Source: Desulfurispirillum indicum S5 (lineage in GTDB: Bacteria; Chrysiogenota; Chrysiogenetes; Chrysiogenales; Chrysiogenaceae). Taken from it: a stretch of 64,000 nt of DNA. Location: positions 1,314,001 through 1,378,000 of the forward strand of contig NC_014836.1 in NCBI RefSeq assembly GCF_000177635.2, written 5' to 3'. Each line of letters begins with the position of its first letter. Within the stretch, counting starts at the first letter, position 1. The position numbers and the translations under genes are program-made. Below the pieces are notes generated by a model. The model did no database searches and was not told where the DNA came from. It was given only the letters and a program-made list of their open reading frames with translations. This document shows positions 1 through 64,000 of this stretch, in pieces.

Positions 1-79
1 AGTCCAAAGGTTCCTCCATTGTATACATGAAAATGATTCGTATGCACTATCTCACAGCTTGCTGAAATACTCAAAACGC

Positions 80-140
80 AAGTTTCGCACCTCCGAAACA
101 GCAGATTATCGACGCTCACTCTGACACCAGGCTGGAGTGC
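80..140 (-). repeat. Decayed right end of the 0.65-kb structured repeat
   Basis: Read on the minus strand, this stretch resembles the last 60 bases of the repeat copies at 19.5, 27.5 and 54.2 kb. It ends in GGTGCGAAACTT, the same 12 bases that end the 54.2-kb copy, preceded by a CTGTTTCGG block matching CTGCCGTTTCGG. Only the end is recognisable; the rest of 1-245 holds no gene or further structure that I can see. Confidence 0.5.
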
Positions 141-245
141 AAAAGCGGCTCAGGAAAAAAGGTTTTTCGATACTTCCATTGAGTCTGTGTTTTCAGCACT
201 TCCGCGAAAGATTACGGCTTTTCTTGTGTCTGGCAGTTCCCGCTG

Positions 246-3200
246 TTACAGCATGTCTTTAACCCTCAGGATAAAGCGCGCTCCGAACTCCGTGTTCTCT
301 GCCATAACTGAGCCTTGATAGCGGTCGACGATAATGCGTTGCACCAGATAGAGGCCGAGCCCTTTATCGCGACTCATGAAAGCGGTGGTGACATACGGAT
401 CAAACACCCTGGGCAGTATCTCCGCGCGGATTCCACCTGCGTTATCTTCAATTGTAATGATGGTTTCGGCACCCTGGCTTTCGGCGGCGATCATGATCTG
501 GGCTCCTTCCAGATGACGCTCATCAACGATGTTTGCGACATTTTCCAGCAGCTTCAGGAAAATCTCCACCCAGTCGGAACGACATGCGCGCAGGGTCAGG
601 CCAGGATCAATGGTACAGCAGACCTCGATACCTCGCCCACGCAGGTGGCCGAGCAGCAGCTCTTTTGCTTCTTCGCACAGATCCCTCAAGGCGTAGGATG
701 CAGGTATATCCTTGGCATCGTGAAGGCCGGTGAAGCGGTCAATGATAGTGGAGAGGTCTTCAAGCTGTCCCATGATGCCATTGACCCATTTTTTTACAAA
801 GAGTCGTTGCTGGTGATCCAGTTCAAGTTCATCTTCAATCTGCTGAGCCAGCAGTCCGATGACATTCAGAGGCTGGCGCCACTGGTGAGCCAGGTTGACC
901 AGCAATTGCAGCAGGGCTTCCTTGCGACGCTGCTCATAGATGATAAGATCTTGCTGGCGCACCTGTTCGATACCCTGTCTGATTTGCTCGTGCAGCTCTT
1001 CTTCGTGGCGTTTGCGCTCGGTGATATCGGTGAAGAGGGTCGCGAACTGCCCTTTGCCGGTATTGAATGCCCGCACATGGAAGTGCCGGCCAAGCTCGAC
1101 GGAGTACTGGTCAAACACCTTCTCTTCCCCTGACAGGGCCACCCCGGCATAACACTGAATCCATATATCCTCTATTTCGGGCATTATTTCGCGGATGGTT
1201 CTGCCGACGACATCCATGCCTTTGAGCCCGGTCAGCTGTTCAAAAGCAGGGTTTACCGTCAGAAAGCGGTAATCTATAGCGGTTCCCTGTTCGTTGCACA
1301 GCATTTCATGCAGGGCAAACCCGTCGAGCATGCGCTGAAAGAGCATGCGGTAGTGCTGCTCAGCTCGCCGGTGTTCGGTGATGTCCCGGCTGATGGTCAG
1401 CACGGAGCTGACAGTGCCATCGGCGTTAAACTCCGGCACCAGCCGCCAGTTATACTGGCGGTATCCCAATGCTCCGTCATAGGAATACTCCAGTTCATTT
1501 GCCTGGCCACTGGCGAAGACCTGCATGACGGCTTCATGCCATGCGCGCGGCAAGCCAAGGTCCATATGGGTTTTTCCCAGGAGGCTAGCTGGTTCGTGGG
1601 CGCCTGTCAGGGCGATATTGTCGGAGGCGAATACGTGGCGGCCTTCGTGGTCGAAACGCAAGACAATATCCGGCAGTCCGCTTACCAGGGCCCGATAGGT
1701 TTCTTCACTCTCCTGAAGCTTCTGCCTGGCCAGGTACTCCTCAGTGACATCACGGAAGACCAGCACCGCTCCACTGACGGTACCCGCTTTGTCGCGAATG
1801 GGGGCGCAGCTGTCAGCGATCTGGTATTCTGTTCCATCGCGGGAAATAAGCACAGTGTGGTTGGCAAGGCCAACAATGACTCCCTCACGGAGTGAGCGTT
1901 CTACCGGATTGAAAGCCGTCTGTCGGGTTGTGGCGTGGACAATGTGAAAAATTTCTGTGATGGGATGTCCGATCGCCTGTTCCTCATGCCAGCCTGTCAG
2001 TGCCTGAGCCACCAGGTTGAGGCCGGTGACGTTGCCCGACGCGTCGGTGCTGATAACCCCATCGCCAATACTTCGCAGGGTTGCATAAAGGTACTCATTA
2101 CTGGAGTGCAGAGCCTGGGTGCGTTCCTGAACCAGATGTTCAAGTTCAGTGTGCCTGTTGATAAACGTGGCGACCAGCAGAGTCAGGGCAGACGTTATCA
2201 GCAGTCCTGAGAGAAGGGTCAGTGTTATCATGTTATTGGGGTGCATGGCATGGAAGCTGGTGCCAGGCTCTGCCGATACCATAAAAGCTTTGCCGAAAAC
2301 CAGCAGGGGGCGGTTAACGGAAAAGTCTGGTGTGCGGTCGTGGTGCGCAAGCGCCTGATCTGTGGAGGTCAGCAAAAGGGGGGGGTGGCCGGTGCGCAGC
2401 TGCCAGATATCCAGATGCATCAATGGAGTCTGCGGGTTCCATGTTCCGCCTGTGGTGCTTGCCAACAGTGATTCCAGTGGGAGAACAGAGGTGATAAAAC
2501 CCCTGAGAACTTCTGTGTTCTGTTGGAATATTGGCAGGTACAACAGGAGCCCATATTCACGGTATTCGCCTTTCTGAAGAACCAGGGGATCCGAGGCGGA
2601 TGGTATTCCATCATTCAGGGTTGTTTCCATGGCAATGCGGCGCAAGGGTTCCGACGCGATATCAAATCCAAGAACATGCTCATTGCCAGCCAAAGGAGCC
2701 CGGTAGAGCAGTGGATAGTAGAGATCTCGATCCTGCGCGGGAATAATTCTCCCTGAGTCGTTACGCTCCCATATCCGGAAAGAAGGGGTGATTTCGCGTC
2801 TCGCGTTTGCTTCAAAGGCTTCACGGTCCCTGCGCGGAACAAGAGGGCTCCAGGAAAGAGCGTCTATAGCGGGTATATGCAGAAGATGACTGGTGTACTC
2901 CTGGAAATCCTCCATGGACAGATCGGGTTTCCCTGCCATAAAGCTGGAGAGTCCCGCCAGGCTGATGTCACGCAGGATGTTGAGGGTTATGGAGAGTCCC
3001 AGGGACTCGGTGTCGGCCATCTGCTCAAAGGTTCGCTGGATACGCTGCTGTTCGAAGGTATAGCTCATCCATGTACCACAGAGTGTCAGGGTAAGGCCGC
3101 ACAGGGCGACGATCCAGACCTGCGTGTGGCGCACACGATGCAGATTTTCCCGCTGTTGAAAGTGCTGAATGAATCGTCCGCACAGAAGAATTCCCATGAG

Positions 3201-3875
3201 CAAAGCACAGGTTACCAGAGGGATGAGAGCAGCGCCGCGGGAGTGATAACGGATTTTTACTGCGTCCGCTTCGGCTTTGAGAACCGCCAGCAGCTGGCCA
3301 GTGTTTGCGTGGGTAACTGGGATAAGAACGTGTATCTGTCTGCCGCGCTCCGTCTTCAGCGGCCCAATGAGATATTCAGCACCGGTCTGCATGGCTTCAG
3401 CCACACCCGGAGACGTTTGTGCCGGGACAGGATCGCCTTCTGTGAAATCGACACCTGTCTCAAGCAGAGTGACAAGAGTGCCGTTATGATCGTGCTTCAG
3501 GAGAGAGATAATTTCAATACTGGGATAGAGAGGAACCAAAGCTGCGAGTTGCTCCTGCAGACGCCGGTAGGCGGGCTGCTGTCTGTCCCTGATGGAGCCG
3601 TCAAAGTCTGCGATGTGCTGCTGGTTCAGAGCCTGGGCGATCAGTCGGGCGTCACGCTGAAGCCCCTGAAGTATATGCTGGTGACGGGTTTCAATGGTAA
3701 ACCAGCTTGACAGCACGCCAAACAGGAGAACAAGCGCAGCGGCTGCCATAAAAGGTTCTTTCAGAATCCAGCGGAAAGTATGTTTCACAGGCTTCCTTTC
3801 ATAAGGCTCCCGGCTCATTGAATCTCGACTAGAGAGAAAGTGTCCTTGAGGATTCCCACTCTTGTGTTTCTGCAA
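246..3875 (-). CDS. Membrane-bound CHASE/PAS sensor histidine kinase
   Basis: A hybrid-length sensor kinase of about 1209 residues that should autophosphorylate and signal to an unidentified response regulator. Visible order: membrane segment near 42-62, a Cache-like periplasmic loop, further membrane segments near 216-233 and 252-270, a CHASE-like extracytoplasmic domain (about 300-520), a membrane segment near 550, three PAS/PAC units (about 590-950), a short coiled coil, then the H-box NLAHQWRQPLN with His near 997 and an ATPase domain with N-box ENVANI, DNAGGI and KGLGLYL motifs. No receiver domain is fused. The longest frame starts with TTG; an ATG 19 codons inside (position 3818) is an alternative and neither has a strong ribosome-binding site. 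It follows the amrS-like gene by 35 bases on the same strand and may be the last gene of that operon. The ligand cannot be read from sequence. Confidence 0.9.
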   Translation of the reverse strand: MQKHKSGNPQGHFLSSRDSMSREPYERKPVKHTFRWILKEPFMAAAALVLLFGVLSSWFTIETRHQHILQGLQRDARLIAQALNQQHIADFDGSIRDRQQPAYRRLQEQLAALVPLYPSIEIISLLKHDHNGTLVTLLETGVDFTEGDPVPAQTSPGVAEAMQTGAEYLIGPLKTERGRQIHVLIPVTHANTGQLLAVLKAEADAVKIRYHSRGAALIPLVTCALLMGILLCGRFIQHFQQRENLHRVRHTQVWIVALCGLTLTLCGTWMSYTFEQQRIQRTFEQMADTESLGLSITLNILRDISLAGLSSFMAGKPDLSMEDFQEYTSHLLHIPAIDALSWSPLVPRRDREAFEANARREITPSFRIWERNDSGRIIPAQDRDLYYPLLYRAPLAGNEHVLGFDIASEPLRRIAMETTLNDGIPSASDPLVLQKGEYREYGLLLYLPIFQQNTEVLRGFITSVLPLESLLASTTGGTWNPQTPLMHLDIWQLRTGHPPLLLTSTDQALAHHDRTPDFSVNRPLLVFGKAFMVSAEPGTSFHAMHPNNMITLTLLSGLLITSALTLLVATFINRHTELEHLVQERTQALHSSNEYLYATLRSIGDGVISTDASGNVTGLNLVAQALTGWHEEQAIGHPITEIFHIVHATTRQTAFNPVERSLREGVIVGLANHTVLISRDGTEYQIADSCAPIRDKAGTVSGAVLVFRDVTEEYLARQKLQESEETYRALVSGLPDIVLRFDHEGRHVFASDNIALTGAHEPASLLGKTHMDLGLPRAWHEAVMQVFASGQANELEYSYDGALGYRQYNWRLVPEFNADGTVSSVLTISRDITEHRRAEQHYRMLFQRMLDGFALHEMLCNEQGTAIDYRFLTVNPAFEQLTGLKGMDVVGRTIREIMPEIEDIWIQCYAGVALSGEEKVFDQYSVELGRHFHVRAFNTGKGQFATLFTDITERKRHEEELHEQIRQGIEQVRQQDLIIYEQRRKEALLQLLVNLAHQWRQPLNVIGLLAQQIEDELELDHQQRLFVKKWVNGIMGQLEDLSTIIDRFTGLHDAKDIPASYALRDLCEEAKELLLGHLRGRGIEVCCTIDPGLTLRACRSDWVEIFLKLLENVANIVDERHLEGAQIMIAAESQGAETIITIEDNAGGIRAEILPRVFDPYVTTAFMSRDKGLGLYLVQRIIVDRYQGSVMAENTEFGARFILRVKDML

Positions 3876-3910
3876 AATTAAAGTACCTGACGTACTCTGT
3901 GATGTTTGAA

Positions 3911-4771
3911 TTATATATTGCCAGTATAGACAAAGTTACATTTTTTTTCCCGGATTTTATCCGCAACACGAAGTACCTGCTCGCGGGTGGTAGCTGGCTC
4001 ATGGGATTGGTAGCGGGGGAAATAGGCACTGATATGCCAGGGGATCGTGGTAGAGATGGCGCAGACGTCTTCTATGAGCTGATCCATAACAGTATCAGTG
4101 ATAGAGGGAATCAGCAGGGTTGTCAGCTCTATATGTACTCCCGCCTCAAAGGCGGTGGCAATATTGCGCAGCACCTGTCCATAACCCCCTGGCGCCTTGC
4201 AGATGGTTCGGTATATCCCTTCATCACCTTTGAGGTCGATATTCATGGCGCTGATCCAGGGCGTCAGTTCCTGCCAAGGCGCGTCGCTGAGGTAGCCATT
4301 AGTGATCAAAGCGGTATGCATTCCCGCTTCACGGACGGCACGGGCGCAGTCGATGGTGAACTCATAGGCTATGGAGGGTTCGGCATAGGTAAAGCTGAGT
4401 ATGGAGGTGCCGGATTTCTTCAGCTGAGCCAGAATATGGGCAAAGCTGAGCACAGGGATCTGCTCGTACAGGTCGGGGGAGAATTCACAGGAAATGGGGA
4501 AGTTCTGGCAGTGTTGGCAGCGCATGTTACAGCCACCACAGCTGATGCTCAGGGTGCCCTGGCCCGGGAAAAAACGGGCCAGGGGCTTTTTTTCAATGGG
4601 GTCAATATGCGTGCTGATAACCCTTCCATAGGAGAGTGCTTCCATGCGCCCGCCCCGATTGTGACGTATCCTGCATATGCCGCTGTTGCCTGGGGCGATT
4701 ATACACCTGTGAGGACAAAGATCGCAGCGCAGCTGTTGATCGTTCATAGGGCTCCAGTACCGGGCTTCCAT
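3911..4771 (-). CDS. amrS: AmrS-like (AmmeMemoRadiSam) radical SAM protein, short C-terminus
   Basis: Radical SAM protein of 286 residues. The N-terminus has a paired cysteine region (CDLCPHRC then C) followed by the cluster motif CNMRCQHC, which binds the 4Fe-4S cluster for S-adenosylmethionine cleavage. The arrangement matches the pyruvate formate-lyase-activase-like member of the AmmeMemoRadiSam system, whose substrate is not established. Members of that family usually continue past the VYTGN segment into a small cysteine-containing tail; here a stop follows TGNI directly, so roughly 40 residues appear to be missing. No AMMECR1 or Memo gene lies nearby. The start codon is 1 base after the sppA stop, indicating translational coupling. 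Function is inferred from family resemblance. Confidence 0.75.
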   Translation of the reverse strand: MEARYWSPMNDQQLRCDLCPHRCIIAPGNSGICRIRHNRGGRMEALSYGRVISTHIDPIEKKPLARFFPGQGTLSISCGGCNMRCQHCQNFPISCEFSPDLYEQIPVLSFAHILAQLKKSGTSILSFTYAEPSIAYEFTIDCARAVREAGMHTALITNGYLSDAPWQELTPWISAMNIDLKGDEGIYRTICKAPGGYGQVLRNIATAFEAGVHIELTTLLIPSITDTVMDQLIEDVCAISTTIPWHISAYFPRYQSHEPATTREQVLRVADKIREKKCNFVYTGNI

Positions 4772-4772
4772 G

Positions 4773-5606
4773 TCAATCCAGCAGATACATCATGGAAACG
4801 GAGGTGTCAAAGGTTGCCTGAACGGTCGAGAGCAGCTCTCTCAAGCGCTCTCCTCGGCTGCGCTGATAGACGAAATAGTTGTCCGGGTGTACCTGCAGCT
4901 CCTGGGCGAATTTGTTGCGAAACTCGTGATAGGATGAAATCTCATCAGCCAGGCCATACTCAACAGCTCGCAGGCCACTGAAGATACGTCCGTCGGCAAT
5001 GTCAATGAGCAGTTGTTTGTCCATATCCCGCGAGCTGGCAATAGCGTTCACGAACTCATCGTAGCTGTCACCGATCAACTCTTCGAGGATCCTGCGTTCG
5101 TCGTCGCCAAGGGGCTGGTTGGTGCTGAGGATGTTCTTGAAGGGGCCGGTTTTGACCGTGATCTCTTCAATGCCGATTTTCTCGTAGAGCTCCCGGGCAT
5201 TGATGGAGCGGATGATAACCCCTATGCTGCCGGTTATGGTGGTGCTCTGGGTGCCGATGCGATCTGCACCTATGGTGGCGAAGAGCGCGCCACTGGCGGC
5301 CAGGCCGTCATGGAATGCCCACACGGGTTTGGGATAGTGGCGAATAAGAGAGTACAGCTCCTGTGAGGGCGTGACCACGCCGCCAGGTGAATTGACCCGC
5401 ACCAGGACGCCGGTGATCATGGGATTGCGGGCGAAATCGTCCAGGGCGCCGGACACAAAATCTATGTCATAGAGAATGCCCTCAAGGGTAACCAGTCCGA
5501 TATGGGGCTCTTTCAACTTCTTCTGACGGTCCATGGAGCTGATGACCGCGCTGGTCACAAAGATGATAACCAGCAGGATCAGGAACCACTTGATAAATTT
5601 CTTCAT
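4773..5606 (-). CDS. sppA: SppA-type signal peptide peptidase (S49)
   Basis: A 277-residue membrane-anchored serine peptidase of the short SppA class, which degrades cleaved signal peptides at the periplasmic face. An N-terminal membrane anchor (about 4-24) is followed by the ClpP-like fold with SPGGVV, the nucleophile region LAASGALFA (Ser) and the basic motif VKTGPFK containing the likely general-base lysine. Length agrees with single-domain bacterial SppA rather than the 67K tandem form. A GGAAGG ribosome-binding site precedes the ATG. It lies 38 bases after the aldehyde dehydrogenase and 1 base before the radical SAM gene, in one minus-strand operon. Confidence 0.9.
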   Translation of the reverse strand: MKKFIKWFLILLVIIFVTSAVISSMDRQKKLKEPHIGLVTLEGILYDIDFVSGALDDFARNPMITGVLVRVNSPGGVVTPSQELYSLIRHYPKPVWAFHDGLAASGALFATIGADRIGTQSTTITGSIGVIIRSINARELYEKIGIEEITVKTGPFKNILSTNQPLGDDERRILEELIGDSYDEFVNAIASSRDMDKQLLIDIADGRIFSGLRAVEYGLADEISSYHEFRNKFAQELQVHPDNYFVYQRSRGERLRELLSTVQATFDTSVSMMYLLD

Positions 5607-5644
5607 GTATCGCCTTCCATCTCATGAAATTCGGAAAACCACGT

Positions 5645-7069
5645 TCAGTTCAGATTAAACATCACCGTCTTCAGTTCGGTCATTTCCTCCACACTGAAAC
5701 GGGCTCCCTCGCGGCCGGTTCCGCTGAGCTTCACGCCGCCATAGGGCATGTTGTCAACGCGGAACGTTGGCATGTCATTGACCATGACACCGCCGACATG
5801 CATGTGATCAACGGCGTAGAAAGCCGTCTTGATGTCTGTGGTAAAGATGCCCGCCTGCAGGCCGAACTGGGAGTCATTCACCCGTGCCACCGCTTCCTCG
5901 ATGTTGTCGTAGGCCATCAGGCAGACGACCGGGGCAAATGCCTCCTCCCACACCACGGTCATTCTTTCCGTGGTGTTCTCGAGTACTGTGGGTTCCATCA
6001 GTGTGCCGCGACGTTTGCCACCGCAGAGTATAGTCGCCCCTTGTGTGAGTGCTTCCTGCACCCATTTTTCGATGCGCTCCGCTTCCCTTTCCTCAATCAT
6101 GGGGCCGACAAGGGTCTGCTCCTGCATGGGGTCACCGGTTACCGCCTGTTTCACTGCATCCACAAAAGCCGTGCGGAATTCCTCGTAGCGTGAGCGGTGT
6201 ACGTAGATGCGCTGAATACTGATGCATACCTGGCCCGAATTGGCGAAGCCTCCGATGACACAGCGGGGGAGCGCTTTCTGGATGTCAGCGTCCTGGTGGA
6301 TGACCACTGCTGAGTTGGAGCCAAGCTCCAGTGTCACTTTTTTTATGCCTGAAGCAGCCTTGATTCCAAGTCCTACTCCCGGGGAACCAGTAAATGTGAT
6401 CATATCCAGTTTCTCGGAGGTGACCATGGCGTTGCCGACAGTGGATCCTGAACCAACCAGCAGGTTGATGCCTTCTGCCGGCAGTCCGACTTCAAGCAGG
6501 AGCTCTACCAGTTTGATAGATGTCAGTGGTGTAGTGGAAGCGGGTTTGAGGACAACGGGGCAGCCAGCCGCGATGGCGGGGCCGACTTTATGGGCGACGA
6601 GGTTGAGTGGAAAGTTAAAGGGCGTTATGGCGCCAATGGCCCCCACGGGGTAGCGACGGAAGTAGCCGAAGCGACCGGAACCGGTCGCGGCTGCATCAAA
6701 GGGAATCAGTTCGCCACACAGACGGCGGGCTTCATCGGCGGCGAACTGAAAGGTTTCTACACTGCGATCCACTTCCCCACGGGCAAAGCTGATGCCTTTG
6801 CCAGCTTCGAGGGCAATAGTGCGGGCGATCTCCTCTTTATCCCTGGCAATAGCGTGGCTCAGACGATCAAGGATCTCGCCCCGTTGTCTGGCAGTCAGTT
6901 GCGCCATGGTGCTGCGAGCCGCACTGGCCGATGACAGGGCGCGTTCGGTTACCTCGGAAGTCGCCTGACAGACTTTTGCGATGACACTGCCATCGTAGGG
7001 GTTGCAAACGTCAATGGTTGTGCCGGTATCCATCCACTGGCCGGCTACATAGAGCTTATGTGTCAGCAT
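5645..7069 (-). CDS. NAD(P)-dependent aldehyde dehydrogenase
   Basis: A 474-residue aldehyde dehydrogenase oxidising an aldehyde to the carboxylate in the cytoplasm. It carries the Rossmann-side segment TPFNFPLNL, the FTGSPGVG loop, the general base in VTLELGSNS and the catalytic cysteine in NSGQVCISIQR. It resembles the lactaldehyde / succinate-semialdehyde group, but substrate cannot be fixed from sequence. The start at 7069 is chosen because AGGAGG stands six bases before that ATG; a 21-codon upstream extension is open but has no ribosome-binding site. It sits between mogA (31 bases upstream) and sppA in the same minus-strand run. Confidence 0.9.
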   Translation of the reverse strand: MLTHKLYVAGQWMDTGTTIDVCNPYDGSVIAKVCQATSEVTERALSSASAARSTMAQLTARQRGEILDRLSHAIARDKEEIARTIALEAGKGISFARGEVDRSVETFQFAADEARRLCGELIPFDAAATGSGRFGYFRRYPVGAIGAITPFNFPLNLVAHKVGPAIAAGCPVVLKPASTTPLTSIKLVELLLEVGLPAEGINLLVGSGSTVGNAMVTSEKLDMITFTGSPGVGLGIKAASGIKKVTLELGSNSAVVIHQDADIQKALPRCVIGGFANSGQVCISIQRIYVHRSRYEEFRTAFVDAVKQAVTGDPMQEQTLVGPMIEEREAERIEKWVQEALTQGATILCGGKRRGTLMEPTVLENTTERMTVVWEEAFAPVVCLMAYDNIEEAVARVNDSQFGLQAGIFTTDIKTAFYAVDHMHVGGVMVNDMPTFRVDNMPYGGVKLSGTGREGARFSVEEMTELKTVMFNLN

Positions 7070-7100
7070 ATACCCTCCTGTTTCTGGGAAATGTGTTCTT

Positions 7101-7598
7101 TCAGGGTGCAGAAGCACAGTCGCTGGGATCACCGTGAATTTTTTTTATGGCGTGGAACAGGGCTGGTTCTATGGCAGCCAGATTTTCCCTCGCTCCCTTT
7201 TCCGATCCGGGCAGGTTCACAATCAGGCTGGCCTTGCAGATGCCCACCACGGCCCGGGAGATCATGGCGTGGGGAGTCTTGAGCATGCTGGCGGCGCGCA
7301 TGGCTTCGGCCATGCCGGGGATTTCCTTTTCCACCACCATGCGCGTTGCTTCAGGGGTGACGTCACGGGGAGACACGCCGGTTCCGCCGGTGGTCAGGAC
7401 AAGGGCAATATTTTCTTTGACAGCTTTGCGGAGAGCTTCTTCTATCATGTCGCTGGTGTCCGGCAGAATCACCGGCTCCGGCTCGACGGCGAATCCCAGC
7501 TCCCGCAGCCTGCTGACCAGAGCCGGGCCACTGGTGTCAGTGCGCTGCCCTGTATACCCTTTGTCGCTTAATGTGATAACTCGTGCTGAATAGGTCAT
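7101..7598 (-). CDS. mogA: Molybdopterin adenylyltransferase MogA/MoaB
   Basis: A 165-residue protein of the MoaB/MogA fold, which adenylylates molybdopterin before molybdate insertion. The diagnostic substrate loop TTGGTGVSPRDVTPEAT is intact, as is the NLPGSEKGARENL segment near the C-terminus. The length is that of a stand-alone MogA. Its ATG overlaps the queC stop (ATGA), so the two are translationally coupled, although queC belongs to a different pathway. Its presence implies that molybdoenzymes are made. Confidence 0.9.
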   Translation of the reverse strand: MTYSARVITLSDKGYTGQRTDTSGPALVSRLRELGFAVEPEPVILPDTSDMIEEALRKAVKENIALVLTTGGTGVSPRDVTPEATRMVVEKEIPGMAEAMRAASMLKTPHAMISRAVVGICKASLIVNLPGSEKGARENLAAIEPALFHAIKKIHGDPSDCASAP

Positions 7599-8245
7599 TG
7601 TGCCTCTTCTATGGCCCGCTTCATGCGCAGGCAGCTTTCACAGGTGCCGCAGGGAACCTCTTCACCCTTGTAACAGCTCCAGATAAGCTCCATGGGGAAA
7701 GCGTTACGCATGAGGTAGCCGGCAATCTCCTTTTTGTCCATGTCGATGGTGCCACTGACCACAAACAGGGTATCCAGGGTAGAGAAGTGCAAAGCACCGT
7801 TGGCGGCCATCAGGAAGTCCCGTGAGTTGTCAGGGAAGGTTTGCGCCTCTTCGACATTGAACCCCGTGATAATGTGCTGACAGCCCATGCTCTCGGCAAA
7901 GACCGCGGCAATATTGATGAACAGGCCGTTGCGGTTGGGAACCCAGACGCTGCGGGCGCTCTGCTCCGATTGTCTGGTGTCATTGATGTCAATATTTTCG
8001 GGGATGGTGCCGCGATTGAGGCTTGAGTTGCTCAAACGGGCCAGAAAGGGCAGTTCGACGGTTTCATGGGGTATACCCAAGTGATCACAGATGGCCGCAG
8101 CAGCGGCAATTTCCTTCTCTTGCGCCAGCTGTCCGTAGGCCATGGTCAACGCGTGCCGGACAACACCTCCATCGTGCAGGTATTTCAGCAGGGCACAGGT
8201 TGAGTCCATGCCCCCGGAAAGCAGGGCAACGGCTGATGGTTTCAT
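7595..8245 (-). CDS. queC: 7-cyano-7-deazaguanine synthase QueC
   Basis: A 216-residue PP-loop ATPase converting 7-carboxy-7-deazaguanine to preQ0, a queuosine precursor. The N-terminus has the ATP-pyrophosphatase loop LSGGMDSTCALL, and the C-terminus has the zinc cysteines CYKGEEVPCGTCESC typical of QueC. No other queuosine gene is in the window. It is coupled on both sides: the M50 protease stop is 1 base upstream, and mogA overlaps its stop by 4 bases. Confidence 0.95.
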   Translation of the reverse strand: MKPSAVALLSGGMDSTCALLKYLHDGGVVRHALTMAYGQLAQEKEIAAAAAICDHLGIPHETVELPFLARLSNSSLNRGTIPENIDINDTRQSEQSARSVWVPNRNGLFINIAAVFAESMGCQHIITGFNVEEAQTFPDNSRDFLMAANGALHFSTLDTLFVVSGTIDMDKKEIAGYLMRNAFPMELIWSCYKGEEVPCGTCESCLRMKRAIEEAQ

Positions 8246-8246
8246 A

Positions 8247-8867
8247 TTACACCCCCAGGAGTAAGCGGAAAGTTTGAATCAAGGGCCAGATAACTTTCTG
8301 GGTTCCACCGAAAAACAGCAGGGCCAGGATTATGAAAAAACCGTAAGGTTCAATACGGGCGACCTGATAGGCCTGTCGGTCTGGCAGCAGTGATACGAGA
8401 ATGCGGCCGCCGTCCAGTGGGGGGATGGGGATGAGGTTAAAGATCCCCAGGGCCAGGTTGATGATCACCCCCATCTGCACCATGAGAAAGATGGGGTGCA
8501 CATAGACCATGGCATCGGCGCTGACCTGCATGTCTTTCATGGCGTGGAAGATCACGGCGAAGACGCACGCCAGGGTAAAATTGGCAGCCGGCCCGGCCAG
8601 GGCCACCCACATCATGTCCCGTTTCGGGTTGGCGAAGTAGCGGTAGTCAACGGGCACCGGTTTGGCCCAGCCGATAATCTGCGTCACTATGAGGGTCAGT
8701 GTGCCCAGTGCGTCCAGGTGTTTGATCGGGTTGAGGGTAAGCCGCCCCTGATTCTTGGCCGTGGGATCACCAAGGCGATAGGCCACGTAGCCGTGGGCCA
8801 GCTCGTGGAAGGTAATGGCGATGAGGAGCACGGGAAGCGCTATGATCAGTCGTTGTATCCATTCCAT
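8247..8867 (-). CDS. Site-2-protease-family (M50) membrane metalloprotease
   Basis: A 206-residue integral membrane protein of the short, PDZ-less M50 group. The zinc motif HELAH lies in the first membrane segment (about residue 21-25) and the third-ligand motif NLIPIPPLDGGRIL near residue 145; about five to six hydrophobic segments are visible. The family cleaves within membranes, but this subgroup has no firmly known substrates. An AAAGGA ribosome-binding site precedes the ATG. It appears to be the first gene of the minus-strand operon reaching to the sensor kinase, because the next gene upstream is divergent. Confidence 0.88.
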   Translation of the reverse strand: MEWIQRLIIALPVLLIAITFHELAHGYVAYRLGDPTAKNQGRLTLNPIKHLDALGTLTLIVTQIIGWAKPVPVDYRYFANPKRDMMWVALAGPAANFTLACVFAVIFHAMKDMQVSADAMVYVHPIFLMVQMGVIINLALGIFNLIPIPPLDGGRILVSLLPDRQAYQVARIEPYGFFIILALLFFGGTQKVIWPLIQTFRLLLGV

Positions 8868-8900
8868 GGGGTAATCTGTCCTTTAATCGGGAAGTGTATG

Positions 8901-8913
8901 GTGATACTATCAC
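8901..8913. promoter_or_regulatory. 13-bp palindrome in divergent promoter region
   Basis: GTGATACTATCAC is a perfect dyad with one central base, placed between the divergently read M50 protease and GDT1-family genes. Such placement suits an operator for either gene. No regulator is encoded next to it, so the role is only a suggestion. Confidence 0.3.
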
Positions 8914-9013
8914 AGCAGGTTGCGGTTGCACAGCGTGATGACGTGGAATTTCAGATGCTGTTTCCTCTGTAACCGCTGCGTGGCGCAGCAGCCTCCGAGC
9001 AAGGGAGTACCAG

Positions 9014-9595
9014 GTGGGTTCCTATCACGAAGCCTTTATAATGGCATTTACCCTGGCGTTTCCAGCGGAAATGTATGACAAATCGCAGATCATGATTCTC
9101 TTTCTGCTCACGATCTATGCTCCACCCCATGTCTTTGCCGGAGCCATAATCGGGGTGCTGCTGGCCAACGTCCCCGTGATTATCCTGGCATCCTATGTGG
9201 GTGCGCCCCTGTCAGCGATCTACACTTCAGGGCTGTGTTTTGTCTTTTTTGCGCTGCTTGGCCTGTACATGCTCTATTCGCGACCGCCGGGCAATGTTAT
9301 CCGCAAGAACGTGCGGGAGTTTTCCAATCCCGTATACACTTGCGCGCTGGCATGTTTTGTGACAGAGTTCGGCGACAAAACCCAGGGGGTTATGGCCGGA
9401 CTGGCGCTCCACTACAGTACTCCGGTGCCACTTATCATGGGTTTTGCCTTTGCTGCCATCCTCTCCACGTATGTGGTGGTAACCTTTAAAGACATGGTGA
9501 CGGTGAATATCTTCCACCTGTATCGTCTCAGTGGGTATGTCTTTGTGGGTTTTGGTCTGATGATGGGGCTGGGGATGCTGAGCCTGGTTTTCTGA
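9014..9595 (+). CDS. GDT1/UPF0016 family membrane transporter
   Basis: A 193-residue membrane protein with six hydrophobic segments in two halves. Each half carries the family cation motif: EMYDKSQ near residue 16 and EFGDKTQ near residue 119. The family includes cation exporters, such as manganese exporters in bacteria and GDT1/TMEM165 in eukaryotes. The second motif is canonical, but the first has Tyr where the family usually has Gly. The start is GTG, supported by AAGGGAG ten bases upstream. It is divergent from the M50 operon and followed 90 bases later by an unknown gene. Manganese transport is a family-based inference. Confidence 0.82.
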   Translation: MGSYHEAFIMAFTLAFPAEMYDKSQIMILFLLTIYAPPHVFAGAIIGVLLANVPVIILASYVGAPLSAIYTSGLCFVFFALLGLYMLYSRPPGNVIRKNVREFSNPVYTCALACFVTEFGDKTQGVMAGLALHYSTPVPLIMGFAFAAILSTYVVVTFKDMVTVNIFHLYRLSGYVFVGFGLMMGLGMLSLVF

Positions 9596-9685
9596 AGAGT
9601 GTCAGCTTCCACAGAGCAGCGCTCATGTGCCTTTGTCACACCTTTTATGATTATAAACCGTTTTGCACGAAAGAAAGGCATTTCC

Positions 9686-10975
9686 ATGGACAAGAAAAAA
9701 AACAAAAAGATTATTAAACCGGATTTTACCTCATCCTCCACAATTGAAGATTTTGGCAACGGACATGATCCTCTCTTCTGGGCCGGTCAGCTGCTGGAGG
9801 AGCTGGCGCGTTATACCGCTGGCAAGCATGCGTTGACCATGGTTGAAGCCATTTACGACTACTACAGCATCGATCGCGATGATGTGGATGAAGACGAACT
9901 GGCCAATATCCTGGGCGAAGAGATGTTTCAGGAACTCATGACCGATGCCTTTATGTGCCATCTCTTCTTTGATTTTCTACCGACAGCCCAGGATGAAACC
10001 ATCGCCGAAAGCTTTCTGCGTTCAAACAAGCGCATTCATCCCCTCAAGCGCGCCTATGTCGAGCAGGCACTGAAAAGTTACCCGTCAGTCTATCAGCTGC
10101 GGCAAAGAGAGCAGAGCGTGGCGCATATCCACGACATCTTCCTGGATGAAGAGCGAACCATTGAGGCCTCGCACCTGGACCGGTATCCCCTGAAAGCCAT
10201 ATTCATGGCCCGCTTCATGGAAGTGGACGGCAGGCTGGTTCCCCTCTCTCTTTCTCAGCCGGTCTCTCCCCTGCACATGCCTTCGCTGCGTTCGGGTCTG
10301 CTGGCCAGCTATGAGGAGGAGCTGAAAATCTGTCGCGAAGAGGGCATCATGACCCCACAGCCCCTTTCCGACTTCCTCAGTCGTAACGAAGGCGCGATTC
10401 TCGACCTCATGGAAGAAGTCGGCCAGAAAGAAGGCACGCCGGAAACCTATTTTGCCGCCGACTACCTCATTAACAACCTGGATGAAGTACGCCGCTATCT
10501 GGCAACCCTCGAAGCCACTTCGCCCCACGCGTTCTACCTTCCCATCAGCTATGACGGCCTGGAAGGGTTTGCCATACTTGGTGTTGACGAACAGGAGCGG
10601 CAGCTTATTGTGGAGTGCGTCGAGGGGAACGACCTGGAAGAAGCCATGGACATGATAGAAGAGGCTTTGAACGACCATATCGAGTTTGACGGTGACCGCG
10701 AGTTTGACGACGAGGAAGACCTGCGTTTTCTCGACGCCGAACACATCGTCAGCGCTCCTGCCGGCTTTCTCGACGACTTCCCCCAAGGTCCCCTGGATTT
10801 CCTCGATGGCATGAGCATCGTGGAAGCACACCGTAAAGGGAGCCATGGCGACATGCTGGAAGCGGTCCGTGACGCCGTGATCTTCTCCCACGAAATGCTG
10901 CGCCTCTACGGAGAGGAGCACACCAGCGTAGCGGAAATAGAAGAACGTTACCAGGCACTCCTGAGCGGCGAGTAG
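9686..10975 (+). CDS. Hypothetical acidic protein
   Basis: A 429-residue soluble protein that I do not recognise. It starts with a lysine-rich stretch (MDKKKNKKIIKP) and has no signal peptide or membrane segment. The middle contains predicted-helical text with many Glu/Asp and the C-terminal half is strongly acidic (for example DREFDDEEDLRFLDAEH). The start at 9686 has GAAAGG eight bases upstream; an in-frame extension to 9599 lacks one. Codon use matches neighbouring genes, so it is likely real. It stands alone between the GDT1-family gene and a repeat-rich gap. Confidence 0.75.
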   Translation: MDKKKNKKIIKPDFTSSSTIEDFGNGHDPLFWAGQLLEELARYTAGKHALTMVEAIYDYYSIDRDDVDEDELANILGEEMFQELMTDAFMCHLFFDFLPTAQDETIAESFLRSNKRIHPLKRAYVEQALKSYPSVYQLRQREQSVAHIHDIFLDEERTIEASHLDRYPLKAIFMARFMEVDGRLVPLSLSQPVSPLHMPSLRSGLLASYEEELKICREEGIMTPQPLSDFLSRNEGAILDLMEEVGQKEGTPETYFAADYLINNLDEVRRYLATLEATSPHAFYLPISYDGLEGFAILGVDEQERQLIVECVEGNDLEEAMDMIEEALNDHIEFDGDREFDDEEDLRFLDAEHIVSAPAGFLDDFPQGPLDFLDGMSIVEAHRKGSHGDMLEAVRDAVIFSHEMLRLYGEEHTSVAEIEERYQALLSGE

Positions 10976-11233
10976 AAAGGTGATAACTCTTCACGGTATA
11001 CGGCAAGAAAACGTTATAGAACGTCACACGCAAAGCCTTTAGGGAAAGGCAGGCAAAAGAAAAGGCGATATCTCTCGCCCGTTCGCTGCGCTCACTCAAG
11101 ACGCGGAGCACGCCAAGGAAATACAAGGAAATTAATTTGACCACCAGTCTTCTCTGCGTTCTCTGCGGCTTGGCGAGAGGAAAGAGCCTTTCTTGCATTC
11201 GAAAATCCTGAATGAATACGAAAGGAGAAACTT
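10976..11233. repeat. Repeat-rich gap before the iron alcohol dehydrogenase
   Basis: This 258-base gap holds TAACTCTTCACGGTATA (10984-11000), which recurs with one change at 12432-12448 on the far side of the next gene. It also holds an imperfect inverted pair of CTCTCGCC / GGCGAGAG boundaries (about 11071 and 11174) enclosing AAGACGCGGAGCACGCCAAGG and its inverted relative. Similar text occurs near 57567. No gene is seen; the end carries an AAAGGAG ribosome-binding site for the next CDS. Confidence 0.5.
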
Positions 11234-12400
11234 GTGCAGAACTTTGTCTTCCATAACCCCACCCGCATCGTATTTGGTCGTGACAAGACCGCGTCCATCG
11301 GCAAGGCGACGCTGCCCTACGGCAGGCGGGTGCTGCTGCTCACCGGTCAGGGAAGTGTCGTGAAGCATGGCATCCTGGCAAAGGTCACCAGCAGCCTGAG
11401 CACAGCGGGAATATCCTGGGTGGAGTGTTCCGGCGTGCAGCCCAATCCCGTCCTGGGTTTTGTGCGCCAGGCCATTGACACCTTCCGGCGTGAAAATCTC
11501 GACGCCATCGTCGCCGTAGGCGGTGGCAGCGTTATCGACACCGCCAAGGCCGTGGCGGCGGGAGTCCGTTACGAAGGTGACGTCTGGGACTTTTTCACCG
11601 GCAAGGCCAATGTGCTTGACGCCGCGCCCATTACCGTTGTCCTGACCTTGCCCGCCGCAGCGTCGGAGATGAACAGCGGGGGCGTCATCACCAACGAACA
11701 GACCAGACAGAAGTTCAACCTGGGTGGCGAACCCCTCTCTCCCAAGGTGTCCATTCTGGACCCCGTCAACAGCTTCAGCGCGCCGGTCAACCACTCCCTC
11801 TACGGTGTCGTGGATGCCATGGTGCACCTGCTGGAAGGCTACTTCAACGGCAGCGATCCCTGGACGCCCCTGCAGGACCGTTACGCCGAAGGAATCATCA
11901 GAACCCTCATGGAATGCGCCGCCATTATACGTGAGCAGCCCGATCACTATGATGCCCGCGCCAACATCATGTGGGGGGCGACCCTTGCCTTCAACGGACT
12001 GGCTCCCTGTGGCATCGGGCCTGCCGGATTCCCCATGCACATGATCGAGCACTCACTCAGTGCCCTGTATGATGTTTCCCATGGTGCCGGACTGGCCATG
12101 ATCCTGCCCGGTTGGCTCAAATACCACAGCGACAGCTCCCCCAGGAAGGTAAATCAGTTTGGTCGGCGCATTTTCGAGCTTGACCACCAGGACGACCGGC
12201 AGGGCGCCCAGGCTGCCATCGCTGAACTTGAACGCTGGCTGCGCTCCATGGATATCCCCGCCAGCCTGCACGAAGGCGGTATACCCATTGACGAAATACC
12301 CGCCATCGCCGAAAACGCCGTGATGCTAGCCCAGAAATGGGGGCTGAAGGCGTATACCCAGGCTGTGATAGAGGATGTGCTGCGCCGCGCTTCCCGCTGA
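11234..12400 (+). CDS. Iron-containing alcohol dehydrogenase
   Basis: A 388-residue group III alcohol dehydrogenase of the YqhD/butanol dehydrogenase type, reducing aldehydes or oxidising alcohols with NAD(P)H. The dinucleotide motif GGGSVIDTAK is present near residue 96. Metal-ligand histidines occur in the C-terminal half, in MHMIEHSLSALYDVSHGAGLA, with the preceding Asp in the VVDAMVHLLE region. The start is GTG, placed by AAAGGAG seven bases upstream. The gene stands alone between copies of a 17-bp direct repeat, which may mark a past insertion. Confidence 0.93.
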   Translation: MQNFVFHNPTRIVFGRDKTASIGKATLPYGRRVLLLTGQGSVVKHGILAKVTSSLSTAGISWVECSGVQPNPVLGFVRQAIDTFRRENLDAIVAVGGGSVIDTAKAVAAGVRYEGDVWDFFTGKANVLDAAPITVVLTLPAAASEMNSGGVITNEQTRQKFNLGGEPLSPKVSILDPVNSFSAPVNHSLYGVVDAMVHLLEGYFNGSDPWTPLQDRYAEGIIRTLMECAAIIREQPDHYDARANIMWGATLAFNGLAPCGIGPAGFPMHMIEHSLSALYDVSHGAGLAMILPGWLKYHSDSSPRKVNQFGRRIFELDHQDDRQGAQAAIAELERWLRSMDIPASLHEGGIPIDEIPAIAENAVMLAQKWGLKAYTQAVIEDVLRRASR

Positions 12401-12431
12401 GACGGACGCCTTGCGGAGAGCAGACTTCACG

Positions 12432-12448
12432 TAACTCTTCACGGTGTA
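12432..12448 (+). repeat. Second copy of 17-bp direct repeat flanking the Fe-alcohol dehydrogenase
   Basis: TAACTCTTCACGGTGTA matches 10984-11000 at 16 of 17 bases and in the same orientation, so the alcohol dehydrogenase gene lies between direct repeats. Confidence 0.55.
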
Positions 12449-12451
12449 ATG

Positions 12452-12561
12452 GCACTCGCGCCAGCATTCCTCCCAGAGAAGCTCCTTTTCGTCCGTGGTT
12501 CGAGTCTCTGCCGCTCGCCATCCGGGCTCGCTCTCGGAACACTGGCGCTCCTGCTGAAAAA
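12452..12561 (+). repeat. About 105-bp short interspersed element, copy 1
   Basis: This stretch aligns along its length with 62862-62961, most clearly in CTGCCGCTCGCCATCCGGGC and in the ACTGGCGCTC right end. The left end (CGCGCCAGCATTCCTC) is the imperfect inverse of the right end. It has no coding frame. The remainder of 12401-12734 shows no gene. Confidence 0.55.
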
Positions 12562-12734
12562 GCGCTGGGTGACCGTGAATGGTTACAAAAGGACAATGTA
12601 TGCATAGTCTGAATGCTGAATGAGTCAAGCATGGCAAATTGAAGTCATTTACTCGAGGCAAACGACAATTGTTCAACGCTTCATGTCCAGGTCAAGGATG
12701 CTGAAGGATTGCGAAACTGTACCCGCACTCCATG

Positions 12735-13187
12735 CTACTGCACAATATCACGCAGGTTCCGACTCATTTCCTTGATGGTTCTGACCATCTCCATCTCGCG
12801 GGTATAGTCGTTTTCACTTCTGAAGGGGTCCACCGGCAGAGGAGTGTTGTCTTCGGCCAGTTTCACAAAGGTGAAATAGGCGAAGCAGGCGCGGCTCTCT
12901 TCGCCTTCCAGGGGGTTCTGGGTAAATCCTTCGGCACGGATCTCGATGCTGGTGCGTCCGGTGCCGATGACCCGCGCTTCAATACGGAAGGTGTCGCCCA
13001 GATTGACAGGGGCCAGGAAGGTGAAATTGTTAATGGAAACGAGCAGTATTTTGCTGTGGGCGTAACGGGTTGCCACTATGGCGGCGGTCTTGGCCATCTG
13101 TTTCGTGATTTTTCCGCCAAAGAGCGTACCGTGATGGTTGAGATCTTCGGGGAAGATAAAGTCAATACTTTCTGCTTTGCATTCCAT
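12735..13187 (-). CDS. Acyl-CoA thioesterase (hotdog fold, YciA/BFIT-like)
   Basis: A 150-residue single hotdog-domain protein expected to hydrolyse acyl-CoA to free acid and CoA. The N-terminal LNHHGTLFGGKI segment corresponds to the active-site loop and long helix of acyl-CoA hydrolases, followed by the strands VSINNFTFLAPVNLGD and the FTFVKL ending. Length matches a single-domain enzyme. AAGGAA lies seven bases before the ATG. It sits 33 bases downstream of the M24 peptidase gene on the same strand, possibly co-transcribed; its physiological acyl-CoA is unknown. Confidence 0.85.
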   Translation of the reverse strand: MECKAESIDFIFPEDLNHHGTLFGGKITKQMAKTAAIVATRYAHSKILLVSINNFTFLAPVNLGDTFRIEARVIGTGRTSIEIRAEGFTQNPLEGEESRACFAYFTFVKLAEDNTPLPVDPFRSENDYTREMEMVRTIKEMSRNLRDIVQ

Positions 13188-13220
13188 GGTTATTCCTTGG
13201 GTTTCATAAGTACTGCCTGT

Positions 13221-14417
13221 TCAGGTGGGCAGTACCTGGATTTCGTCGTCCATCTCGGTCATCTTGCGCGCGTCTCCATTTTCCATGATCAGCCAGGTGT
13301 TTTCAATACCAACGACGCCAAGTCCGGGGATGACTTTCTTGGGCTCAACGGCCAGGGTCATGCCAGCTTCCAGTGGCTCATCGAACCCTTTGGCAATGGC
13401 AGGATATTCGTCCACGGCCAGGCCGACTCCGTGGCCCAGAAACTTCACGGCACGGTCGCCATATCCCATGAAATGCTCATCCCAGTTCAGCGCCTTCAAG
13501 CGTTCCATGATGTCCTGATAGATCTGGCTTGGCACATTGCCGGGCTTGAGCTTTTCAGCCACCCACTGCTGAACTTCAATACAGCGTTTCTGCGCGTCCA
13601 GGGCCTCCTGAGGTAACTTCCCTCTACAGAAGATGCGGGTCATGTCCACATGATATCCCTGGTAGCCGAATGCCAGGTCGATGAGCACGGGCTCATCCTT
13701 GTTGATGGGACGCTGGCTGCCAAGCTCCGGTACAGCGGGACAGATGCCTTTACAGCCGCCTGGCCCGTCAAACATGTGGGGATAGTACCCGCTGTCGCCA
13801 GCGCTCACATAACCGATATGCAGGCGGTTGCCCCAGGTCTGAATATTGGACATGCCGTGGTGGCCCAGCAGGAGCATCTGGTACTCAATGGCAGCTCCCA
13901 GCTCGAGCTCGGTCATATTGCCGCGAAAGAGCGAAGGGATGCGGGAGAAGTTTTCCACATGGCGCCGCCCTGCTTCAAAGAGCAGATCAATTTCATAGGC
14001 GGTTTTGCGCGAGCGGCATTTGGCCAGCAGTCCCTGTATGTCCTTGAAGGTGCCCTTGACGTATTTTTCCATGCGGCCAAAGGCGTCCATGGGCATGGAG
14101 TACTCAACCCCGATGGTCGCAGGGGTCGGCAGGCCAAACTGCTGCAGAATGTCATGGAAGGCGCGGTAGGAGGAGAAGGGGACGATGTTTTGCATGGGAG
14201 ACTCGATCTGTGCTCGTTCCAGGGAGCGGCGAACCATGAGAATGGCTGGCCCAGCGGCTGGAACATAGAGCGCGCCGGACTGCATGGTGCCGCTCAGGTA
14301 GTACATATTGGTGGTTCCCACCACGATGGCTCCATCCAGGTGGTGCTGCTGCAGAGCGTTCTGAAATGCTGTGATGCGCTGTTCTGATTCTTTCACTGGC
14401 AACAGTATATGTCCCAT
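13221..14417 (-). CDS. M24 family Xaa-Pro-type metallopeptidase
   Basis: A 398-residue cytoplasmic peptidase of the Xaa-Pro dipeptidase / creatinase fold. All five metal ligands can be seen: the two Asp in LIDLAFGYQGYHVDMTRIF, His in GHGVGLAVDEYP, Glu in LAVEPKKVIPG and Glu in GIENTW. The creatinase-like N-terminal domain is present. The start at 14417 is chosen for its AGGAG site; an extension to 14480 has no site and reads as non-homologous text. Such proteins cleave N-terminal residues before proline, but specificity is uncertain. Confidence 0.88.
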   Translation of the reverse strand: MGHILLPVKESEQRITAFQNALQQHHLDGAIVVGTTNMYYLSGTMQSGALYVPAAGPAILMVRRSLERAQIESPMQNIVPFSSYRAFHDILQQFGLPTPATIGVEYSMPMDAFGRMEKYVKGTFKDIQGLLAKCRSRKTAYEIDLLFEAGRRHVENFSRIPSLFRGNMTELELGAAIEYQMLLLGHHGMSNIQTWGNRLHIGYVSAGDSGYYPHMFDGPGGCKGICPAVPELGSQRPINKDEPVLIDLAFGYQGYHVDMTRIFCRGKLPQEALDAQKRCIEVQQWVAEKLKPGNVPSQIYQDIMERLKALNWDEHFMGYGDRAVKFLGHGVGLAVDEYPAIAKGFDEPLEAGMTLAVEPKKVIPGLGVVGIENTWLIMENGDARKMTEMDDEIQVLPT

Positions 14418-14530
14418 GGCAGTATCTCCTGTGGTCTTTTGGTGGTGTTTCCCAGCTGGATTTTCCAAACTTTTTCCCATACTATAACAGAGTTATGATC
14501 GGGGAAAAACTCTCAATGTCAGGAAATCAT

Positions 14531-14845
14531 ATGGGTACCATACTGAAGTATCAGGATGGCCGCGAAGCGGTCGTGCAACTTGCCTCAAAAGAAAAACTGA
14601 GTATCGAGGTCGTGCAGACGGGGCTGCAGATCCAGCAGCTGAAGTTTTATGGACTGGTGGCAGCGTCTGTGGTAGCCCGCTGGAGCCGTGAAGAGCTACC
14701 GGATTTCTTCCGACTCTTTGCCGCGGATCAGCCGCCACACTTGTTTTTCCAGGAAGCCGTGAGTGCCATCAAGGAGTTTGAGAGTATTGAAGCACTGAAA
14801 AACCATATTGCCAGCACCAGGGGAAACCATGCCGGAACTTCCTGA
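14531..14845 (+). CDS. Small hypothetical protein upstream of mutM
   Basis: A protein of about 104 residues with no family that I recognise and no membrane segment. It begins MGTILKYQDGREAVVQLAS and contains a central hydrophobic helix-like stretch. AGGA lies six bases before the ATG at 14531; an in-frame ATG at 14495 is also possible. The 3' end overlaps the mutM start by 17 bases, which suggests translational coupling and supports it being expressed. Confidence 0.6.
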   Translation: MGTILKYQDGREAVVQLASKEKLSIEVVQTGLQIQQLKFYGLVAASVVARWSREELPDFFRLFAADQPPHLFFQEAVSAIKEFESIEALKNHIASTRGNHAGTS

Positions 14846-15665
14846 GGTACAGACCCTGGTGGATGACCTGTGCCATCGTGCCCTTGTGGGACAGACCATC
14901 TCCGATGTCCAGGTTACCTGGCCCCGCTCCATTGCCAGCCACACTCCCGCCGATTTCAGGCATCAGCTTACCGGGCAGACCCTTACTGCTATACGACGGC
15001 GAGCCAAGTACCTTGTCATGGAACTGAGCAGTGGCTGGGGTCTGCTGGTGCATCTGCGCATGACGGGCAAGTTTGACCTGTGTGATCCCGTGAAACCCCG
15101 CGATATACATGAACACGTCATTCTTTGCCTTGGGAGCGGTCAGGAACTGCGTTTTCACGATACGCGCAAATTCGGACGATTTTCACTGGTGCCCGACACC
15201 GTGGGGGCACTGTCCCACCTCGGTGTGGAGCCGCTGTCACCGGAATTTACTCCCGAAGTGCTGGGCAGACTGCTGGCAGGGCGAAACACCATGCTGAAGA
15301 GCTTTCTGCTGGATCAGACCAAGGTCGCAGGCATTGGCAATATCTACGCCGATGAAGCGCTGTTTGAAGCCCGCCTACACCCGGCAAACCCCTGTCGCCT
15401 GGTGGCCGCGGAGCAGGTGGCTTCCCTCCATGGCGCCATCATCATGGTGCTTCAGCGGGGCCTGCGGAATATGGGGACTTCCCTGGGTACCAGCAAGGGC
15501 AACTTCTATTCCGTGGCTGGCCGCCCAGGCCGTAATGAAGACGAACTGAAGGTCTTTCGGCGCACGGGCACGCCCTGTTGCGCCTGTGGAACCACCATTG
15601 AGCGCATCATCCTGATCCAGCGCTCGACCCATTTCTGCCCGCTCTGTCAGCCGCTGCTCGCCTGA
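14829..15665 (+). CDS. mutM: Formamidopyrimidine-DNA glycosylase MutM (Fpg)
   Basis: A 278-residue DNA repair glycosylase/AP lyase that removes 8-oxoguanine and ring-opened purines. The mature N-terminus PELPEVQTL supplies the catalytic Pro and Glu, the RRAKYLV segment supplies the beta-loop lysine, the helix-two-turn-helix KVAGIGNIYADEALF is intact, and the C-terminal zinc finger has CCAC and CPLC cysteine pairs. The start is fixed at MPELPEV because the proline must follow the initiator Met. It is downstream of, and overlaps, a small unknown gene. Confidence 0.96.
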   Translation: MPELPEVQTLVDDLCHRALVGQTISDVQVTWPRSIASHTPADFRHQLTGQTLTAIRRRAKYLVMELSSGWGLLVHLRMTGKFDLCDPVKPRDIHEHVILCLGSGQELRFHDTRKFGRFSLVPDTVGALSHLGVEPLSPEFTPEVLGRLLAGRNTMLKSFLLDQTKVAGIGNIYADEALFEARLHPANPCRLVAAEQVASLHGAIIMVLQRGLRNMGTSLGTSKGNFYSVAGRPGRNEDELKVFRRTGTPCCACGTTIERIILIQRSTHFCPLCQPLLA

Positions 15666-15689
15666 TAAGGGAGCCGACTGCTGCTTTCC

Positions 15690-16985
15690 TCACCCTCGTG
15701 CGCTGTCCCGTATTTCCTCATCATGTGACTTCGGAAAACTCCAGGCTGCTGCCAGGCCAATGGCACTGCACACCATGGGCAGCATGAGAACCAGCTGGTA
15801 TTCCTGCAGCCCTGGAGTGGATGTGTCATTGTGGAAGAACCCAAGGGTCACCCCCATCAGGTACTGCAGGATTGCCGTGAAGAGAAAGGCTCCGGCATTG
15901 ACAAAAGCAGTGGCGGTGCCCATGCGTGATCGACTGACTGACTCGCGGGTGGCGGTGAAGATGACCGCCAGTGAAGCACCGGAGAGAGCCAGCAGCAGGA
16001 ACATCAGCATTGGCCACCATCCAGGAGTCCAGGGTGCCAGGGTGAGTCCGGCCCAACCCAGGGTTCCACAGAGGGCACTGACGATAATAAATGGCCGCCT
16101 GACCCCGGAACGATCGGAGAGCAGGCCCAGGAAAGGTGCTCCCAGAGAGTAGACCAGCAGAGCCACGGTGGCGTAGTGGCTGGCTTCGAGAACCGAAAGT
16201 CCAAAGCTGTCGGTGAACAGGGGAATGGCCCACAGTCCGAGAAAGGCGTAGAGGGGACCACTGGTGGCACTGATGACCAGAAACAGTGTCAACACACGAC
16301 GATTGCGCAGAATATGGGAGAAGTCACTCCAGCGCACACCGGACCTGGGCGAGGTGACGGTGTGGAGGTTCGCACCAGCCCGGCGCAGTGCCCGGGGTGA
16401 CTCGTGGCAGATCAGCAGGAGCGCCAGGGCCGTCAGCAGGCAGAAGGCGCTCAGGCCGCCGAGAATCTGACGCCAGTCCAGAAAGCGCAGCGCGTAAGCC
16501 GTAGGGCTCTCGGCCAGCACACTGCCCAGGGAGGCCAGCAGGATGGTGATTCCGGTGACCAGGCTGAAGTGGCGCGGTGGAAACCACGCCAGGTTGTATT
16601 TCATCAGGCTCACAAAGATCAGGGACATGCCCAGAGCCACCAGGACCGGGCCGCAGAATGCCTGCCAGGGTTGCGTTGCGGTGGCCAGCATCAGACCACC
16701 AGTTGCCATGAGTACACAACCCGCGATAGCTGATGCGCGCAGGCCATGGCGATCCACCAGGTGGCCGGCGGGAACCTGGGCGATGGTGTAGGCCCAGAAG
16801 TGCATGGACGCCAACGCGCCCAGCATGCCAGTACTCAGCGCCAGATCGCGGCTGATGGGGCTTCCCAGGGTGGCTGGTGCGAAGCGATGGTAGACACCGA
16901 TCATGAAGACGAGCACCAGCAACGTGTAGGCGCTCCACTTATAGATGGGGAGATGGGGATAGCGGGAGAGGGGTATGCGGATCAT
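15690..16985 (-). CDS. Major facilitator superfamily transporter
   Basis: A 431-residue membrane protein with about twelve hydrophobic segments and the MFS loop motif GHLVDRHGLRAS after the second segment (near residue 77), with a partial equivalent GLLSDRSGVRRP in the second half. It should be a secondary transporter or exporter in the inner membrane; substrate is unknown. GGAG precedes the ATG. It is convergent with mutM and starts 30 bases after the stop of the polyphosphate phosphotransferase gene. Confidence 0.88.
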   Translation of the reverse strand: MIRIPLSRYPHLPIYKWSAYTLLVLVFMIGVYHRFAPATLGSPISRDLALSTGMLGALASMHFWAYTIAQVPAGHLVDRHGLRASAIAGCVLMATGGLMLATATQPWQAFCGPVLVALGMSLIFVSLMKYNLAWFPPRHFSLVTGITILLASLGSVLAESPTAYALRFLDWRQILGGLSAFCLLTALALLLICHESPRALRRAGANLHTVTSPRSGVRWSDFSHILRNRRVLTLFLVISATSGPLYAFLGLWAIPLFTDSFGLSVLEASHYATVALLVYSLGAPFLGLLSDRSGVRRPFIIVSALCGTLGWAGLTLAPWTPGWWPMLMFLLLALSGASLAVIFTATRESVSRSRMGTATAFVNAGAFLFTAILQYLMGVTLGFFHNDTSTPGLQEYQLVLMLPMVCSAIGLAAAWSFPKSHDEEIRDSARG

Positions 16986-17015
16986 AGCTGCTCCACACTC
17001 CAGGTGGAGTCCTCC

Positions 17016-18530
17016 TTATTTTCTGATCGCGACTTCCAGCGCGTCGCTGACTGTGCGGATCACTTCCACCCGCGCGCTCCTTTTGGAATTGGCGGGAATA
17101 ATATGCCAAGGGGCAAGGGTCGTGCTGGTCTTGGCCACCATATCATCGACAGCACGCTTGTACTGATCCCACTTGTCGCGGTTACGCCAATCCTCTTCGG
17201 TGATCTTGTGCTGCTTCCAGGGCGTTTCCTGACGGTGTCGAAAGCGCTGCAGCTGCTCTTCATGGCTGATATGCAGCCAGAACTTCACCACCACAATACC
17301 GTGGCGCACCAGCTGGTACTCAAAATCGTTGATTTCCTGGTAAGCGCGGTTCCACTCATGGAACTGCGCCAGCTCTTCAACGCGCTCCACCAGCACGCGG
17401 CCATACCATGAACGGTCATATATAGTCACAAAACCAGCGCGGGGCACATGACGCCAGAAGCGCCACAGGTAGTGGTGCTTTTTTTCCTCGTCGGTGGGAG
17501 CCGCGACGGAAATAACCTTGTAGAGACGGGCATCCATGGCTTGTACCATACGTCTGATGGTGCCGCCCTTGCCCGCTGCGTCCCAGCCTTCAAAGATAAT
17601 GATGCTGGATATGCCCTGCTCCAGTGCTTTCCATGCAGCGGTTCCCAGCCGTTTCTGCTGGGCTTTGAGCTGTTTGGCGTAGCCGTTGCCCTCCACAGAG
17701 CGCTCCAGATCCACGGCATCCAGAATCGACGCGGTGTTTTCCCAGTGGGAAAGTGGTGCCGTCGAGGTGGTGTGAACCGGGGCGTTCTGTTTCTTTTCAA
17801 TGGCCTGCCGAAAGCCTTCTGCAAGGTTCTGCAGAAACTGCACATCGCGAAAGCGCCTGTCATAAGAGTCTATGAGGAACCAGGGGGCCTCGGTGGTATT
17901 GGTGACCGTGATGCCACGGGCGGCGGTGAGCACCAGCTGGCTGTAGTGCTCCACCCGCTCGATCTCCTCACGGGTGACGATAAAGCCGGAGCCGGGATTT
18001 TTGCGATAGGTGCGGATACGTTCACGCTGCGCTTTGGCGGTCAGGTGAAACCAGAATTTCAGCACCAGAGCCCCGTCATCCACCAGCATCTTTTCAAAGC
18101 GGGAAATAGAGCGCATCTTGCGCTCAAAATCCTCGTCGCCCATGGAGCCGAGAGCATTTTCGTAGAAAGGATCACGATACCAGCCGTTGAAGAAGACACC
18201 GATTTCCCCGGTGGCGGGCATGGCGCGCCAGTAGCGCCAGAAAAGCGGACGTTGCAGCTCTTCATCGGTGGGCGACCAGAGGTTATGGGTATTGATATGG
18301 CGAGGGTCAAGGAATTCCGCCATCAGGTTGAGGGCGTCACCACGGCCGGAACCATCAAGGCCGACAATCAGAATTACCACCGGAATGGAAAGCTCACGGG
18401 CCTGTGCCTGGAGCTGCAGGAGGTTCAGGCGTAGCTCCTTGATGCTGGCCTTGTATTCGTCCTTGGCAAGACACTGTTGAGTTTCAACTTTATGGAAGAT
18501 ATGCGCCAGATTTTCGCTGCCCTGTCCCAT
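17016..18530 (-). CDS. pap: Polyphosphate:AMP phosphotransferase (tandem PPK2)
   Basis: A 504-residue protein made of two PPK2 domains, the arrangement of polyphosphate:AMP phosphotransferase, which uses polyphosphate to phosphorylate AMP to ADP. The C-terminal domain has an intact Walker A segment GWDAAGKGG and lid/Walker B-like IYDRSWYGRVLVERV. The N-terminal domain has a degenerate P-loop GLDGSGRGD and FFNGWYRDPF, as is usual for the fused class. The ATG at 18530 has AGGAGG seven bases upstream. It is divergent from the secreted TPR gene. Confidence 0.9.
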   Translation of the reverse strand: MGQGSENLAHIFHKVETQQCLAKDEYKASIKELRLNLLQLQAQARELSIPVVILIVGLDGSGRGDALNLMAEFLDPRHINTHNLWSPTDEELQRPLFWRYWRAMPATGEIGVFFNGWYRDPFYENALGSMGDEDFERKMRSISRFEKMLVDDGALVLKFWFHLTAKAQRERIRTYRKNPGSGFIVTREEIERVEHYSQLVLTAARGITVTNTTEAPWFLIDSYDRRFRDVQFLQNLAEGFRQAIEKKQNAPVHTTSTAPLSHWENTASILDAVDLERSVEGNGYAKQLKAQQKRLGTAAWKALEQGISSIIIFEGWDAAGKGGTIRRMVQAMDARLYKVISVAAPTDEEKKHHYLWRFWRHVPRAGFVTIYDRSWYGRVLVERVEELAQFHEWNRAYQEINDFEYQLVRHGIVVVKFWLHISHEEQLQRFRHRQETPWKQHKITEEDWRNRDKWDQYKRAVDDMVAKTSTTLAPWHIIPANSKRSARVEVIRTVSDALEVAIRK

Positions 18531-18663
18531 GATTGCCTCCTGCCTGCCTGTTGCCACTGCGGGTACTCAGGGTATCGCACAAATACCAGCAATTCGCAAT
18601 GGCGTTGCAAAAGGATCCCTGCTACTTTTACTGGATATTGCACCCGTAAAGGAAAGGAGTACC

Positions 18664-19488
18664 ATGCGTCTGCTCTGTACCCTCTTGCTGTTGATGAGCC
18701 TCCCCGCTGGCCTGACCGCCGCCCAGCAGGATGTGCTGGGATTTGCCCGTCACCTGGTGGCTTCCGGTGAGTACTACCGGGCCATAACAGAATATAAGCG
18801 CTACCTCTACAGCCTGGCCCCGGAAGATGAGCAGCGTCCGCATGTACGAGTGGAAATGGTGTTGGCGTACTTCGCGGGGGGGCAGCTGGATCAGGGGCTG
18901 CATTCCCTTGAGGACATGATGCTTGAAAGACATGCTGCGGCGGCTCCGGCCGTGGCGGAAGCCGGTCGCCTGCTTTTCGACGCGGGACGCTATGGGGAAG
19001 CCCGCGCCTACCTTGAGTTTTATTATGGCACGTGGCCCAGTGAGGCGCAGCTGGGGGAGGTCACCGCCCGCCTCAGTGCGGTCTATCTGGCCCTGGATCA
19101 GAGGCAGCTGGCGCTGGAGCTTGATCCCCGGTTGAACGCGTCCATTGAGGATATTTCCATATCGCGCAAAAGCCTGCCTCTCGCCGGTTCACTCTCGGCC
19201 GTGCTGCCCGGAGCCGGCCAGCTGTACGCTGGACGACCTGTGGACGCGGCAGTGGCCTTTACGGTCAATCTGATCTTTCTTGGCGCCACAGTTTCCGCAG
19301 TGGACGCCGGGCATACACTACTGGCCGCCGGGGTGGGGGTTTTCGGGATTGGCTGGTACGGGGGAAATATCTTCAATGCGATCAACAGCGCTCGTCTTCA
19401 TAACCAGCAGGCCGTTGACGACGCCGTCCGCGACTACTATGAGCAGCGCAGGCCCGTTATGGGCGTGGGGTGGCAGCAGCGTTTCTGA
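18664..19488 (+). CDS. Exported TPR protein with C-terminal membrane segments
   Basis: A 274-residue protein with an N-terminal signal peptide (MRLLCTLLLLMSLPAGLTAA), helical TPR-like repeats over about 25-140, then a hydrophobic C-terminal part containing LPGAGQLYAGRPVDAAVAF, a glycine-rich motif seen in small TM2/DUF5683-like membrane regions. The start at 18664 follows an AAAGGAG site; the frame stays open upstream for 45 codons, but that region is the promoter area of the divergent pap gene. Function is not known; a cell-envelope scaffolding role is a guess. Confidence 0.8.
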   Translation: MRLLCTLLLLMSLPAGLTAAQQDVLGFARHLVASGEYYRAITEYKRYLYSLAPEDEQRPHVRVEMVLAYFAGGQLDQGLHSLEDMMLERHAAAAPAVAEAGRLLFDAGRYGEARAYLEFYYGTWPSEAQLGEVTARLSAVYLALDQRQLALELDPRLNASIEDISISRKSLPLAGSLSAVLPGAGQLYAGRPVDAAVAFTVNLIFLGATVSAVDAGHTLLAAGVGVFGIGWYGGNIFNAINSARLHNQQAVDDAVRDYYEQRRPVMGVGWQQRF

Positions 19489-19521
19489 GCGAAGTGAGGT
19501 GCGAAAGTTACTTCATGCTTT

Positions 19522-20175
19522 ACTTTCGCATCTTGCTGTCTTGGGTAAGGTGTTATTATCCTGACATTTATCGCGCGAAAGCTGTATTGATTTTGAATGC
19601 TTGATTCATCTGATATTCCTCTTTTCTTTCTGGATATTGTCCTTTTTGACCGCGCAAAAAGGACACAAAAACGCGCCCCCCGAACGCCCGTACTTCCGGC
19701 TCATTGCTCGCCTGTTCTGGAGATCCGGCAGACACTGCCTCCCTGCAGTGCTGCCGGACCACTCACTTCCTGTGAGTGTCCCGTTCGGGTCTTACCAGCC
19801 AGGCGTCGCACTCACCGGACGGGCTCAGGGAGGAACGGCCTGCTTCTGCATCTCCCCCGTGTGCTGGCCCAGCCAGGACGCGCTGACTGGAACGCTATGG
19901 AACCGCAGGGTTGCCGCCACGAGGGCGGCAACCGCAAACCAAAAGCCATGGAGGGCGGTTGTTTGCGGTCCCCAGTTCCAGGCATGCGGATGGCTGAAAA
20001 GGACAGCACTGGGGGTCGCTTTTGCGCCACTTTTGGCGAGTCAAAAGTGGCAAGGAAAACTCCTGAGTAATGGAACCGGAATATCAAGAGACGCAGTCTG
20101 TACAGAACCATTTCCGCCATTCCAGCATGGCATCAGGGTTGGTACAGACAACCTGCCGTTTCGGGAGTGCGAAAG
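19522..20175 (+). repeat. 0.65-kb structured repeat, copy A
   Basis: This stretch is collinear with copies at 27543-28196 and 54213-54870 over nearly its whole length. It is bounded by CTTTCGCA and its inverse TGCGAAAG. Hairpins visible inside: a 10-bp stem at GTCCTTTTTG / CAAAAAGGAC (about 19643), a long stem with CCGGCAG / CTGCCGG outer arms (about 19726), CACTCAC / GTGAGTG (about 19762), GGTTGCCGCC / GGCGGCAACC (about 19908) and GCCACTTTTG / CAAAAGTGGC (about 20027). No transposase or consistent coding frame is present. It fills the gap between the TPR gene and the end of the EAL gene. Confidence 0.88.
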
Positions 20176-20215
20176 AGAAGTTCGTTGTTTCGGGGAACGA
20201 AATGTACGTTCATGT

Positions 20216-21430
20216 TTATAATGGTTCCTCTTCCAGCCAGCCCGCAGGCAGATCGGCACAGAGAACGTGAAAATGACCGCTCTTTCCATTGTGCAGAGCA
20301 ATGGAGAGGGTCACATCCAGGGTGGCGTCGGGCAGCCCCAGATAGGGTGCTGACACCTGAACTGCGCCCGGCTGTTCCAGGGCGTTGCGAAAGTAACTTC
20401 TGCGGGCCCAGAGAGCGCCAGTGGTCCGCCGAAACGGAGCATAGACTTTGGCGGCGGCAGTGCGCTCCCCGGGGTAGAGGTTTTCCACGATCTGAATACC
20501 CTCGGCATCCAGCAGGTAGATGCGTTCGATGGCCGGATGCGACTGCAGTGGTTGAGTTGCCTGATGGAATTCCAGTCCGTGCTCCAGGCTGACGGCGGCC
20601 TCCTTGAGTCTTCGCTTCAGAGTGGCCTGTTTGCGTTCCTGGTTGCGCTGGCGGTTAAGCTGCTGCTGGAGTGTCTGTTGGTGCAGTTTCTGTATGGCGC
20701 CAGAAAGCTGTTCTCCATGGTAGGAGCCTGTGGGGGAAGGGCGGGCAAAGTAGTATCCCTGGGCCAGTTCGCATTCACTGTCCAAGGCCAGCAGGGCGTC
20801 ATCTTCGGTTTCTACCCCTTCCAGCAGGACCAGGGCACCGGTTTCTCGCAGGAGGGCAACACAGCGCGCCAGCCAGCGCTGCCGCCGGGGATTGTTGCGG
20901 GCGTTGACGAGCATGGAGCGGTCAAGCTTGACGATGTGGGGCTCAATCTGCCAGATGCGGTCAAAGTTGGATTGGCCCGTGCCAAAGTCATCTATGGCGA
21001 TGAAGAATCCCGCCTCCCGGTAGTAGTGGACAAAATCCTTGAGCCGTAAGGGATCCGCGACGGCATCTTCGAGGATCTCCAGGACAATGCGTTCACTGGC
21101 GAGGTTCTGGCGCTTCAGGAATTTCTCCAGCAGTTCCGAGCGCTGGTTGCCGGGTTGGATGGTTTCGGCGCGCAGGTTGAGGAAGAGCCACTGATCCTCG
21201 GTGTTCAAATGGCTGAAGTTGCGGATATGGGTAGCGATGCATTCCCGGTCGAACTGGTGCACACGGTTTTCCTGTACCGCCAGCGCAAAGGCGTCGGCAG
21301 GCGAACAGGAAGTGTCAGTTCCGGTTTGTGCCCGCAGCAGGGCTTCATAGCCGACAACGCGGCGATGGGCAAGGCTGATGATCGGTTGAAAGTGGCTGTG
21401 TATCAGAATGGGACGAACCTTCTCAGGCAT
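20216..21430 (-). CDS. EAL-domain c-di-GMP phosphodiesterase with C-terminal sensor-like domain
   Basis: A 404-residue cytoplasmic protein. Residues about 10-245 form an EAL domain with YEALLR, the LNL asparagine region, EILED, DDFGTG, KLDRSM, EGVE and the glutamine of QGYYF, so the catalytic and metal residues of c-di-GMP hydrolysis look intact. A Gln/Arg-rich helical linker (about 255-290) leads to a C-terminal alpha/beta domain resembling a Cache/PDC-type sensor. That order is the reverse of the usual sensor-then-EAL. It is the last gene of the minus-strand pepA-to-EAL run, 3 bases after tadA, and its stop lies just beyond repeat copy A. Confidence 0.88.
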   Translation of the reverse strand: MPEKVRPILIHSHFQPIISLAHRRVVGYEALLRAQTGTDTSCSPADAFALAVQENRVHQFDRECIATHIRNFSHLNTEDQWLFLNLRAETIQPGNQRSELLEKFLKRQNLASERIVLEILEDAVADPLRLKDFVHYYREAGFFIAIDDFGTGQSNFDRIWQIEPHIVKLDRSMLVNARNNPRRQRWLARCVALLRETGALVLLEGVETEDDALLALDSECELAQGYYFARPSPTGSYHGEQLSGAIQKLHQQTLQQQLNRQRNQERKQATLKRRLKEAAVSLEHGLEFHQATQPLQSHPAIERIYLLDAEGIQIVENLYPGERTAAAKVYAPFRRTTGALWARRSYFRNALEQPGAVQVSAPYLGLPDATLDVTLSIALHNGKSGHFHVLCADLPAGWLEEEPL

Positions 21431-21433
21431 TGC

Positions 21434-21937
21434 TTACGGGCCTGTATGGATGTATGGCAGTGGATGATGTTCTGCACGCCTTGTGGAGAAAAAGGCCTCC
21501 AGCAGTTGCCGGCAGCGCTGTTCCAGAAGTCCCCTGCGCGCATCCACCTGGTGGTTCAGCCGCTGGTCGGCGGTCATGGCGAAGAGGCTGATACCACCAT
21601 ATTTTTCATCGGAACAGGCATAGTAGACGCGGGGAATGCGGGCCGCGATGATGGCACCGCAGCACATGACGCAGGGTTCCAGGGTAACGTAAAGCTCCAC
21701 GTCCTCCAGACGCCAGTTGGCGCAGGCTGCGGCCGCCTCGCGAATGGCGAGCACTTCGGCGTGGGCAGTGGGGTCACGGTGCTCTTCCTTGCGGTTGCCG
21801 GCCCGGGCGATGATTTCGCCATGGCGCACAATGACTGCGCCTACGGGAACTTCGCCCCGCTGCGCGGCCTGTCTCGCTTCCTCCAGCGCAACTGCCATGA
21901 AGCGTTCAGCATCAGCGTCGGGTGTTGACGGGATCAT
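21434..21937 (-). CDS. tadA: tRNA-specific adenosine deaminase TadA
   Basis: A 167-residue zinc deaminase that converts A34 to inosine in tRNA-Arg(ACG). The active-site HAEVLAI (zinc His and proton-shuttle Glu) and the PCVMCCGAI cysteine pair are present, as is the NHQVDARRGLLEQRC C-terminal helix region typical of TadA. The ATG overlaps the rimO stop by 4 bases, and the EAL gene follows after 3 bases. Confidence 0.94.
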   Translation of the reverse strand: MIPSTPDADAERFMAVALEEARQAAQRGEVPVGAVIVRHGEIIARAGNRKEEHRDPTAHAEVLAIREAAAACANWRLEDVELYVTLEPCVMCCGAIIAARIPRVYYACSDEKYGGISLFAMTADQRLNHQVDARRGLLEQRCRQLLEAFFSTRRAEHHPLPYIHTGP

Positions 21938-23256
21938 GAATCGACCATTCCCCCTACCAGATCATAGGGCAGCGCCTGTTCAATACGCACCATCACAAAG
22001 TCACCGGGATGAGCAGTGCCATCATTGATGAGGATATGTCCGTCCACTTCCGGAGCCTGGAAGCTGGCTCGACCCTGCAGCAGCAGCTCCGTCTCCTGGC
22101 TGATTCCCTCCACCAGAACTTCAAAGGTCTGGCCGACCCTCTGTTCATTGCGGCGCAGGGAGATGCTGTGCTGGAGTTCCATCAGGGCTTCAGCCCGCTC
22201 CCTGGCCGTGTCGGGGTTTACTTTTCCCGGAAGCTTATGGGAAGCGGCCAGCTCCTCATCGGAGTAGGCAAAGGCTCCCAGGTGATCGAACTGCACGCGC
22301 TCCACCCCTTCCAGCAATGCCTGAAAGTCCGCTTCAGTCTCGCCGGGAAATCCGGTGAGCATGGTAGTGCGGATGGCAATGCCAGGGATGCGTTGGCGAA
22401 GGCGCTGCACCAGGTTTTCCATCTGTTCGACACGGATATGGCGGTTCATGCGTTTGAGCACCGAATTGCTCATATGCTGAAAGGGAATATCCACATACTT
22501 GCAGATTTTCGGTTCACGGGCGATGGTCTCGATGAGTTCGTCGTCAAAGTGGTTGGGGTACGTGTAGAGAACCCGTATCCAGTGGAGGTTTTCAATCTTT
22601 GCCAGCTCTGCCAGCAGAGGTGCCAGACTGCGTTTGCCGTAGAGATCCAGGCCGTACTCGGTGGAATCCTGACTGATGAGCACCAGCTCGCGCACACCAC
22701 TGGCGGCCAGTTCCCGGGCCTCACTCACGAGTTTTTCCTGCGGGACGGACTGGTAGGGGCCGCGTATGCGTGGAATCACGCAGTAGGTACAGGTGTTGCT
22801 GCAGCCTTCAGCGATTTTCAAGTAGGCCATATAGGATGGAGTGGTCAGGAGTCGCTCGCCGGGAAGGGCTTCCAGGTGATCCTGGGGGGTGAAGTTCACC
22901 AGCCTGCGGGACAGCTGATCCCCGATGGACTCCATGCTGGACTCCTTGGTGTCGATAAAGATGTCCACCTCTGGCAGTTCCTGGCGCAGTTGCTGTTCAT
23001 AGAGCGTCACCAGGCAGCCTGCCACGATGAGCACCTGGCAGCGTCCGTCCTGCTTAAACTGGGAGTGCTCGACAATGGTGGAGATGGACTCATCCTTGGC
23101 GTCCAGGATGAAGCCACAGGTGTTGATGAAGATAATGTCTGCAGCCGCGGGGTCATCCACCGGGTCGACGGGGCGGCGCAGCAGGCGTGCCAGCATGCGT
23201 TCCGTATCCACAAGGTTTTTTGAGCAGCCCAGGCTGATGGTGTAGAGGGTGTACAT
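21934..23256 (-). CDS. rimO: Ribosomal protein S12 methylthiotransferase RimO
   Basis: A 440-residue radical SAM methylthiotransferase that modifies the conserved Asp of ribosomal protein S12. The N-terminal MTTase domain begins with the RimO-specific SLGCSKNLVDTE. The radical SAM cluster is EGCSNTCTYCVIP near residue 153, and the C-terminal part is a TRAM-like domain (about 375-440). Length matches RimO rather than MiaB. It starts 7 bases after the DUF502 gene and overlaps tadA by 4 bases. Confidence 0.95.
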   Translation of the reverse strand: MYTLYTISLGCSKNLVDTERMLARLLRRPVDPVDDPAAADIIFINTCGFILDAKDESISTIVEHSQFKQDGRCQVLIVAGCLVTLYEQQLRQELPEVDIFIDTKESSMESIGDQLSRRLVNFTPQDHLEALPGERLLTTPSYMAYLKIAEGCSNTCTYCVIPRIRGPYQSVPQEKLVSEARELAASGVRELVLISQDSTEYGLDLYGKRSLAPLLAELAKIENLHWIRVLYTYPNHFDDELIETIAREPKICKYVDIPFQHMSNSVLKRMNRHIRVEQMENLVQRLRQRIPGIAIRTTMLTGFPGETEADFQALLEGVERVQFDHLGAFAYSDEELAASHKLPGKVNPDTARERAEALMELQHSISLRRNEQRVGQTFEVLVEGISQETELLLQGRASFQAPEVDGHILINDGTAHPGDFVMVRIEQALPYDLVGGMVDS

Positions 23257-23263
23257 GGTTTGG

Positions 23264-23851
23264 TTATCTCTCTTTACGTTTGGTCATATTGGCCGTGAGG
23301 ACAATGCGCATGGCGTCTTCTACGCTGAGATCAAGGGAGGTCAGGCGTGCGCGATCCACATAGACCGTAAATCCGCCGATCTGGTAACTCAGGGGAATAT
23401 AGACAGCCACGTCGTCGGGATTGTCGGAGCCGATGGTCTGTCCCCCCTGGTGGTCGGTGACAAAGCCGATCAGCTTCATTCCCTGATATTCAATGGTGAC
23501 GACGGAGCCGAACTGCTTTTGTTCTTTGCTCCTGGTGACAAAGAGCATGAGATCCTGCAGGCCGGTCAGTGCGGTCTTCACCAGGGGAATACGCTGCAGG
23601 AGCCTTTCGCCTATTTCAATAACCTGGCGGAACAGGTAGAGATTGACCATCCAGCCGATCAGCAGCAACAGCGCGATGCTGGCCAGAATTCCCAGGCCGG
23701 GGAAGTAGATGCTGCCGGGCAGAAAGAAGCGCAAACCGGAGCCGATCAGGTTTTCCACTGTTGAGATGAGCCAGTACAGGATATAGAGCGTCAGTGCCAG
23801 GGGAAGAACCAGACCCAGGCCCTGCAGGGATTTTTTCAGCCAGTCTTGCAT
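23264..23851 (-). CDS. DUF502 family membrane protein
   Basis: A 195-residue protein with two hydrophobic segments (about 10-32 and 52-75) followed by a soluble domain containing IPLVKTALTGLQDLMLFV and FVTDHQGG, text typical of DUF502. The family is widespread but has no assigned biochemical role. Its start overlaps the end of the amidotransferase gene by 16 bases, indicating tight coupling. It is included in the operon with the amidoligase pair, so a membrane partner role there is possible but unproven. Confidence 0.85.
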   Translation of the reverse strand: MQDWLKKSLQGLGLVLPLALTLYILYWLISTVENLIGSGLRFFLPGSIYFPGLGILASIALLLLIGWMVNLYLFRQVIEIGERLLQRIPLVKTALTGLQDLMLFVTRSKEQKQFGSVVTIEYQGMKLIGFVTDHQGGQTIGSDNPDDVAVYIPLSYQIGGFTVYVDRARLTSLDLSVEDAMRIVLTANMTKRKER

Positions 23852-24636
23852 GTTTTTTCCTTTATGGTTTTGCGGGTCGCGTCAACGAGAGCGCAAAAGA
23901 GCGCTCTCTGGTCACGCCGGTAAACAAGGTACTCCGGATGCCACTGCACGCCGATCGTAAAAGTCTTTTTGCTGTGTTCGATGGCCTGCACTATACCACT
24001 TTCCTCACGGGCGCAGACAAGAATTTCCTCACCGGCGTGATCAATTGCCTGATCGTGCAGGGCATTGACCAGGAGTACGTTGGTGCCGGTGCAAGCGGCG
24101 AGTTTTGAACCACCTGCCAACTGTACCTGTTTGCGAGGGAGTATGGTGCGCAGTCGTGGGACCTCTTCGTACATTGAAGAGATATCGCGCAGGAGGGTTC
24201 CTCCGCAGACCACGTTAAGAAGTTGTGCGCCCCGGCAGATACCGAGCAGAGGTATGTCCCGAGCAAGTGCCTGCTGGATTAGCTCTTTTTCCAGCGTATC
24301 TCTCATCTGGTCAATGGTTCTGGGATTTTTGGTGCTCAGGAGCAGGCGCAGAACCAGAAAGAACGGAGCAAATACGATGGCGCTGACGAGGTTTTTCCAG
24401 CGGAATTCGCGCCAGACGGCTTCATTTTCATCGGGTTCATCTGTGTAGAGCGAAGGACTGACGTCAGCGCCTCCGCCGATGATCAGTCCGTCAATGCTCT
24501 GAATGTCAGCGGGGGAAGATACTGTGATACGACGGGCGCGCCCGCCGCAAAAACCTATTGCCAGCCGGCACGACCACCAGGCTGCCAGTCCGCCGGTGTG
24601 GGAACCCGTCACGCCAATAATTGGTCGTGGGTTCAC
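23836..24636 (-). CDS. Class I glutamine amidotransferase / peptidase C26 partner of amidoligase
   Basis: A 266-residue alpha/beta enzyme with the nucleophile elbow LLGICRGAQLLN (Cys) and the GVQWHPEYL segment supplying His and Glu, as in gamma-Glu-GABA hydrolases and amidotransferases. An unusual hydrophobic insertion, SAIVFAPFFLVLRLLLS, around residue 85-102 may touch the membrane. The GTG at 24636 forms a GTGA overlap with the amidoligase stop; a TTG three codons upstream is possible. Pairing with an amidoligase suggests that it supplies ammonia or cleaves a gamma-glutamyl bond for that enzyme. This is inferred from known gene-neighbourhood patterns. Confidence 0.82.
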   Translation of the reverse strand: MNPRPIIGVTGSHTGGLAAWWSCRLAIGFCGGRARRITVSSPADIQSIDGLIIGGGADVSPSLYTDEPDENEAVWREFRWKNLVSAIVFAPFFLVLRLLLSTKNPRTIDQMRDTLEKELIQQALARDIPLLGICRGAQLLNVVCGGTLLRDISSMYEEVPRLRTILPRKQVQLAGGSKLAACTGTNVLLVNALHDQAIDHAGEEILVCAREESGIVQAIEHSKKTFTIGVQWHPEYLVYRRDQRALFCALVDATRKTIKEKTCKTG

Positions 24637-25625
24637 TGCAGCCAACCCTCAACCTTGCCGGGCCATTGCCAGCTGATAATGCTCAGGGGGCTGTGCAGAA
24701 GTTCAAGCAGCTCCTGGGACATGGCGTGAAGAACATGGCTGTTGGCAGCCAGTTTTTCCACCTCAACCCAGTAGCGCCACGGATGGGCAATGCGCCAGTC
24801 TTCTTCATCTACCAGACTGTTGGGCAGGCGATAGTGAAAGGTCGGGCGGCTTTTATTGAGCTCACTTTCGATGGGGTAACGGTCTACCAGATCAGGAGCT
24901 ATGTGGCTGAACAGGGGCAGCATGTCCAGGGGGCGGTTGCGGGTGGGATTGTGCTCCAGGTAGTGCTCTATCAGCTGGCCCATATCTGGAGCGTACTCTG
25001 GCTGGAGTATGAGTTTCAGATACTCTGCCGGAAATTCATCAATATAGGGGCTGATGCGTCTGGTGTAGTCGATGGCAGATTCGCGGAATATCCAGGGGTA
25101 GAGTACACAGAATGCCTGCAGGTGAGCCAGGATTGAGGGTACCTCAAAGCTTGGCACCTCCGGGTTGAAGTGCAGGCCGAAGGCAAATCGCCATGCTGAC
25201 CTGGTACCCAGGGCGCCGCGCTGCCGAAGGCACTCCCGCAGGGTCTCGGCATGGTGGAGCTGATCCATGGGCAGTGGTGGCGTTACCAGCTCATAGGGAA
25301 CCAGTACAGAAGCCACGTTGGCCAACAAGGCTTCCAGGTCATCTCCCAGAATCAGGGTGTCACCATCGACACCCATCTTCTGCAGGAACTCGGTATACTT
25401 TCCAGAGCTCAGGAGAATGGAGTCGAGCTCCACGGTGAAATCACCCAGCTCAGTATCCTTGATCTTGTGGACATGGGAATTCACCTCATGGTGCCGGCCA
25501 CCCCACAGTTTCTGTATATCCCGCACGACCATTAATGGCTCAACGTGTGTATACTCCAGTTCCACACCAACATGCCGGATGCTGCCGTGCTGATTGTAAA
25601 TCAGTGGCGGCTGCGCGAAGGACAT
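24633..25625 (-). CDS. Amidoligase_2-type (GS-like COOH-NH2 ligase) protein
   Basis: A 330-residue protein fitting the glutamine-synthetase-like amidoligase group. The metal-binding motif GVELEY near residue 20 is followed by FTVELDSILLS, the YELVTPPL segment, and AFGLHFNPEV, which corresponds to the conserved GLH-histidine region. Such enzymes are predicted to join a carboxylate and an amine using ATP; products are unknown. The start lies 3 bases after the pepA stop, and its own stop overlaps the amidotransferase start. Family assignment rests on motif order and the neighbouring amidotransferase. Confidence 0.75.
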   Translation of the reverse strand: MSFAQPPLIYNQHGSIRHVGVELEYTHVEPLMVVRDIQKLWGGRHHEVNSHVHKIKDTELGDFTVELDSILLSSGKYTEFLQKMGVDGDTLILGDDLEALLANVASVLVPYELVTPPLPMDQLHHAETLRECLRQRGALGTRSAWRFAFGLHFNPEVPSFEVPSILAHLQAFCVLYPWIFRESAIDYTRRISPYIDEFPAEYLKLILQPEYAPDMGQLIEHYLEHNPTRNRPLDMLPLFSHIAPDLVDRYPIESELNKSRPTFHYRLPNSLVDEEDWRIAHPWRYWVEVEKLAANSHVLHAMSQELLELLHSPLSIISWQWPGKVEGWLQ

Positions 25626-25628
25626 GCT

Positions 25629-27011
25629 TTAGAGATCCTTGATCAGAGCGTAGAAGGTGCGCACGCCGCTGCCAGTGGCACCTTTTTTATGGAAGTACTC
25701 CTTCTTTCCATCCCAAGCGGTACCCGCCACGTCCAGGTGTACCCAGGGGGTGTTTTCGGGGACAAATTTCTGCAGGAAGAGTCCGGCGGTGATGGTTCCC
25801 GCTTCCTTGCCGCCCACATTCTGCATGTCGGCGAAATCGCTCTTCAGCTGCTCGTCGTACTCAGCGTAGGCGGGCAGTTGCCACAGGCGTTCGTGAAGAG
25901 TCGCTCCTTTCGCGGTCACTTCGCGGGCGTACTCGTCATTATTGGAGATGACGCCGATGGCATGGGAGCCCAGGGCCACGACGCAGGCGCCGGTGAGAGT
26001 CGCGATATCCACAATGGCGGAGGGTTGATAGGTCTTTGTGCCATGGGCCAGGGCATCGCACAGAATCAGGCGGCCTTCAGCGTCGGTGTTGATGACTTCA
26101 ATGGTTTTGCCATTGCAGGCGGTGACGATATCGCCCGGCTTGTTGGCGGTGCCGCTGGGCATGTTCTCAGCGGCCGGGACTATGCCCACCACATCCTTGC
26201 GAATCCCCAGGGAACCCATCAGGTGAAAGGCACCCAGAACCGCCGCACCGCCACACATATCGTACTTCATTTCTTCCATGGATGCCGATGGCTTGATGGA
26301 AATGCCGCCGGTGTCAAAGGTGAGGCCCTTGCCCACCAGCATCAGGGGAGCTTTCTTCTCTGGTGAGGTATTGCGCAGGATGATCATTTTTCCCGGTTGA
26401 GCACTGCCCTTGCCAACACTGTAAAAAGCGCCCATGCCAAGCTTCGCGGCCTCTTCCTGGTCAATGACGGTGCATTCAAAGCCAAACTGTTGCGCCAGCT
26501 GGGTGGCGGTTTGGGCCAGAGAGGCCGGAGTGACGATATTTCCCGGCAGATCGCCCAGCTCGCGGGTGAAGTTCATGGAAGCCGCGATGGCCATGCCTTC
26601 CTGGAAGTCAGTTTCATGACTGGTGCAAAAAAGCCCTTGTACCTGCCACTGGGGGTCTTTTTCGTCAACACTTCTGGTTCTGGTGTAGATGTAGGAAGCC
26701 AGCACCGCGCCCATGGCGCAATCGCGGGCAGCTTCGCCGCTATCCACTGAGAAAGCCATATGGGAGAAGCGCGCTTTGCGAGCCACTTTCAGGGCGACTG
26801 CTCCAGCAACCATGAAGCGGTCTGAAGATTTTTCATCACAGCCCACATAGAGAAGATAGTCGCTGCCATTTTTATAAATCACAGATTCCTTGGGCTTTGC
26901 GAAAAAACCCAACCGCTTGAGCTCCTGGGCATGGGAAATTCCTTCCAGTTGAGCCGGGGACAGCAGGGTGACTCTCAGGGCGTCGGGGTGTGTTTCAAAG
27001 ACGAGGGACAT
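25629..27011 (-). CDS. pepA: Leucyl aminopeptidase (M17)
   Basis: A 460-residue cytosolic aminopeptidase with two-metal active site. The metal/catalytic signatures are clear: VGKGLTFDTGGISIKP (Lys and Asp), the MKYDMCGGAAV segment and NTDAEGRLILCDAL, the M17 hallmark. Length is slightly short of E. coli PepA but normal for the family. AAGGAG lies eight bases upstream of the ATG. It heads the minus-strand run that continues into the amidoligase and amidotransferase genes, so it could trim the same peptides, though a housekeeping role is simpler. Confidence 0.94.
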   Translation of the reverse strand: MSLVFETHPDALRVTLLSPAQLEGISHAQELKRLGFFAKPKESVIYKNGSDYLLYVGCDEKSSDRFMVAGAVALKVARKARFSHMAFSVDSGEAARDCAMGAVLASYIYTRTRSVDEKDPQWQVQGLFCTSHETDFQEGMAIAASMNFTRELGDLPGNIVTPASLAQTATQLAQQFGFECTVIDQEEAAKLGMGAFYSVGKGSAQPGKMIILRNTSPEKKAPLMLVGKGLTFDTGGISIKPSASMEEMKYDMCGGAAVLGAFHLMGSLGIRKDVVGIVPAAENMPSGTANKPGDIVTACNGKTIEVINTDAEGRLILCDALAHGTKTYQPSAIVDIATLTGACVVALGSHAIGVISNNDEYAREVTAKGATLHERLWQLPAYAEYDEQLKSDFADMQNVGGKEAGTITAGLFLQKFVPENTPWVHLDVAGTAWDGKKEYFHKKGATGSGVRTFYALIKDL

Positions 27012-27131
27012 AGTTCTATCTCCTTAAAAGAAAAAAGCCTCACGTCCACTGAAGAACGCGTGGCGTAAGTTGGTGATTGATTTGCATATGTAACACGCCA
27101 CCATGTCAAAAGCAATATTCCAGGAGGATGT

Positions 27132-27530
27132 ATGGAACCCATCACTGATGAAAAAATGCGCCAGATACTCAATCAGATGCGATCAACGGAGCCCGTGGCG
27201 GAAACCATCCATCGTTTTGAACAGACCTACACCATGGTCAAAAAAGAGTACGCCAAAGCCAGGGCGGTGTACGAGAAATTCCTGCCGGATGTTGAAGACT
27301 TCTGTCCGGAGTTTTCCGAATACATCAGGACCACCGCACCCTTTGAAAAACAGCCCGGTGAAACCTATCTGGAGGCCGAAGATCGCGCCATGGACTTCCA
27401 CGGCGAGATCCTGGAGAAGATGCACCTCTTTTTCACGCGCCTGCCCAGCATCCTCTCCTATGATCAGCTGGAACAGTGCCCCACACTGAAAGAGTACCTG
27501 AAGCAGTGCGAGATGGAGCAGGCTGTCTAG
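27132..27530 (+). CDS. Small helical hypothetical protein
   Basis: A 132-residue, mostly charged protein that I do not recognise. It reads as long amphipathic helices (for example EQTYTMVKKEYAKARAVYEKF) with no signal peptide, cysteine cluster or membrane segment. The start is well supported by CAGGAGG six bases before ATG. It is divergent from pepA and is followed directly by repeat copy B, so it is monocistronic as far as the sequence shows. Confidence 0.75.
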   Translation: MEPITDEKMRQILNQMRSTEPVAETIHRFEQTYTMVKKEYAKARAVYEKFLPDVEDFCPEFSEYIRTTAPFEKQPGETYLEAEDRAMDFHGEILEKMHLFFTRLPSILSYDQLEQCPTLKEYLKQCEMEQAV

Positions 27531-27542
27531 CAGGCTTTGAGC

Positions 27543-28196
27543 TGAAGCATTGCATCTTATCGCCTCGAATTAAGGTGATATTGTACCAATGCTTACCGCG
27601 CAGAAACAGCGTTCATTTTGCATGCTTGTCATCTCGTATTCGTCTTTATGTTTGCGGATATTGTCCTTTTTGACCGCGCAAAAAGGACGCAAAAACGCGC
27701 CCCCCGAACGCCCGTTTTTCCGGCTCATTGCTCGCCTGTCCTGGAGATCCGGCAGACACTGCATCCTTGCAGTGCTGCCGGACCACTCACTTCCTGTGAG
27801 TGTCCCGTTCGGGTCTTGCCAGCCAGGCATCGCACTCACCGGACGGACTCAGGGGGGAACGGCCTGTTTCTGTCTCTCCCCCGTGTGCTGGCCCAGCCAG
27901 GACGCGCCGACTGGAACGCTATGGACCCGCAGGGTTGCCGCCACGAGGGCGGCAACCGCAAACCAAAAGCCACGGAGGGCGGTTGTTTGCGGTCCCCAGT
28001 TCCAGGCAAGCGGGCGGCTGAAAAGGACAGCACTGGGGGCCACTTTTGCGCCACTTTGGGCGGGTCCAAAGTGGCAAAGAAACTCATAGACAAGGCGAGG
28101 GCAATGTCAAGCGACGCAGTTGTGCGGAACCATTCCGCCATTTCAGCATATCATCTGGAACACGCAGACAACCTGTCGTTTCGGGGAGCGAACGTC
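27543..28196 (+). repeat. 0.65-kb structured repeat, copy B
   Basis: Same element as at 19522-20175 and in the same orientation, with similar order of hairpins. In the last hairpin (about 28051) the stem reads GCCACTTTGG / CCAAAGTGGC where copy A has GCCACTTTTG / CAAAAGTGGC, so a T-A pair has become G-C by two matched changes. The ends are less well kept (GCATCTTATCG left, GGGGAGCGAACG right). It separates the small plus-strand gene from the stop of the convergent SafE-like gene. Confidence 0.88.
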
Positions 28197-28201
28197 CAGC
28201 T

Positions 28202-28891
28202 TTAAGTGACCGGAACAAAACCTGTCAGCCTGGCAGCCTTGTAGAGAAAAACCGCCGCGAAGAAGAGGATGCTCAGTCCGGCAAGGGTGTTGAGCAGCCT
28301 GCGCAGCCCCTGGTAGCGTTTGAAGAAGTCGATGGAGATGGCCAGCAGATACATGGGGGGAATGGTGCACAGCCCGAATACCCCCATGATCAGCGCGCCC
28401 TGCAGGGGTGAGCCGCTGGCTGCCGCCATGGCGGCAAAGAAGTAGACAAAACCGCAGGGCAGCAGACCGTTCAAAAGTCCCAGGCCGAAATAGCTCCACA
28501 GCGAAGGGCTCCGGGTAAAGCGGCGGAAGGTTTGTTGGAAAACGCCGCTGGAAGCCGGATCCCACAGCAGGGGAATCCGGCCCACTCCCAGAAACTGCAG
28601 GCCGATCACAACCATGAGCAGCGCCACCGCCACAAAGAAGATACCGTGCAGGGTGCGGTCAAGTCGAAAGGCGATACCCAGCAGCGCCAGCAGGGCGCCC
28701 ATGGCCACGTAGGTTGTGGTGCGCCCCAGGTTATAGAGCAGGTGTCCACTCAGACGCTGCCAGCGGCTGAGTGCTTCCCCCTTGGCGGTAGTGTAGGCAA
28801 CCACGATGCCGCCGCACATGCCGATACAGTGGCTGAATCCACCCGCCAGAGCTATTCCCGCGATAAAATAGAGATTGTCCAGTATATCCAT
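28202..28891 (-). CDS. SafE/DsbD_2-like membrane protein (sulfite exporter TauE/SafE family label)
   Basis: A 229-residue inner-membrane protein with about six hydrophobic segments. It has the cysteine-containing motifs HCIGMCGG near residue 22-29 and GLLPCGFVYFF near 144, characteristic of the group often found next to cytochrome-oxidase or copper assembly genes and annotated as TauE/SafE or DsbD_2. Actual activity (electron or metal transfer) is not established. The gene stands alone after the htpX terminator; no cytochrome genes lie in the window. Confidence 0.8.
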   Translation of the reverse strand: MDILDNLYFIAGIALAGGFSHCIGMCGGIVVAYTTAKGEALSRWQRLSGHLLYNLGRTTTYVAMGALLALLGIAFRLDRTLHGIFFVAVALLMVVIGLQFLGVGRIPLLWDPASSGVFQQTFRRFTRSPSLWSYFGLGLLNGLLPCGFVYFFAAMAAASGSPLQGALIMGVFGLCTIPPMYLLAISIDFFKRYQGLRRLLNTLAGLSILFFAAVFLYKAARLTGFVPVT

Positions 28892-28903
28892 GGCAGTGTC
28901 CTG

Positions 28904-28935
28904 AAAAAGGCCTGGAGACGATGCTCCAGGCCTTT
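28904..28935 (-). terminator. Rho-independent terminator of htpX
   Basis: A 12-bp perfect stem AAAGGCCTGGAG / CTCCAGGCCTTT with a 6-base loop, followed on the minus strand by TTTTTC. It lies 17 bases after the htpX stop codon and just before the start of the SafE-like gene. Confidence 0.85.
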
Positions 28936-28951
28936 GGTAATGGAAGAATCC

Positions 28952-29836
28952 TTATCTGCGATTACGCAGGGCAGCGATACGATCGTCCAGGGGCGGGTGC
29001 GTCATGAAGAGCTGCTTGATGCCGGTGCGAACGCCGGAGTTGATGCCGAAAGCACTCATGGATTCTGGCATCTCATCGGGCAGCCCCTGCTCGCGCTTCA
29101 GGCGCTCAAGGGCGGCAATCATGGGGCCCGCTCCCGCCAGAGAGGCACCAGCCGCATCGGCACGGTATTCACGGCGACGGGAGAACCAGAAAACGATCAT
29201 GGAAGCCAGGATGGCCAGAACGATCTCCGCCACAATAGTTACGATGTAATAGCCGATGCCCAGGCCACGCTCGGTCTTGAAGACCACGCGATCCACGGTG
29301 TAACCGATGATGCGGGCGAAAAACATGACAAAGGTATTCACCACACCCTGGATCAGGGCCAGGGTTACCATATCGCCGTTGGCCACGTGGCCGATTTCAT
29401 GTCCGAGCACGGCGCGGATCTCCTCGTCACTGAAACGCTGGAGCATCCCCTGGCTCACCGCCACCAGGGCGTTGTTGCGATTCCAGCCGGTGGCAAAGGC
29501 GTTAGACTGCTGAGCCGGAAAAACGCCCACTTCAGGCATGCCGATGCCGGCTTTCTGGGAAAGCTCACGCACCGTCTGCACAAGCCACTGCTCGCGCTCG
29601 TTACGCGGGCGCTCGATGATAACGGTGCCAGTCCCTTTTTTTGCTATCCATTTCGAAAGCAGCAGGGAGACAAAAGAACCGGACATGCCGAAGACAAAAC
29701 AGAAAATGAGCAGGCTGGTCAGGTTGAGCCCGGTGCCCGAAGCATCCAGGATGGAACCAACGCCCAGCAGGCTCAGGGTAATGCTGGCGACGACAATGAC
29801 CGCCAGGTTGGTAGCCAGAAAGAGCAGTATACGCAT
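28952..29836 (-). CDS. htpX: Heat-shock membrane zinc metalloprotease HtpX
   Basis: A 294-residue M48B protease involved in inner-membrane protein quality control. It has two N-terminal membrane segments (about 4-24 and 35-55), the zinc motif [11 protein letters not shown] near residue 136, two further hydrophobic segments and the downstream glutamate region [13 protein letters not shown]. The start at 29836 has AGGAGGG eight bases upstream; the frame is open for eight more codons without a site. A strong terminator follows the gene. Confidence 0.95.
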
Positions 29837-30071
29837 GCAACCCTCCTTGAAGAGTTTCACTGACGCTCAAGACGCCATGTGCGATGAATGTTAAAAAAAA
29901 ATCCTTGAAAGCGCACAAATATTATCAAAATTCCCCTTGTTGACAAGGAAATTCGTCTTTATCTGGTAACACGAAAATAAATTTCGTAATATTTTTCTTG
30001 ACTTTTTCGAGCGATAAAGCGTAGTTGTGGCAGGAAATACCGTGTATATGCACGTTGCAGGGAGATTTTCC

Positions 30072-30821
30072 ATGAAGAAAACAATGCGATCTACCGGGCT
30101 TTTCCTGGCCAGCACCCTGGCGCTGCTGTCATGCTTCAGCATGGCTTCTGCCGGAACGCTGAAATTCTTTGCCAATGGCGAAGAACTGATAGCCGAGGGG
30201 TTTATGAGTCCGAAACTCACCAAGGATGGCTGGCAGCTGAATTTTGACCACGCCTTTGTGGTGCTCCAGAATATCACGGCCTACCAGACTACCCCGCCCT
30301 TTGACCCCGAGGTGGCCGATGCCATCACCTACAGCGCCAAGGCTTCCCTGGAAGGGATTCATGTGGTTGACCTGGCCCGCGGCAGCGTGGAAGAGCCACC
30401 AGTGCTGGTAGGTGTCGTTGAGAACGTCACGCCTGGTCACTACAATGCCCTTTCCTGGCAGGTTGTCAAGGCGGAGTCGGGCATGCTCAAGGGAGCGTCT
30501 ATGGTGCTGATTGGCACCGCCCGGAAGGATGGTCGCAGTGTCAGCTTTCAGATAACTTCCGATGACGTTGCCACCTATCGCTGTGGCGAATTTGTGGGTG
30601 ATGAGCGCAAGGGATTTGTCAGTAAGGACGAAGACGGTGATCTGGAAATGACGTTTCACTTTGATCATATATTCGGCAGAGCCGACAAGGATGCTGACGA
30701 TGATGTGAATCTCGAAGGTATCGGCTTTGCTGTTTTCGCCGCTGGCGCTGACAGACTGAAGCTTCAGGGTATGCATGTGGGTCATGCCGGCGAAGGACAC
30801 TGCAGTGTCCAATGGCACTGA
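30072..30821 (+). CDS. Exported hypothetical protein upstream of the B12 riboswitch
   Basis: A 249-residue protein with a signal peptide (MKKTMRSTGLFLASTLALLS), ending either in a signal-peptidase I site near ASA or a weak lipobox LLSC. The mature part looks all-beta with few cysteines and an acidic loop DKDADDDVNLEG that could bind a cation. I do not recognise the family. GGGAG precedes the ATG at 30072. It lies directly upstream of the cobalamin riboswitch and cobalt transporter genes on the same strand, so a metal-related role is conceivable but not shown. The 235-base gap upstream is AT-rich and should hold divergent promoters for this gene and htpX. Confidence 0.78.
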   Translation: MKKTMRSTGLFLASTLALLSCFSMASAGTLKFFANGEELIAEGFMSPKLTKDGWQLNFDHAFVVLQNITAYQTTPPFDPEVADAITYSAKASLEGIHVVDLARGSVEEPPVLVGVVENVTPGHYNALSWQVVKAESGMLKGASMVLIGTARKDGRSVSFQITSDDVATYRCGEFVGDERKGFVSKDEDGDLEMTFHFDHIFGRADKDADDDVNLEGIGFAVFAAGADRLKLQGMHVGHAGEGHCSVQWH

Positions 30822-30894
30822 GTCACTGCTGAAGAGGTGCAATGGCAGGTATCTTGACAAATGGGTACAGGTACCGTAAACACGTTTAGTTCTC

Positions 30895-31060
30895 ATTTTC
30901 GGTGCCCGTATCCGGGTGAAAAGGGAAGAGGGGTGCAAATCCCCCGCGGACCCGCCACTGTAAGCGATGACGATGGATCACAAGCCACTGGCCCGTGCCG
31001 GGAAGGCGATCTGGAGGATGATTCGCAAGCCAGGAGACCTGCCGGAAAGTACACACGACC
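30895..31060 (+). promoter_or_regulatory. Cobalamin riboswitch
   Basis: Standard adenosylcobalamin aptamer text: GGTGCCC, then GGGTGAAAAGGGAA, GGTGCAAATCCCCCGC, GGACCCGCCACTGTAA, and the B12 box GCCAGGAGACCTGCC at about 31029-31043. Order and spacing match the class. It sits ahead of the NikL-like/cbiMQO operon, which fits repression of cobalt uptake when cobalamin is plentiful. Confidence 0.95.
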
Positions 31061-31114
31061 CTTCCCGGGTATGGAAGGCGGGTGCGCAGAGACGTTGGGG
31101 TTAACAGCCACGAC

Positions 31115-31156
31115 GCCTTCTGGGTTCTTCCGTATCCGGGGCAGATCCCAGGAGGC
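31115..31156 (+). promoter_or_regulatory. Hairpin sequestering the ribosome-binding site downstream of the riboswitch
   Basis: GCCTTCTGGG (31115-31124) can pair with CCCAGGAGGC (31147-31156) with a single G-T wobble. The right arm contains the whole AGGAGG ribosome-binding site for the ATG at 31163. This is a plausible expression platform acting on translation. The alternative pairing that would free the site was not worked out. Confidence 0.65.
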
Positions 31157-31162
31157 TTTTTT

Positions 31163-31690
31163 ATGTCCAGTGCGAGCTCTTGTTGTTCCCCCAGATATTC
31201 CGGAATATCACCGATGGTAATCGTTTCGGGCACTACCGTGTCAATGCGGTTTGCCCTGCTGGTTCTCTGTGCTTTTCTGTTGAGCTCGGGTATTGCCCAT
31301 GCGCATGGTGTGGTTACCCGTACGGAAATCCAGAGGGTGATCTTCGTGGAAGCTATCTATGAGGATGGCACGCCCATGGCTGGCGCCCAGGTGGTGGTCT
31401 TTTCGCCTCAGAATCCCCGCACGCCCTGGCTGACCACTGTGGCCGATGAGCAGGGGCATGTGCGCGTTACCCCGGATCAGCAGATTTCAGGTACCTGGAG
31501 CATTCAGCTGCGACAGGCGGGCCATGGGGCCATGATCCATGTTGATCTGGGCGATGAGGATATTACCATTACTTCCCGTACAGAAACAGGAAGACTGCGC
31601 ACCCTTCTCATGTTCGGCCTGGTCGTCTGGGGTGCTGTGGGAACGGCGCTCTATTTCCGCAAAGGAAAGAAGAGTCATGCATATTCCTGA
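31163..31690 (+). CDS. NikL/CbiL-like accessory protein of cobalt-nickel ECF transporter
   Basis: A 175-residue exported protein anchored at the C-terminus. A signal sequence (MRFALLVLCAFLLSSGIAHA) starts at codon 28 of this frame, so the long N-terminal part may be a leader or the true start may be 31244. A carboxypeptidase-regulatory-like beta domain containing EAIYEDGTPMAGAQVVVFSP follows, then one membrane segment (LLMFGLVVWGAVGTALYF). NikL-type proteins accompany CbiM/NikM in Ni/Co uptake. The start at 31163 has AGGAGG seven bases upstream. The gene overlaps cbiM by 14 bases. Confidence 0.8.
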   Translation: MSSASSCCSPRYSGISPMVIVSGTTVSMRFALLVLCAFLLSSGIAHAHGVVTRTEIQRVIFVEAIYEDGTPMAGAQVVVFSPQNPRTPWLTTVADEQGHVRVTPDQQISGTWSIQLRQAGHGAMIHVDLGDEDITITSRTETGRLRTLLMFGLVVWGAVGTALYFRKGKKSHAYS

Positions 31691-32330
31691 CGGCATATTG
31701 CCACTGCCGGTAACTGTTGGAGCTTTTGCGCTCACTATTGGCCTGACGGCAGTGGCAGTAGCAAGAATCAACCGCATGGCAGACCCCCGGGAAGGGATTC
31801 CCCGCGCGGCACTGTTTACGGCAGCTTTCTTCGTCCTCTCCACTGTGCATATTCCCATCCCTCCCACCAGCGCGCACCTTATGCTCAGTGGCATACTGGG
31901 TGTTATGCTGGGCTATTACGCGCTGCCAGCGGTGGTCATCGCCATTTTTCTGCAGGCAATCATGCTGGGTCATGGCGGGCTGACCACCATAGGCATAAAT
32001 TCCCTGATCATTGGTATTCCTGCACTGGTGGCCAGTGGGGTTTATCGGATGATGCGTCCTGTGGCCATGCGTGGCGGCAACCTCCTGTATCTCGGACTGG
32101 CTTTTTTTGTGGGCTCCCTGGGGTCGGTGCTGGCAGTCATCATTTTTGCATCAACCGTACTCCTGTGGATGCCAGTACATATAGACGCTGCCGCTGAACG
32201 GGCGGCTCTGCTCGTCCTGGTGCTGGTGCATATTCCTTTAGTCCTCCTGGAGGGTGCCTTCTGTGCCTGGCTGGTGCACTATTTTCAGCGAACCAGCCCT
32301 GCGCTGCTCGACGAAAACATGGAGGCATAG
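31677..32330 (+). CDS. cbiM: Energy-coupling factor substrate-specificity component CbiM
   Basis: A 217-residue membrane protein beginning MHIPDGILPLP. The N-terminal His at position 2 belongs to the metal-binding site that defines CbiM/NikM, so the start is certain. About six to seven hydrophobic segments follow, with histidines in STVHIPIPPTSAH. It selects Co2+ (or Ni2+) for the ECF transporter. It overlaps the NikL-like gene by 14 bases and is followed 8 bases later by cbiQ. The cobalamin riboswitch upstream points to cobalt rather than nickel. Confidence 0.95.
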   Translation: MHIPDGILPLPVTVGAFALTIGLTAVAVARINRMADPREGIPRAALFTAAFFVLSTVHIPIPPTSAHLMLSGILGVMLGYYALPAVVIAIFLQAIMLGHGGLTTIGINSLIIGIPALVASGVYRMMRPVAMRGGNLLYLGLAFFVGSLGSVLAVIIFASTVLLWMPVHIDAAAERAALLVLVLVHIPLVLLEGAFCAWLVHYFQRTSPALLDENMEA

Positions 32331-32338
32331 CACGATCC

Positions 32339-33088
32339 ATGGGGTGTTTTTGTTTTCTCCACCGTTGGGATCCGCGTTGTCGTTTGCTGGCTGCCCTGGT
32401 GCTGGCCTTCAGCTTTTCCTTTGTCAAAGCGCTGCATTTGCTGCCACTGATTCTGGGGGTTGGGTTTGCGTGTTCAGTGCTGGCGGGCCTTGGGCCAATG
32501 GCCCTCTTCAACCGTCTGCGTCTGCCATCGTTCATTATTGTGGCCATGGTGATTTTCCTCCCCTTTGCTGGTGGCCAGACGGTGCTGTTGGATCTCGGGA
32601 TGGTCAGTGTCTCCCGTGAGGGGACGCACGCCGCTCTTTTGATTGCGGCCCGCTTTTATGCCATCATGATGGTGGTGTTCGCGATGATAGGAACCATGAC
32701 CCTGGAGGTAACAATAAATACCTTGAAGTCCCTGGGGCTGCCGCCGGTGATGGCCGATATGGCCGGGCTTGTGCTGAGGTATTTCCATGTCATTGCCGAT
32801 GACCATGGACGCATGACCACCGCCATGACCCTGCGCGGTTACTCGATAAAACCATGGTCACTTCTGTCACTGCGCACCATGGCCTGGCTGTGGGGCAGTC
32901 TGTTTCTGCGCAGCCATGAGCGTTCCCAGCGGGTCTACCAGGCGATGATCCTGCGTGGCTACCACCTGGGCAGACCGACAGGTCACCCGTTTCCTCCCTG
33001 GCGCCACCTGGTGTTGCTGGGGCTGGTGCTTGTGGTCTGCGCGTTTATTATATTTCTTCAATTACAGGCAGGATATTCCCATGGCTGA
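32339..33088 (+). CDS. cbiQ: ECF transporter transmembrane component CbiQ
   Basis: A 249-residue EcfT-type membrane protein coupling the ATPase to CbiM. It has several N-terminal hydrophobic segments and the two coupling motifs AMTLRGY (about residue 163) and AMILRGY (about 201), the paired Ala-x-x-x-Arg-Gly signatures of EcfT. GGAGG lies upstream in the end of cbiM. It overlaps cbiO by 8 bases. No separate cbiN gene is present; the NikL-like protein may take its place. Confidence 0.93.
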   Translation: MGCFCFLHRWDPRCRLLAALVLAFSFSFVKALHLLPLILGVGFACSVLAGLGPMALFNRLRLPSFIIVAMVIFLPFAGGQTVLLDLGMVSVSREGTHAALLIAARFYAIMMVVFAMIGTMTLEVTINTLKSLGLPPVMADMAGLVLRYFHVIADDHGRMTTAMTLRGYSIKPWSLLSLRTMAWLWGSLFLRSHERSQRVYQAMILRGYHLGRPTGHPFPPWRHLVLLGLVLVVCAFIIFLQLQAGYSHG

Positions 33089-33833
33089 ATCTCATACTCC
33101 GGTACTGCGTATTGAAGGGCTGTGCTTCTCCTATCCCGATACGCCCCATGTCATCAGAGCTCTGAATCTGGAAGTTCTGCCTGGAGAAAAAGTCGGTGTG
33201 ATCGGGCCCAACGGAGCAGGGAAGAGTACGTTGTTTCTGCTGATCAGCGGTATCCTCGCGGCAGAGCAGGGCTGTATTGACTTTATGGGAAAGCCATTGC
33301 GAATCGGGCAGTTTCATCCTGACATGGCTTTGGTCTTTCAGCAGTCCGACGATCAGCTCTTCTGCCCGACAGTTCGTGAAGATGTGGCATTTGGTCCTCG
33401 CAACATGGGGCTGGATAATGTCACTGTGGAAAAGCGGGTAGCTGACGCTCTGGAGCGGACGGGAACATCCGCGTTTGCCCAGAAGGCGGTGCACCATCTT
33501 TCCGTGGGCCAGAAGCGCATGGTTGCCATCGCCGGTGCTCTGGCCATGGAGCCCCGTCTGGTGCTCTATGATGAGCCCAGTGCCAGTCTCGATATACGCT
33601 CTCGCCGCCAGCTTATCGGTCTGCTGCAACGCTCTCGCCACGCCATGCTGTTGGCTTCCCACGACCTGGAGCTGATTCTGGAGGTCTGTACCAGGGTGAT
33701 CCTGATAGATGATGGTGCTATCGTGGCCGATGGCGAACCCCGAGCGATTATGGCCGATGAAGGGTTGATGTGCGCCCATGGACAGGAAAAGCCCCACTCA
33801 CTGGTACCTCACCAGCTCCTGCACCACCACTGA
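33081..33833 (+). CDS. cbiO: ECF transporter ATPase CbiO
   Basis: A 250-residue ABC ATPase powering cobalt uptake. It has Walker A GPNGAGKST (about residue 41), the Q-loop LVFQQSDDQLF, the signature LSVGQ, Walker B LVLYDEPSASLD and the switch His in ASHDLELIL. The QQSDDQLF form of the Q-loop is typical of EcfA/CbiO. It overlaps the cbiQ end by 8 bases and completes the riboswitch-led operon. No terminator hairpin with a T-run is visible after it. Confidence 0.95.
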   Translation: MAESHTPVLRIEGLCFSYPDTPHVIRALNLEVLPGEKVGVIGPNGAGKSTLFLLISGILAAEQGCIDFMGKPLRIGQFHPDMALVFQQSDDQLFCPTVREDVAFGPRNMGLDNVTVEKRVADALERTGTSAFAQKAVHHLSVGQKRMVAIAGALAMEPRLVLYDEPSASLDIRSRRQLIGLLQRSRHAMLLASHDLELILEVCTRVILIDDGAIVADGEPRAIMADEGLMCAHGQEKPHSLVPHQLLHHH

Positions 33834-33849
33834 GAGAACACCACAGCGC

Positions 33850-34140
33850 AGCTTTCGCAACCGAATCAGGATGAAAGATGCCGTCCCTTGACTTTGTCCT
33901 CACTGTACGCGTGAGTGGCTTCCACGACTTTGGGTCCGCAGACTCCCGCCCTTCCTGGCTTTTGGTTTGTATTTGCCTCTGCCGTGGCGGCAAGCTCTGC
34001 GTTCATAGTGTTCCGCAACGGTAAAGCACCCATCAGCTGCGTTGCCTGGCATTGCTCGTCACTGCTATGCAGGAGACTCCACCTCTTTCCGCGATTTGTC
34101 CACGTCCGGCAGCGGTGTATTTTCGATTGCCTGCTGATGT
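33850..34140 (-). repeat. Heavily decayed inverted copy of the 0.65-kb repeat
   Basis: Read on the minus strand, this gap aligns with the second half of copies A-C. The best part is about 33930-34020: GGCTTTTGGTTTG, then GTGGCGGCAAGCTCTGCG, then TTCATAGTGTTCC on the plus strand. These match the inverse of the GGTTGCCGCC-hairpin region and flanks in the intact copies. The boundary GCTTTCGCAACC near 33851 resembles the element end. Many differences show that it is old. It occupies most of the 391-base gap between cbiO and the next kinase, which has no gene. Confidence 0.6.
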
Positions 34141-34224
34141 GAGGTATTTCGTCAATCTGTTAGAAGTTGTGGTGAGCGGCATAATCTGTTACAAACTGTC
34201 GAGAGTTCTCAATAGTGGGTTGTT

Positions 34225-36762
34225 ATGGTACTTCGTTTTTTCGTGAGTCGTATATGCGTAGTCACCTTCGCCGCATTTCTTCTTTGGGTTTTTCTCCCTG
34301 CCGCTGCCAGTGCCACCCCACCACCGGCTGTTTTTTCCTGTGAACACCTGCGCCAGTATCATCCCTTCGCGCTTCCGACTCTTACGGTACTGCTGCTGCT
34401 GGCGGCAGTTCTTGGAGCTTTGCATATTCAGCTGAGTCTGCGGCTGGCTTCCCAAAAGCGCCTCTATCGTGAACTGCTGGACAGTCTGAGCGCCAGGGTG
34501 CTCATTTTCCATCCCGTTACAGCGGAAATCCTGGATGCCAATTCGGCGGCACTGGAATCCTCTGGCGTAGCTGCCACTGCTGATCTCAACGCAGAGTCTT
34601 CTTGGAGTGCGTCACCGTATTCCTTGGCTGACGCCAGAGAGCTGGTGCGCAGAGCCGTCGCAGAAGGTTCCCTGTGTGTGGAGTGGAAACGCCATCATGT
34701 CAGCGGTCTCCCCCTCTGGGAAGAGGTGACCCTGAAGACCATCACCATTAACGGGAAATTGACCGTGCTGGCAACGTGCCAGGATATCACCCGGCGCAAG
34801 GCATCCGAGGACGCGCTGCGCGAGAGCGAAGAGCGCTATCGGGCCGTTATCGGGGTTATGAACGAGGGGGTGACAATTCAGCAGGCTGATGGCACCATTG
34901 TTTCCTGTAATCCTGCTATTGAACGCATACTGGGTCTTGAGCCTGGTCAGTTGCTGGGAAGCAGCATGACCCGACTGAATCGCCCAGCTATCTATCCAGA
35001 CGGTTCGGATTTTCCCAGTGAGGAACGTCCGACCCAGAAAGCCCTGCGCACCGGCCTTCCCCAGCGCAATGTGGTTATGGGTGTTGTACGTCAAAATCAA
35101 CAGGTTACCTGGTTGCTGTGCAACAGTGAGCCCCTCTTTTTTCACGATATCCCTGAGCCCTCAATGGTCGTGACGACGGCCATTGATATTACGGCACTGC
35201 ACGAGGCGAAGCGCCACCTGGATCAAAGTCAGCTGTGGCTTCAACAATTCGCGGAGCACACGGATACGGTCTTCTGGGTAAGTTCCCCCGATTGTGTCAA
35301 CTACATCAGTCCCGCCTATGAAAAGGTTTGGGGCTACAGTTGTCAAAGTCTCTATGATGCTCCTGCTTCTTTCCTGAATGCGCTTCATCCGGATGATCGA
35401 GCGGCGACCCAGGAAACCATATACACCCTGAGTGAGCAGAGGCTGGGTTTTGACCTTGAGTATCGCATTATTCGCGCTGATGGCCGGGTTCGCTGGATCC
35501 ATGCCCGCACCTTTCCTCTTCACGATGATCGAGGTGAGTTTACTGGCTGGGTTGGAGTTGCCGATGATATTACGGAGCACAAAGAACATGAAATCATGTT
35601 GCAGGACTTCAGCATCCGCATGGTGAAGGAAATAGAAGCTGAACTCTCCCAGCGAATGCAGCTGGAGCGCAGGTATCAGACGCTGGTTGAACAGTCGCCT
35701 GATGGAGTGCTGCTGTTGAATGGGCAAGGACAGGTTATCAGTGCGAATCCCGCAGCTGGCGCTATCCTGGGAGTTGATATTCGCGAACTTATCGGTGTGC
35801 GACCGTGGAAACTGTTTCAAACCACACAGCTGCTGGGAGCTCAGGAGGAATCTGTCGCTCCCCAGTCAATGCTGATGCAGCTCAAGCAGCAGCGCAAGGC
35901 TCGCTTCGCCTGGAATATTACGGTTCCAGGCGGACAGACAAAGAACATTGAAGTGATCATTACCGATATAGGAAAGAAGGACTCTGAACACTTCTTGATG
36001 TTGTGGCGGGATAACACGGAGGTACGGCAGCTGCAGCAGGAAAAGCGCATGCACGAGGCGCTTCTTATTCAGAAATCCAAAGAAGCCGAAATGGGGTCGA
36101 TGATCGACACCATTGCCCATCAGTGGAAGCAGCCCCTCAATAATGTCGCAATACTTGCGCAGCAGTTACAGGAAATCTACCGTGACAATGAACTCACCGC
36201 AGCGGAGATGGATTTCCATGTTGCACGGATCCTCGACCAGGTTGACTACATGTCGGAGACCGTGTCGGATTTCCGACGGTTCTATTCTGCTTCCAGCGAG
36301 CTTGAGTCATTTGACCTGTGGCAGCAGACCAACGCCGTGCTTATGCTCCTGAAACCACGCCTTGATGCCTGTCACGTGAAACTGCGAATGCAGGAGCCCG
36401 TCACTTTGATGGTCAGAGGGTACACCAGTGAATACCGTCAGGTAATCCTCTGCATCGTGAATAACGCAATTGATGCTTTCGATGAACATCAGAGTGACGA
36501 GAAAATATTGACGATCACGTTTCACTCCCACCGTGACGCAGCAGAAGTCTGTATCTGTGATAATGCGGGCGGCATTGCTCAGGAGCTGCTTCCCCACAAA
36601 CTTTTCGAACCATTTACGACAACAAAGGGAGCTCGTGGTGGTACTGGAATTGGCCTCTCCCTGTCCCGTACCATCATAGGAGAGAAAATGTCTGGGCAGT
36701 TGATGGCAACCAATCGCGACAATGGCGCTTGTTTCACGATTGTGCTCCCTGTATCTCCCTGA
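34225..36762 (+). CDS. PAS-domain sensor histidine kinase
   Basis: An 845-residue membrane-linked kinase. Two hydrophobic segments (about 8-30 and 48-70) bracket a short periplasmic piece. Four PAS units follow (about 82-190, 205-325, 340-455, 490-600), the third with the PAC-type ending WVGVADDITEH. The H-box is DTIAHQWKQPLNN with His632, and the ATPase domain has NNAIDAF, DNAGGI and GGTGIGLSLS motifs. All catalytic elements look intact. It has no fused receiver and no adjacent regulator; the next genes are another kinase and two response regulators 350 bases downstream, which could be its partners. Confidence 0.92.
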   Translation: MVLRFFVSRICVVTFAAFLLWVFLPAAASATPPPAVFSCEHLRQYHPFALPTLTVLLLLAAVLGALHIQLSLRLASQKRLYRELLDSLSARVLIFHPVTAEILDANSAALESSGVAATADLNAESSWSASPYSLADARELVRRAVAEGSLCVEWKRHHVSGLPLWEEVTLKTITINGKLTVLATCQDITRRKASEDALRESEERYRAVIGVMNEGVTIQQADGTIVSCNPAIERILGLEPGQLLGSSMTRLNRPAIYPDGSDFPSEERPTQKALRTGLPQRNVVMGVVRQNQQVTWLLCNSEPLFFHDIPEPSMVVTTAIDITALHEAKRHLDQSQLWLQQFAEHTDTVFWVSSPDCVNYISPAYEKVWGYSCQSLYDAPASFLNALHPDDRAATQETIYTLSEQRLGFDLEYRIIRADGRVRWIHARTFPLHDDRGEFTGWVGVADDITEHKEHEIMLQDFSIRMVKEIEAELSQRMQLERRYQTLVEQSPDGVLLLNGQGQVISANPAAGAILGVDIRELIGVRPWKLFQTTQLLGAQEESVAPQSMLMQLKQQRKARFAWNITVPGGQTKNIEVIITDIGKKDSEHFLMLWRDNTEVRQLQQEKRMHEALLIQKSKEAEMGSMIDTIAHQWKQPLNNVAILAQQLQEIYRDNELTAAEMDFHVARILDQVDYMSETVSDFRRFYSASSELESFDLWQQTNAVLMLLKPRLDACHVKLRMQEPVTLMVRGYTSEYRQVILCIVNNAIDAFDEHQSDEKILTITFHSHRDAAEVCICDNAGGIAQELLPHKLFEPFTTTKGARGGTGIGLSLSRTIIGEKMSGQLMATNRDNGACFTIVLPVSP

Positions 36763-37105
36763 AGTGCTCTTCCCGTTGTCAATCACTCAGGAAACCACTC
36801 TGAAAAAAACTATTTCCGTTCAAGCGATCGCGAGAATCTCATCTTGTTGGCCGTGTAATGTACTTCATCGCGATTATGGAGAACCTGGGGGAAGATTTTT
36901 CGCTATGTCTCTGGAGAATAGTAACCTACGGAGGATTTAAGCGGTTATCAAATGGTAGCGAATTGTAACATTATTTATCTGTTGGTCTAATAGGAGCTTT
37001 TCTTGACAGTGCTGAGATAGTTATGACATAGTTGCCATTCGCTCAAATTGCTGCCATAGCGATGCTTTTCACGCGAAAGGAAGGGGTTCCTGGAGGGGGG
37101 GGGTC
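36763..37105 (+). promoter_or_regulatory. Intergenic leader with nine-G tract in the ribosome-binding region
   Basis: This AT-rich 343-base gap holds a TTGACA box at 37003-37008 with no convincing -10 element, and a run of nine G residues at 37095-37103. The run stands between GGAG and two bases before the ATG at 37106, so its length sets ribosome-binding spacing for the downstream kinase gene. No gene is seen in the gap. Confidence 0.5.
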
Positions 37106-39541
37106 ATGCAGGTTCTGTTTCGTTCCATTGTCAGATGTGCGCGTGGGCTGGTGGTGCTGCTGCTGAGTACGGTGCCCCTGTATACCTTTGCCGCTGATAC
37201 GCTGACTATCGGGAGCAGTAATAACTTCCCTCCGGTGAATATGCTGGATGAGCAGGGTCGGCTGCAGGGTTTTGGACGTGATCTCTCTTCGGCTGTTGCC
37301 GATGCCATGGGATTGCGTACCCGCTACCAGCACTCATCCCGTTATTCCGAAGTGCTGCAGTGGCTGGAACAGGGTCGTATAGACCTGATTCACGATACCG
37401 CCTGGACCCCTCAGCGCGCCGAATTCCTGGATTTCAGTGACCCCATCCTGGAGATGCCCGAAGTCATATTCGTTCGACCGGAACGTTTTGATATTGTCGA
37501 CCTGGAATCCCTGAGTGGCAAGAAAGTTGCCTGTATCGATCAGCATATAACCCATCTTTACCTTAAGCAATTTCCCTATATCGATTGTTTCATGGCAGAT
37601 ACTCCCGCAGAAGGTATCTACCACCTGGTTGCCGGTGATGTTGACGCCTTTATCTTTCCCCGGCAGATTATCCTCTTCTATGCCCATCGCCTGAATGTGC
37701 TGGACAGTGTCAAGGAAGTGGGAACGCCCCTGCGTACTCTGACCTGGTCAATGGTTGTGGCAAAGGGCAATGGCGAGCTGCTTGAATTGCTCAATGAAGG
37801 ATTGCGGCGTGTTCGGGCCAGTGGTGACTATGACCGGATTTACCATCACTGGTATGGACGAATCTATGACGGTGGCTATTCACTGCAAACCATTGGGTTT
37901 GCCGTTGGGGGTATCGGGGCAGGTGCCTTTGTCCTCTTTCTGCTGCTGCTGGTTCGCAATCAGCGACGTTTCAACCGCGCGCTGCAGTTAAGCGAATATC
38001 GCCTGCGCGAGGCTCAGCGCATTGCCAGTGTGGGTAATTGGGAGTGGAATATTGAAAACAACGCCCTGCACTGGTCCGATGAGATCTATCGGATTTTCGG
38101 CCTGAAGCCCCAGCAGTTCACAGCCACCTATGATGCTTTTCTTGCGCGGGTCCACCCCTGTGACCGCCAGAGAGTTGTTGCCGCGGTAAACGCAAGTGTT
38201 GCCGACGGTTCCCCTTATGATATCGATCATCGGATTCTGCTGCCCGATGGCCAAGAGCGTGTCGTCCGGGAGCAGGGAGAGGTGATCTTCCGTGATGGCC
38301 GCGCCGTCACGATGACGGGCACCGTGCACGATATTACCAGGGTGAAGCGGGTGGAACAGGAACTCACGGCCAGTGAGGAGAAACATCGCAATCTCTCCGA
38401 GCGTTTTGTGGCTGTGCTGAACGGAATACCGGACGCCATTGCGGAGATCGACCGTCAGTACACCATTCGATGGGTGAATGACGCGGCCCGTTTCCTCTAT
38501 GGGCGTGATCCCGAAGTCATAACCGGCAATCATTGCCACCACCTGATCGCCGATTCCAGCGAACCGTGTTCGGAGTGTCCCGTGCGCCAGGTTTTTGAAA
38601 CCTCAACACCAGCCAGCCAGACCAAATATCTCTCCGGAAATCGTATCTGGGAAATCAACGCGGTTCCTGCCAATTTTCACGACTCCACTTTCGATACGGT
38701 GATTATCGTCGGACGTGATGTCACCGAACGCACCCATATGCAGCAGGAGGCCATGCGCGCGGCCCATCTTTCTCTCATGGGTCAGCTCAGCGCCGGAGTG
38801 GCCCATGAAATCAATAACCCGAATAATTTTATTATGCTGAACACCTCTGTTCTGCAGGATATCTGGGGCGATATCTCCATGCTCCTCGAACGCATGCATG
38901 CTCACCAGCCCTTGCATGCCGGCGGTTTCACCTTTGATGAACTTCGTGACGAGATTCCACAGATGTTGTCCCGTATTCATCGTGGGTCACAGCGCATCAA
39001 AGTCATCGTCGATCACCTGAAGGAGTTTTCTTCACAGGAGAAAGCCACTCTCCGGGACGATGTGGAGATCAATCAGGTTATTCGCGATGGACTGACCATG
39101 ATGGCCAATGAGATCAGGAAACATGGGGAGCAGTTCCGGCTGGAACTGACAGATCAACTTCCCCTGTTGCGCGGACGTGGACCACGTCTTGAGCAGGTGA
39201 TCATCAATCTGGTCATGAATGCCCTTGAGGCAACCCATGGCATGCAGGAGGAAGTGATTGTGGCGAGCCGGTTCAACGCGGATACCAGCATGGTTGAAGT
39301 GACGGTCAGCGATACTGGGTGCGGTATAGAGCCGGATACCCTGAAGCACCTCTTTGAACCTTTTTTTACTACAAAATACGCAGCAGGTGGTACCGGCCTT
39401 GGTCTTGCCATCTGCCAGTCGATTATTGAAGAGCATATGGGCAGCATACGTGTAGATTCTTCACCGGGAATCGGAACCACGTTTACGGTGAGCCTGCCAG
39501 TAAGTCGCAAGGCAAAGGGGGTGAGCAGTGAGAAGCACTGA
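37106..39541 (+). CDS. Sensor histidine kinase with periplasmic solute-binding domain
   Basis: An 811-residue kinase: signal peptide (about 1-30), SBP_bac_3-like periplasmic domain (about 32-255, beginning LTIGSSNNFPPVNMLDEQG), membrane segment (about 268-292), two PAS domains and a kinase core with H-box LSAGVAHEINNP (His567), N-box VMNALEA and GGTGLGLAICQ. The second PAS contains a CHH..EPCSECP cysteine cluster. The solute-binding domain suggests direct sensing of a small polar ligand such as an amino acid. The ATG follows a nine-G tract. The stop overlaps the next receiver gene by 14 bases, making that protein its likely partner. Confidence 0.93.
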   Translation: MQVLFRSIVRCARGLVVLLLSTVPLYTFAADTLTIGSSNNFPPVNMLDEQGRLQGFGRDLSSAVADAMGLRTRYQHSSRYSEVLQWLEQGRIDLIHDTAWTPQRAEFLDFSDPILEMPEVIFVRPERFDIVDLESLSGKKVACIDQHITHLYLKQFPYIDCFMADTPAEGIYHLVAGDVDAFIFPRQIILFYAHRLNVLDSVKEVGTPLRTLTWSMVVAKGNGELLELLNEGLRRVRASGDYDRIYHHWYGRIYDGGYSLQTIGFAVGGIGAGAFVLFLLLLVRNQRRFNRALQLSEYRLREAQRIASVGNWEWNIENNALHWSDEIYRIFGLKPQQFTATYDAFLARVHPCDRQRVVAAVNASVADGSPYDIDHRILLPDGQERVVREQGEVIFRDGRAVTMTGTVHDITRVKRVEQELTASEEKHRNLSERFVAVLNGIPDAIAEIDRQYTIRWVNDAARFLYGRDPEVITGNHCHHLIADSSEPCSECPVRQVFETSTPASQTKYLSGNRIWEINAVPANFHDSTFDTVIIVGRDVTERTHMQQEAMRAAHLSLMGQLSAGVAHEINNPNNFIMLNTSVLQDIWGDISMLLERMHAHQPLHAGGFTFDELRDEIPQMLSRIHRGSQRIKVIVDHLKEFSSQEKATLRDDVEINQVIRDGLTMMANEIRKHGEQFRLELTDQLPLLRGRGPRLEQVIINLVMNALEATHGMQEEVIVASRFNADTSMVEVTVSDTGCGIEPDTLKHLFEPFFTTKYAAGGTGLGLAICQSIIEEHMGSIRVDSSPGIGTTFTVSLPVSRKAKGVSSEKH

Positions 39542-39908
39542 ACTCAAGAGGGTGATCGTAGTTGATGATGAACAGGATATGCTCGATACTATCAGGCTGC
39601 CACTGCGGCTCTATTTTCAGGATATTCACACCTTCAGCGATTCACGCAAGGCACTGGATTTCATGGGTAGTGATCGGACGCCTGCACTTCTGATACTCGA
39701 CCTGGTCATGCCAGTCCTTGATGGCGCTTCACTGCTTGAAGAGCTCCGTTCCCAGAATATTGCGCATCCGACTGTTATTCTCAGCGCAACCAGTGACCGC
39801 AAGATACTGGAGCGCTGTCACCGGTCAGGAGTCACGCACATACTGCAAAAGCCCATCGACTTCAGTGATTTGCGCTCAGTCATCGCCGGAATACTGGCCC
39901 AGTATTGA
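39528..39908 (+). CDS. Single-domain response regulator
   Basis: A 126-residue receiver domain with acidic pair DDE near residue 12, phospho-acceptor Asp58 in LILDLVMPVLDG, switch Ser/Thr in ILSATSD and Lys in ILQKPID. No output domain is present. The GTG start overlaps the kinase gene by 14 bases with a GGGG-rich site upstream. It probably shuttles phosphate or acts by protein contact; the NtrC-type gene 36 bases downstream may be the output of the same system. Confidence 0.9.
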   Translation: MRSTELKRVIVVDDEQDMLDTIRLPLRLYFQDIHTFSDSRKALDFMGSDRTPALLILDLVMPVLDGASLLEELRSQNIAHPTVILSATSDRKILERCHRSGVTHILQKPIDFSDLRSVIAGILAQY

Positions 39909-39944
39909 TGAAATCAGAAAAACATCAGCAATCAGGGGAGGTTT

Positions 39945-41366
39945 ATGTCATTTTTTCAATTGCCACTGGTCATTATAGATGATGAGGAAGACAGCCTCTT
40001 TTCTGCCAAAGTAGCCCTGCGATCCGCCGGTTACCGTAACATAACCACACTCTGTGATCCCCGACAGGGCCTGGACGCCGTGCGGCAGCAGGGGGCGTCC
40101 GTAGTCATTCTTGACCTCATGATGCCCCATCTGTCAGGGCAGGAACTGCTGGCGCAGTTGATGATGGAGTTTCCTGAGCTTACCGCCATTGTCATGACGG
40201 CAGTCAATGACGTGGAGACAGCTATTGAATGTATGAAATCCGGTGCCTTTGACTATATTGTCAAACCCTTTGACAAAAGCAGACTTATGGCAACTGTTCA
40301 GAAGGCGGTAGAAGTCAGTCAACTGCGCGCTCAGGTTTCCCGCATGCGTGAAAGCCTGCTGGAAAGCCTCGACAGCACCCCTGCTGCCTTCGAAGAAATC
40401 GTAACCCAGAGCCCGCGCATGAAAACCCTTTTCAAGTACATTGGTGCCGTTGCCCAAAGTATGCAACCCGTTCTGATCAACGGGGAGACCGGCAGTGGTA
40501 AGGAGCTCTTTGCGCGCGCTGTTCACAAGGTTTCGCAAAGACCGGGGGCTTTTGTCCCCATAAATATTGCCGGCCTTGATGACACCATGTTTTCCGATAC
40601 CCTCTTCGGGCATACGAAAGGCGCCTTCACTGGTGCGGAGAAGACGCGCGAAGGGCTGCTTGCCAGGGCGCAGAATGGCACCATCTTTCTCGATGAAATT
40701 GGAGATCTCAGTGAGGCGAGTCAGGTGAAACTGCTGCGCCTGCTGCAGGAGGGTACTTACTACCCGCTGGGCTCGGATACTCCCAGCACTACCAACGCCA
40801 GAGTGGTGCTGGCCACCAACCGTGACCTGGTCAGTGCTGTTGCCGACGGAAGCTTTCGCAAGGATCTGTTCTATCGTATCCGCACGCATTTGGTGCGAAT
40901 TCCTCCACTGCGGGAGCGTCGTGAAGATATTCCCCTTCTGCTGCATCACTTCGTGGAAAAGACCGCCCGCAGTTACGGCTGCGAGGCACCGGCTATCAGT
41001 GGGGAAGTGGTTGCCTTCCTGAAGAGCTGCCCATTTCCAGGAAATGTGCGGGAACTTGAGGCTTTGGTGTTTGATGCTGTCGCTCGCTGCCATGAAGGCA
41101 CCCTGGGCGTTACCCATTTCATGGAAATGGTGCGGGAAAACAGCAGCTTGCATGAGACCCATGGCTTTTCACCCATGGTGACCAACGGGGAAGGCAACTC
41201 GCTGGTACATCTGTTCGGCTACTTTCCTACACTCAAAGAGCTGGAAGCATTTGCCGTTTCCAATGCCCTGGACATCACCTGTGGCGTGCAGGCAAAGGCG
41301 GCAACCCTGTTGGGAATTTCGAAGCAGGCGCTTAATCAGAAACTCAAAAAGAAAATACTTAACTGA
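39945..41366 (+). CDS. NtrC-family sigma-54 response regulator
   Basis: A 473-residue transcription activator. The receiver has Asp57 in VILDLMMPHLSG. The AAA+ domain (about 155-385) has Walker A GETGSGKE, the sigma-54 contact loop GAFTGA and Walker B GTIFLDEIGDL. The C-terminus carries a Fis-type helix-turn-helix (AATLLGISKQALNQKLKKK). All elements needed for sigma-54 activation are present. GGGGAGG precedes the ATG. It follows the kinase and single receiver, and a sigma-54-type promoter lies 2.2 kb downstream at 43612, a possible but unproven target. Confidence 0.94.
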   Translation: MSFFQLPLVIIDDEEDSLFSAKVALRSAGYRNITTLCDPRQGLDAVRQQGASVVILDLMMPHLSGQELLAQLMMEFPELTAIVMTAVNDVETAIECMKSGAFDYIVKPFDKSRLMATVQKAVEVSQLRAQVSRMRESLLESLDSTPAAFEEIVTQSPRMKTLFKYIGAVAQSMQPVLINGETGSGKELFARAVHKVSQRPGAFVPINIAGLDDTMFSDTLFGHTKGAFTGAEKTREGLLARAQNGTIFLDEIGDLSEASQVKLLRLLQEGTYYPLGSDTPSTTNARVVLATNRDLVSAVADGSFRKDLFYRIRTHLVRIPPLRERREDIPLLLHHFVEKTARSYGCEAPAISGEVVAFLKSCPFPGNVRELEALVFDAVARCHEGTLGVTHFMEMVRENSSLHETHGFSPMVTNGEGNSLVHLFGYFPTLKELEAFAVSNALDITCGVQAKAATLLGISKQALNQKLKKKILN

Positions 41367-41497
41367 AGTTACGCATCTTGTCGTCTTTGCTTAAGGTATT
41401 ATTGTCCTGATGTTTGCCGCGCGAGAACAGTAATGATTTTGCACGCTTGACTCATCTGGTACTCCTCTTTTCGTTTACGATATTGTCATTTTGACGT
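41366..41497 (+). repeat. Left-end fragment of the 0.65-kb repeat (copy D)
   Basis: The first 130 bases match the left ends of copies A and C: AAGTTACGCATCTTG, TAAGGTATTATTGTCCTGAT, CGCGCGAGAACAGTAATGATTTTGC, TTGACTCATCTGG and GATATTGTC. The match then stops abruptly at ATTTTGACG, where the full copies have the GTCCTTTTTG hairpin. It begins at the last base of the NtrC-type gene's stop codon. Confidence 0.75.
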
Positions 41498-41597
41498 AAG
41501 CAAAATATTTACTGTTTTACGCTCATGTCAAAGGTGCAGAACCTGAGGGGATACATCCTGAAGAGCTTGCAGTGGCTTCAGGATCTCTTCCGTCAAC

Positions 41598-41619
41598 CCT
41601 GCTTGACGGGTCAAGCAGG
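41598..41619. promoter_or_regulatory. 22-bp inverted repeat upstream of the degenerate kinase
   Basis: The arms CCTGCTTGAC and GTCAAGCAGG are perfect inverses separated by two bases. It stands 165 bases before the next ATG. It shares GCTTGAC/GTCAAGC with the 26-bp palindrome at 43461-43486, on the other side of that gene. No T-run follows, so an operator is more likely than a terminator. Confidence 0.45.
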
Positions 41620-41783
41620 TGGAACTCGACTAACGCCTTCATAAAAAGTAAGTTCTCGGTAGTCGTTCCGGAATGTCAATCCTGGTTGACGCGATGGGGG
41701 ATTGTCTGATCTCGAAAGCATTTGAACCATTGGTTTTGCTGTGGCATGGATATTGCTGGTTTCTGTTGAAACTGGAGGTGACC

Positions 41784-42887
41784 ATGCAAAACCATGGAGA
41801 GGGCGGGAATGGGCAGAAGAATTTAGGCTTCCACTGCGCTTTGACGCTGTGGCAGTGCGATGCTGACGGAACCTTCCGTGATGCGGTTGACGGAGTATTT
41901 CCCCGGATAATCTCTCCGGCATCTTTTCATCAGAACTGGCTCACAGACTCCCACCCCGATGATCACGAGCAGCTGAAACGCCAATGGCAGGAAGCATTTG
42001 CGCATCATCGTCCCTTCAGGGCTACCCATCACCTGAATGCTCAGGAGCGCGTCTGGTGGCGTGTGCATACCGTAGGTGAACCATGCTTTCGACAAGATGG
42101 TACATTTCAGGGCTACCAAGGGTACACTGTGTTCCTGGAGCCGGTGGAGTTTGCCTGCGGCTCAAGTCTCTATCGTGGGCTGCCCATCTCTACCCGCACC
42201 ATGGCCAGTGGCATGGGCACGGTTGCCAGCCGAATTCGCAAGCCCATGAATATGCTGGCACTGGCACTCCTGAGTATAGACAGTGAGCAGGATGTCAGTC
42301 CGGCTGGTCGGCGCTGGCAGGAAAAGGCCCAGGTCAGTGTCAATGAAATCATGCAGATACTCGCCCAGACAGAACAGTTGCAGGATTTTCAACACGTGGC
42401 GACCGCGTTTGACATGCGCATGCTGATGCGCGAAGTCTTTGAGCTTGCCGCTGATCAACTGCGCAGCCGCAGGATATCGCTTTCCTGGAGCTGTCAGCCC
42501 CTGGCAGAAGCTGATTGTCACCATTCTTCTCATGGTCAGGGATGGGAGCATTGTCCACCTGACGGGATGCTGGTCTTTGAACAGCGACAGCAGGTATTCA
42601 TGATTCATTTAAGTATTCTGCTGAAGTTGCTGGAACAGGTTTCGCCACAGAAGAATACCTGCATGCGAACAGCTCTGTATCAGCACGGAGGTGACCTGGT
42701 GCTGGAAATGCGGCTTTCACCGATTTGTGGTGAGAAGGACGCGACTCGCCTTTCAGACAACGGAACACTGAACCTGTGGCAGGAGTACCTGCACGCCACC
42801 AAGAACGTGCTGTTTTCGTGGCGCGTGTGCGATGATTTTCTTGAGCTTTCCTGGCGCTATCCCCTCTTCCGTTTTCGCGGTGCGTAA
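41784..42887 (+). CDS. PAS protein with degenerate histidine-kinase core (no His)
   Basis: A 367-residue cytoplasmic protein. A PAS_3-like domain occupies about 20-130 (SHPDDHEQLKRQWQEAF and a WWRVHTVGEP strand). The helix that follows reads VASRIRKPMNML and aligns with IAHQWKQPLNN of the neighbouring kinases, with Ser149 in place of the phospho-acceptor His. The C-terminal part keeps the length of an ATPase domain but lacks recognisable N, G1 and G2 boxes. It is therefore probably a catalytically dead regulator. GGAGGTG stands five bases before the ATG at 41784. It has no cotranscribed neighbour. Confidence 0.72.
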   Translation: MQNHGEGGNGQKNLGFHCALTLWQCDADGTFRDAVDGVFPRIISPASFHQNWLTDSHPDDHEQLKRQWQEAFAHHRPFRATHHLNAQERVWWRVHTVGEPCFRQDGTFQGYQGYTVFLEPVEFACGSSLYRGLPISTRTMASGMGTVASRIRKPMNMLALALLSIDSEQDVSPAGRRWQEKAQVSVNEIMQILAQTEQLQDFQHVATAFDMRMLMREVFELAADQLRSRRISLSWSCQPLAEADCHHSSHGQGWEHCPPDGMLVFEQRQQVFMIHLSILLKLLEQVSPQKNTCMRTALYQHGGDLVLEMRLSPICGEKDATRLSDNGTLNLWQEYLHATKNVLFSWRVCDDFLELSWRYPLFRFRGA

Positions 42888-43460
42888 GCCGAACTTCTTG
42901 TTTCATTATTCATTCTTATTTTCTCTCACCCCTCTGTCAGAGGAGATCCCGTGGGTGAGCCATATCGTCGATAAAAACAGTGGGAGTAATCTTCCCTGCT
43001 GTCCACCTCCTCCATTGGAGATCCTTGAGGATTTTCTCACTAGCCCAGCTGCCGATATGATTTTTTCTCTTTTGTCAGATGATTCTGTGTACCTTTCCAT
43101 CTTGGGCTCTGCCATATTTACTGCCAGGTACCAGCTTCTCAGTAATCCGAGCCCCTGACCAACTCTTTGACCAATCTCCTGCCACTGGATTCTAACCTTT
43201 AAAAGGCATTAAAGGATCTTCTGGAAACTGTATCTTCTGCTTCCCTGATTGTGACGCAGGGAACTACACCTTAGAATTTTCCGGTGACAACGCTTTGCTG
43301 CTGTGTCGCAAGGGCGCTGCTTATCGCGCAAACACTACCGATTGCAACGAGCGTCTGAATCTGAAGAAGGAGTTCGTAAAACTTTTTTGGCAGCATACTA
43401 TGAAACACCACCCTGCATAAAATAGTGGTGTTTTGGGCAGTCTGTTTGATTCCAGCAGCC

Positions 43461-43486
43461 GGCCGGTCAAGCATGCTTGACCGGCC
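43461..43486. promoter_or_regulatory. Perfect 26-bp palindrome
   Basis: GGCCGGTCAAGCA is followed immediately by its exact inverse. There is no loop and no T-run on either strand. It lies about 150 bases upstream of the sigma-54-type promoter, a position suitable for an enhancer-binding activator site, and its core GTCAAGC recurs at 41598-41619. Confidence 0.5.
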
Positions 43487-43611
43487 CAGAGGTGTCAATA
43501 TTCTCGCTATCTCCTCTCTTTACTGTCATATCTGTGTTTTTTTGTGTCTCTGGTCAATTATGTTTGACTGTCACGATAGTTGTAACCTCTTTTAAATAAA
43601 GGCAATCATCC

Positions 43612-43626
43612 TGGCATGCTCCTTGC
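43612..43626 (+). promoter_or_regulatory. Sigma-54-type promoter for the MCP/HD-GYP/CheW genes
   Basis: TGGCATG-N4-TTGC, with the GG and GC pairs 10 bases apart, fits the -24/-12 consensus. The transcription start would be near 43638, about 30 bases before the MCP start codon. This is the only clear sigma-54 promoter I found in the regions inspected. Confidence 0.75.
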
Positions 43627-43666
43627 GGTATTCCACGGCAAACAGTGGAAGTGGAGGAGGAGCATC

Positions 43667-45655
43667 ATGATATCCTGGTCTCTTGGACAAAAAATTCTGG
43701 GTTCCATTCTTATTATTGGTTTAGTTATTTTCGGAGGTACTTTCTGGTACCTGGAGCGTCTTGGCAATGACGTGGAGCGCGCTGTGCTGGCGGAGCGGGG
43801 TGATTTTCTGCACGAGATGCTCCATGAGCAGCTGGTCACCAAGAATGATGTGGGGTTGACGACAGCTTTGACCATCGCCAGTAATGACCGGATTATTGAA
43901 TCCCTGGTCAGTGGTAATCGTGAGTTGAGTATTTCCACTCTCGCAGCCATTTCTGAATCACTGCGCAATCAATCCAATTATCAGAATGTGCGTGTGCATA
44001 TTCACACGGCGGATCTGCGCTCCTTTCTGCGTTCATGGAATCCTGCCAGCCATGGTGATGATCTGAGTGGTTTTCGACAGACACTCCATGAGGTGAAGCG
44101 CACCGGTAAGGCTCTGGTTGCCTTTGAGGTGGGGCGCGCCGGCATGACCCACCGATCCATTGTTCCCATCTTTGATGGTCAGACGTATGTTGGTTCCCTG
44201 GAAGTCATTCAGGGGATGAACTCGGTGGTGCAGGCCATGGCGCAGAAGAACCGTCATCTTATTCTGATGATGAATGCCGATCAGTTGAGCGTTGCGACAG
44301 AAATGGCCGGAAACCGGCGCAGTGGCAATCTGGTGCTGGCTCAAAATCAGATACATGACCAATTCTTTCAGGACTTTGAGCGTATTTCATCATCTGCACT
44401 CTTTGGCCACTCCCACCAGAGCGGACGCCAGTTTTTCTTCACCCATCAGCCGGTTCTGGACTTCCAGGCTCAGCAGGTGGGTGTGTTCATTATTGGTGAG
44501 TCCCTAGAGAGTGTGATGGCGGCAGTGGATGCGTCGCGGGGTATTGTTCGTGTCTCCCAGGGAATTACCGGGGCACTGGTGATTCTCTTTATGGTGACTC
44601 TGGGTATTCTGCTTCACCGTTTGATTATACGAAAGATAAAGGTGCTGTGCGGACTGGTGGAGGATATCGCCAGCGGCGATGGAGATCTGACCCAGCGTAT
44701 ACAGGTGACAAGCCGCGATGAACTGGGTCTGCTTTCCGGGCATTTCAATCTTTTTGTGGACAAGATCCACGACATTGTCTTTGACGTCAAATCCAGTGCC
44801 TACAGTGTGGCATCGGGCAATTCGGAGCTTTCGGCCACTACAGAGCAGCTCTCATCGACCTTCAACGAGCAGTCGGCACAGATTGCCAGTGTGGCCAGTG
44901 CTCTTGAGGAGATGGATGCCACAGCCCTGGAGGTGAAAAACAATGTGGAGCTGAGTCAGGAAAAGTCCCGCAATGCCATGGAGAAGACCAACGAGGGCCG
45001 TGAAATGGTTGCCAAAGCCGTCAGCGCTATTCAGGCTGTCCAGCGTCAGAGCGACGCACTTGCCGAGGATGTGCAGAACCTTGGTTCCCTGACGGCAGAA
45101 ATTACCCAGGTGCTTGCCGTGATCAACGATATCTCGGAGCAGACCAATCTGCTGGCCCTCAACGCCGCTATCGAAGCAGCTCGAGCTGGAGACGCTGGGC
45201 GTGGATTTGCTGTGGTTGCCGATGAGGTTCGCAAGCTGGCGGAAAAGACCCAGGAGTCCATTCTGGATATTGAGCAGATCATCAACGCTGTCAAAAGTCA
45301 AGCCAGCAGTATTTCCGACGGAATGGGGGCCACCGAGAACCGAGTACGCGAAGGTTCGGTGGCCATGGAGCGCACCAATGAAACCTTTAACCATATTGTC
45401 AATTCAGTGGAAGAGATTGTGGAGTCGAATGATGCCATAGCCTCTGCGGTCGAGCAGCAGTATCAGGCCATTCGGGATATTTCGTCCAATGTTCAGATGA
45501 TTGCTTCCGGAGTGGAGGAGAGTTCATCGGTCGTTGTGGAAGTGGCCCGCACAGTCAATGATCTGCAGGCCCAGGCGGAATCACTGCAGCTGCTGACCGA
45601 CCGCTTTACCATCCATGAAAATCAGGTGAGCACGCATCTGTTGAATCCGGCCTGA
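43667..45655 (+). CDS. Methyl-accepting chemotaxis protein
   Basis: A 662-residue chemoreceptor with membrane segments at about 8-30 and 300-322 enclosing a periplasmic sensor region of about 270 residues. A HAMP domain containing [13 protein letters not shown] follows, then a long signalling coiled coil with tip [20 protein letters not shown] near residue 490. The start at 43667 is chosen for the AGGAGG site. It heads MCP - HD-GYP - cheW with short gaps (13 bases, then a 4-base overlap) under a sigma-54-type promoter. The ligand is unknown. Confidence 0.94.
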
Positions 45656-45668
45656 AAAGAGGTGTCCC

Positions 45669-46370
45669 ATGATGAGGTCGATCCGATCCAGCCGAATATT
45701 TATCCGACAGCTGGCCCAGGTGACACGACACCACTGCCCGGAAACCAGCTGGCATATCAAGCGTGTGCGCTACTTCACCCAGATTCTGGCCAGCGAACTG
45801 TTGCGAATGGAAATGAAGGGGCTGACTCCTGAGCAGGCCTGCCGCACCGTGGAACTCTCCCATATTCACGATATCGGCAAGGTATGCATCCCCGAATCCA
45901 TTCTGAATAGAGCTGGCCCTCTGACAGATGAGCAGATGGAGCGCGTCAGAAGGCATACGGAGTTTGGTGGATATATTCTGGACGACCTCTGCCTGAACAT
46001 GGATGTCTGCACCTATCAGACGGCCTGGAATATCGTGGTCTACCACCATGAACGCTTCGATGGCAAGGGCTACCCCTATGCTCTCAACGGCGAGGATATC
46101 CCCGTGTGCGCCCGCATTGTGGCGTTGGCTGATGTCTATGACGCGCTCAGCAGCCCCCGATGTTACAAGCCCGCCTACACTCGCAGCGTCTGCCGTGACA
46201 TCATCGCCAGTGAAGGGGGCGGACACTTTGATCCTTTTATAGTACGCGCTTTCCTGAATATTGAGGAAGCCTTCTGGAATATCCATCAGACCATCGGGTT
46301 TCAGGGCGACCCCTGTGCCCAGGATAAGCCCCAGGCAAGCATTCAGCAAGAGAAAGGAGTTTTGATATGA
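45669..46370 (+). CDS. HD-GYP domain phosphodiesterase
   Basis: A 233-residue stand-alone HD-GYP protein expected to hydrolyse c-di-GMP. The metal/catalytic motifs are present: an upstream His in TSWHIKRVRYF, the HD pair in LSHIHDIGKVCIP, and HHERFDGKGYP carrying the GYP element. No receiver or sensor domain is fused. Lying between an MCP and cheW, it may let the receptor array influence c-di-GMP. It overlaps cheW by 4 bases (ATGA). Confidence 0.92.
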   Translation: MMRSIRSSRIFIRQLAQVTRHHCPETSWHIKRVRYFTQILASELLRMEMKGLTPEQACRTVELSHIHDIGKVCIPESILNRAGPLTDEQMERVRRHTEFGGYILDDLCLNMDVCTYQTAWNIVVYHHERFDGKGYPYALNGEDIPVCARIVALADVYDALSSPRCYKPAYTRSVCRDIIASEGGGHFDPFIVRAFLNIEEAFWNIHQTIGFQGDPCAQDKPQASIQQEKGVLI

Positions 46371-46891
46371 GTCAGCAGGAGCACGTGGCCGTAAAAGGCA
46401 GTGACGTGGAAATTATTGAATTTCAGTTGTTTCACCGCACCAGTGGCGGGGGGCGCAATCCGGTGCATTATGGCATAGATGTCAGCCATGTGCGGGAGAT
46501 CATAAAAGTGCCCGAAACCACCCAGTATCCCAATTCTCACCCCAGTGTGCTGGGTATTTTCAATCTGCGTGAGCACATCATTCCCCTGGTTGATCTTGCC
46601 AGCTGGCTCCGAGCCGAAACCAATGCCCCTTTGAGCGAAAAGCGGGTGATTGTGACCCAGTTTGGCGAGCACTTCCATGGCTTTCTGGTGGATTCCGTCA
46701 ATCGGATCTATCAGATCGAAAACACAAAAATGGAGTCCTGCCGCGACTTCCAACAACACAATGAGCGCGACTGTGTGCAGTCGGTCGTGCGCATGGATGG
46801 GCGGTTAATCCTTATGCTCGATTTTCGGGCCATTATCGGCAGTATTGAAAGCGGTCTGGAAGTCCATGAGCCAGCTGCCCTCGGGGCGTAG
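46367..46891 (+). CDS. cheW: CheW-type chemotaxis scaffold
   Basis: A 174-residue CheW-domain protein coupling receptors to CheA. The DVSHVREIIKVPE, VLGIFNLREHIIPLVDL and VIVTQFGEHFHGFLVDSVNRI segments give the two SH3-like subdomains. No receiver is fused, so it is not CheV. The first 30 residues are longer than usual for CheW. It is coupled to the HD-GYP gene (4-base overlap) and followed 38 bases later by a second MCP, while cheA lies 11 kb away. Confidence 0.93.
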   Translation: MSQQEHVAVKGSDVEIIEFQLFHRTSGGGRNPVHYGIDVSHVREIIKVPETTQYPNSHPSVLGIFNLREHIIPLVDLASWLRAETNAPLSEKRVIVTQFGEHFHGFLVDSVNRIYQIENTKMESCRDFQQHNERDCVQSVVRMDGRLILMLDFRAIIGSIESGLEVHEPAALGA

Positions 46892-46929
46892 ACGTTTTTA
46901 CACAATAACCGTCATTCAGGAGATTACAT

Positions 46930-48606
46930 ATGCAGGCGTTTTACACTATCAAGGGGAAATTGATTGTCTTTATTCTTATCACCGTGGCAAGTCTTGGGTT
47001 GCTTATCACCCTTTCACTCAATGCCCTGTATGGCAGCCTCTATCAGGCCAAGGAAGACGCGGTACGGGATATCACCGAATCACATTATACCGTCGTGGAG
47101 CACTACTGGAAGCTGGCGCAGGAAGGTCGGATGACGCAGCAGGCGGCGCAGCAGGCGGCGCTTGAATCCCTGAAGTCGGTACGTTATGGCGATGATGACT
47201 ACTTCTGGGTGAACGACATGCGGCCACGCATGATCATGCACCCCACCAACCCAGCCCTGGATGGACAGGACCTCAGCAGTATGACTGATCCCGACGGTGT
47301 ACGCCTCTTTGTGGAATTTGTCGATATGGTGCGCAAGGATGGGAAAGGTCATGTAAGTTACCGTTGGCCGAAGCCTGGATTCAGCAACCCTGTAGCCAAA
47401 ACCTCCTATGTCATGGGTTTTGAGCCCTGGGGTTGGATAATCGGAACCGGGGTCTATATAGATGATATCCAGAAAGTCTTCTGGACCCAGGTGCGCAATC
47501 TCTCCACAGCCATAGTACTGCTGGTGATCGCACTCATGATCCCCATGTTCTTTATCATGCGCTCAATCATTACCTCCTCTTCGTCCATTGCCCGGGTTGC
47601 CAGGGATCTTGCCAGCGGTGAAGGTGATCTGACGCGGCGTATTCCCCTGATGGGAAAAGATGAGCTTACCGAAGCATCGGGGTATGTGAATCAATTCCTG
47701 GATCGCATCCATGACATTGTTATTGGGGTACGCGAGTCCTCTCAGGGCGTTGCCTCCGCCAGTGAGCAGCTCAGCAGCTCCTCTTCACAGATGAGCGTAG
47801 GCATGAACAGTCAGGCCCAAAGCATTGCCCAGATAGCCTCGGCAACCCTGCAGATGTCCCAGACCGTCAATGAAACCACCCGCAATATCGCATCCATTCA
47901 GGAAAATTCCATCGAAGCTCTGGGCCAGGCGCGTAAGGGTGGGCAGATCGTCCAGCAGTCAACCCGTGAGATGGAAGCCATCGCCGGTGAAGCCGAACAG
48001 GCCACACAGGCTGCCCACGCTCTGGAAGAGAAAGCTGCACGAGTGGAAGAAGTCATACAGGTGATCAATGATATCGCCGATCAGACCAACCTGCTGGCCC
48101 TGAACGCCGCTATCGAAGCGGCCCGTGCCGGAGAAGCTGGACGTGGATTTGCCGTGGTGGCAGATGAAGTGCGTAAATTAGCCGAAAGAAGCACCGAGTC
48201 GACCCAGGAGATCATCAATATTGTCCAGAGTATTCAAAGCGGTGTGGAACAGGTGACCAAAGCCATGGCAAATGTCAACGGCAGAGCCCAGAGTGGAAAT
48301 CAGCTGGCCCGTCAGACTGATCTGGCCTTTGAAGAGATACTGGCCGGCATAGAGGGGCTGCAGGTGCTCATAGAGCAGAATGTGGCAGCCATGGAAGAGA
48401 TGTCCACCACGTCTGACCAGATCAGTGCGGATATCCAGACCATTTCGGCAGCGGCAGAAGAGTCGGCCCAGGCTTCCGAAGAAGTCGGTCACGCCTCTAC
48501 GGATCTGGCCCATCTGGCCAGCGATGTGCAGAATCGGCTCGGCGTCTTCAACACCAGTGATATGCTGCCCCAGGAAAGGGGTCAACGGCTGCTGGAATCC
48601 GCATGA
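46930..48606 (+). CDS. Methyl-accepting chemotaxis protein with sCache_2-like sensor
   Basis: A 558-residue receptor. Membrane segments at about 10-30 and 193-215 enclose a single-Cache domain with DDYFWVNDMRPRMIMHP and EPWGWIIGTGVYIDD, the signature ends of sCache_2, a class that often binds small organic acids. A HAMP (LASGEGDLTRRI) and a signalling tip ([20 protein letters not shown], about residue 381) follow. The tip sequence is of the same class as the receptor at 43667. CAGGAG precedes the ATG, and a strong terminator follows the stop. Confidence 0.94.
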   Translation: MQAFYTIKGKLIVFILITVASLGLLITLSLNALYGSLYQAKEDAVRDITESHYTVVEHYWKLAQEGRMTQQAAQQAALESLKSVRYGDDDYFWVNDMRPRMIMHPTNPALDGQDLSSMTDPDGVRLFVEFVDMVRKDGKGHVSYRWPKPGFSNPVAKTSYVMGFEPWGWIIGTGVYIDDIQKVFWTQVRNLSTAIVLLVIALMIPMFFIMRSIITSSSSIARVARDLASGEGDLTRRIPLMGKDELTEASGYVNQFLDRIHDIVIGVRESSQGVASASEQLSSSSSQMSVGMNSQAQSIAQIASATLQMSQTVNETTRNIASIQENSIEALGQARKGGQIVQQSTREMEAIAGEAEQATQAAHALEEKAARVEEVIQVINDIADQTNLLALNAAIEAARAGEAGRGFAVVADEVRKLAERSTESTQEIINIVQSIQSGVEQVTKAMANVNGRAQSGNQLARQTDLAFEEILAGIEGLQVLIEQNVAAMEEMSTTSDQISADIQTISAAAEESAQASEEVGHASTDLAHLASDVQNRLGVFNTSDMLPQERGQRLLESA

Positions 48607-48613
48607 TCTTCGT

Positions 48614-48648
48614 CTGCGGGGTTGTGAACAGCCCTGCAGAATTTTTTT
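48614..48648 (+). terminator. Rho-independent terminator after the MCP/CheW cluster
   Basis: A 12-bp stem CTGCGGGGTTGT / ACAGCCCTGCAG (with two G-T pairs) and a GA loop is followed by AA and seven T. It lies 8 bases after the MCP stop and ends the plus-strand cluster before the convergent TPR gene. Confidence 0.85.
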
Positions 48649-48742
48649 GGCCAAGAGTACGTGGTGTTCGGCATCAGCCTGAAAAGAGAAGAGTCAGGGG
48701 AACGGAAGATACTGATATGCAGACAGGGGTGGTGTGGAAATA

Positions 48743-49246
48743 TCAGCCCTGGCTCTGTGTTTTCAGTACCAGGGCGTTGAGCGCATCCATGGCTTCCTGA
48801 TAGTCCTCTTTCAGAATCACTGCCCGCGCGTAGGATTCCTTGGCCTCTTCACATTTCCCCATTTCCTCAAGCGTCTGGCCGAGGCAGTAATGACACTCGT
48901 GATCGTCTTCTTTGAGGGCGAGGGACTTGCGAAAAGCAGTGGCTGCATCCATGAGCTTCCCCTGCAGTTTCAGGGTGTTGCCAAGGCTGAAAAAACCATC
49001 GGAGGATTCACGGTTCAGGGCCAGGGATTTCAGAAAGTATTTTTCCGCTTCCGGGTAGTTCTGGTGCTGATAGGCCAGCACCCCCAGGTAGTGGAGGACA
49101 CCATAGTGGGTGGGGTGAAACTTGAGAATCTGGAAGTAGATTTTCTGAGCTTCGGTAAACTGGCCAGCCTTGTGCAGTTCGGTAGCCTGTATGAAAAGTT
49201 TGCCTGCTGCCGCCTCACGTTCACGGGGGTTATTGAAAATAGCCAT
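48743..49246 (-). CDS. TPR protein of the flagellin locus
   Basis: A 167-residue soluble protein consisting of about four tandem TPR units (for example YGVLHYLGVLAYQHQNYPEA and CHYCLGQTLEEMGKCEEAKE). GGAGG lies four bases before the ATG. It follows flaG on the same strand but beyond a strong terminator. TPR proteins near flagellin are common, and a role in flagellin glycosylation or handling is only a context guess. Confidence 0.82.
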   Translation of the reverse strand: MAIFNNPREREAAAGKLFIQATELHKAGQFTEAQKIYFQILKFHPTHYGVLHYLGVLAYQHQNYPEAEKYFLKSLALNRESSDGFFSLGNTLKLQGKLMDAATAFRKSLALKEDDHECHYCLGQTLEEMGKCEEAKESYARAVILKEDYQEAMDALNALVLKTQSQG

Positions 49247-49279
49247 ATGTCCTCCAGTATGGGGAAGTTCCGGAAAGGC

Positions 49280-49311
49280 AAAGGCACTGAAAGTCGCCTT
49301 TCAGTGCCTTT
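49280..49311 (-). terminator. Strong hairpin after flaG
   Basis: The 14-bp perfect stem AAAGGCACTGAAAG / CTTTCAGTGCCTTT with a 4-base loop lies 22 bases after the flaG stop. On the minus strand it is followed by the moderately T-rich TTTGCCTTTCC. Confidence 0.75.
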
Positions 49312-49333
49312 GTAGCAAAATTCAATTCATGTG

Positions 49334-49720
49334 TCACGCATTGCCGTCGTAGAGCATACCCAGAAAATCCTGCATATGGGACATTCGCTTTATGGCTTCT
49401 TCTGAAGGAATCTGACGGATGACTTCGCCCGTCTGCTTATCCATCAGTTTTACCACCAAAGTGTCGGTAGACTCCTCCACTTCAAAATGGCGGGAGACAT
49501 TCAGGAAGCTCATGTTGCGGTTCAGTTCTTCAACAGCACGCTGAAGTTCTTCTTGACTGGGAGCTTCCTGACGGCCACTGTTTTTCTGTGGCCGCGCCAC
49601 CGCACCCTCTGAAGTGGTACCAGCAGCCAACCGATCCACAGCAGCATTACGTCGCTGCTGCAGGACGTCTGCCCGATCTCCTGCGGAAGGTGACACAGCC
49701 TGATAGCTTTCAACCTGCAT
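49334..49720 (-). CDS. flaG: FlaG family flagellar protein
   Basis: A 128-residue protein with the FlaG pattern: a disordered N-terminal half followed by LNRNMSFLNVSRHFEVEE and VVKLMDKQTGEVIRQIPSEEAIKRM. FlaG influences filament length or assembly. AGGAGG is placed eight bases before the ATG. It lies immediately downstream of the flagellin gene with a terminator hairpin between them, suggesting partial read-through or a separate promoter. Confidence 0.9.
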   Translation of the reverse strand: MQVESYQAVSPSAGDRADVLQQRRNAAVDRLAAGTTSEGAVARPQKNSGRQEAPSQEELQRAVEELNRNMSFLNVSRHFEVEESTDTLVVKLMDKQTGEVIRQIPSEEAIKRMSHMQDFLGMLYDGNA

Positions 49721-49743
49721 CGCGCACCTCCTGCGGAAAGCCT

Positions 49744-49764
49744 CCCGGAGGGAGTACCTCCGGG
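49744..49764 (-). terminator. Terminator hairpin after flagellin
   Basis: The stem CCCGGAGG / CCTCCGGG with a 5-base loop lies 24 bases after the flagellin stop; the following AGGCTTTCC is only weakly T-rich. Confidence 0.65.
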
Positions 49765-49788
49765 ATTGCTGTTCCTAATGGTAGTTCA

Positions 49789-52290
49789 TTAACGCAGGAG
49801 CTGCATGACGCCCTGGGGCAGTGCGTTGGCCTGGGCCAGCATGCTCTGGGCAGCCTGAGTCAGCATCTGGTTGAGGGTGAACTGGGACATTTCCTTGGCC
49901 ACGTTCACGTCGCGGATACGGGACTCTGCAGCCTGCAGGTTTTCATAGGCGACGCTGAGGCTGTTGATGGTGTGATCCAGACGGTTGGACACCGCACCCA
50001 TCTTGGCCCGCTCGGTGGAAACCATACCAATGGCTTTGTCGATGTCGGTAATGGCCTCCTGAGCCAGACTTTGGCTGACCACCAGGACGCGGTCAATTCC
50101 CAATGACTTGGTGTCAATCTGGGCGATGTTTGACTGCATGGTCTGACCCGCGTTGGCACCAATCTGGAAGCTCATGGAGTTATCCACCAGGTGCAGGTTC
50201 ATGGTCGCGGGGTCAGTTTCCGCCGTGAATTCAAAGCGTGCTCTGGTAGCATCGAAACTTGCTTCAATGCCGATGTTTCCTTTAAACACCACATCCACGC
50301 CCTGAATGACGTTCTTCATCACGCCGTCTCCAACGGTGTCACTGCCGACGGGGCGGCCAGTGTGGGCATTGGTGACCCGCACGTTGTAGGTGTTCTCCTC
50401 GGATGCCTGTACCTGATCGAGGTTCAGGGCATCGATGAGCTTCTGCTCGCCAACAAAGGCCAGCTCGCCCTGGGCACCGTTAAAGAGGGAGCGGATCAGC
50501 AGCGTGCCTTCCACGGCAGCGTCACTGTTTTCAACGGATGAACCCTTGCCCACAAAGTCAACCACGCGGTTGTCAGTGGTGGTGTTGCCCATGGAGATGC
50601 CAAGATCCTTGGTGATGGCCTTGATCAGCTTCTCTTCCAGACGGGCGAGAGAGTCATTGCCCTCCAGGTACACATCGGCAGACTTGCCGTTACCGTAGAT
50701 GGTCAGCTTCTGGGAAGTGTCGAAGACATTGGTGCCATCGGGAGTGATGAAGGCATCGATGTCCTTGAGCTTGGTGTAGGCAGAGGCCAGTCCGCCCGTA
50801 CCGCGCACTTCCATGTTCACCTGATCGTCATGCTGCGTGCCAGTCTGGTTGGCAGCAAAGTCCAGGGTGATGGAGCCGATGGTGACGGAGCCGGTATTGG
50901 CGTCCATCTGGGCCATATGGTACTGGTGCTGTTTGGGGCCTTCGCTGAGGACGGTGTTCTGCATGCCACCGGCATCAGAAGTGCCGTTTGTGATGATGTA
51001 GTAGGCGCCCATATTCTGTACAACAGAGCCGGAACCCACTTCATTGTAGTAGCGCTCGTCGATTTTGAAAGCACCGCCGGCACCACCGGTTGCACTGCCG
51101 TCAATCCGTGCGGCATCCACCTCACCGTTGATACTCATCAGCATCTTATCACCGGTTTTGATCATGGCGCCGTCGTTGAAGAGCAGCTGGGCACCGCCGT
51201 CAAACTGATCCAGTCCACCAAGGCTCAGGGCATTGTCAACGATGTTGACGGTGGCCCAGGCTTCGGCTTCACCGGTAGTGACGCTGATAAAGCGTACGCG
51301 GGCAGCGCCGGTGACATCGGAACCACCAGTGGTCAGGTGGGCATCCTGCAGGAACTCGATTTCCATATAGCCATGGTATCCCGTGACGACACCCCCATGG
51401 GTGGCGAAAACATTCATGCCATTATGGTTTTCAAGTTCTCCTGATCCATTGCTCAGAACGGACCAGTTTGATCCTGCCTGCTGGTAGGTGCCATTGATGG
51501 CCATGCTTCCGCTGCTGATGCTGGCAAGAGTCAAGGTTGAATCCCCGTTAAAGGACGCGCCAGCCAGCGATGTGGTGGCCACATTGACCAGGTAGGTGCG
51601 GTCGGTGATATCACCGGTACGCACACCCTCAGCGGCATAGACGCCGGCAACACCGGAGGAGTTGACGGACGCAGTAACGGCAACACCGGCCAGGGTGAGC
51701 ACGTCACCGGCGAAGGCGCCTTCACGCAGGGTCATGATGTTGGACTTGAGCACCTGGTTCTTGCCCACCTTGGCGGTGACATCGATTTTGTAGTTCCCGG
51801 TGATGACCTGGTCGCGGATGATGGCTTCCATGAGGTCACTGTCAGAAGTACTCCAGCGTGCGGTGGCGTCACCATTGAGCAGCTTCTTGGTGTTGAATTC
51901 GGTGGAGGTGGAGATACGGTCGATTTCGCTCTTGAGCTGATCCACTTCGCGCTGGATGTGCTGGCGGTCGTCAGAGGTCAGGGTGCCGTTGGCGGCCTGA
52001 ACACTCAGTTCACGCATACGCTGCAGGATGGCGGTGGTCTCGTTGAGAGCGCCTTCTGCGGTCTGAATCAGGGAGATGCCGTCCTGGGCGTTGGCGACAG
52101 CGCGGTCAAGGCCGCGGATCTGTCCGCGCATCTTCTCGGAGATGGCCAGACCGGAGGCGTCGTCGGAAGCGCGGTTGATGCGCAGGCCCGAAGACAGGCG
52201 CTCAATGGACTGTGAAAGGTTCTGTGAATTGACGCGCAGGTTGTTCTGCGCATTGATAGACGGAATGTTGTTGTAGATAACATTGGACAT
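49789..52290 (-). CDS. fliC: Flagellin with very large central domain
   Basis: The filament subunit, 833 residues. The N-terminal D0/D1 region (about 1-160, with [30 protein letters not shown] and [12 protein letters not shown]) and C-terminal D1/D0 (about 715-833, ending [11 protein letters not shown]) are canonical. The intervening 550 residues form a Gly/Ser/Thr-rich hypervariable D2/D3 region, much longer than in typical 280-500-residue flagellins. The start at 52290 has GGAGG eight bases upstream; the frame is open further without a site. flaG follows after a hairpin. Confidence 0.95.
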
Positions 52291-52678
52291 GACAATATCC
52301 TCCGTGATTTGTTCAGGTGGTACCAGCACCTGGTAAGATTTCGACTCCAGTCCTTGGGGTCGATACATTGCGAGTGCGTGTCTGCGTGGCAAAGGATGCG
52401 AAAAAGTGTGACCCTCCTGGCATCATAAATTTTGCCTGCGCGAAAAAAACACTCAAGGGGGCTGGAAATGCTGCCGATAAGAAGGGGGAATGAAAGAGGT
52501 GCTTCCTGCGTCGTGCGCAGATGAGGGAAATGCCTTGCTTCCCTGCAAACAGTCACTTCAATCGCCTTCCCTGGCAATTCTATTTCGAAGCCACTATCAC
52601 AATATCTGTCATGTGATCGGAAAATCAATGTTTTTTATTTTTCGGATGCTTTTTTTTTTGATATCGCGAGCGAATGCT
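52291..52678. other. Intergenic region upstream of flagellin
   Basis: This 388-base region must contain the flagellin promoter, but I find neither a clear sigma-28 nor a sigma-54 element on the minus strand. A ten-T run lies at 52650-52659, near the stop of the downstream receiver-PAS gene. No gene is supported. Confidence 0.5.
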
Positions 52679-54181
52679 TCAGAAAAAGATATCCAGATCA
52701 TCCTCTTCCTGACTCTGCTCCTCTTCCTTTCCGGAAAGGGTATACTCAATCTGCAGGCAGGAACTGAAGAGCGAGCTGTCCAGATAGTGGATGTCCTTTG
52801 ATTCCCGGGTGACAAAAATGGTGGTCCGCCAGTTCTGCAGATCTTCGCGGATAGCTTTGAGGTAGGTTTTCAGGATGACGATCTTGCGATCGTCGAGCTG
52901 TGCCATTTCTACGTTACGCAGAATGGAGGACAGGGAAGTGATGGCGTAGGAGAGGTCGGAGAATTCGAAGATCAGTGACATGGTGCTGGCATATTTGCTG
53001 AACAGACTGGAGACGCGTTCCAGGTTTGCCTTGTGAGGTGAGCCGGCAAATTGCTCCAGGGCTATATCAATGTCCTCTTCCAGCTCTTCAAGTTCATAGA
53101 GTTCATAGAGTATCTCTTCGCCGATGTCCGCGACAAACTCCTGGGCCGTAACCTTTTCGCTGTGGCTTTTGCGCAGGACATTCTTTTCCTTGTCGTTGAG
53201 GGACTGATCCAGTTCAGCTTGCTTCTTTGGAGTGGCCGGTGCTTGCCTGGCGGGTGCCGGCTCTGGGGTTGCGACCTCTGGCGTTTTCTGTGAGCGTGAG
53301 GTGAAGACAAACTCTTCCAGGAATTCAGTATACTGGGCTATTTTAATTTTCTGGTATTCGGGCAGGGTGATGTCGTTGAAGGTGTAGAGAACGTGTGGGG
53401 TGCCGTGGAGGTTCAGCTCCCGCACCAGCACCAGATAGATTTTTCGGCCCATGGTGGTTTTTATTGAGACGGTTTTGGGTGTGGTGTCTCCGGGGCGCAG
53501 ATCTTTCAGCTGATGTACCGAGCCCTTCTCCTGCAGAAAGCATTGGCTGATGTCAAAGTCCCTTCCCACAAGATCCGCGTAATTCTCCTTTTGCACCATG
53601 GCGCCCAGGGCCTGGTTGATATAGCGAATGGTGGACGCTTCGTAGACAATGGTCGGGTTGGGATAAGCCTCCAGAACCTGCTTGAGCATCTGTATGGTCA
53701 ACGTGTCTTTCTGGCGGTTTTTTTCCACCTCCTGCCGCACCCGCTCTTCAAGGTGCGAATTGAGTTCTTCCAGTTGCCGCTTCGACCACAGCAGTTCCAG
53801 GGCATCGGTGATGGAGTTCAGAAGGGAGTCCTGCATCACCGGTTTCATGACGTAGCCGTTGACGCGCAGATTAATGGCGCGCTGCAGAAAGCGGGAGTCC
53901 CCATGGGCCGAAATGACGATGACTTTCTGGTCCAGGTCATTTTCACGGATCGACTCGATCATCTGGAAACCATCCATCACAGGCATGGTGACATCGGTGA
54001 TGATGAGGTCGGGGCGCTTCTGCCGATATATATCCAGACCTTCTTTACCATTGGTAGCCAGCAGAACTTCCCTGAACAGACGTTCAAAGAGAAGTGCAAT
54101 GGAATTGCGGGTGGCATCTTCGTCTTCGACATACAAAACGGAAGTATTTTTCGCCAGCGCCAGAATATCCTGCTTGAGCAT
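52679..54181 (-). CDS. Receiver-PAS signalling protein with helical C-terminus
   Basis: A 500-residue cytoplasmic protein. A receiver domain (about 1-125) has YVEDED acidic residues, the acceptor Asp in IITDVTMPVMDG (about residue 62) and Lys in VMKPV. A coiled coil (about 125-170) and a PAS-like domain (about 175-290) follow, then a low-complexity linker rich in Pro/Ala, and a helical bundle (about 350-480) with no DNA-binding or catalytic motif. The protein ends in an acidic tail closing DDLDIFF. The ATG at 54181 has GAGGTGG upstream. Its promoter must lie in or beside repeat copy C. The output is unknown. Confidence 0.85.
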   Translation of the reverse strand: MLKQDILALAKNTSVLYVEDEDATRNSIALLFERLFREVLLATNGKEGLDIYRQKRPDLIITDVTMPVMDGFQMIESIRENDLDQKVIVISAHGDSRFLQRAINLRVNGYVMKPVMQDSLLNSITDALELLWSKRQLEELNSHLEERVRQEVEKNRQKDTLTIQMLKQVLEAYPNPTIVYEASTIRYINQALGAMVQKENYADLVGRDFDISQCFLQEKGSVHQLKDLRPGDTTPKTVSIKTTMGRKIYLVLVRELNLHGTPHVLYTFNDITLPEYQKIKIAQYTEFLEEFVFTSRSQKTPEVATPEPAPARQAPATPKKQAELDQSLNDKEKNVLRKSHSEKVTAQEFVADIGEEILYELYELEELEEDIDIALEQFAGSPHKANLERVSSLFSKYASTMSLIFEFSDLSYAITSLSSILRNVEMAQLDDRKIVILKTYLKAIREDLQNWRTTIFVTRESKDIHYLDSSLFSSCLQIEYTLSGKEEEQSQEEDDLDIFF

Positions 54182-54212
54182 CGTCCACCTCAGAATAAGT
54201 AAATAAATTTTA

Positions 54213-54870
54213 AAGTTTCGCACCTAATAGCATTGGTTTAATTCATTATTTCTCTGTCGTTTATCGCGCAGAGGCAGTATTGATTTTGCATGCTTGACTC
54301 ATCTGGAGTTCCTTTTTTTGTTCCGGATATTGTCCTTTTTGACCGCGCAAAAAGGACTCAAAAACGCGCCCCCGAACGCCCGTTCTTCCGGCTCGTTGGC
54401 TTGCCTGTTCTGGAGATCCGGCAGACACTGCATCCCTGCAGTGCTGCCGGACCACTCACTTCCTGTGAGTGTCCCTTCGGGTCTTGCCAGCCAGGCGTCG
54501 CACTCACCGGACGGGCTCAGGGGGGAACGGCCTGCTTCTGTCTTTCCCCCGTGTGCTGTCCCAGCCAGAACGCGCCGACTGGAACGCTATGGACCCGCAG
54601 GGTTGACGCCACGACGGCGGCAACCGCAAACCAAAAGCCACGGAGGGCGGTTGTTTGCGGTCCCCAGTTCCAGGCAAGCGGGCGGCTGAAAAGGACAGCA
54701 CTGGGGGTCGCTTTTGCGCCACTTTTGGCGACCCAAAAGTGGTAAAAGAAACTCATAAACAGGGTGAGGGTAATGCCAAGCGACACAGTCTGTGCAGAAC
54801 CATTTTCGCCATCCTAGCATGGTGTAAGGGTCATCGCCGACAACCTGCCGTTTTTGGGGGTGCGAAACTT
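54213..54870 (+). repeat. 0.65-kb structured repeat, copy C (complete ends)
   Basis: This copy has the best-preserved ends: AAGTTTCGCACC at 54213-54224 and its exact inverse GGTGCGAAACTT at 54859-54870. The interior is collinear with copies A and B, with single-base indels (for example five instead of six C near 54370, and one base lost in CCCTTCGGG near 54474) that change the reading frame while leaving the hairpins. No target-site duplication is obvious. The left end is 32 bases from the start codon of the receiver-PAS gene. Confidence 0.9.
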
Positions 54871-54993
54871 CAATGAATTCCTATTATGTCATAAGACAAT
54901 TATTTTGCCAGCGCTATCTAAAATTCAGATGCAAGGGTAACACTTTGATGTTATAACGCCATTAAGTAACGATTTATTCTGATAGGGGAATAT

Positions 54994-55380
54994 ATGGCGA
55001 AAAAAGTAATTCTGGTGGATGACTCGCGGACGATCCTGGCCTCAGCTGAATTGGCGCTGGAAGAGCTTGTGCAGTCAGGGCAGGTGCATTTTTTTACGTA
55101 CAGTAATCCTCAGCAGTTCCTGGATGAAGCACTTGGCGGTAGTATAGACTATGACCTTTTGATATCTGACATCAATATGCCCCAGGTCAGTGGCCTTGAG
55201 GTGTCTGCGAAATTAAAACAGGACCCGCGCTTCAAGAGTAAACCCATTCTCATTCTCACCACAGAGAGTTCAGCCGAGATGAAGGAAAAAGGCAAAGCCA
55301 TCGGGGTAACCGGCTGGATGGTAAAGCCTTTCAGTGATCAAAAACTGGTGAAGTCGATCAAAATGGTACTAGGAATCTGA
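54994..55380 (+). CDS. CheY-like response regulator
   Basis: A 128-residue receiver-only protein with VDDSRT at the N-terminus, acceptor Asp59 in [13 protein letters not shown], Thr in LTTESS and Lys in MVKPFSD. The [20 protein letters not shown] text is typical of chemotaxis CheY relatives. It heads the second chemotaxis cluster and is the natural phosphate acceptor for the CheA 2.5 kb downstream. GGGGA precedes the ATG. Confidence 0.92.
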
Positions 55381-55435
55381 TAGCGGGGAGAACGCTGGCA
55401 ACCCCACCAGACAAGGTAACTTCAGGAGATGCGCC

Positions 55436-57514
55436 ATGAAATCCACCATGACTCTTAAGAAACAACTCATCGCTGTTCTACTTTTTGTAGGTTTGCTGCC
55501 CTTTATAATAATGGGTATTATTTCCTACTTCTCTGCAGCCAATGCCCTGGATCGTGAAGCTTTCGCCAAGCTGGAGGCTATTCGGGACCTTGTGCGGGGG
55601 GAGCTCTCCCTGTACCTTGACAATACCGCTGAAGGCATTGGCGTTTTTGCCCGCAGCTCTGATGTGGCTGAAATGTTCCGCGAGCTGGTGCGCCTGCACA
55701 ACGAACACAATGTCGGAGCGGAAGATCCATTCTTTATTACCGATTATCCCGATGTGCGGGAAGTTTACCAGCGCTTTGAGCCCCTCTACCGTGGTGCCGC
55801 TGAAGCCTTCGAACTGAATGATATCTATATGGTCTGCCGTCTCCACGGCCATGTCATGTACTCTCTGGCGAAACGGGATGACCTGGGACAGAACGTGGGC
55901 AGTGGTCCCCTGCGTAACAGTGGCCTGGCAGAAGCTTGGCGTCGGGTGGTCTCTACCCAGCAGATTGCCTTCGTTGATATGTCACCTTACGGGCCAGCGG
56001 GCAACCGCCCCACCATGTTTATGGGTATTCCCATCATGGCAGGCAACACCATGCTGGGTGTCATGGTTCTTGATATCAGCATAGAGACCGTAAATTCCAT
56101 AATGCAAAATAGAACAGGGCTGGGGGAAACCGGTGAAAGCTATCTCGTCGGCCCCGATAACCTTATGCGCAGTGACAGTTTCCTGGAGCCCAATACCCAC
56201 TCTGTCGCCAACTCATTTCGCAACCCCAGTCAGGGCGCGGTGCGTACGGAAATGGCCCAGGCGGCCCTTCGCGGAGAAAATGGCGTGCGTGTGGGCTCTG
56301 ACTACCTGGGCAACGAAGTCCTCTCTGCCTATGGCCCTGTAGAAGTGTATGGCGTTCGCTGGGCTATCCTGACGGAGATGTTTCACGATGAAGTGCTGGA
56401 ACCCGTATATCAGTTGCGTAATGTCTCCCTTATGCTTGGCGCCATCATTCTGGCAATTGTCGGCGCCATCGCCTTTCTGATGGCCTATATGCTGGCCAAG
56501 CCCATAATCGCCGCGATCCGCAATATATCAGAAGCGAACTCACAGGTGGTAAGCGCCTCAGACCAGATTGCGTCGTCGTCGAGTTCACTTGCAGAAGGCG
56601 CCTCTGAGCAGGCCAACAGTGTAGAGGAAGTGACGGCGACCGTTGAGGAAGCGACATCGATTAACAATCAGAATGCGGAGAACACGCGTCAGGCAGACAT
56701 TCTTGCCGGTCAGGCGACGCAGGCCGCCAATGAGGGCTATGAGAAGGTCCAGCAGCTGATGAGCTCCATGGAGGAAGTGACCGCGTCCTCGGAGCGCATA
56801 TCGCAGATCATCAAGACCATCGACGAAATCGCCTTCCAGACGAACCTTCTCGCGCTGAACGCGGCCGTTGAAGCGGCGCGCGCCGGCGAGCACGGACTTG
56901 GTTTTGCAGTGGTGGCGGAGGAAGTGAAGAGCCTTGCGCAGCGCAGTGCCAACGCAGCGCGTGAGACCGCCGACATCATCCAGCGCACCATCAGTCAGAT
57001 TCGTCAGGGCAACAGCGTGGCCGAAGAGACCAACAGCGCCTTTGATGAAATCCGTCAGCAGATCAAGAAGACCTCGGACCTGATCGGCGAGATCACCGTT
57101 TCGGTGAAAGAGCAGTCCGAAGGCATGAACCAGATCTCGACAGCCATGAGCCAGATCGATAAAGTGACCCAGCAGAACGCCGCCAACTCTGAAGAAGCCG
57201 CTGCCGCGGCTGAAGAGCTGAACGCTCAGGCCGTGGCCATGCTCAACAGCGTCTCCACCGTGGCGAACTTCGTAGGTTTTCGCATGGAGAGCGAAAGCAG
57301 CCACAGTCGGGGCAGTGGATCACTTCCGCCCGCCGGTGGTCGTGTGCGCGTCAGCGCCCCGGGCAGCCCGGCGAAGCCCTCAGGCTCCAAGCAGCTTGCC
57401 CCGGCCTTCCATGATCCCCGTGGCAGCAGCGGCAGTGGCAGGGGCAGCAAGAAAGCGCGTAACGAGAACGACGATATCTTTCCCCTGGATGAAGACGACC
57501 TGAAGGAATTCTAA
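55436..57514 (+). CDS. Methyl-accepting chemotaxis protein, second class, without clear HAMP
   Basis: A 692-residue receptor with membrane segments at about 10-32 and 335-358 and a large dCache-like sensor between them. The cytoplasmic part follows directly, without a recognisable HAMP. Its tip, [23 protein letters not shown] with the [18 protein letters not shown] continuation, differs from the other two receptors here, implying a separate array. The C-terminus is Ser/Pro/Gly-rich and ends DEDDLKEF. From about 56600 on, G+C and codon use change sharply toward those of cheA. It is the likely input of the downstream CheA system. Confidence 0.94.
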
Positions 57515-57675
57515 GCAGGCCGCTGAAGATCGCTCGGGCATAAAGAAAAGCCAGAAAAAAAGCCATTTCTCTCGCAAAGACGCGAAGGACGCCAAGGGAA
57601 GAAAAAACTGAGCATACAGGCGCAAACAGTTTGGTGTATTTCGTGGTTTGCTTCTCTTCTCCAGAAAGGACAGCG
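57515..57675. repeat. Short interspersed repeat fragments
   Basis: The gap holds CTCTCGCAAAGACGCGAAGG (57569-57588), related to text at about 11071-11180, and GTATTTCGTGGTTT (57636-57649), whose exact inverse lies at 62794-62807 beyond cheB. No gene is present. Confidence 0.5.
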
Positions 57676-57939
57676 ATGTTTGAAATAGACGGCGAAACCC
57701 TGAATATCAGCCTTGGCATGGACGCCGAGGACGTGGAGCAGCTTCGGCAGTTTCTGCTGAGCCGCATCGAGTACATCGAGCACATCGGCATCCAGGACCC
57801 CCGTGAAAGCCTTGGCAGCTCCAGCCTTCTGCAGCTGCTCGGGGCGATCCGCCGCAGCCATCGTGACATCGTGATCGACCTCTTTGACATGCCCCTTGAG
57901 CATCCCGAGCTTGGTCGTCAGTACTGGAGCGTGCCATGA
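57676..57939 (+). CDS. Small unknown protein coupled to cheA
   Basis: An 87-residue protein beginning MFEIDGETLNISL and ending PLEHPELGRQYWSVP. I do not recognise it; it has alternating strand/helix text reminiscent of a STAS-like fold, but that is weak. GAAAGGA stands upstream of the ATG and the stop overlaps the cheA start by 4 bases (ATGA). Tight coupling and shared codon use with cheA suggest a function in the same signalling complex. Confidence 0.75.
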   Translation: MFEIDGETLNISLGMDAEDVEQLRQFLLSRIEYIEHIGIQDPRESLGSSSLLQLLGAIRRSHRDIVIDLFDMPLEHPELGRQYWSVP

Positions 57940-60320
57940 ACCGCGAGCGCCTGCGCCAGATTTTCATAGAGGAAGCCAGCGAAATCATCGAAAAGCTCGA
58001 CAGCGATGTGATGGACCTTGAGAGCGACCCGGGCAACAGCGACACCCTGAACGAACTCTTCCGTGGCGTGCACACCCTGAAGGGCAGCGCCAACTCCATT
58101 GGTTTCACCCGTCTTGGCACCTTTGTGCACAGCTTTGAAGACGCGCTTGACTACTACCGCGCGGGCCAGGGCACCGTGAACACCGCCGTGATCGACACCT
58201 TCCTTGACGCGGTGGACGTGATCAAGGACGTCTTTGACGACGAAGTGCAGGAACGCTCAGAACTGACCCATCCTGCCCGCTATGAACAGAGCCTTGAGCA
58301 CATCCGTCAGCTGCTGGTGCGCGTCAGCCCCACCGAGGAAACCGAGAGTGCCACCGCAGAAGACACCAGCGACCAACGGCCCAGTCAGACCGCCTACCGC
58401 GAAGTGCTGCGTGACCTTGCCGAAGAGTTTGCCAGCGTGCCCGAAGCCCCTGACGACAGCACCGACAGTGCCAGCGCCGTTGGAGGGCGCGCGCCGTCAG
58501 ATCCCGTCAGCCGTGAGGGCGCAGACCACATAGACCTTGGTGAACTGCAGAGCCGCAAAGGCCCCGGCGAGCACCTGTATCACATCCAGCTGACCCTTGA
58601 CAGCGACATCTACATCCGCGGCTACGACCACGCCATCTTCCTGCGCCTGCTGCGCGAACAGGGCAGCATCCTGAGTGTCCGCTGGGACCTCAGCCGGGTG
58701 AGCCACCTGAGCGACATCGACCCGCTGCGCTGCGACATTGGCATCGTGGACATCTATATGGCCAGCGACCATCCCCAGGGGGAAATCGAAGAGATCTTCG
58801 AATTCCTTGACGACTTTGAATACCGCGTTCGCGTCGTAGACGACGAAACGAGTGAGCCGGCATCCATAGCCCAGAGCGACAGCGCACCCGCGCCGACTCC
58901 GGCACCTTCACCGGCAGCGACTGTTACCGCTGCAACTACAAGCCCTGATGAGGGGCACCGTGAACCGCCAGCACCGGACACTGCCGCCAGCGCACCACCC
59001 ACCGCCCCGGCAGAGGCATCCACAGAGCTCCCCACAGAGCCACCCACCGCCCCGGAGAGTGCAGACGCCATTGCCGCAGCACCCACTGCTCTTGCCGCAG
59101 AGTCCGAGGTCGAAGAGGACCGTGCCGCAGAGCGCAGCGCCCCCGCCAATCGCGGTCGCGACGAGAAACGCTCCTTCGTGCGCATCGACACGAAGAAACT
59201 GGACGAACTCTTTGACTCCGTCGGCGAACTGGTGATCGCCCAGAGCTTCCTGACCCAGAACCCCACCATTCAGGACATCGCCGACGAACACGTGAAGAAG
59301 ACCCTGGACGTGCTGTCGAAGATCACGCGCCTGATCCAGAACCGGGTCATGTCCCTGCGCATGGTCCCCATCCGGGATACCTTCGAGAAGATGCGCCGGG
59401 TGGTGCGCGACGCCTCGCGCAAAATCGACAAGGACATCGTGCTGCACATCAGCGGCGAAGACACGGAAATCGACAAGAACATGGTTGACGCCCTTGGCGA
59501 CCCGCTGATCCACCTGATCCGCAATGCCATCGACCACGGCATCGAATCCGACCCCGCCGAACGCACCCTCCATGGCAAGCCGATCCAGGGGAATATCTTC
59601 CTGCGGGCCTTCCACAAAGGCGGCTCCATCGTGATCGAAATCAGTGACGACGGCCGTGGGATCAACCGTGAGAAAGTACTGCACAAAGCCATCAGGCAGG
59701 GCCTGGTGAGCGCCGAAGAGGAACTCAGCGACACCCAGGTGTACAGCCTGATCATGCAGGCAGGCTTCTCCACCGCCGAAGCCATCAGCGACCTCTCTGG
59801 CCGTGGTGTTGGCCTTGATGTGGTGCGCAGCTCCGTAGAACAGCTGCGCGGGAAAGTGGAAATCCAGTCCATGGCCCAGCAGGGCACGACCTTCAGCCTG
59901 CAGCTTCCGCTGACGCTGGCGATTATCGATGGCATGCTGGTGCGCTGCGCGCACGAGACCTTTATCATCCCGACGCTGTCGATTCTGGAGTCCTTCCAGC
60001 CCAGCAATGACAGCGTGTTCACCTACCAGGGCAAGGGCGAGTTTGTGAAGCTGCGCGAAGAAATCCTGCCCATCGTTCGCCTTGATGAAGTGCTGAATAT
60101 CAGGGCTGCAAAACGCCTGAAAGCCGCAGAGGCCACGCTGGTGCACGTAGAGAACGACAACGGCCACTTCGCGCTGCTGGTTGACGAACTGATCAGCCGT
60201 CAGCAGGTGGTGATCAAGCCCATCGGTGAAGGGAGCATCCGGGTGCCCCAGGTCTCCGGTGCGGCAGTGATGGGCAATGGAATGGTTTCCCTTATCCTCA
60301 ATGTGGAAGGACTCTACTGA
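57936..60320 (+). CDS. cheA: Chemotaxis histidine kinase CheA
   Basis: A 794-residue CheA. The P1/Hpt domain has FRGVHTLKGSANS with phospho-acceptor His46. A P2-like domain (about 205-305), containing YHIQLTLDSDIYIRGYDHAI, is followed by a long Pro/Ala/Thr-rich linker (about 310-405). Next come P3 dimerisation, P4 ATPase (HLIRNAIDHGIE, SDDGRGINREK, GRGVGLDVV) and P5 CheW-like. It phosphorylates CheY and CheB. No cheW is in this cluster. G+C is high and Leu CTT before GAC/GGC is unusually frequent compared with the genes on either side. Confidence 0.96.
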   Translation: MNRERLRQIFIEEASEIIEKLDSDVMDLESDPGNSDTLNELFRGVHTLKGSANSIGFTRLGTFVHSFEDALDYYRAGQGTVNTAVIDTFLDAVDVIKDVFDDEVQERSELTHPARYEQSLEHIRQLLVRVSPTEETESATAEDTSDQRPSQTAYREVLRDLAEEFASVPEAPDDSTDSASAVGGRAPSDPVSREGADHIDLGELQSRKGPGEHLYHIQLTLDSDIYIRGYDHAIFLRLLREQGSILSVRWDLSRVSHLSDIDPLRCDIGIVDIYMASDHPQGEIEEIFEFLDDFEYRVRVVDDETSEPASIAQSDSAPAPTPAPSPAATVTAATTSPDEGHREPPAPDTAASAPPTAPAEASTELPTEPPTAPESADAIAAAPTALAAESEVEEDRAAERSAPANRGRDEKRSFVRIDTKKLDELFDSVGELVIAQSFLTQNPTIQDIADEHVKKTLDVLSKITRLIQNRVMSLRMVPIRDTFEKMRRVVRDASRKIDKDIVLHISGEDTEIDKNMVDALGDPLIHLIRNAIDHGIESDPAERTLHGKPIQGNIFLRAFHKGGSIVIEISDDGRGINREKVLHKAIRQGLVSAEEELSDTQVYSLIMQAGFSTAEAISDLSGRGVGLDVVRSSVEQLRGKVEIQSMAQQGTTFSLQLPLTLAIIDGMLVRCAHETFIIPTLSILESFQPSNDSVFTYQGKGEFVKLREEILPIVRLDEVLNIRAAKRLKAAEATLVHVENDNGHFALLVDELISRQQVVIKPIGEGSIRVPQVSGAAVMGNGMVSLILNVEGLY

Positions 60321-60357
60321 AAAACTGATGGAATCACGATATACGAGGAGGTGATGG

Positions 60358-61241
60358 GTGATTGACATAACGAAAGTGGAAGATGTCGATTTTCTCGGGG
60401 AAATTCAGCGACGTTTTCGCGAGAAGAATGCTTCCATTGAAGAGATGCAGCGCATGACGCAGAACCTTCTGGATCTCAATGACAAGGCGCGTCAGGCTGA
60501 GGCGGTGAAAAGTGAATTTCTTTCACTGATAAAAAATGAATTCAACAACCCCATCTCATCGCTTCTCAGTTTTTCCCAGGCCCTTGCCAGTGGTCGCCAT
60601 ACAGAAAAAATCTCCGATATCGCCCGCATGACTCATCAGGAACTGCAGCGCATTGATTTTCATATGAAGAATATATTCGCGGCGGCGGAGATTGAATCCG
60701 GTCAGATACAGAATACCTTTGAAGACGTTTATCTGGATGAACTTGTCAATGAGGTTCGCTCCAGTCTGCGCTATATCATTGCGGACAAACATCTGGACAT
60801 TCAGCTGTTTAACGAGCTGTCCGGCGCGGTACAGTCCGATAGTGCCAAACTCTTTACGATTCTGCTGAATCTGCTTTCCAACGCCTGCGAATACTCCCAT
60901 GTCCATGGCAGAATTGTCGTGTGGGCCGGGGTTGATGATGGAAGTATCGTCATCTTTGTGAAGGATTTTGGCGAAGGGATACCCACTCAATATCACGGCA
61001 AGATTTTTAACCGTTTCACCCAGTTTCATTCCGGCAAGAATCGACCGCATACCGGACTGGGTCTGGGGCTGAGTGTGGTGAAAGGGCTTGTGGAGTCTTT
61101 AGATGGATCCATAGAAAGTTATTCCTCCAGTGAGCAGACCGTTTTTACGGTGCGACTGCCTGCTCAACCTGTTCGTTTTGACGATTTTGCCGATGGGGAC
61201 TCCTTTGACGGGGAGTTTGATGACGAAGATATGGTGGAAAT

Positions 61242-61245
<4 letters not shown>
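60358..61245 (+). CDS. Histidine-kinase homologue lacking the acceptor histidine
   Basis: A 295-residue cytoplasmic protein with an N-terminal coiled coil (about 15-50), a HisKA-like helix pair and a full ATPase domain: N-box LLSNACEYS, DFGEGIP and HTGLGLGLSVV. The H-box reads SEFLSLIKNEFNNPISSL, where the usual SHEI is KNEF, so Asn60 stands in place of the phospho-acceptor His. An acidic tail closes the protein. The start is GTG with GAGGAGGTG upstream. It lies 37 bases after cheA and overlaps cheD by 4 bases, so it probably regulates the chemotaxis complex rather than acting as a normal sensor kinase. Confidence 0.85.
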
Positions 61246-62785
<1,540 letters not shown>

Positions 62786-62793
62786 ATAAAAGA

Positions 62794-62807
62794 AAACCAC
62801 GAAATAC
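62794..62807 (-). repeat. Inverted partner of a 14-bp repeat flanking the che genes
   Basis: AAACCACGAAATAC is the exact inverse of 57636-57649. The pair encloses the genes from the small unknown gene through cheB. Confidence 0.45.
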
Positions 62808-62861
62808 GAAAAAGGCCGATGAAACCGAGAATGAACGCAAATAAACATGCGTAAAACAAAT

Positions 62862-62961
62862 GTGAGCGCCAACACTCCTCGCAGACCACGCTCGCTTTTC
62901 TTCCTGGCGAGAGGGTCTGCCACTCGCCATCCAGGCTCGCTTTCGGAGTGCTGGCGCTCAC
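62862..62961 (+). repeat. 100-bp short interspersed element with 16-bp terminal inverted repeats, copy 2
   Basis: The left end GTGAGCGCCAACACTC and right end GAGTGCTGGCGCTCAC are inverses with one mismatch. Inside, GGCGAG / CTCGCC forms a second hairpin. It aligns with 12452-12561 over its length. It has no coding frame and fills most of the gap between cheB and clpB. Confidence 0.65.
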
Positions 62962-63009
62962 CGCTAAAAACTTCTCCCTTGGTATCTCTGTGTCAGTCTC
63001 TCTCTTCTT

Positions 63010-64000
<991 letters not shown>

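Follow-up and report, generated by a model that had tools for sequence, protein, structure and literature searches.

A conserved amidoligase-amidotransferase gene pair in Desulfurispirillum indicum as a candidate two-subunit amide ligase

In the window, the 64,000-nucleotide stretch of the Desulfurispirillum indicum S5 genome analysed here, an Amidoligase_2 gene is followed directly by a gene for a class-I amidotransferase, and our survey of relatives showed this pair to be a real, widely conserved, compact and co-evolving unit. We tentatively favour the reading that the two proteins constitute a self-contained two-subunit glutamine-dependent amide ligase. The survey removes a misleading gene context, in the form of the neighbouring pepA and DUF502 genes, and leaves a compact unit that has co-evolved over ~10 phyla. 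Because that context is gone, the pair is compact and two amidotransferase subclasses can be defined, it is well suited, as a clean set of just two genes, to expression and metabolomics work.

The gene run and the pair across genomes

The genes belong to a closely packed run with the following features:

20216-21430, same strand as the run: EAL-like ORF, named by eye from its translation
21434-21937, same strand as the run: tadA-like ORF, named by eye from its translation
21934..23256, minus strand: RimO (TIGR01125, 450 bits, above cut-off), in which the same-strand run goes on
23264..23851, minus strand: DUF502 membrane protein, a local neighbour (PF04367, E 4e-24)
23836..24636 (GTG start), minus strand: amidotransferase, class-I glutamine type, Peptidase_C26 branch (PF07722, E 8e-43)
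24304..24432, minus strand: insertion helix element of the amidotransferase, approximate coding region (~residues 72-114, including P94 and R100)
24633..25625, minus strand: amidoligase (Amidoligase_2 protein), predicted GS-fold ATP-dependent carboxylate-amine ligase, 330 aa (PF12224, E 1.5e-59)
25629..27011, minus strand: PepA, M17 leucyl aminopeptidase, a local neighbour (PF00883, E 6e-121)

The four ORFs that an earlier note on this DNA had listed, from pepA to the DUF502 gene, are all present on the minus strand, and its naming of the flanking genes as an M17 aminopeptidase and a DUF502 protein was borne out by Pfam (404 bits to Peptidase_M17 and 85 bits to DUF502). The longer amidotransferase ORF (23836-24645, minus strand, 269 aa) opens at a TTG at 24645, but the GTG at 24636 is a better fit to the starts of its relatives; with the GTG start, the gene overlaps the amidoligase stop by 4 nt (GTGA), which is the coupling proposed earlier. 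The gap from pepA to the amidoligase gene is 3 nt, the amidotransferase and DUF502 genes overlap by 16 nt, and 7 nt separate the DUF502 gene from rimO. Beyond DUF502 the same-strand run goes on through rimO and the tadA-like and EAL-like ORFs, a few bases apart, so the four-gene boundary drawn in the note is arbitrary.

The 84,980 species genomes scanned yielded at least 582 relatives, from which 79 loci, chosen by similarity to a Chrysiogenaceae protein, were kept. The amidotransferase gene directly followed the amidoligase gene on the same strand in 78 of the 79 named loci, spread over ~10 phyla. All of the tested pairs (82/82) allow an amidotransferase start between -45 and +75 nt from the amidoligase stop, a 4-nt overlap being possible in 23 of the 82. 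Distances among the amidoligases correlated with those among the amidotransferases (Mantel r 0.73, with 0/999 permutations as high), and the pair mostly formed its own two-gene operon. A conserved third operon partner was rejected, as the recurrent neighbours are lineage-specific; bPH_2 proteins lie beside the pair in two Balneolales, and YqaA, a VTT-domain protein, in part of the gammaproteobacteria. Associations with aldehyde dehydrogenase, glutamate dehydrogenase, glutamate synthase or NhaA were scattered over few loci and were also set aside, as was a phage origin of the pair, for which annotated phages gave no match and viral contigs none that was confirmed. In the Wenzhouxiangellaceae (L023, L030, L031, L074, L076, L088), the gene after the pair, often overlapping it, is glnE, which encodes glutamine synthetase adenylyltransferase.

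Solo amidoligases were also found. Genome G315 (41% identity) and a Haliea MAG carry an amidoligase with no clear C26-type amidotransferase in the genome, and several copies on alphaproteobacterial plasmids also stand alone, so the amidotransferase partner is not always needed. Three distant genomes (G158, G216 and G393) hold 2 to 6 Amidoligase_2 matches each, and a genome-wide search of them found no close relative of the window amidotransferase. At two loci (L124:6234-8612 in G315 and L043:8770-10969 in Pleionea), the amidoligase gene is preceded at ~20 bases by an NhaA-type Na+/H+ antiporter gene; in G315, where the antiporter was named by eye and the amidoligase is without a C26 partner, a LysR-type gene precedes the antiporter.

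The two enzymes and the amidotransferase insertion

Profile searches placed the 330-aa protein in Amidoligase_2 over its full length (202 bits against a cut-off of 22, profile positions 2-244 of 245), as its earlier assignment as a GS-like ligase had predicted, and Pfam returned no match to any other family. Residues E22, E24, D68, E112, N154, R229, R260, H264 and R266 were invariant in 90/90 amidoligases. The top fold matches of its AlphaFold model (pLDDT 91.6) were plant glutamate-cysteine ligase, YbdK and glutamine synthetases; these matches are weak (E 0.06 or worse, TM ~0.3) and are compatible with, but do not prove, a GS-like fold. Sequence searches for solved structures found no credible relative of the amidoligase and none of the DUF502 protein.

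The amidotransferase matched Peptidase_C26 in Pfam with 147 bits, and its catalytic triad, Cys137-His236-Glu238 in the 269-aa numbering, is intact in the window protein and in all 82 amidotransferases compared. Foldseek searches with its AlphaFold model (pLDDT 88) retrieved Lin1909, PuuD and SpuA first (E ~1e-15 to 1e-20, 23-29% identity), followed by synthase-bound GATases. Its score against the PuuD equivalog was 81.5 bits, below the NCBIfam cut-off of 266. The earlier description of a C26/class I amidotransferase with a hydrophobic insertion thus held in each of its parts, the family, the triad and an insertion that proved to be conserved.

This insertion, an element of ~35 residues between the GG-DVxPxLY loop and the RDxLE helix, is present in 60 of the 82 amidotransferases and absent in 22; the stretch at this site comprises 52-71 residues in the former and ~23 in the latter, and Lin1909 has a short stretch there, like the insertion-free relatives. 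Bearers were found in the Chrysiogenaceae, Bdellovibrionota, Balneolota, Bacteroidota, Thermodesulfobacteriota, Acidobacteriota, Verrucomicrobiota, Myxococcota, Sumerlaeota and gammaproteobacteria. An arginine (R100 in the window) is conserved in 60/60 insertions and a proline (P94) in 52/60. The element forms a hydrophobic to amphipathic helix, predicted with modest confidence at residues 84-103 of the window protein, and is flanked by basic residues; in many relatives the helix is amphipathic rather than strongly hydrophobic. Mapped on the amidoligase tree, the insertion state required 3 changes, compared with 19.6 in shuffles. Being real and conserved among relatives, the insertion is more than chance. 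By analogy with the C26 family it would be positioned beside the active site, and the helix may dock the amidotransferase to its ligase partner or to the membrane; its amphipathic or hydrophobic character is the one feature suggesting that the protein may be membrane-associated. We found no description of a ~35-residue helix insertion in Amidoligase_2-partner amidotransferases in open-access papers, and the two subclasses that it defines are a modest addition to the known family prediction.

Candidate functions of the pair

Both the amidoligase family and the pairing of its members with amidotransferases had been predicted before, and Iyer et al. in 2009 reportedly described predicted pairs of this kind. 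The window protein belongs to the same amidoligase family, far above the cut-off, and the two-gene arrangement is reportedly the same, the difference being the ~35-residue helix insertion in the amidotransferase of the window lineage. Passages of two later papers (PMC12096838, PMC10945688) cite Iyer et al. on Amidoligase_2. A product of such pairs was not reported in the open-access papers that we searched.

In the two-subunit amide ligase that we favour, the C26-type subunit would bind glutamine and form a gamma-glutamyl thioester on Cys137 with the help of His236 and Glu238. Ammonia would be released near the oxyanion loop of this subunit, which the insertion helix follows in the sequence, and the helix would probably serve to dock this subunit onto the ligase or onto the membrane. 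With ATP and metal, the GS-fold subunit would convert a carboxylate of a small molecule or peptide into an activated acyl phosphate, and attack by ammonia, passed on within a complex of the two proteins, would give the carboxamide. The predicted catalytic residue sets, complete in both enzymes (82/82 and 90/90), argue for such an activity. That the pair usually stands alone as an operon, no third gene being universal, favours a two-subunit enzyme over a pathway needing an intermediate step, while an ammonia-feeding glutaminase is favoured by the compact coupling and co-evolution of the pair and by the absence of a conserved third enzyme. A LUZ24-like phage also counts for this reading: close to its Amidoligase_2 gene is one for an unrelated class II glutaminase (PMC3890496). 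The same two-gene logic of a ligase plus a class-I glutaminase appears in the passages found on the MurT/GatD peptidoglycan amidation complex (PMC3267633, PMC5871853), although the window ligase is an Amidoligase_2 protein rather than Mur-like and its glutaminase belongs to the C26 branch. Against the amide ligase, solo amidoligases exist, the tracking of the two trees could reflect plain co-inheritance of linked genes, and the nearest characterised relatives of the amidotransferase are not ammonia-feeding subunits. PuuD and SpuA instead hydrolyse gamma-glutamyl amides.

The main rival, which we consider possible and rank below the amide ligase, is a ligase-hydrolase pair for gamma-glutamyl amides that would act as PuuA and PuuD do. 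PuuA, the gamma-glutamylputrescine synthetase, is an ATP-dependent amide ligase of the GS superfamily whose pathway uses a C26 hydrolase; the amidoligase would likewise attach an amine to the gamma-carboxyl of glutamate, and the gamma-glutamyl group would later be removed by the C26 enzyme. The ancestry of the C26 protein favours this reading, as by sequence and fold it is nearest to Lin1909, PuuD and SpuA, ahead of the synthase-bound GATases, and shares with them the fold and catalytic triad. Among the weak fold matches of the amidoligase, glutamate-cysteine ligase and YbdK rank first, and a marine phage encodes both an amidoligase and a gamma-glutamylcyclotransferase (PMC10945688). However, if one two-gene operon held both a ligase and a hydrolase, and no conserved enzyme acted between them, the result would be a futile cycle. 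The C26 protein also falls far below the PuuD equivalog cut-off and, unlike PuuD, SpuA and Lin1909, is coupled to an amidoligase gene and has the insertion, whereas the window amidoligase matched only Amidoligase_2 in Pfam and PuuA is a glutamine-synthetase-family protein.

A further reading, which we regard as unlikely, places the pair at the membrane: it would amidate an envelope or lipid-linked substrate, as MurT/GatD does, and the insertion helix would serve as its membrane anchor. The hydrophobic to amphipathic insertion with its basic flanks would suit this role, and membrane proteins neighbour the pair in several lineages (DUF502, VTT-domain, AI-2E transporter, bPH_2 and MFS proteins). 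These neighbours vary by lineage, however, and the insertion is missing from 22/82 amidotransferases and in many others is amphipathic, not strongly hydrophobic.

Very improbable is the proposal of the earlier note that all four genes, pepA and DUF502 included, form one unit for amide synthesis and processing: the compact same-strand order pepA-amidoligase-GAT-DUF502-rimO recurs only in a second genome of the same family (G002), PepA or DUF502 relatives were found near the pair at 0/79 other loci (BLASTP 1e-5, flanks of up to 10 kb, less at contig ends), the sister genome G001 has no amidoligase or pair and encodes a GGDEF-like protein after its pepA, and the window run itself goes on into rimO. 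We conclude that pepA and DUF502 are local neighbours in a largely housekeeping run, a modest addition in itself. Of the overall reading in that note, the amidoligase/amidotransferase pair therefore survives and the conserved four-gene order does not.

Saline habitats and a dispersed repeat

Many host genomes of the pair are halophiles or soda-lake bacteria by name, and recurrence in such lineages suggests where to seek the product. Ectoine synthase (E <= 1e-20) was present in 22/79 host genomes, compared with 11/388 broadly sampled ones (Fisher p 3e-11), two samples that differ in taxonomy; the enrichment hints at saline habitats and is taxonomically confounded. All three Chrysiogenaceae genomes have ectoine synthase, with or without the pair, G001 being the one that has the synthase and no pair. 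Literature searches joining amidoligase with halophily and osmotic terms found nothing, and the passages found in one review (PMC7824335) mention N-carbamoyl-glutamine amide and give no genes. We offer as speculation, and with little confidence, that the product of the pair is a small amidated solute, such as the amide of some glutamine derivative, which aids saline or alkaline life, with the insertion-bearing amidotransferases forming a membrane- or partner-docked C26 subclass.

The gene run is flanked by a dispersed repeat of ~420 bases, located in the window at 19553-20080, 27640-28104 and 54246-54772. It occurs at ~40 or more places in the genome (115 first-look candidates, of which 40 were scored), on both strands and mostly with 92-97% identity, and two sister genomes gave weak partial matches only. 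The repeat had no match to an Rfam family; it is built of blocks and variable extra units of ~125 bases, and its predicted RNA folds far better than shuffled sequences (z -5.4 and -6.2).

Follow-up and report, generated by a model that had tools for sequence, protein, structure and literature searches.

The question raised by this locus of Desulfurispirillum indicum is whether a hairpin that changes both sides of a base pair between copies of a repeat reflects selection on structure, and to what larger element such a hairpin belongs. The 64,000-nucleotide stretch of DNA that we analysed (the window) carries three copies, A, B and C, of a repeat of ~660 bp that occurs at dozens of sites in the 2,928,377-bp genome; copy B spans 27542-28199. 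Its terminal hairpin is a real stem on the plus strand at 28050-28075, one base to the left of the 28051-28076 given in the first-pass annotation, and reads GCCACTTTGG GCGGGT CCAAAGTGGC (stem, loop, stem). The corresponding hairpins are GCCACTTTTG GCGAGT CAAAAGTGGC in copy A (20026-20051, plus strand) and GCCACTTTTG GCGACC CAAAAGTGGT in copy C (54718-54743, plus strand), the latter with the closing G-T pair that had been described. The reported exchange at the ninth pair (28058/28067) is also present, with G-C in copy B and T-A in copies A and C.

From this exchange and from frame-breaking indels, the first-pass annotation had argued for selection on structure rather than on protein. A real protein encoded by the 166-aa ORF at 27589-28089, or by the ORFs overlapping it, would be the obvious alternative, and in copy B this ORF does stay open across the repeat. 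However, none of three ORFs of copy B matches a Pfam family, a scan of genome contigs gave no relative confirmed by tblastn, and 127-bp inserts and other indels disrupt the frame between copies. The protein-coding reading was rejected on the first two grounds, and we regard it as almost certainly wrong. The evidence supports conservation of structure and not of protein, and to that extent the annotation was right, but a compensatory change alone is no proof of selection.

We therefore turned to the genomic copies for the covariation that the annotation had anticipated. A 300-base query located 40 scored places at 85-100% identity, and pattern searches with different parts of the repeat gave 49, 37, 62 and 64 sites, a few of those with three mismatches being likely chance matches; 69 stretches around most sites were aligned. 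Across 61 copies, pair 9 is T-A in 50 and G-C in 11, whereas pair 10 is G-C in 35, T-A in 25 and something else in one. When all column pairs of the repeat's core were ranked by covariation, pair 10 came first and pair 9 second. Against an R-scape-like null in which tree and substitution counts are preserved (48 copies, 621 substitutions, 40 simulations), only pair 10 exceeds every null value. Pair 9 by itself is not significant in this test: its 11 G-C copies are relatives of one another, so that ~17 null pairs per alignment do as well. The single example on which the annotation relied is thus true yet weak by itself, but support for the hairpin and for the larger structure is strong. Additional compensated pairs occur at the stem base in the diverged copies L075, L077 and L087, and 12 copies show an adjacent triple switch from TCA/TGA to CTG/CAG. 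A terminator reading of such hairpins was rejected: no terminator-type T run follows those at 28050-28075 or 27663-27688, and the one terminator-like site in the element is internal and at chance level.

The hairpin had been taken as an isolated feature; it actually ends one module of an inverted homologous pair, which is carried by a transposon with terminal inverted repeats (TIRs) and target-site duplications. The family ends CTSAASTTTCGCAYC...GRTGCGAAASTTSAG are inverted and form a 15-bp TIR in many copies, and CTSAASTTTCGCAYC ends recur at >100 genome sites with at most one mismatch. Target-site duplications of 6-7 bp are exact in 22 of the 30 copies scored, as in TTCGAG (L019), TATTCA (L015), TTATAA (L017) and TCAGTAA (L031). 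Inverted ends with duplications of this length identify a MITE-like transposon, and, as in MITEs, no transposase was recognised by Pfam among the three ORFs of copy B. The ends of copy B have decayed. Its left TIR, CTGAAGCATTGCATC against the family CTSAASTTTCGCAYC, lies at 27542-27556 (plus strand) and its right TIR, TCGGGGAGCGAACGTCCAG, at 28181-28199 (minus strand), between the imperfect duplications CTTTGAG (27535-27541) and CTTTAAG (28200-28206), which agree at 6/7 positions. From the copy alignment, the remaining shell occupies 27557-27660 and 28079-28180 (both plus strand). Among the matches listed, no TIR pair lies 1-4 kb apart, as would an autonomous partner with the same ends.

Between the shell parts lies a core of ~420 nt (27661-28078, plus strand) made of an inverted pair of structured modules. 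Module 1 reads on the minus strand, with its terminal hairpin at the outer left end of the core (27663-27688) and a domain of closing stem and hairpins a, b and c at 27730-27828; the hexaloop of hairpin c is AAGGAT (27763-27768; ANGGAN) and the loop of hairpin b is AGGAA (27791-27795; AGGAN). Module 2, inverted relative to module 1, reads on the plus strand and comprises a domain at 27909-28011, with the hairpin b loop ACGAG (27943-27947) and the hairpin c hexaloop ACGGAG (27972-27977; ANGGAN), and the terminal hairpin from which we began. Read on the minus strand, the left half of the core aligns over its full length with the right half read on the plus strand, and module 1 scores 82 against module 2, compared with 32 ± 5.9 for shuffles (maximum 56) and 29 for the control orientation.

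A covariance model built from module 1 and four copies from a genome of another genus (G001), with no module 2 in its training (R1), detects module 2 in each of the three window copies, on the strand opposite to module 1 (E = 1e-6 to 4e-5; 1.3e-6 in copy B); the extended model R2 finds it in copy B with E = 5e-17. R1 matches the module 1 domain of copy B, itself in the training set, with E = 2.3e-25, and those of copy A (19706-19804, minus strand) and copy C (54399-54496, minus strand) with E = 7.2e-25 and 3.4e-24. Both models find the module 2 domains of copy A (19885-19987, plus strand) and copy C (54577-54679, plus strand). Elsewhere in the window, a decayed remnant of module 2, too diverged for the model, lies at 33920-34130 (minus strand) beside remains of a second, ~127-bp repeat.

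This second repeat (CAGGCTGCT...GCCTG) interrupts roughly half the copies of module 1 and some of those of module 2. It is a long imperfect palindrome (CAGGCTGCTCAAAGAGGCCC...GCGACGTACAGG...GCCTG), and its insertions (L016, L024, L047 and others) fall at the same two sites, equivalent to window positions 27755/27759 and 27913/27915, where they cut the module domain. Because many copies cut in this way still spread, selection cannot be acting on all copies.

The core also occurs without the shell, in copies L064, L078, L084 and L087, each end of which stops at a hairpin. Together with the inverted doublet and the hairpins at both ends, these copies favour a REPIN/IS200-like history, in which the core moved as single-stranded DNA, its hairpins recognised by an HUH (Y1) transposase since lost, and the shell MITE acquired the core later; REPINs are likewise inverted doublets in which compensatory changes are common (PMC3116915). 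However, Y1_Tnp (PF01797) has no match in the genome, although controls matched in five genomes, no GTAG/CGTC tag was seen at the feet of the hairpins, the modules are several times the size of a 20-40 bp REP, and the modules of G001 are single. Membership of the REPIN/RAYT or IS200 groups was rejected for want of a Y1 transposase gene in the genome, and a single-stranded origin of the core seems to us unlikely.

How firmly is the fold itself conserved? Both strands of the core fold far more stably than shuffled sequences (z = -6.4 and -8.4). The domain consensus has 35 pairs distributed over the closing stem, hairpin a (CCC-GNAN-GGG), hairpin b and hairpin c. In a plain MAFFT alignment of 12 sequences, the same ones from which the structure was derived, 97.4% of cells are paired and 15 of the 35 pairs are doubly changed. 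With module 2 included (32 sequences), in an alignment fitted to the structure and so biased towards pairing, 94.0% are paired, against 29-46% for slid partners, and 21 of the 35 consensus pairs are altered on both sides. None of 500 shuffles reaches either pairing percentage. A strand test of RNA against single-stranded DNA as the folded form was mixed overall, with eight types of G-U against one of A-C in module 1 and one of G-U against five of A-C in module 2.

These data bear on the view that the element is an ordinary functionless MITE, whose structure persists by shared ancestry alone. The copies are mostly 85-92% alike and many are truncated or carry inserts, and a crude ORF scan revealed no clear bias in how the copies lie with respect to adjacent genes (16 convergent, 12 divergent, 30 tandem and 11 unclear contexts), all of which suits inert cargo. 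Compensation across genera and across modules, and the invariance of the loops described below, would not be expected of it, and this view is already disfavoured; we consider it very unlikely.

A more serious challenge comes from mutation. Template switching between hairpin arms during replication yields a compensatory pattern without selection (PMC8794818), and in a MITE rich in inverted repeats the polymerase could copy changes from arm to arm with no selection on the fold. The triple switch in 12 copies is the multi-base pattern that this documented mechanism predicts, and the 5' terminal hairpin of L089 has an inverted loop (GCGCGGTC instead of GACCGCGC), an expected footprint of template switching. 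Template switching would keep arms paired but would not hold specific loops, whereas here the stems turn over and the loops stay nearly fixed. The loop of hairpin c is ANGGAN in 91 of 93 copies (35/35 for module 1 and 56/58 for module 2), with both N positions varying. That of hairpin b is AGGAN in 60 of 61 module 1 matches and also in G001, and in module 2 it is ACGAN, with no GGA. Neither loop is ever inverted in the orientation of the element. Helices b and c, on the other hand, have been replaced almost entirely from one module or genus to the other, yet pairing stays at 94-99% in three of the four long helices. Homogenisation of this kind as the whole explanation seems unlikely. Loops that stay fixed while stems turn over are a better argument for function than compensation is, and purifying selection on the loops beyond one genus is suggested.

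The distribution of the modules is narrow. An initial search gave weak matches in two relatives of the same family, one of them G001. R1, scanned phylum-wide over 49 genomes, matches only in the D. indicum genome (G000) and G001 and in none of the other 47. R2 finds 132 module domains in the D. indicum genome and five in G001; the family's third genus yields none. In G001 the modules are single and ~225 nt long, and they align to both halves of the core in the same orientation (z = 16-20 against module 1 and 5-8 against module 2, with ≤2.4 in reverse orientation). We have thus shown a TIR element with target-site duplications and two inverted structured modules, whose fold is common to both modules and to both genera.

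No relative of the whole element was found in plasmids, phages or viral contigs, and exact-pattern and protein scans of genome contigs likewise returned none. None of 4227 Rfam families matches the element, and the CsrB, CsrC and RsmX/Y/Z models gave no match at the gathering threshold or in permissive scans, so that membership of a known RNA family was rejected. With no description in the literature searched either, the modules appear to form an undescribed family of structured elements. The window does contain a cobalamin riboswitch (RF00174, 30883-31060, plus strand; 124 bits, E = 1.1e-30). In addition, a terminal hairpin (CACTTTTCTTTGGTTCTTTC..CAAAAGAAAGAAC) closely resembling the one in the G001 modules is present in two human-gut contigs that lack annotation and are filed as phage (MT837355, L149:180-226; MT839480, L150:358-402). 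Other hairpins precede it, with stems that appear compensated from one contig to the other, and R2 finds no module domain in either; possibly these represent a different structured family that shares this kind of terminal hairpin.

The conserved loops offer a candidate partner. CsrB repeats are CAGGA(U/A/C)G within hairpin loops, RsmE binds ANGGAN hexaloops, and CsrA sites obtained by SELEX have loops of mostly six nucleotides, although they prefer short stems (PMC7652899) and those of the modules are long. The hairpin c loops and the hairpin b loops of module 1 have this CsrA/RsmE pattern and are putative docking sites for CsrA, which is most likely the partner. D. indicum has a csrA gene (a 79-aa ORF; PF02599, E = 3.8e-25). 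At L122:1420-2165 (minus strand), csrA directly adjoins an ORF that, by eye from its sequence, we take to be FliW. Adjacency of csrA and fliW is a known arrangement for FliW-controlled CsrA, and FliW, not RNA, may control CsrA in this organism.

The interpretation that we favour, which as a whole we hold at roughly even chances, is that the terminal hairpin is the outward-facing end of one of two putatively CsrA-binding structured modules that spread as MITE cargo, with the fold kept by selection. Its anatomy is established by the data above. The basic unit, U, is a module of about 200-225 nt with a long closing stem, three hairpins on top and then the 3' terminal hairpin, two diverged and inverted copies of which make up the ~420-nt core in D. 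indicum. A non-autonomous MITE (15-bp TIR, 6-7 bp duplications) has carried this core to dozens of places and would have been mobilised in trans by a transposase that was not found and whose DDE class we infer from these TIRs and duplications. Selection would act on a single-stranded form, most likely a transcript, although no promoter-like site for the modules was seen and the MITE may carry the core passively. Loops b and c would be the working surfaces, with A(N)GGA displayed on one strand and CsrA as its most likely protein partner, and the module would act as a CsrA-binding RNA, either as a decoy or within the UTRs of adjacent transcripts, while the terminal hairpin might protect the 3' end or mark the border of the element. 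The further idea that the MITE has spread transposable CsrA-binding RNAs, as distributed decoy or UTR controls for the Csr network across this family of bacteria, is prompted by the paired modules and their CsrA-type loops and is decidedly tentative.

The conserved fold inside a MITE has strong cross-genus evidence. If CsrA does bind, mobile repeats would allow a global regulator to acquire targets or decoys. The contrast between changing stems and constant loops also makes the family a useful natural example in which to tell selection apart from template-switch homogenisation.

Compared with known systems, the element shares hairpins at its ends, and core-only copies without obvious duplication, with IS200/IS605 elements, but it lacks their Y1 transposase (TnpA) and its ends are mutually inverted. 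Like REPIN/RAYT (TnpA-REP) systems, it has two inverted homologous units with hairpins, compensatory changes and scattered copies; the units, however, are multi-hairpin domains of ~200 nt rather than palindromes of 20-40 nt, and they lie in a shell with TIRs and target-site duplications, in a genome with no match for a Y1 transposase. The CsrA-binding RNAs of the CsrB/RsmZ type and CsrA sites in leaders also present C-A(N)GGAN-G hairpin loops, in the CsrB-repeat and RsmE hexaloop pattern, whereas the modules have at most two sites each, long stems, no Rfam match, no promoter or terminator that was seen and the form of a dispersed repeat, and they are only putative targets of CsrA. With MITEs in general the element shares TIRs, target-site duplications, the lack of a transposase gene and many dispersed copies, and it differs in bearing a large inverted pair of structured modules conserved across genera; no autonomous partner was found among the TIR sites listed. 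The element is thus similar to repeats of the MITE/REPIN kind, with a specific, putative link to CsrA.
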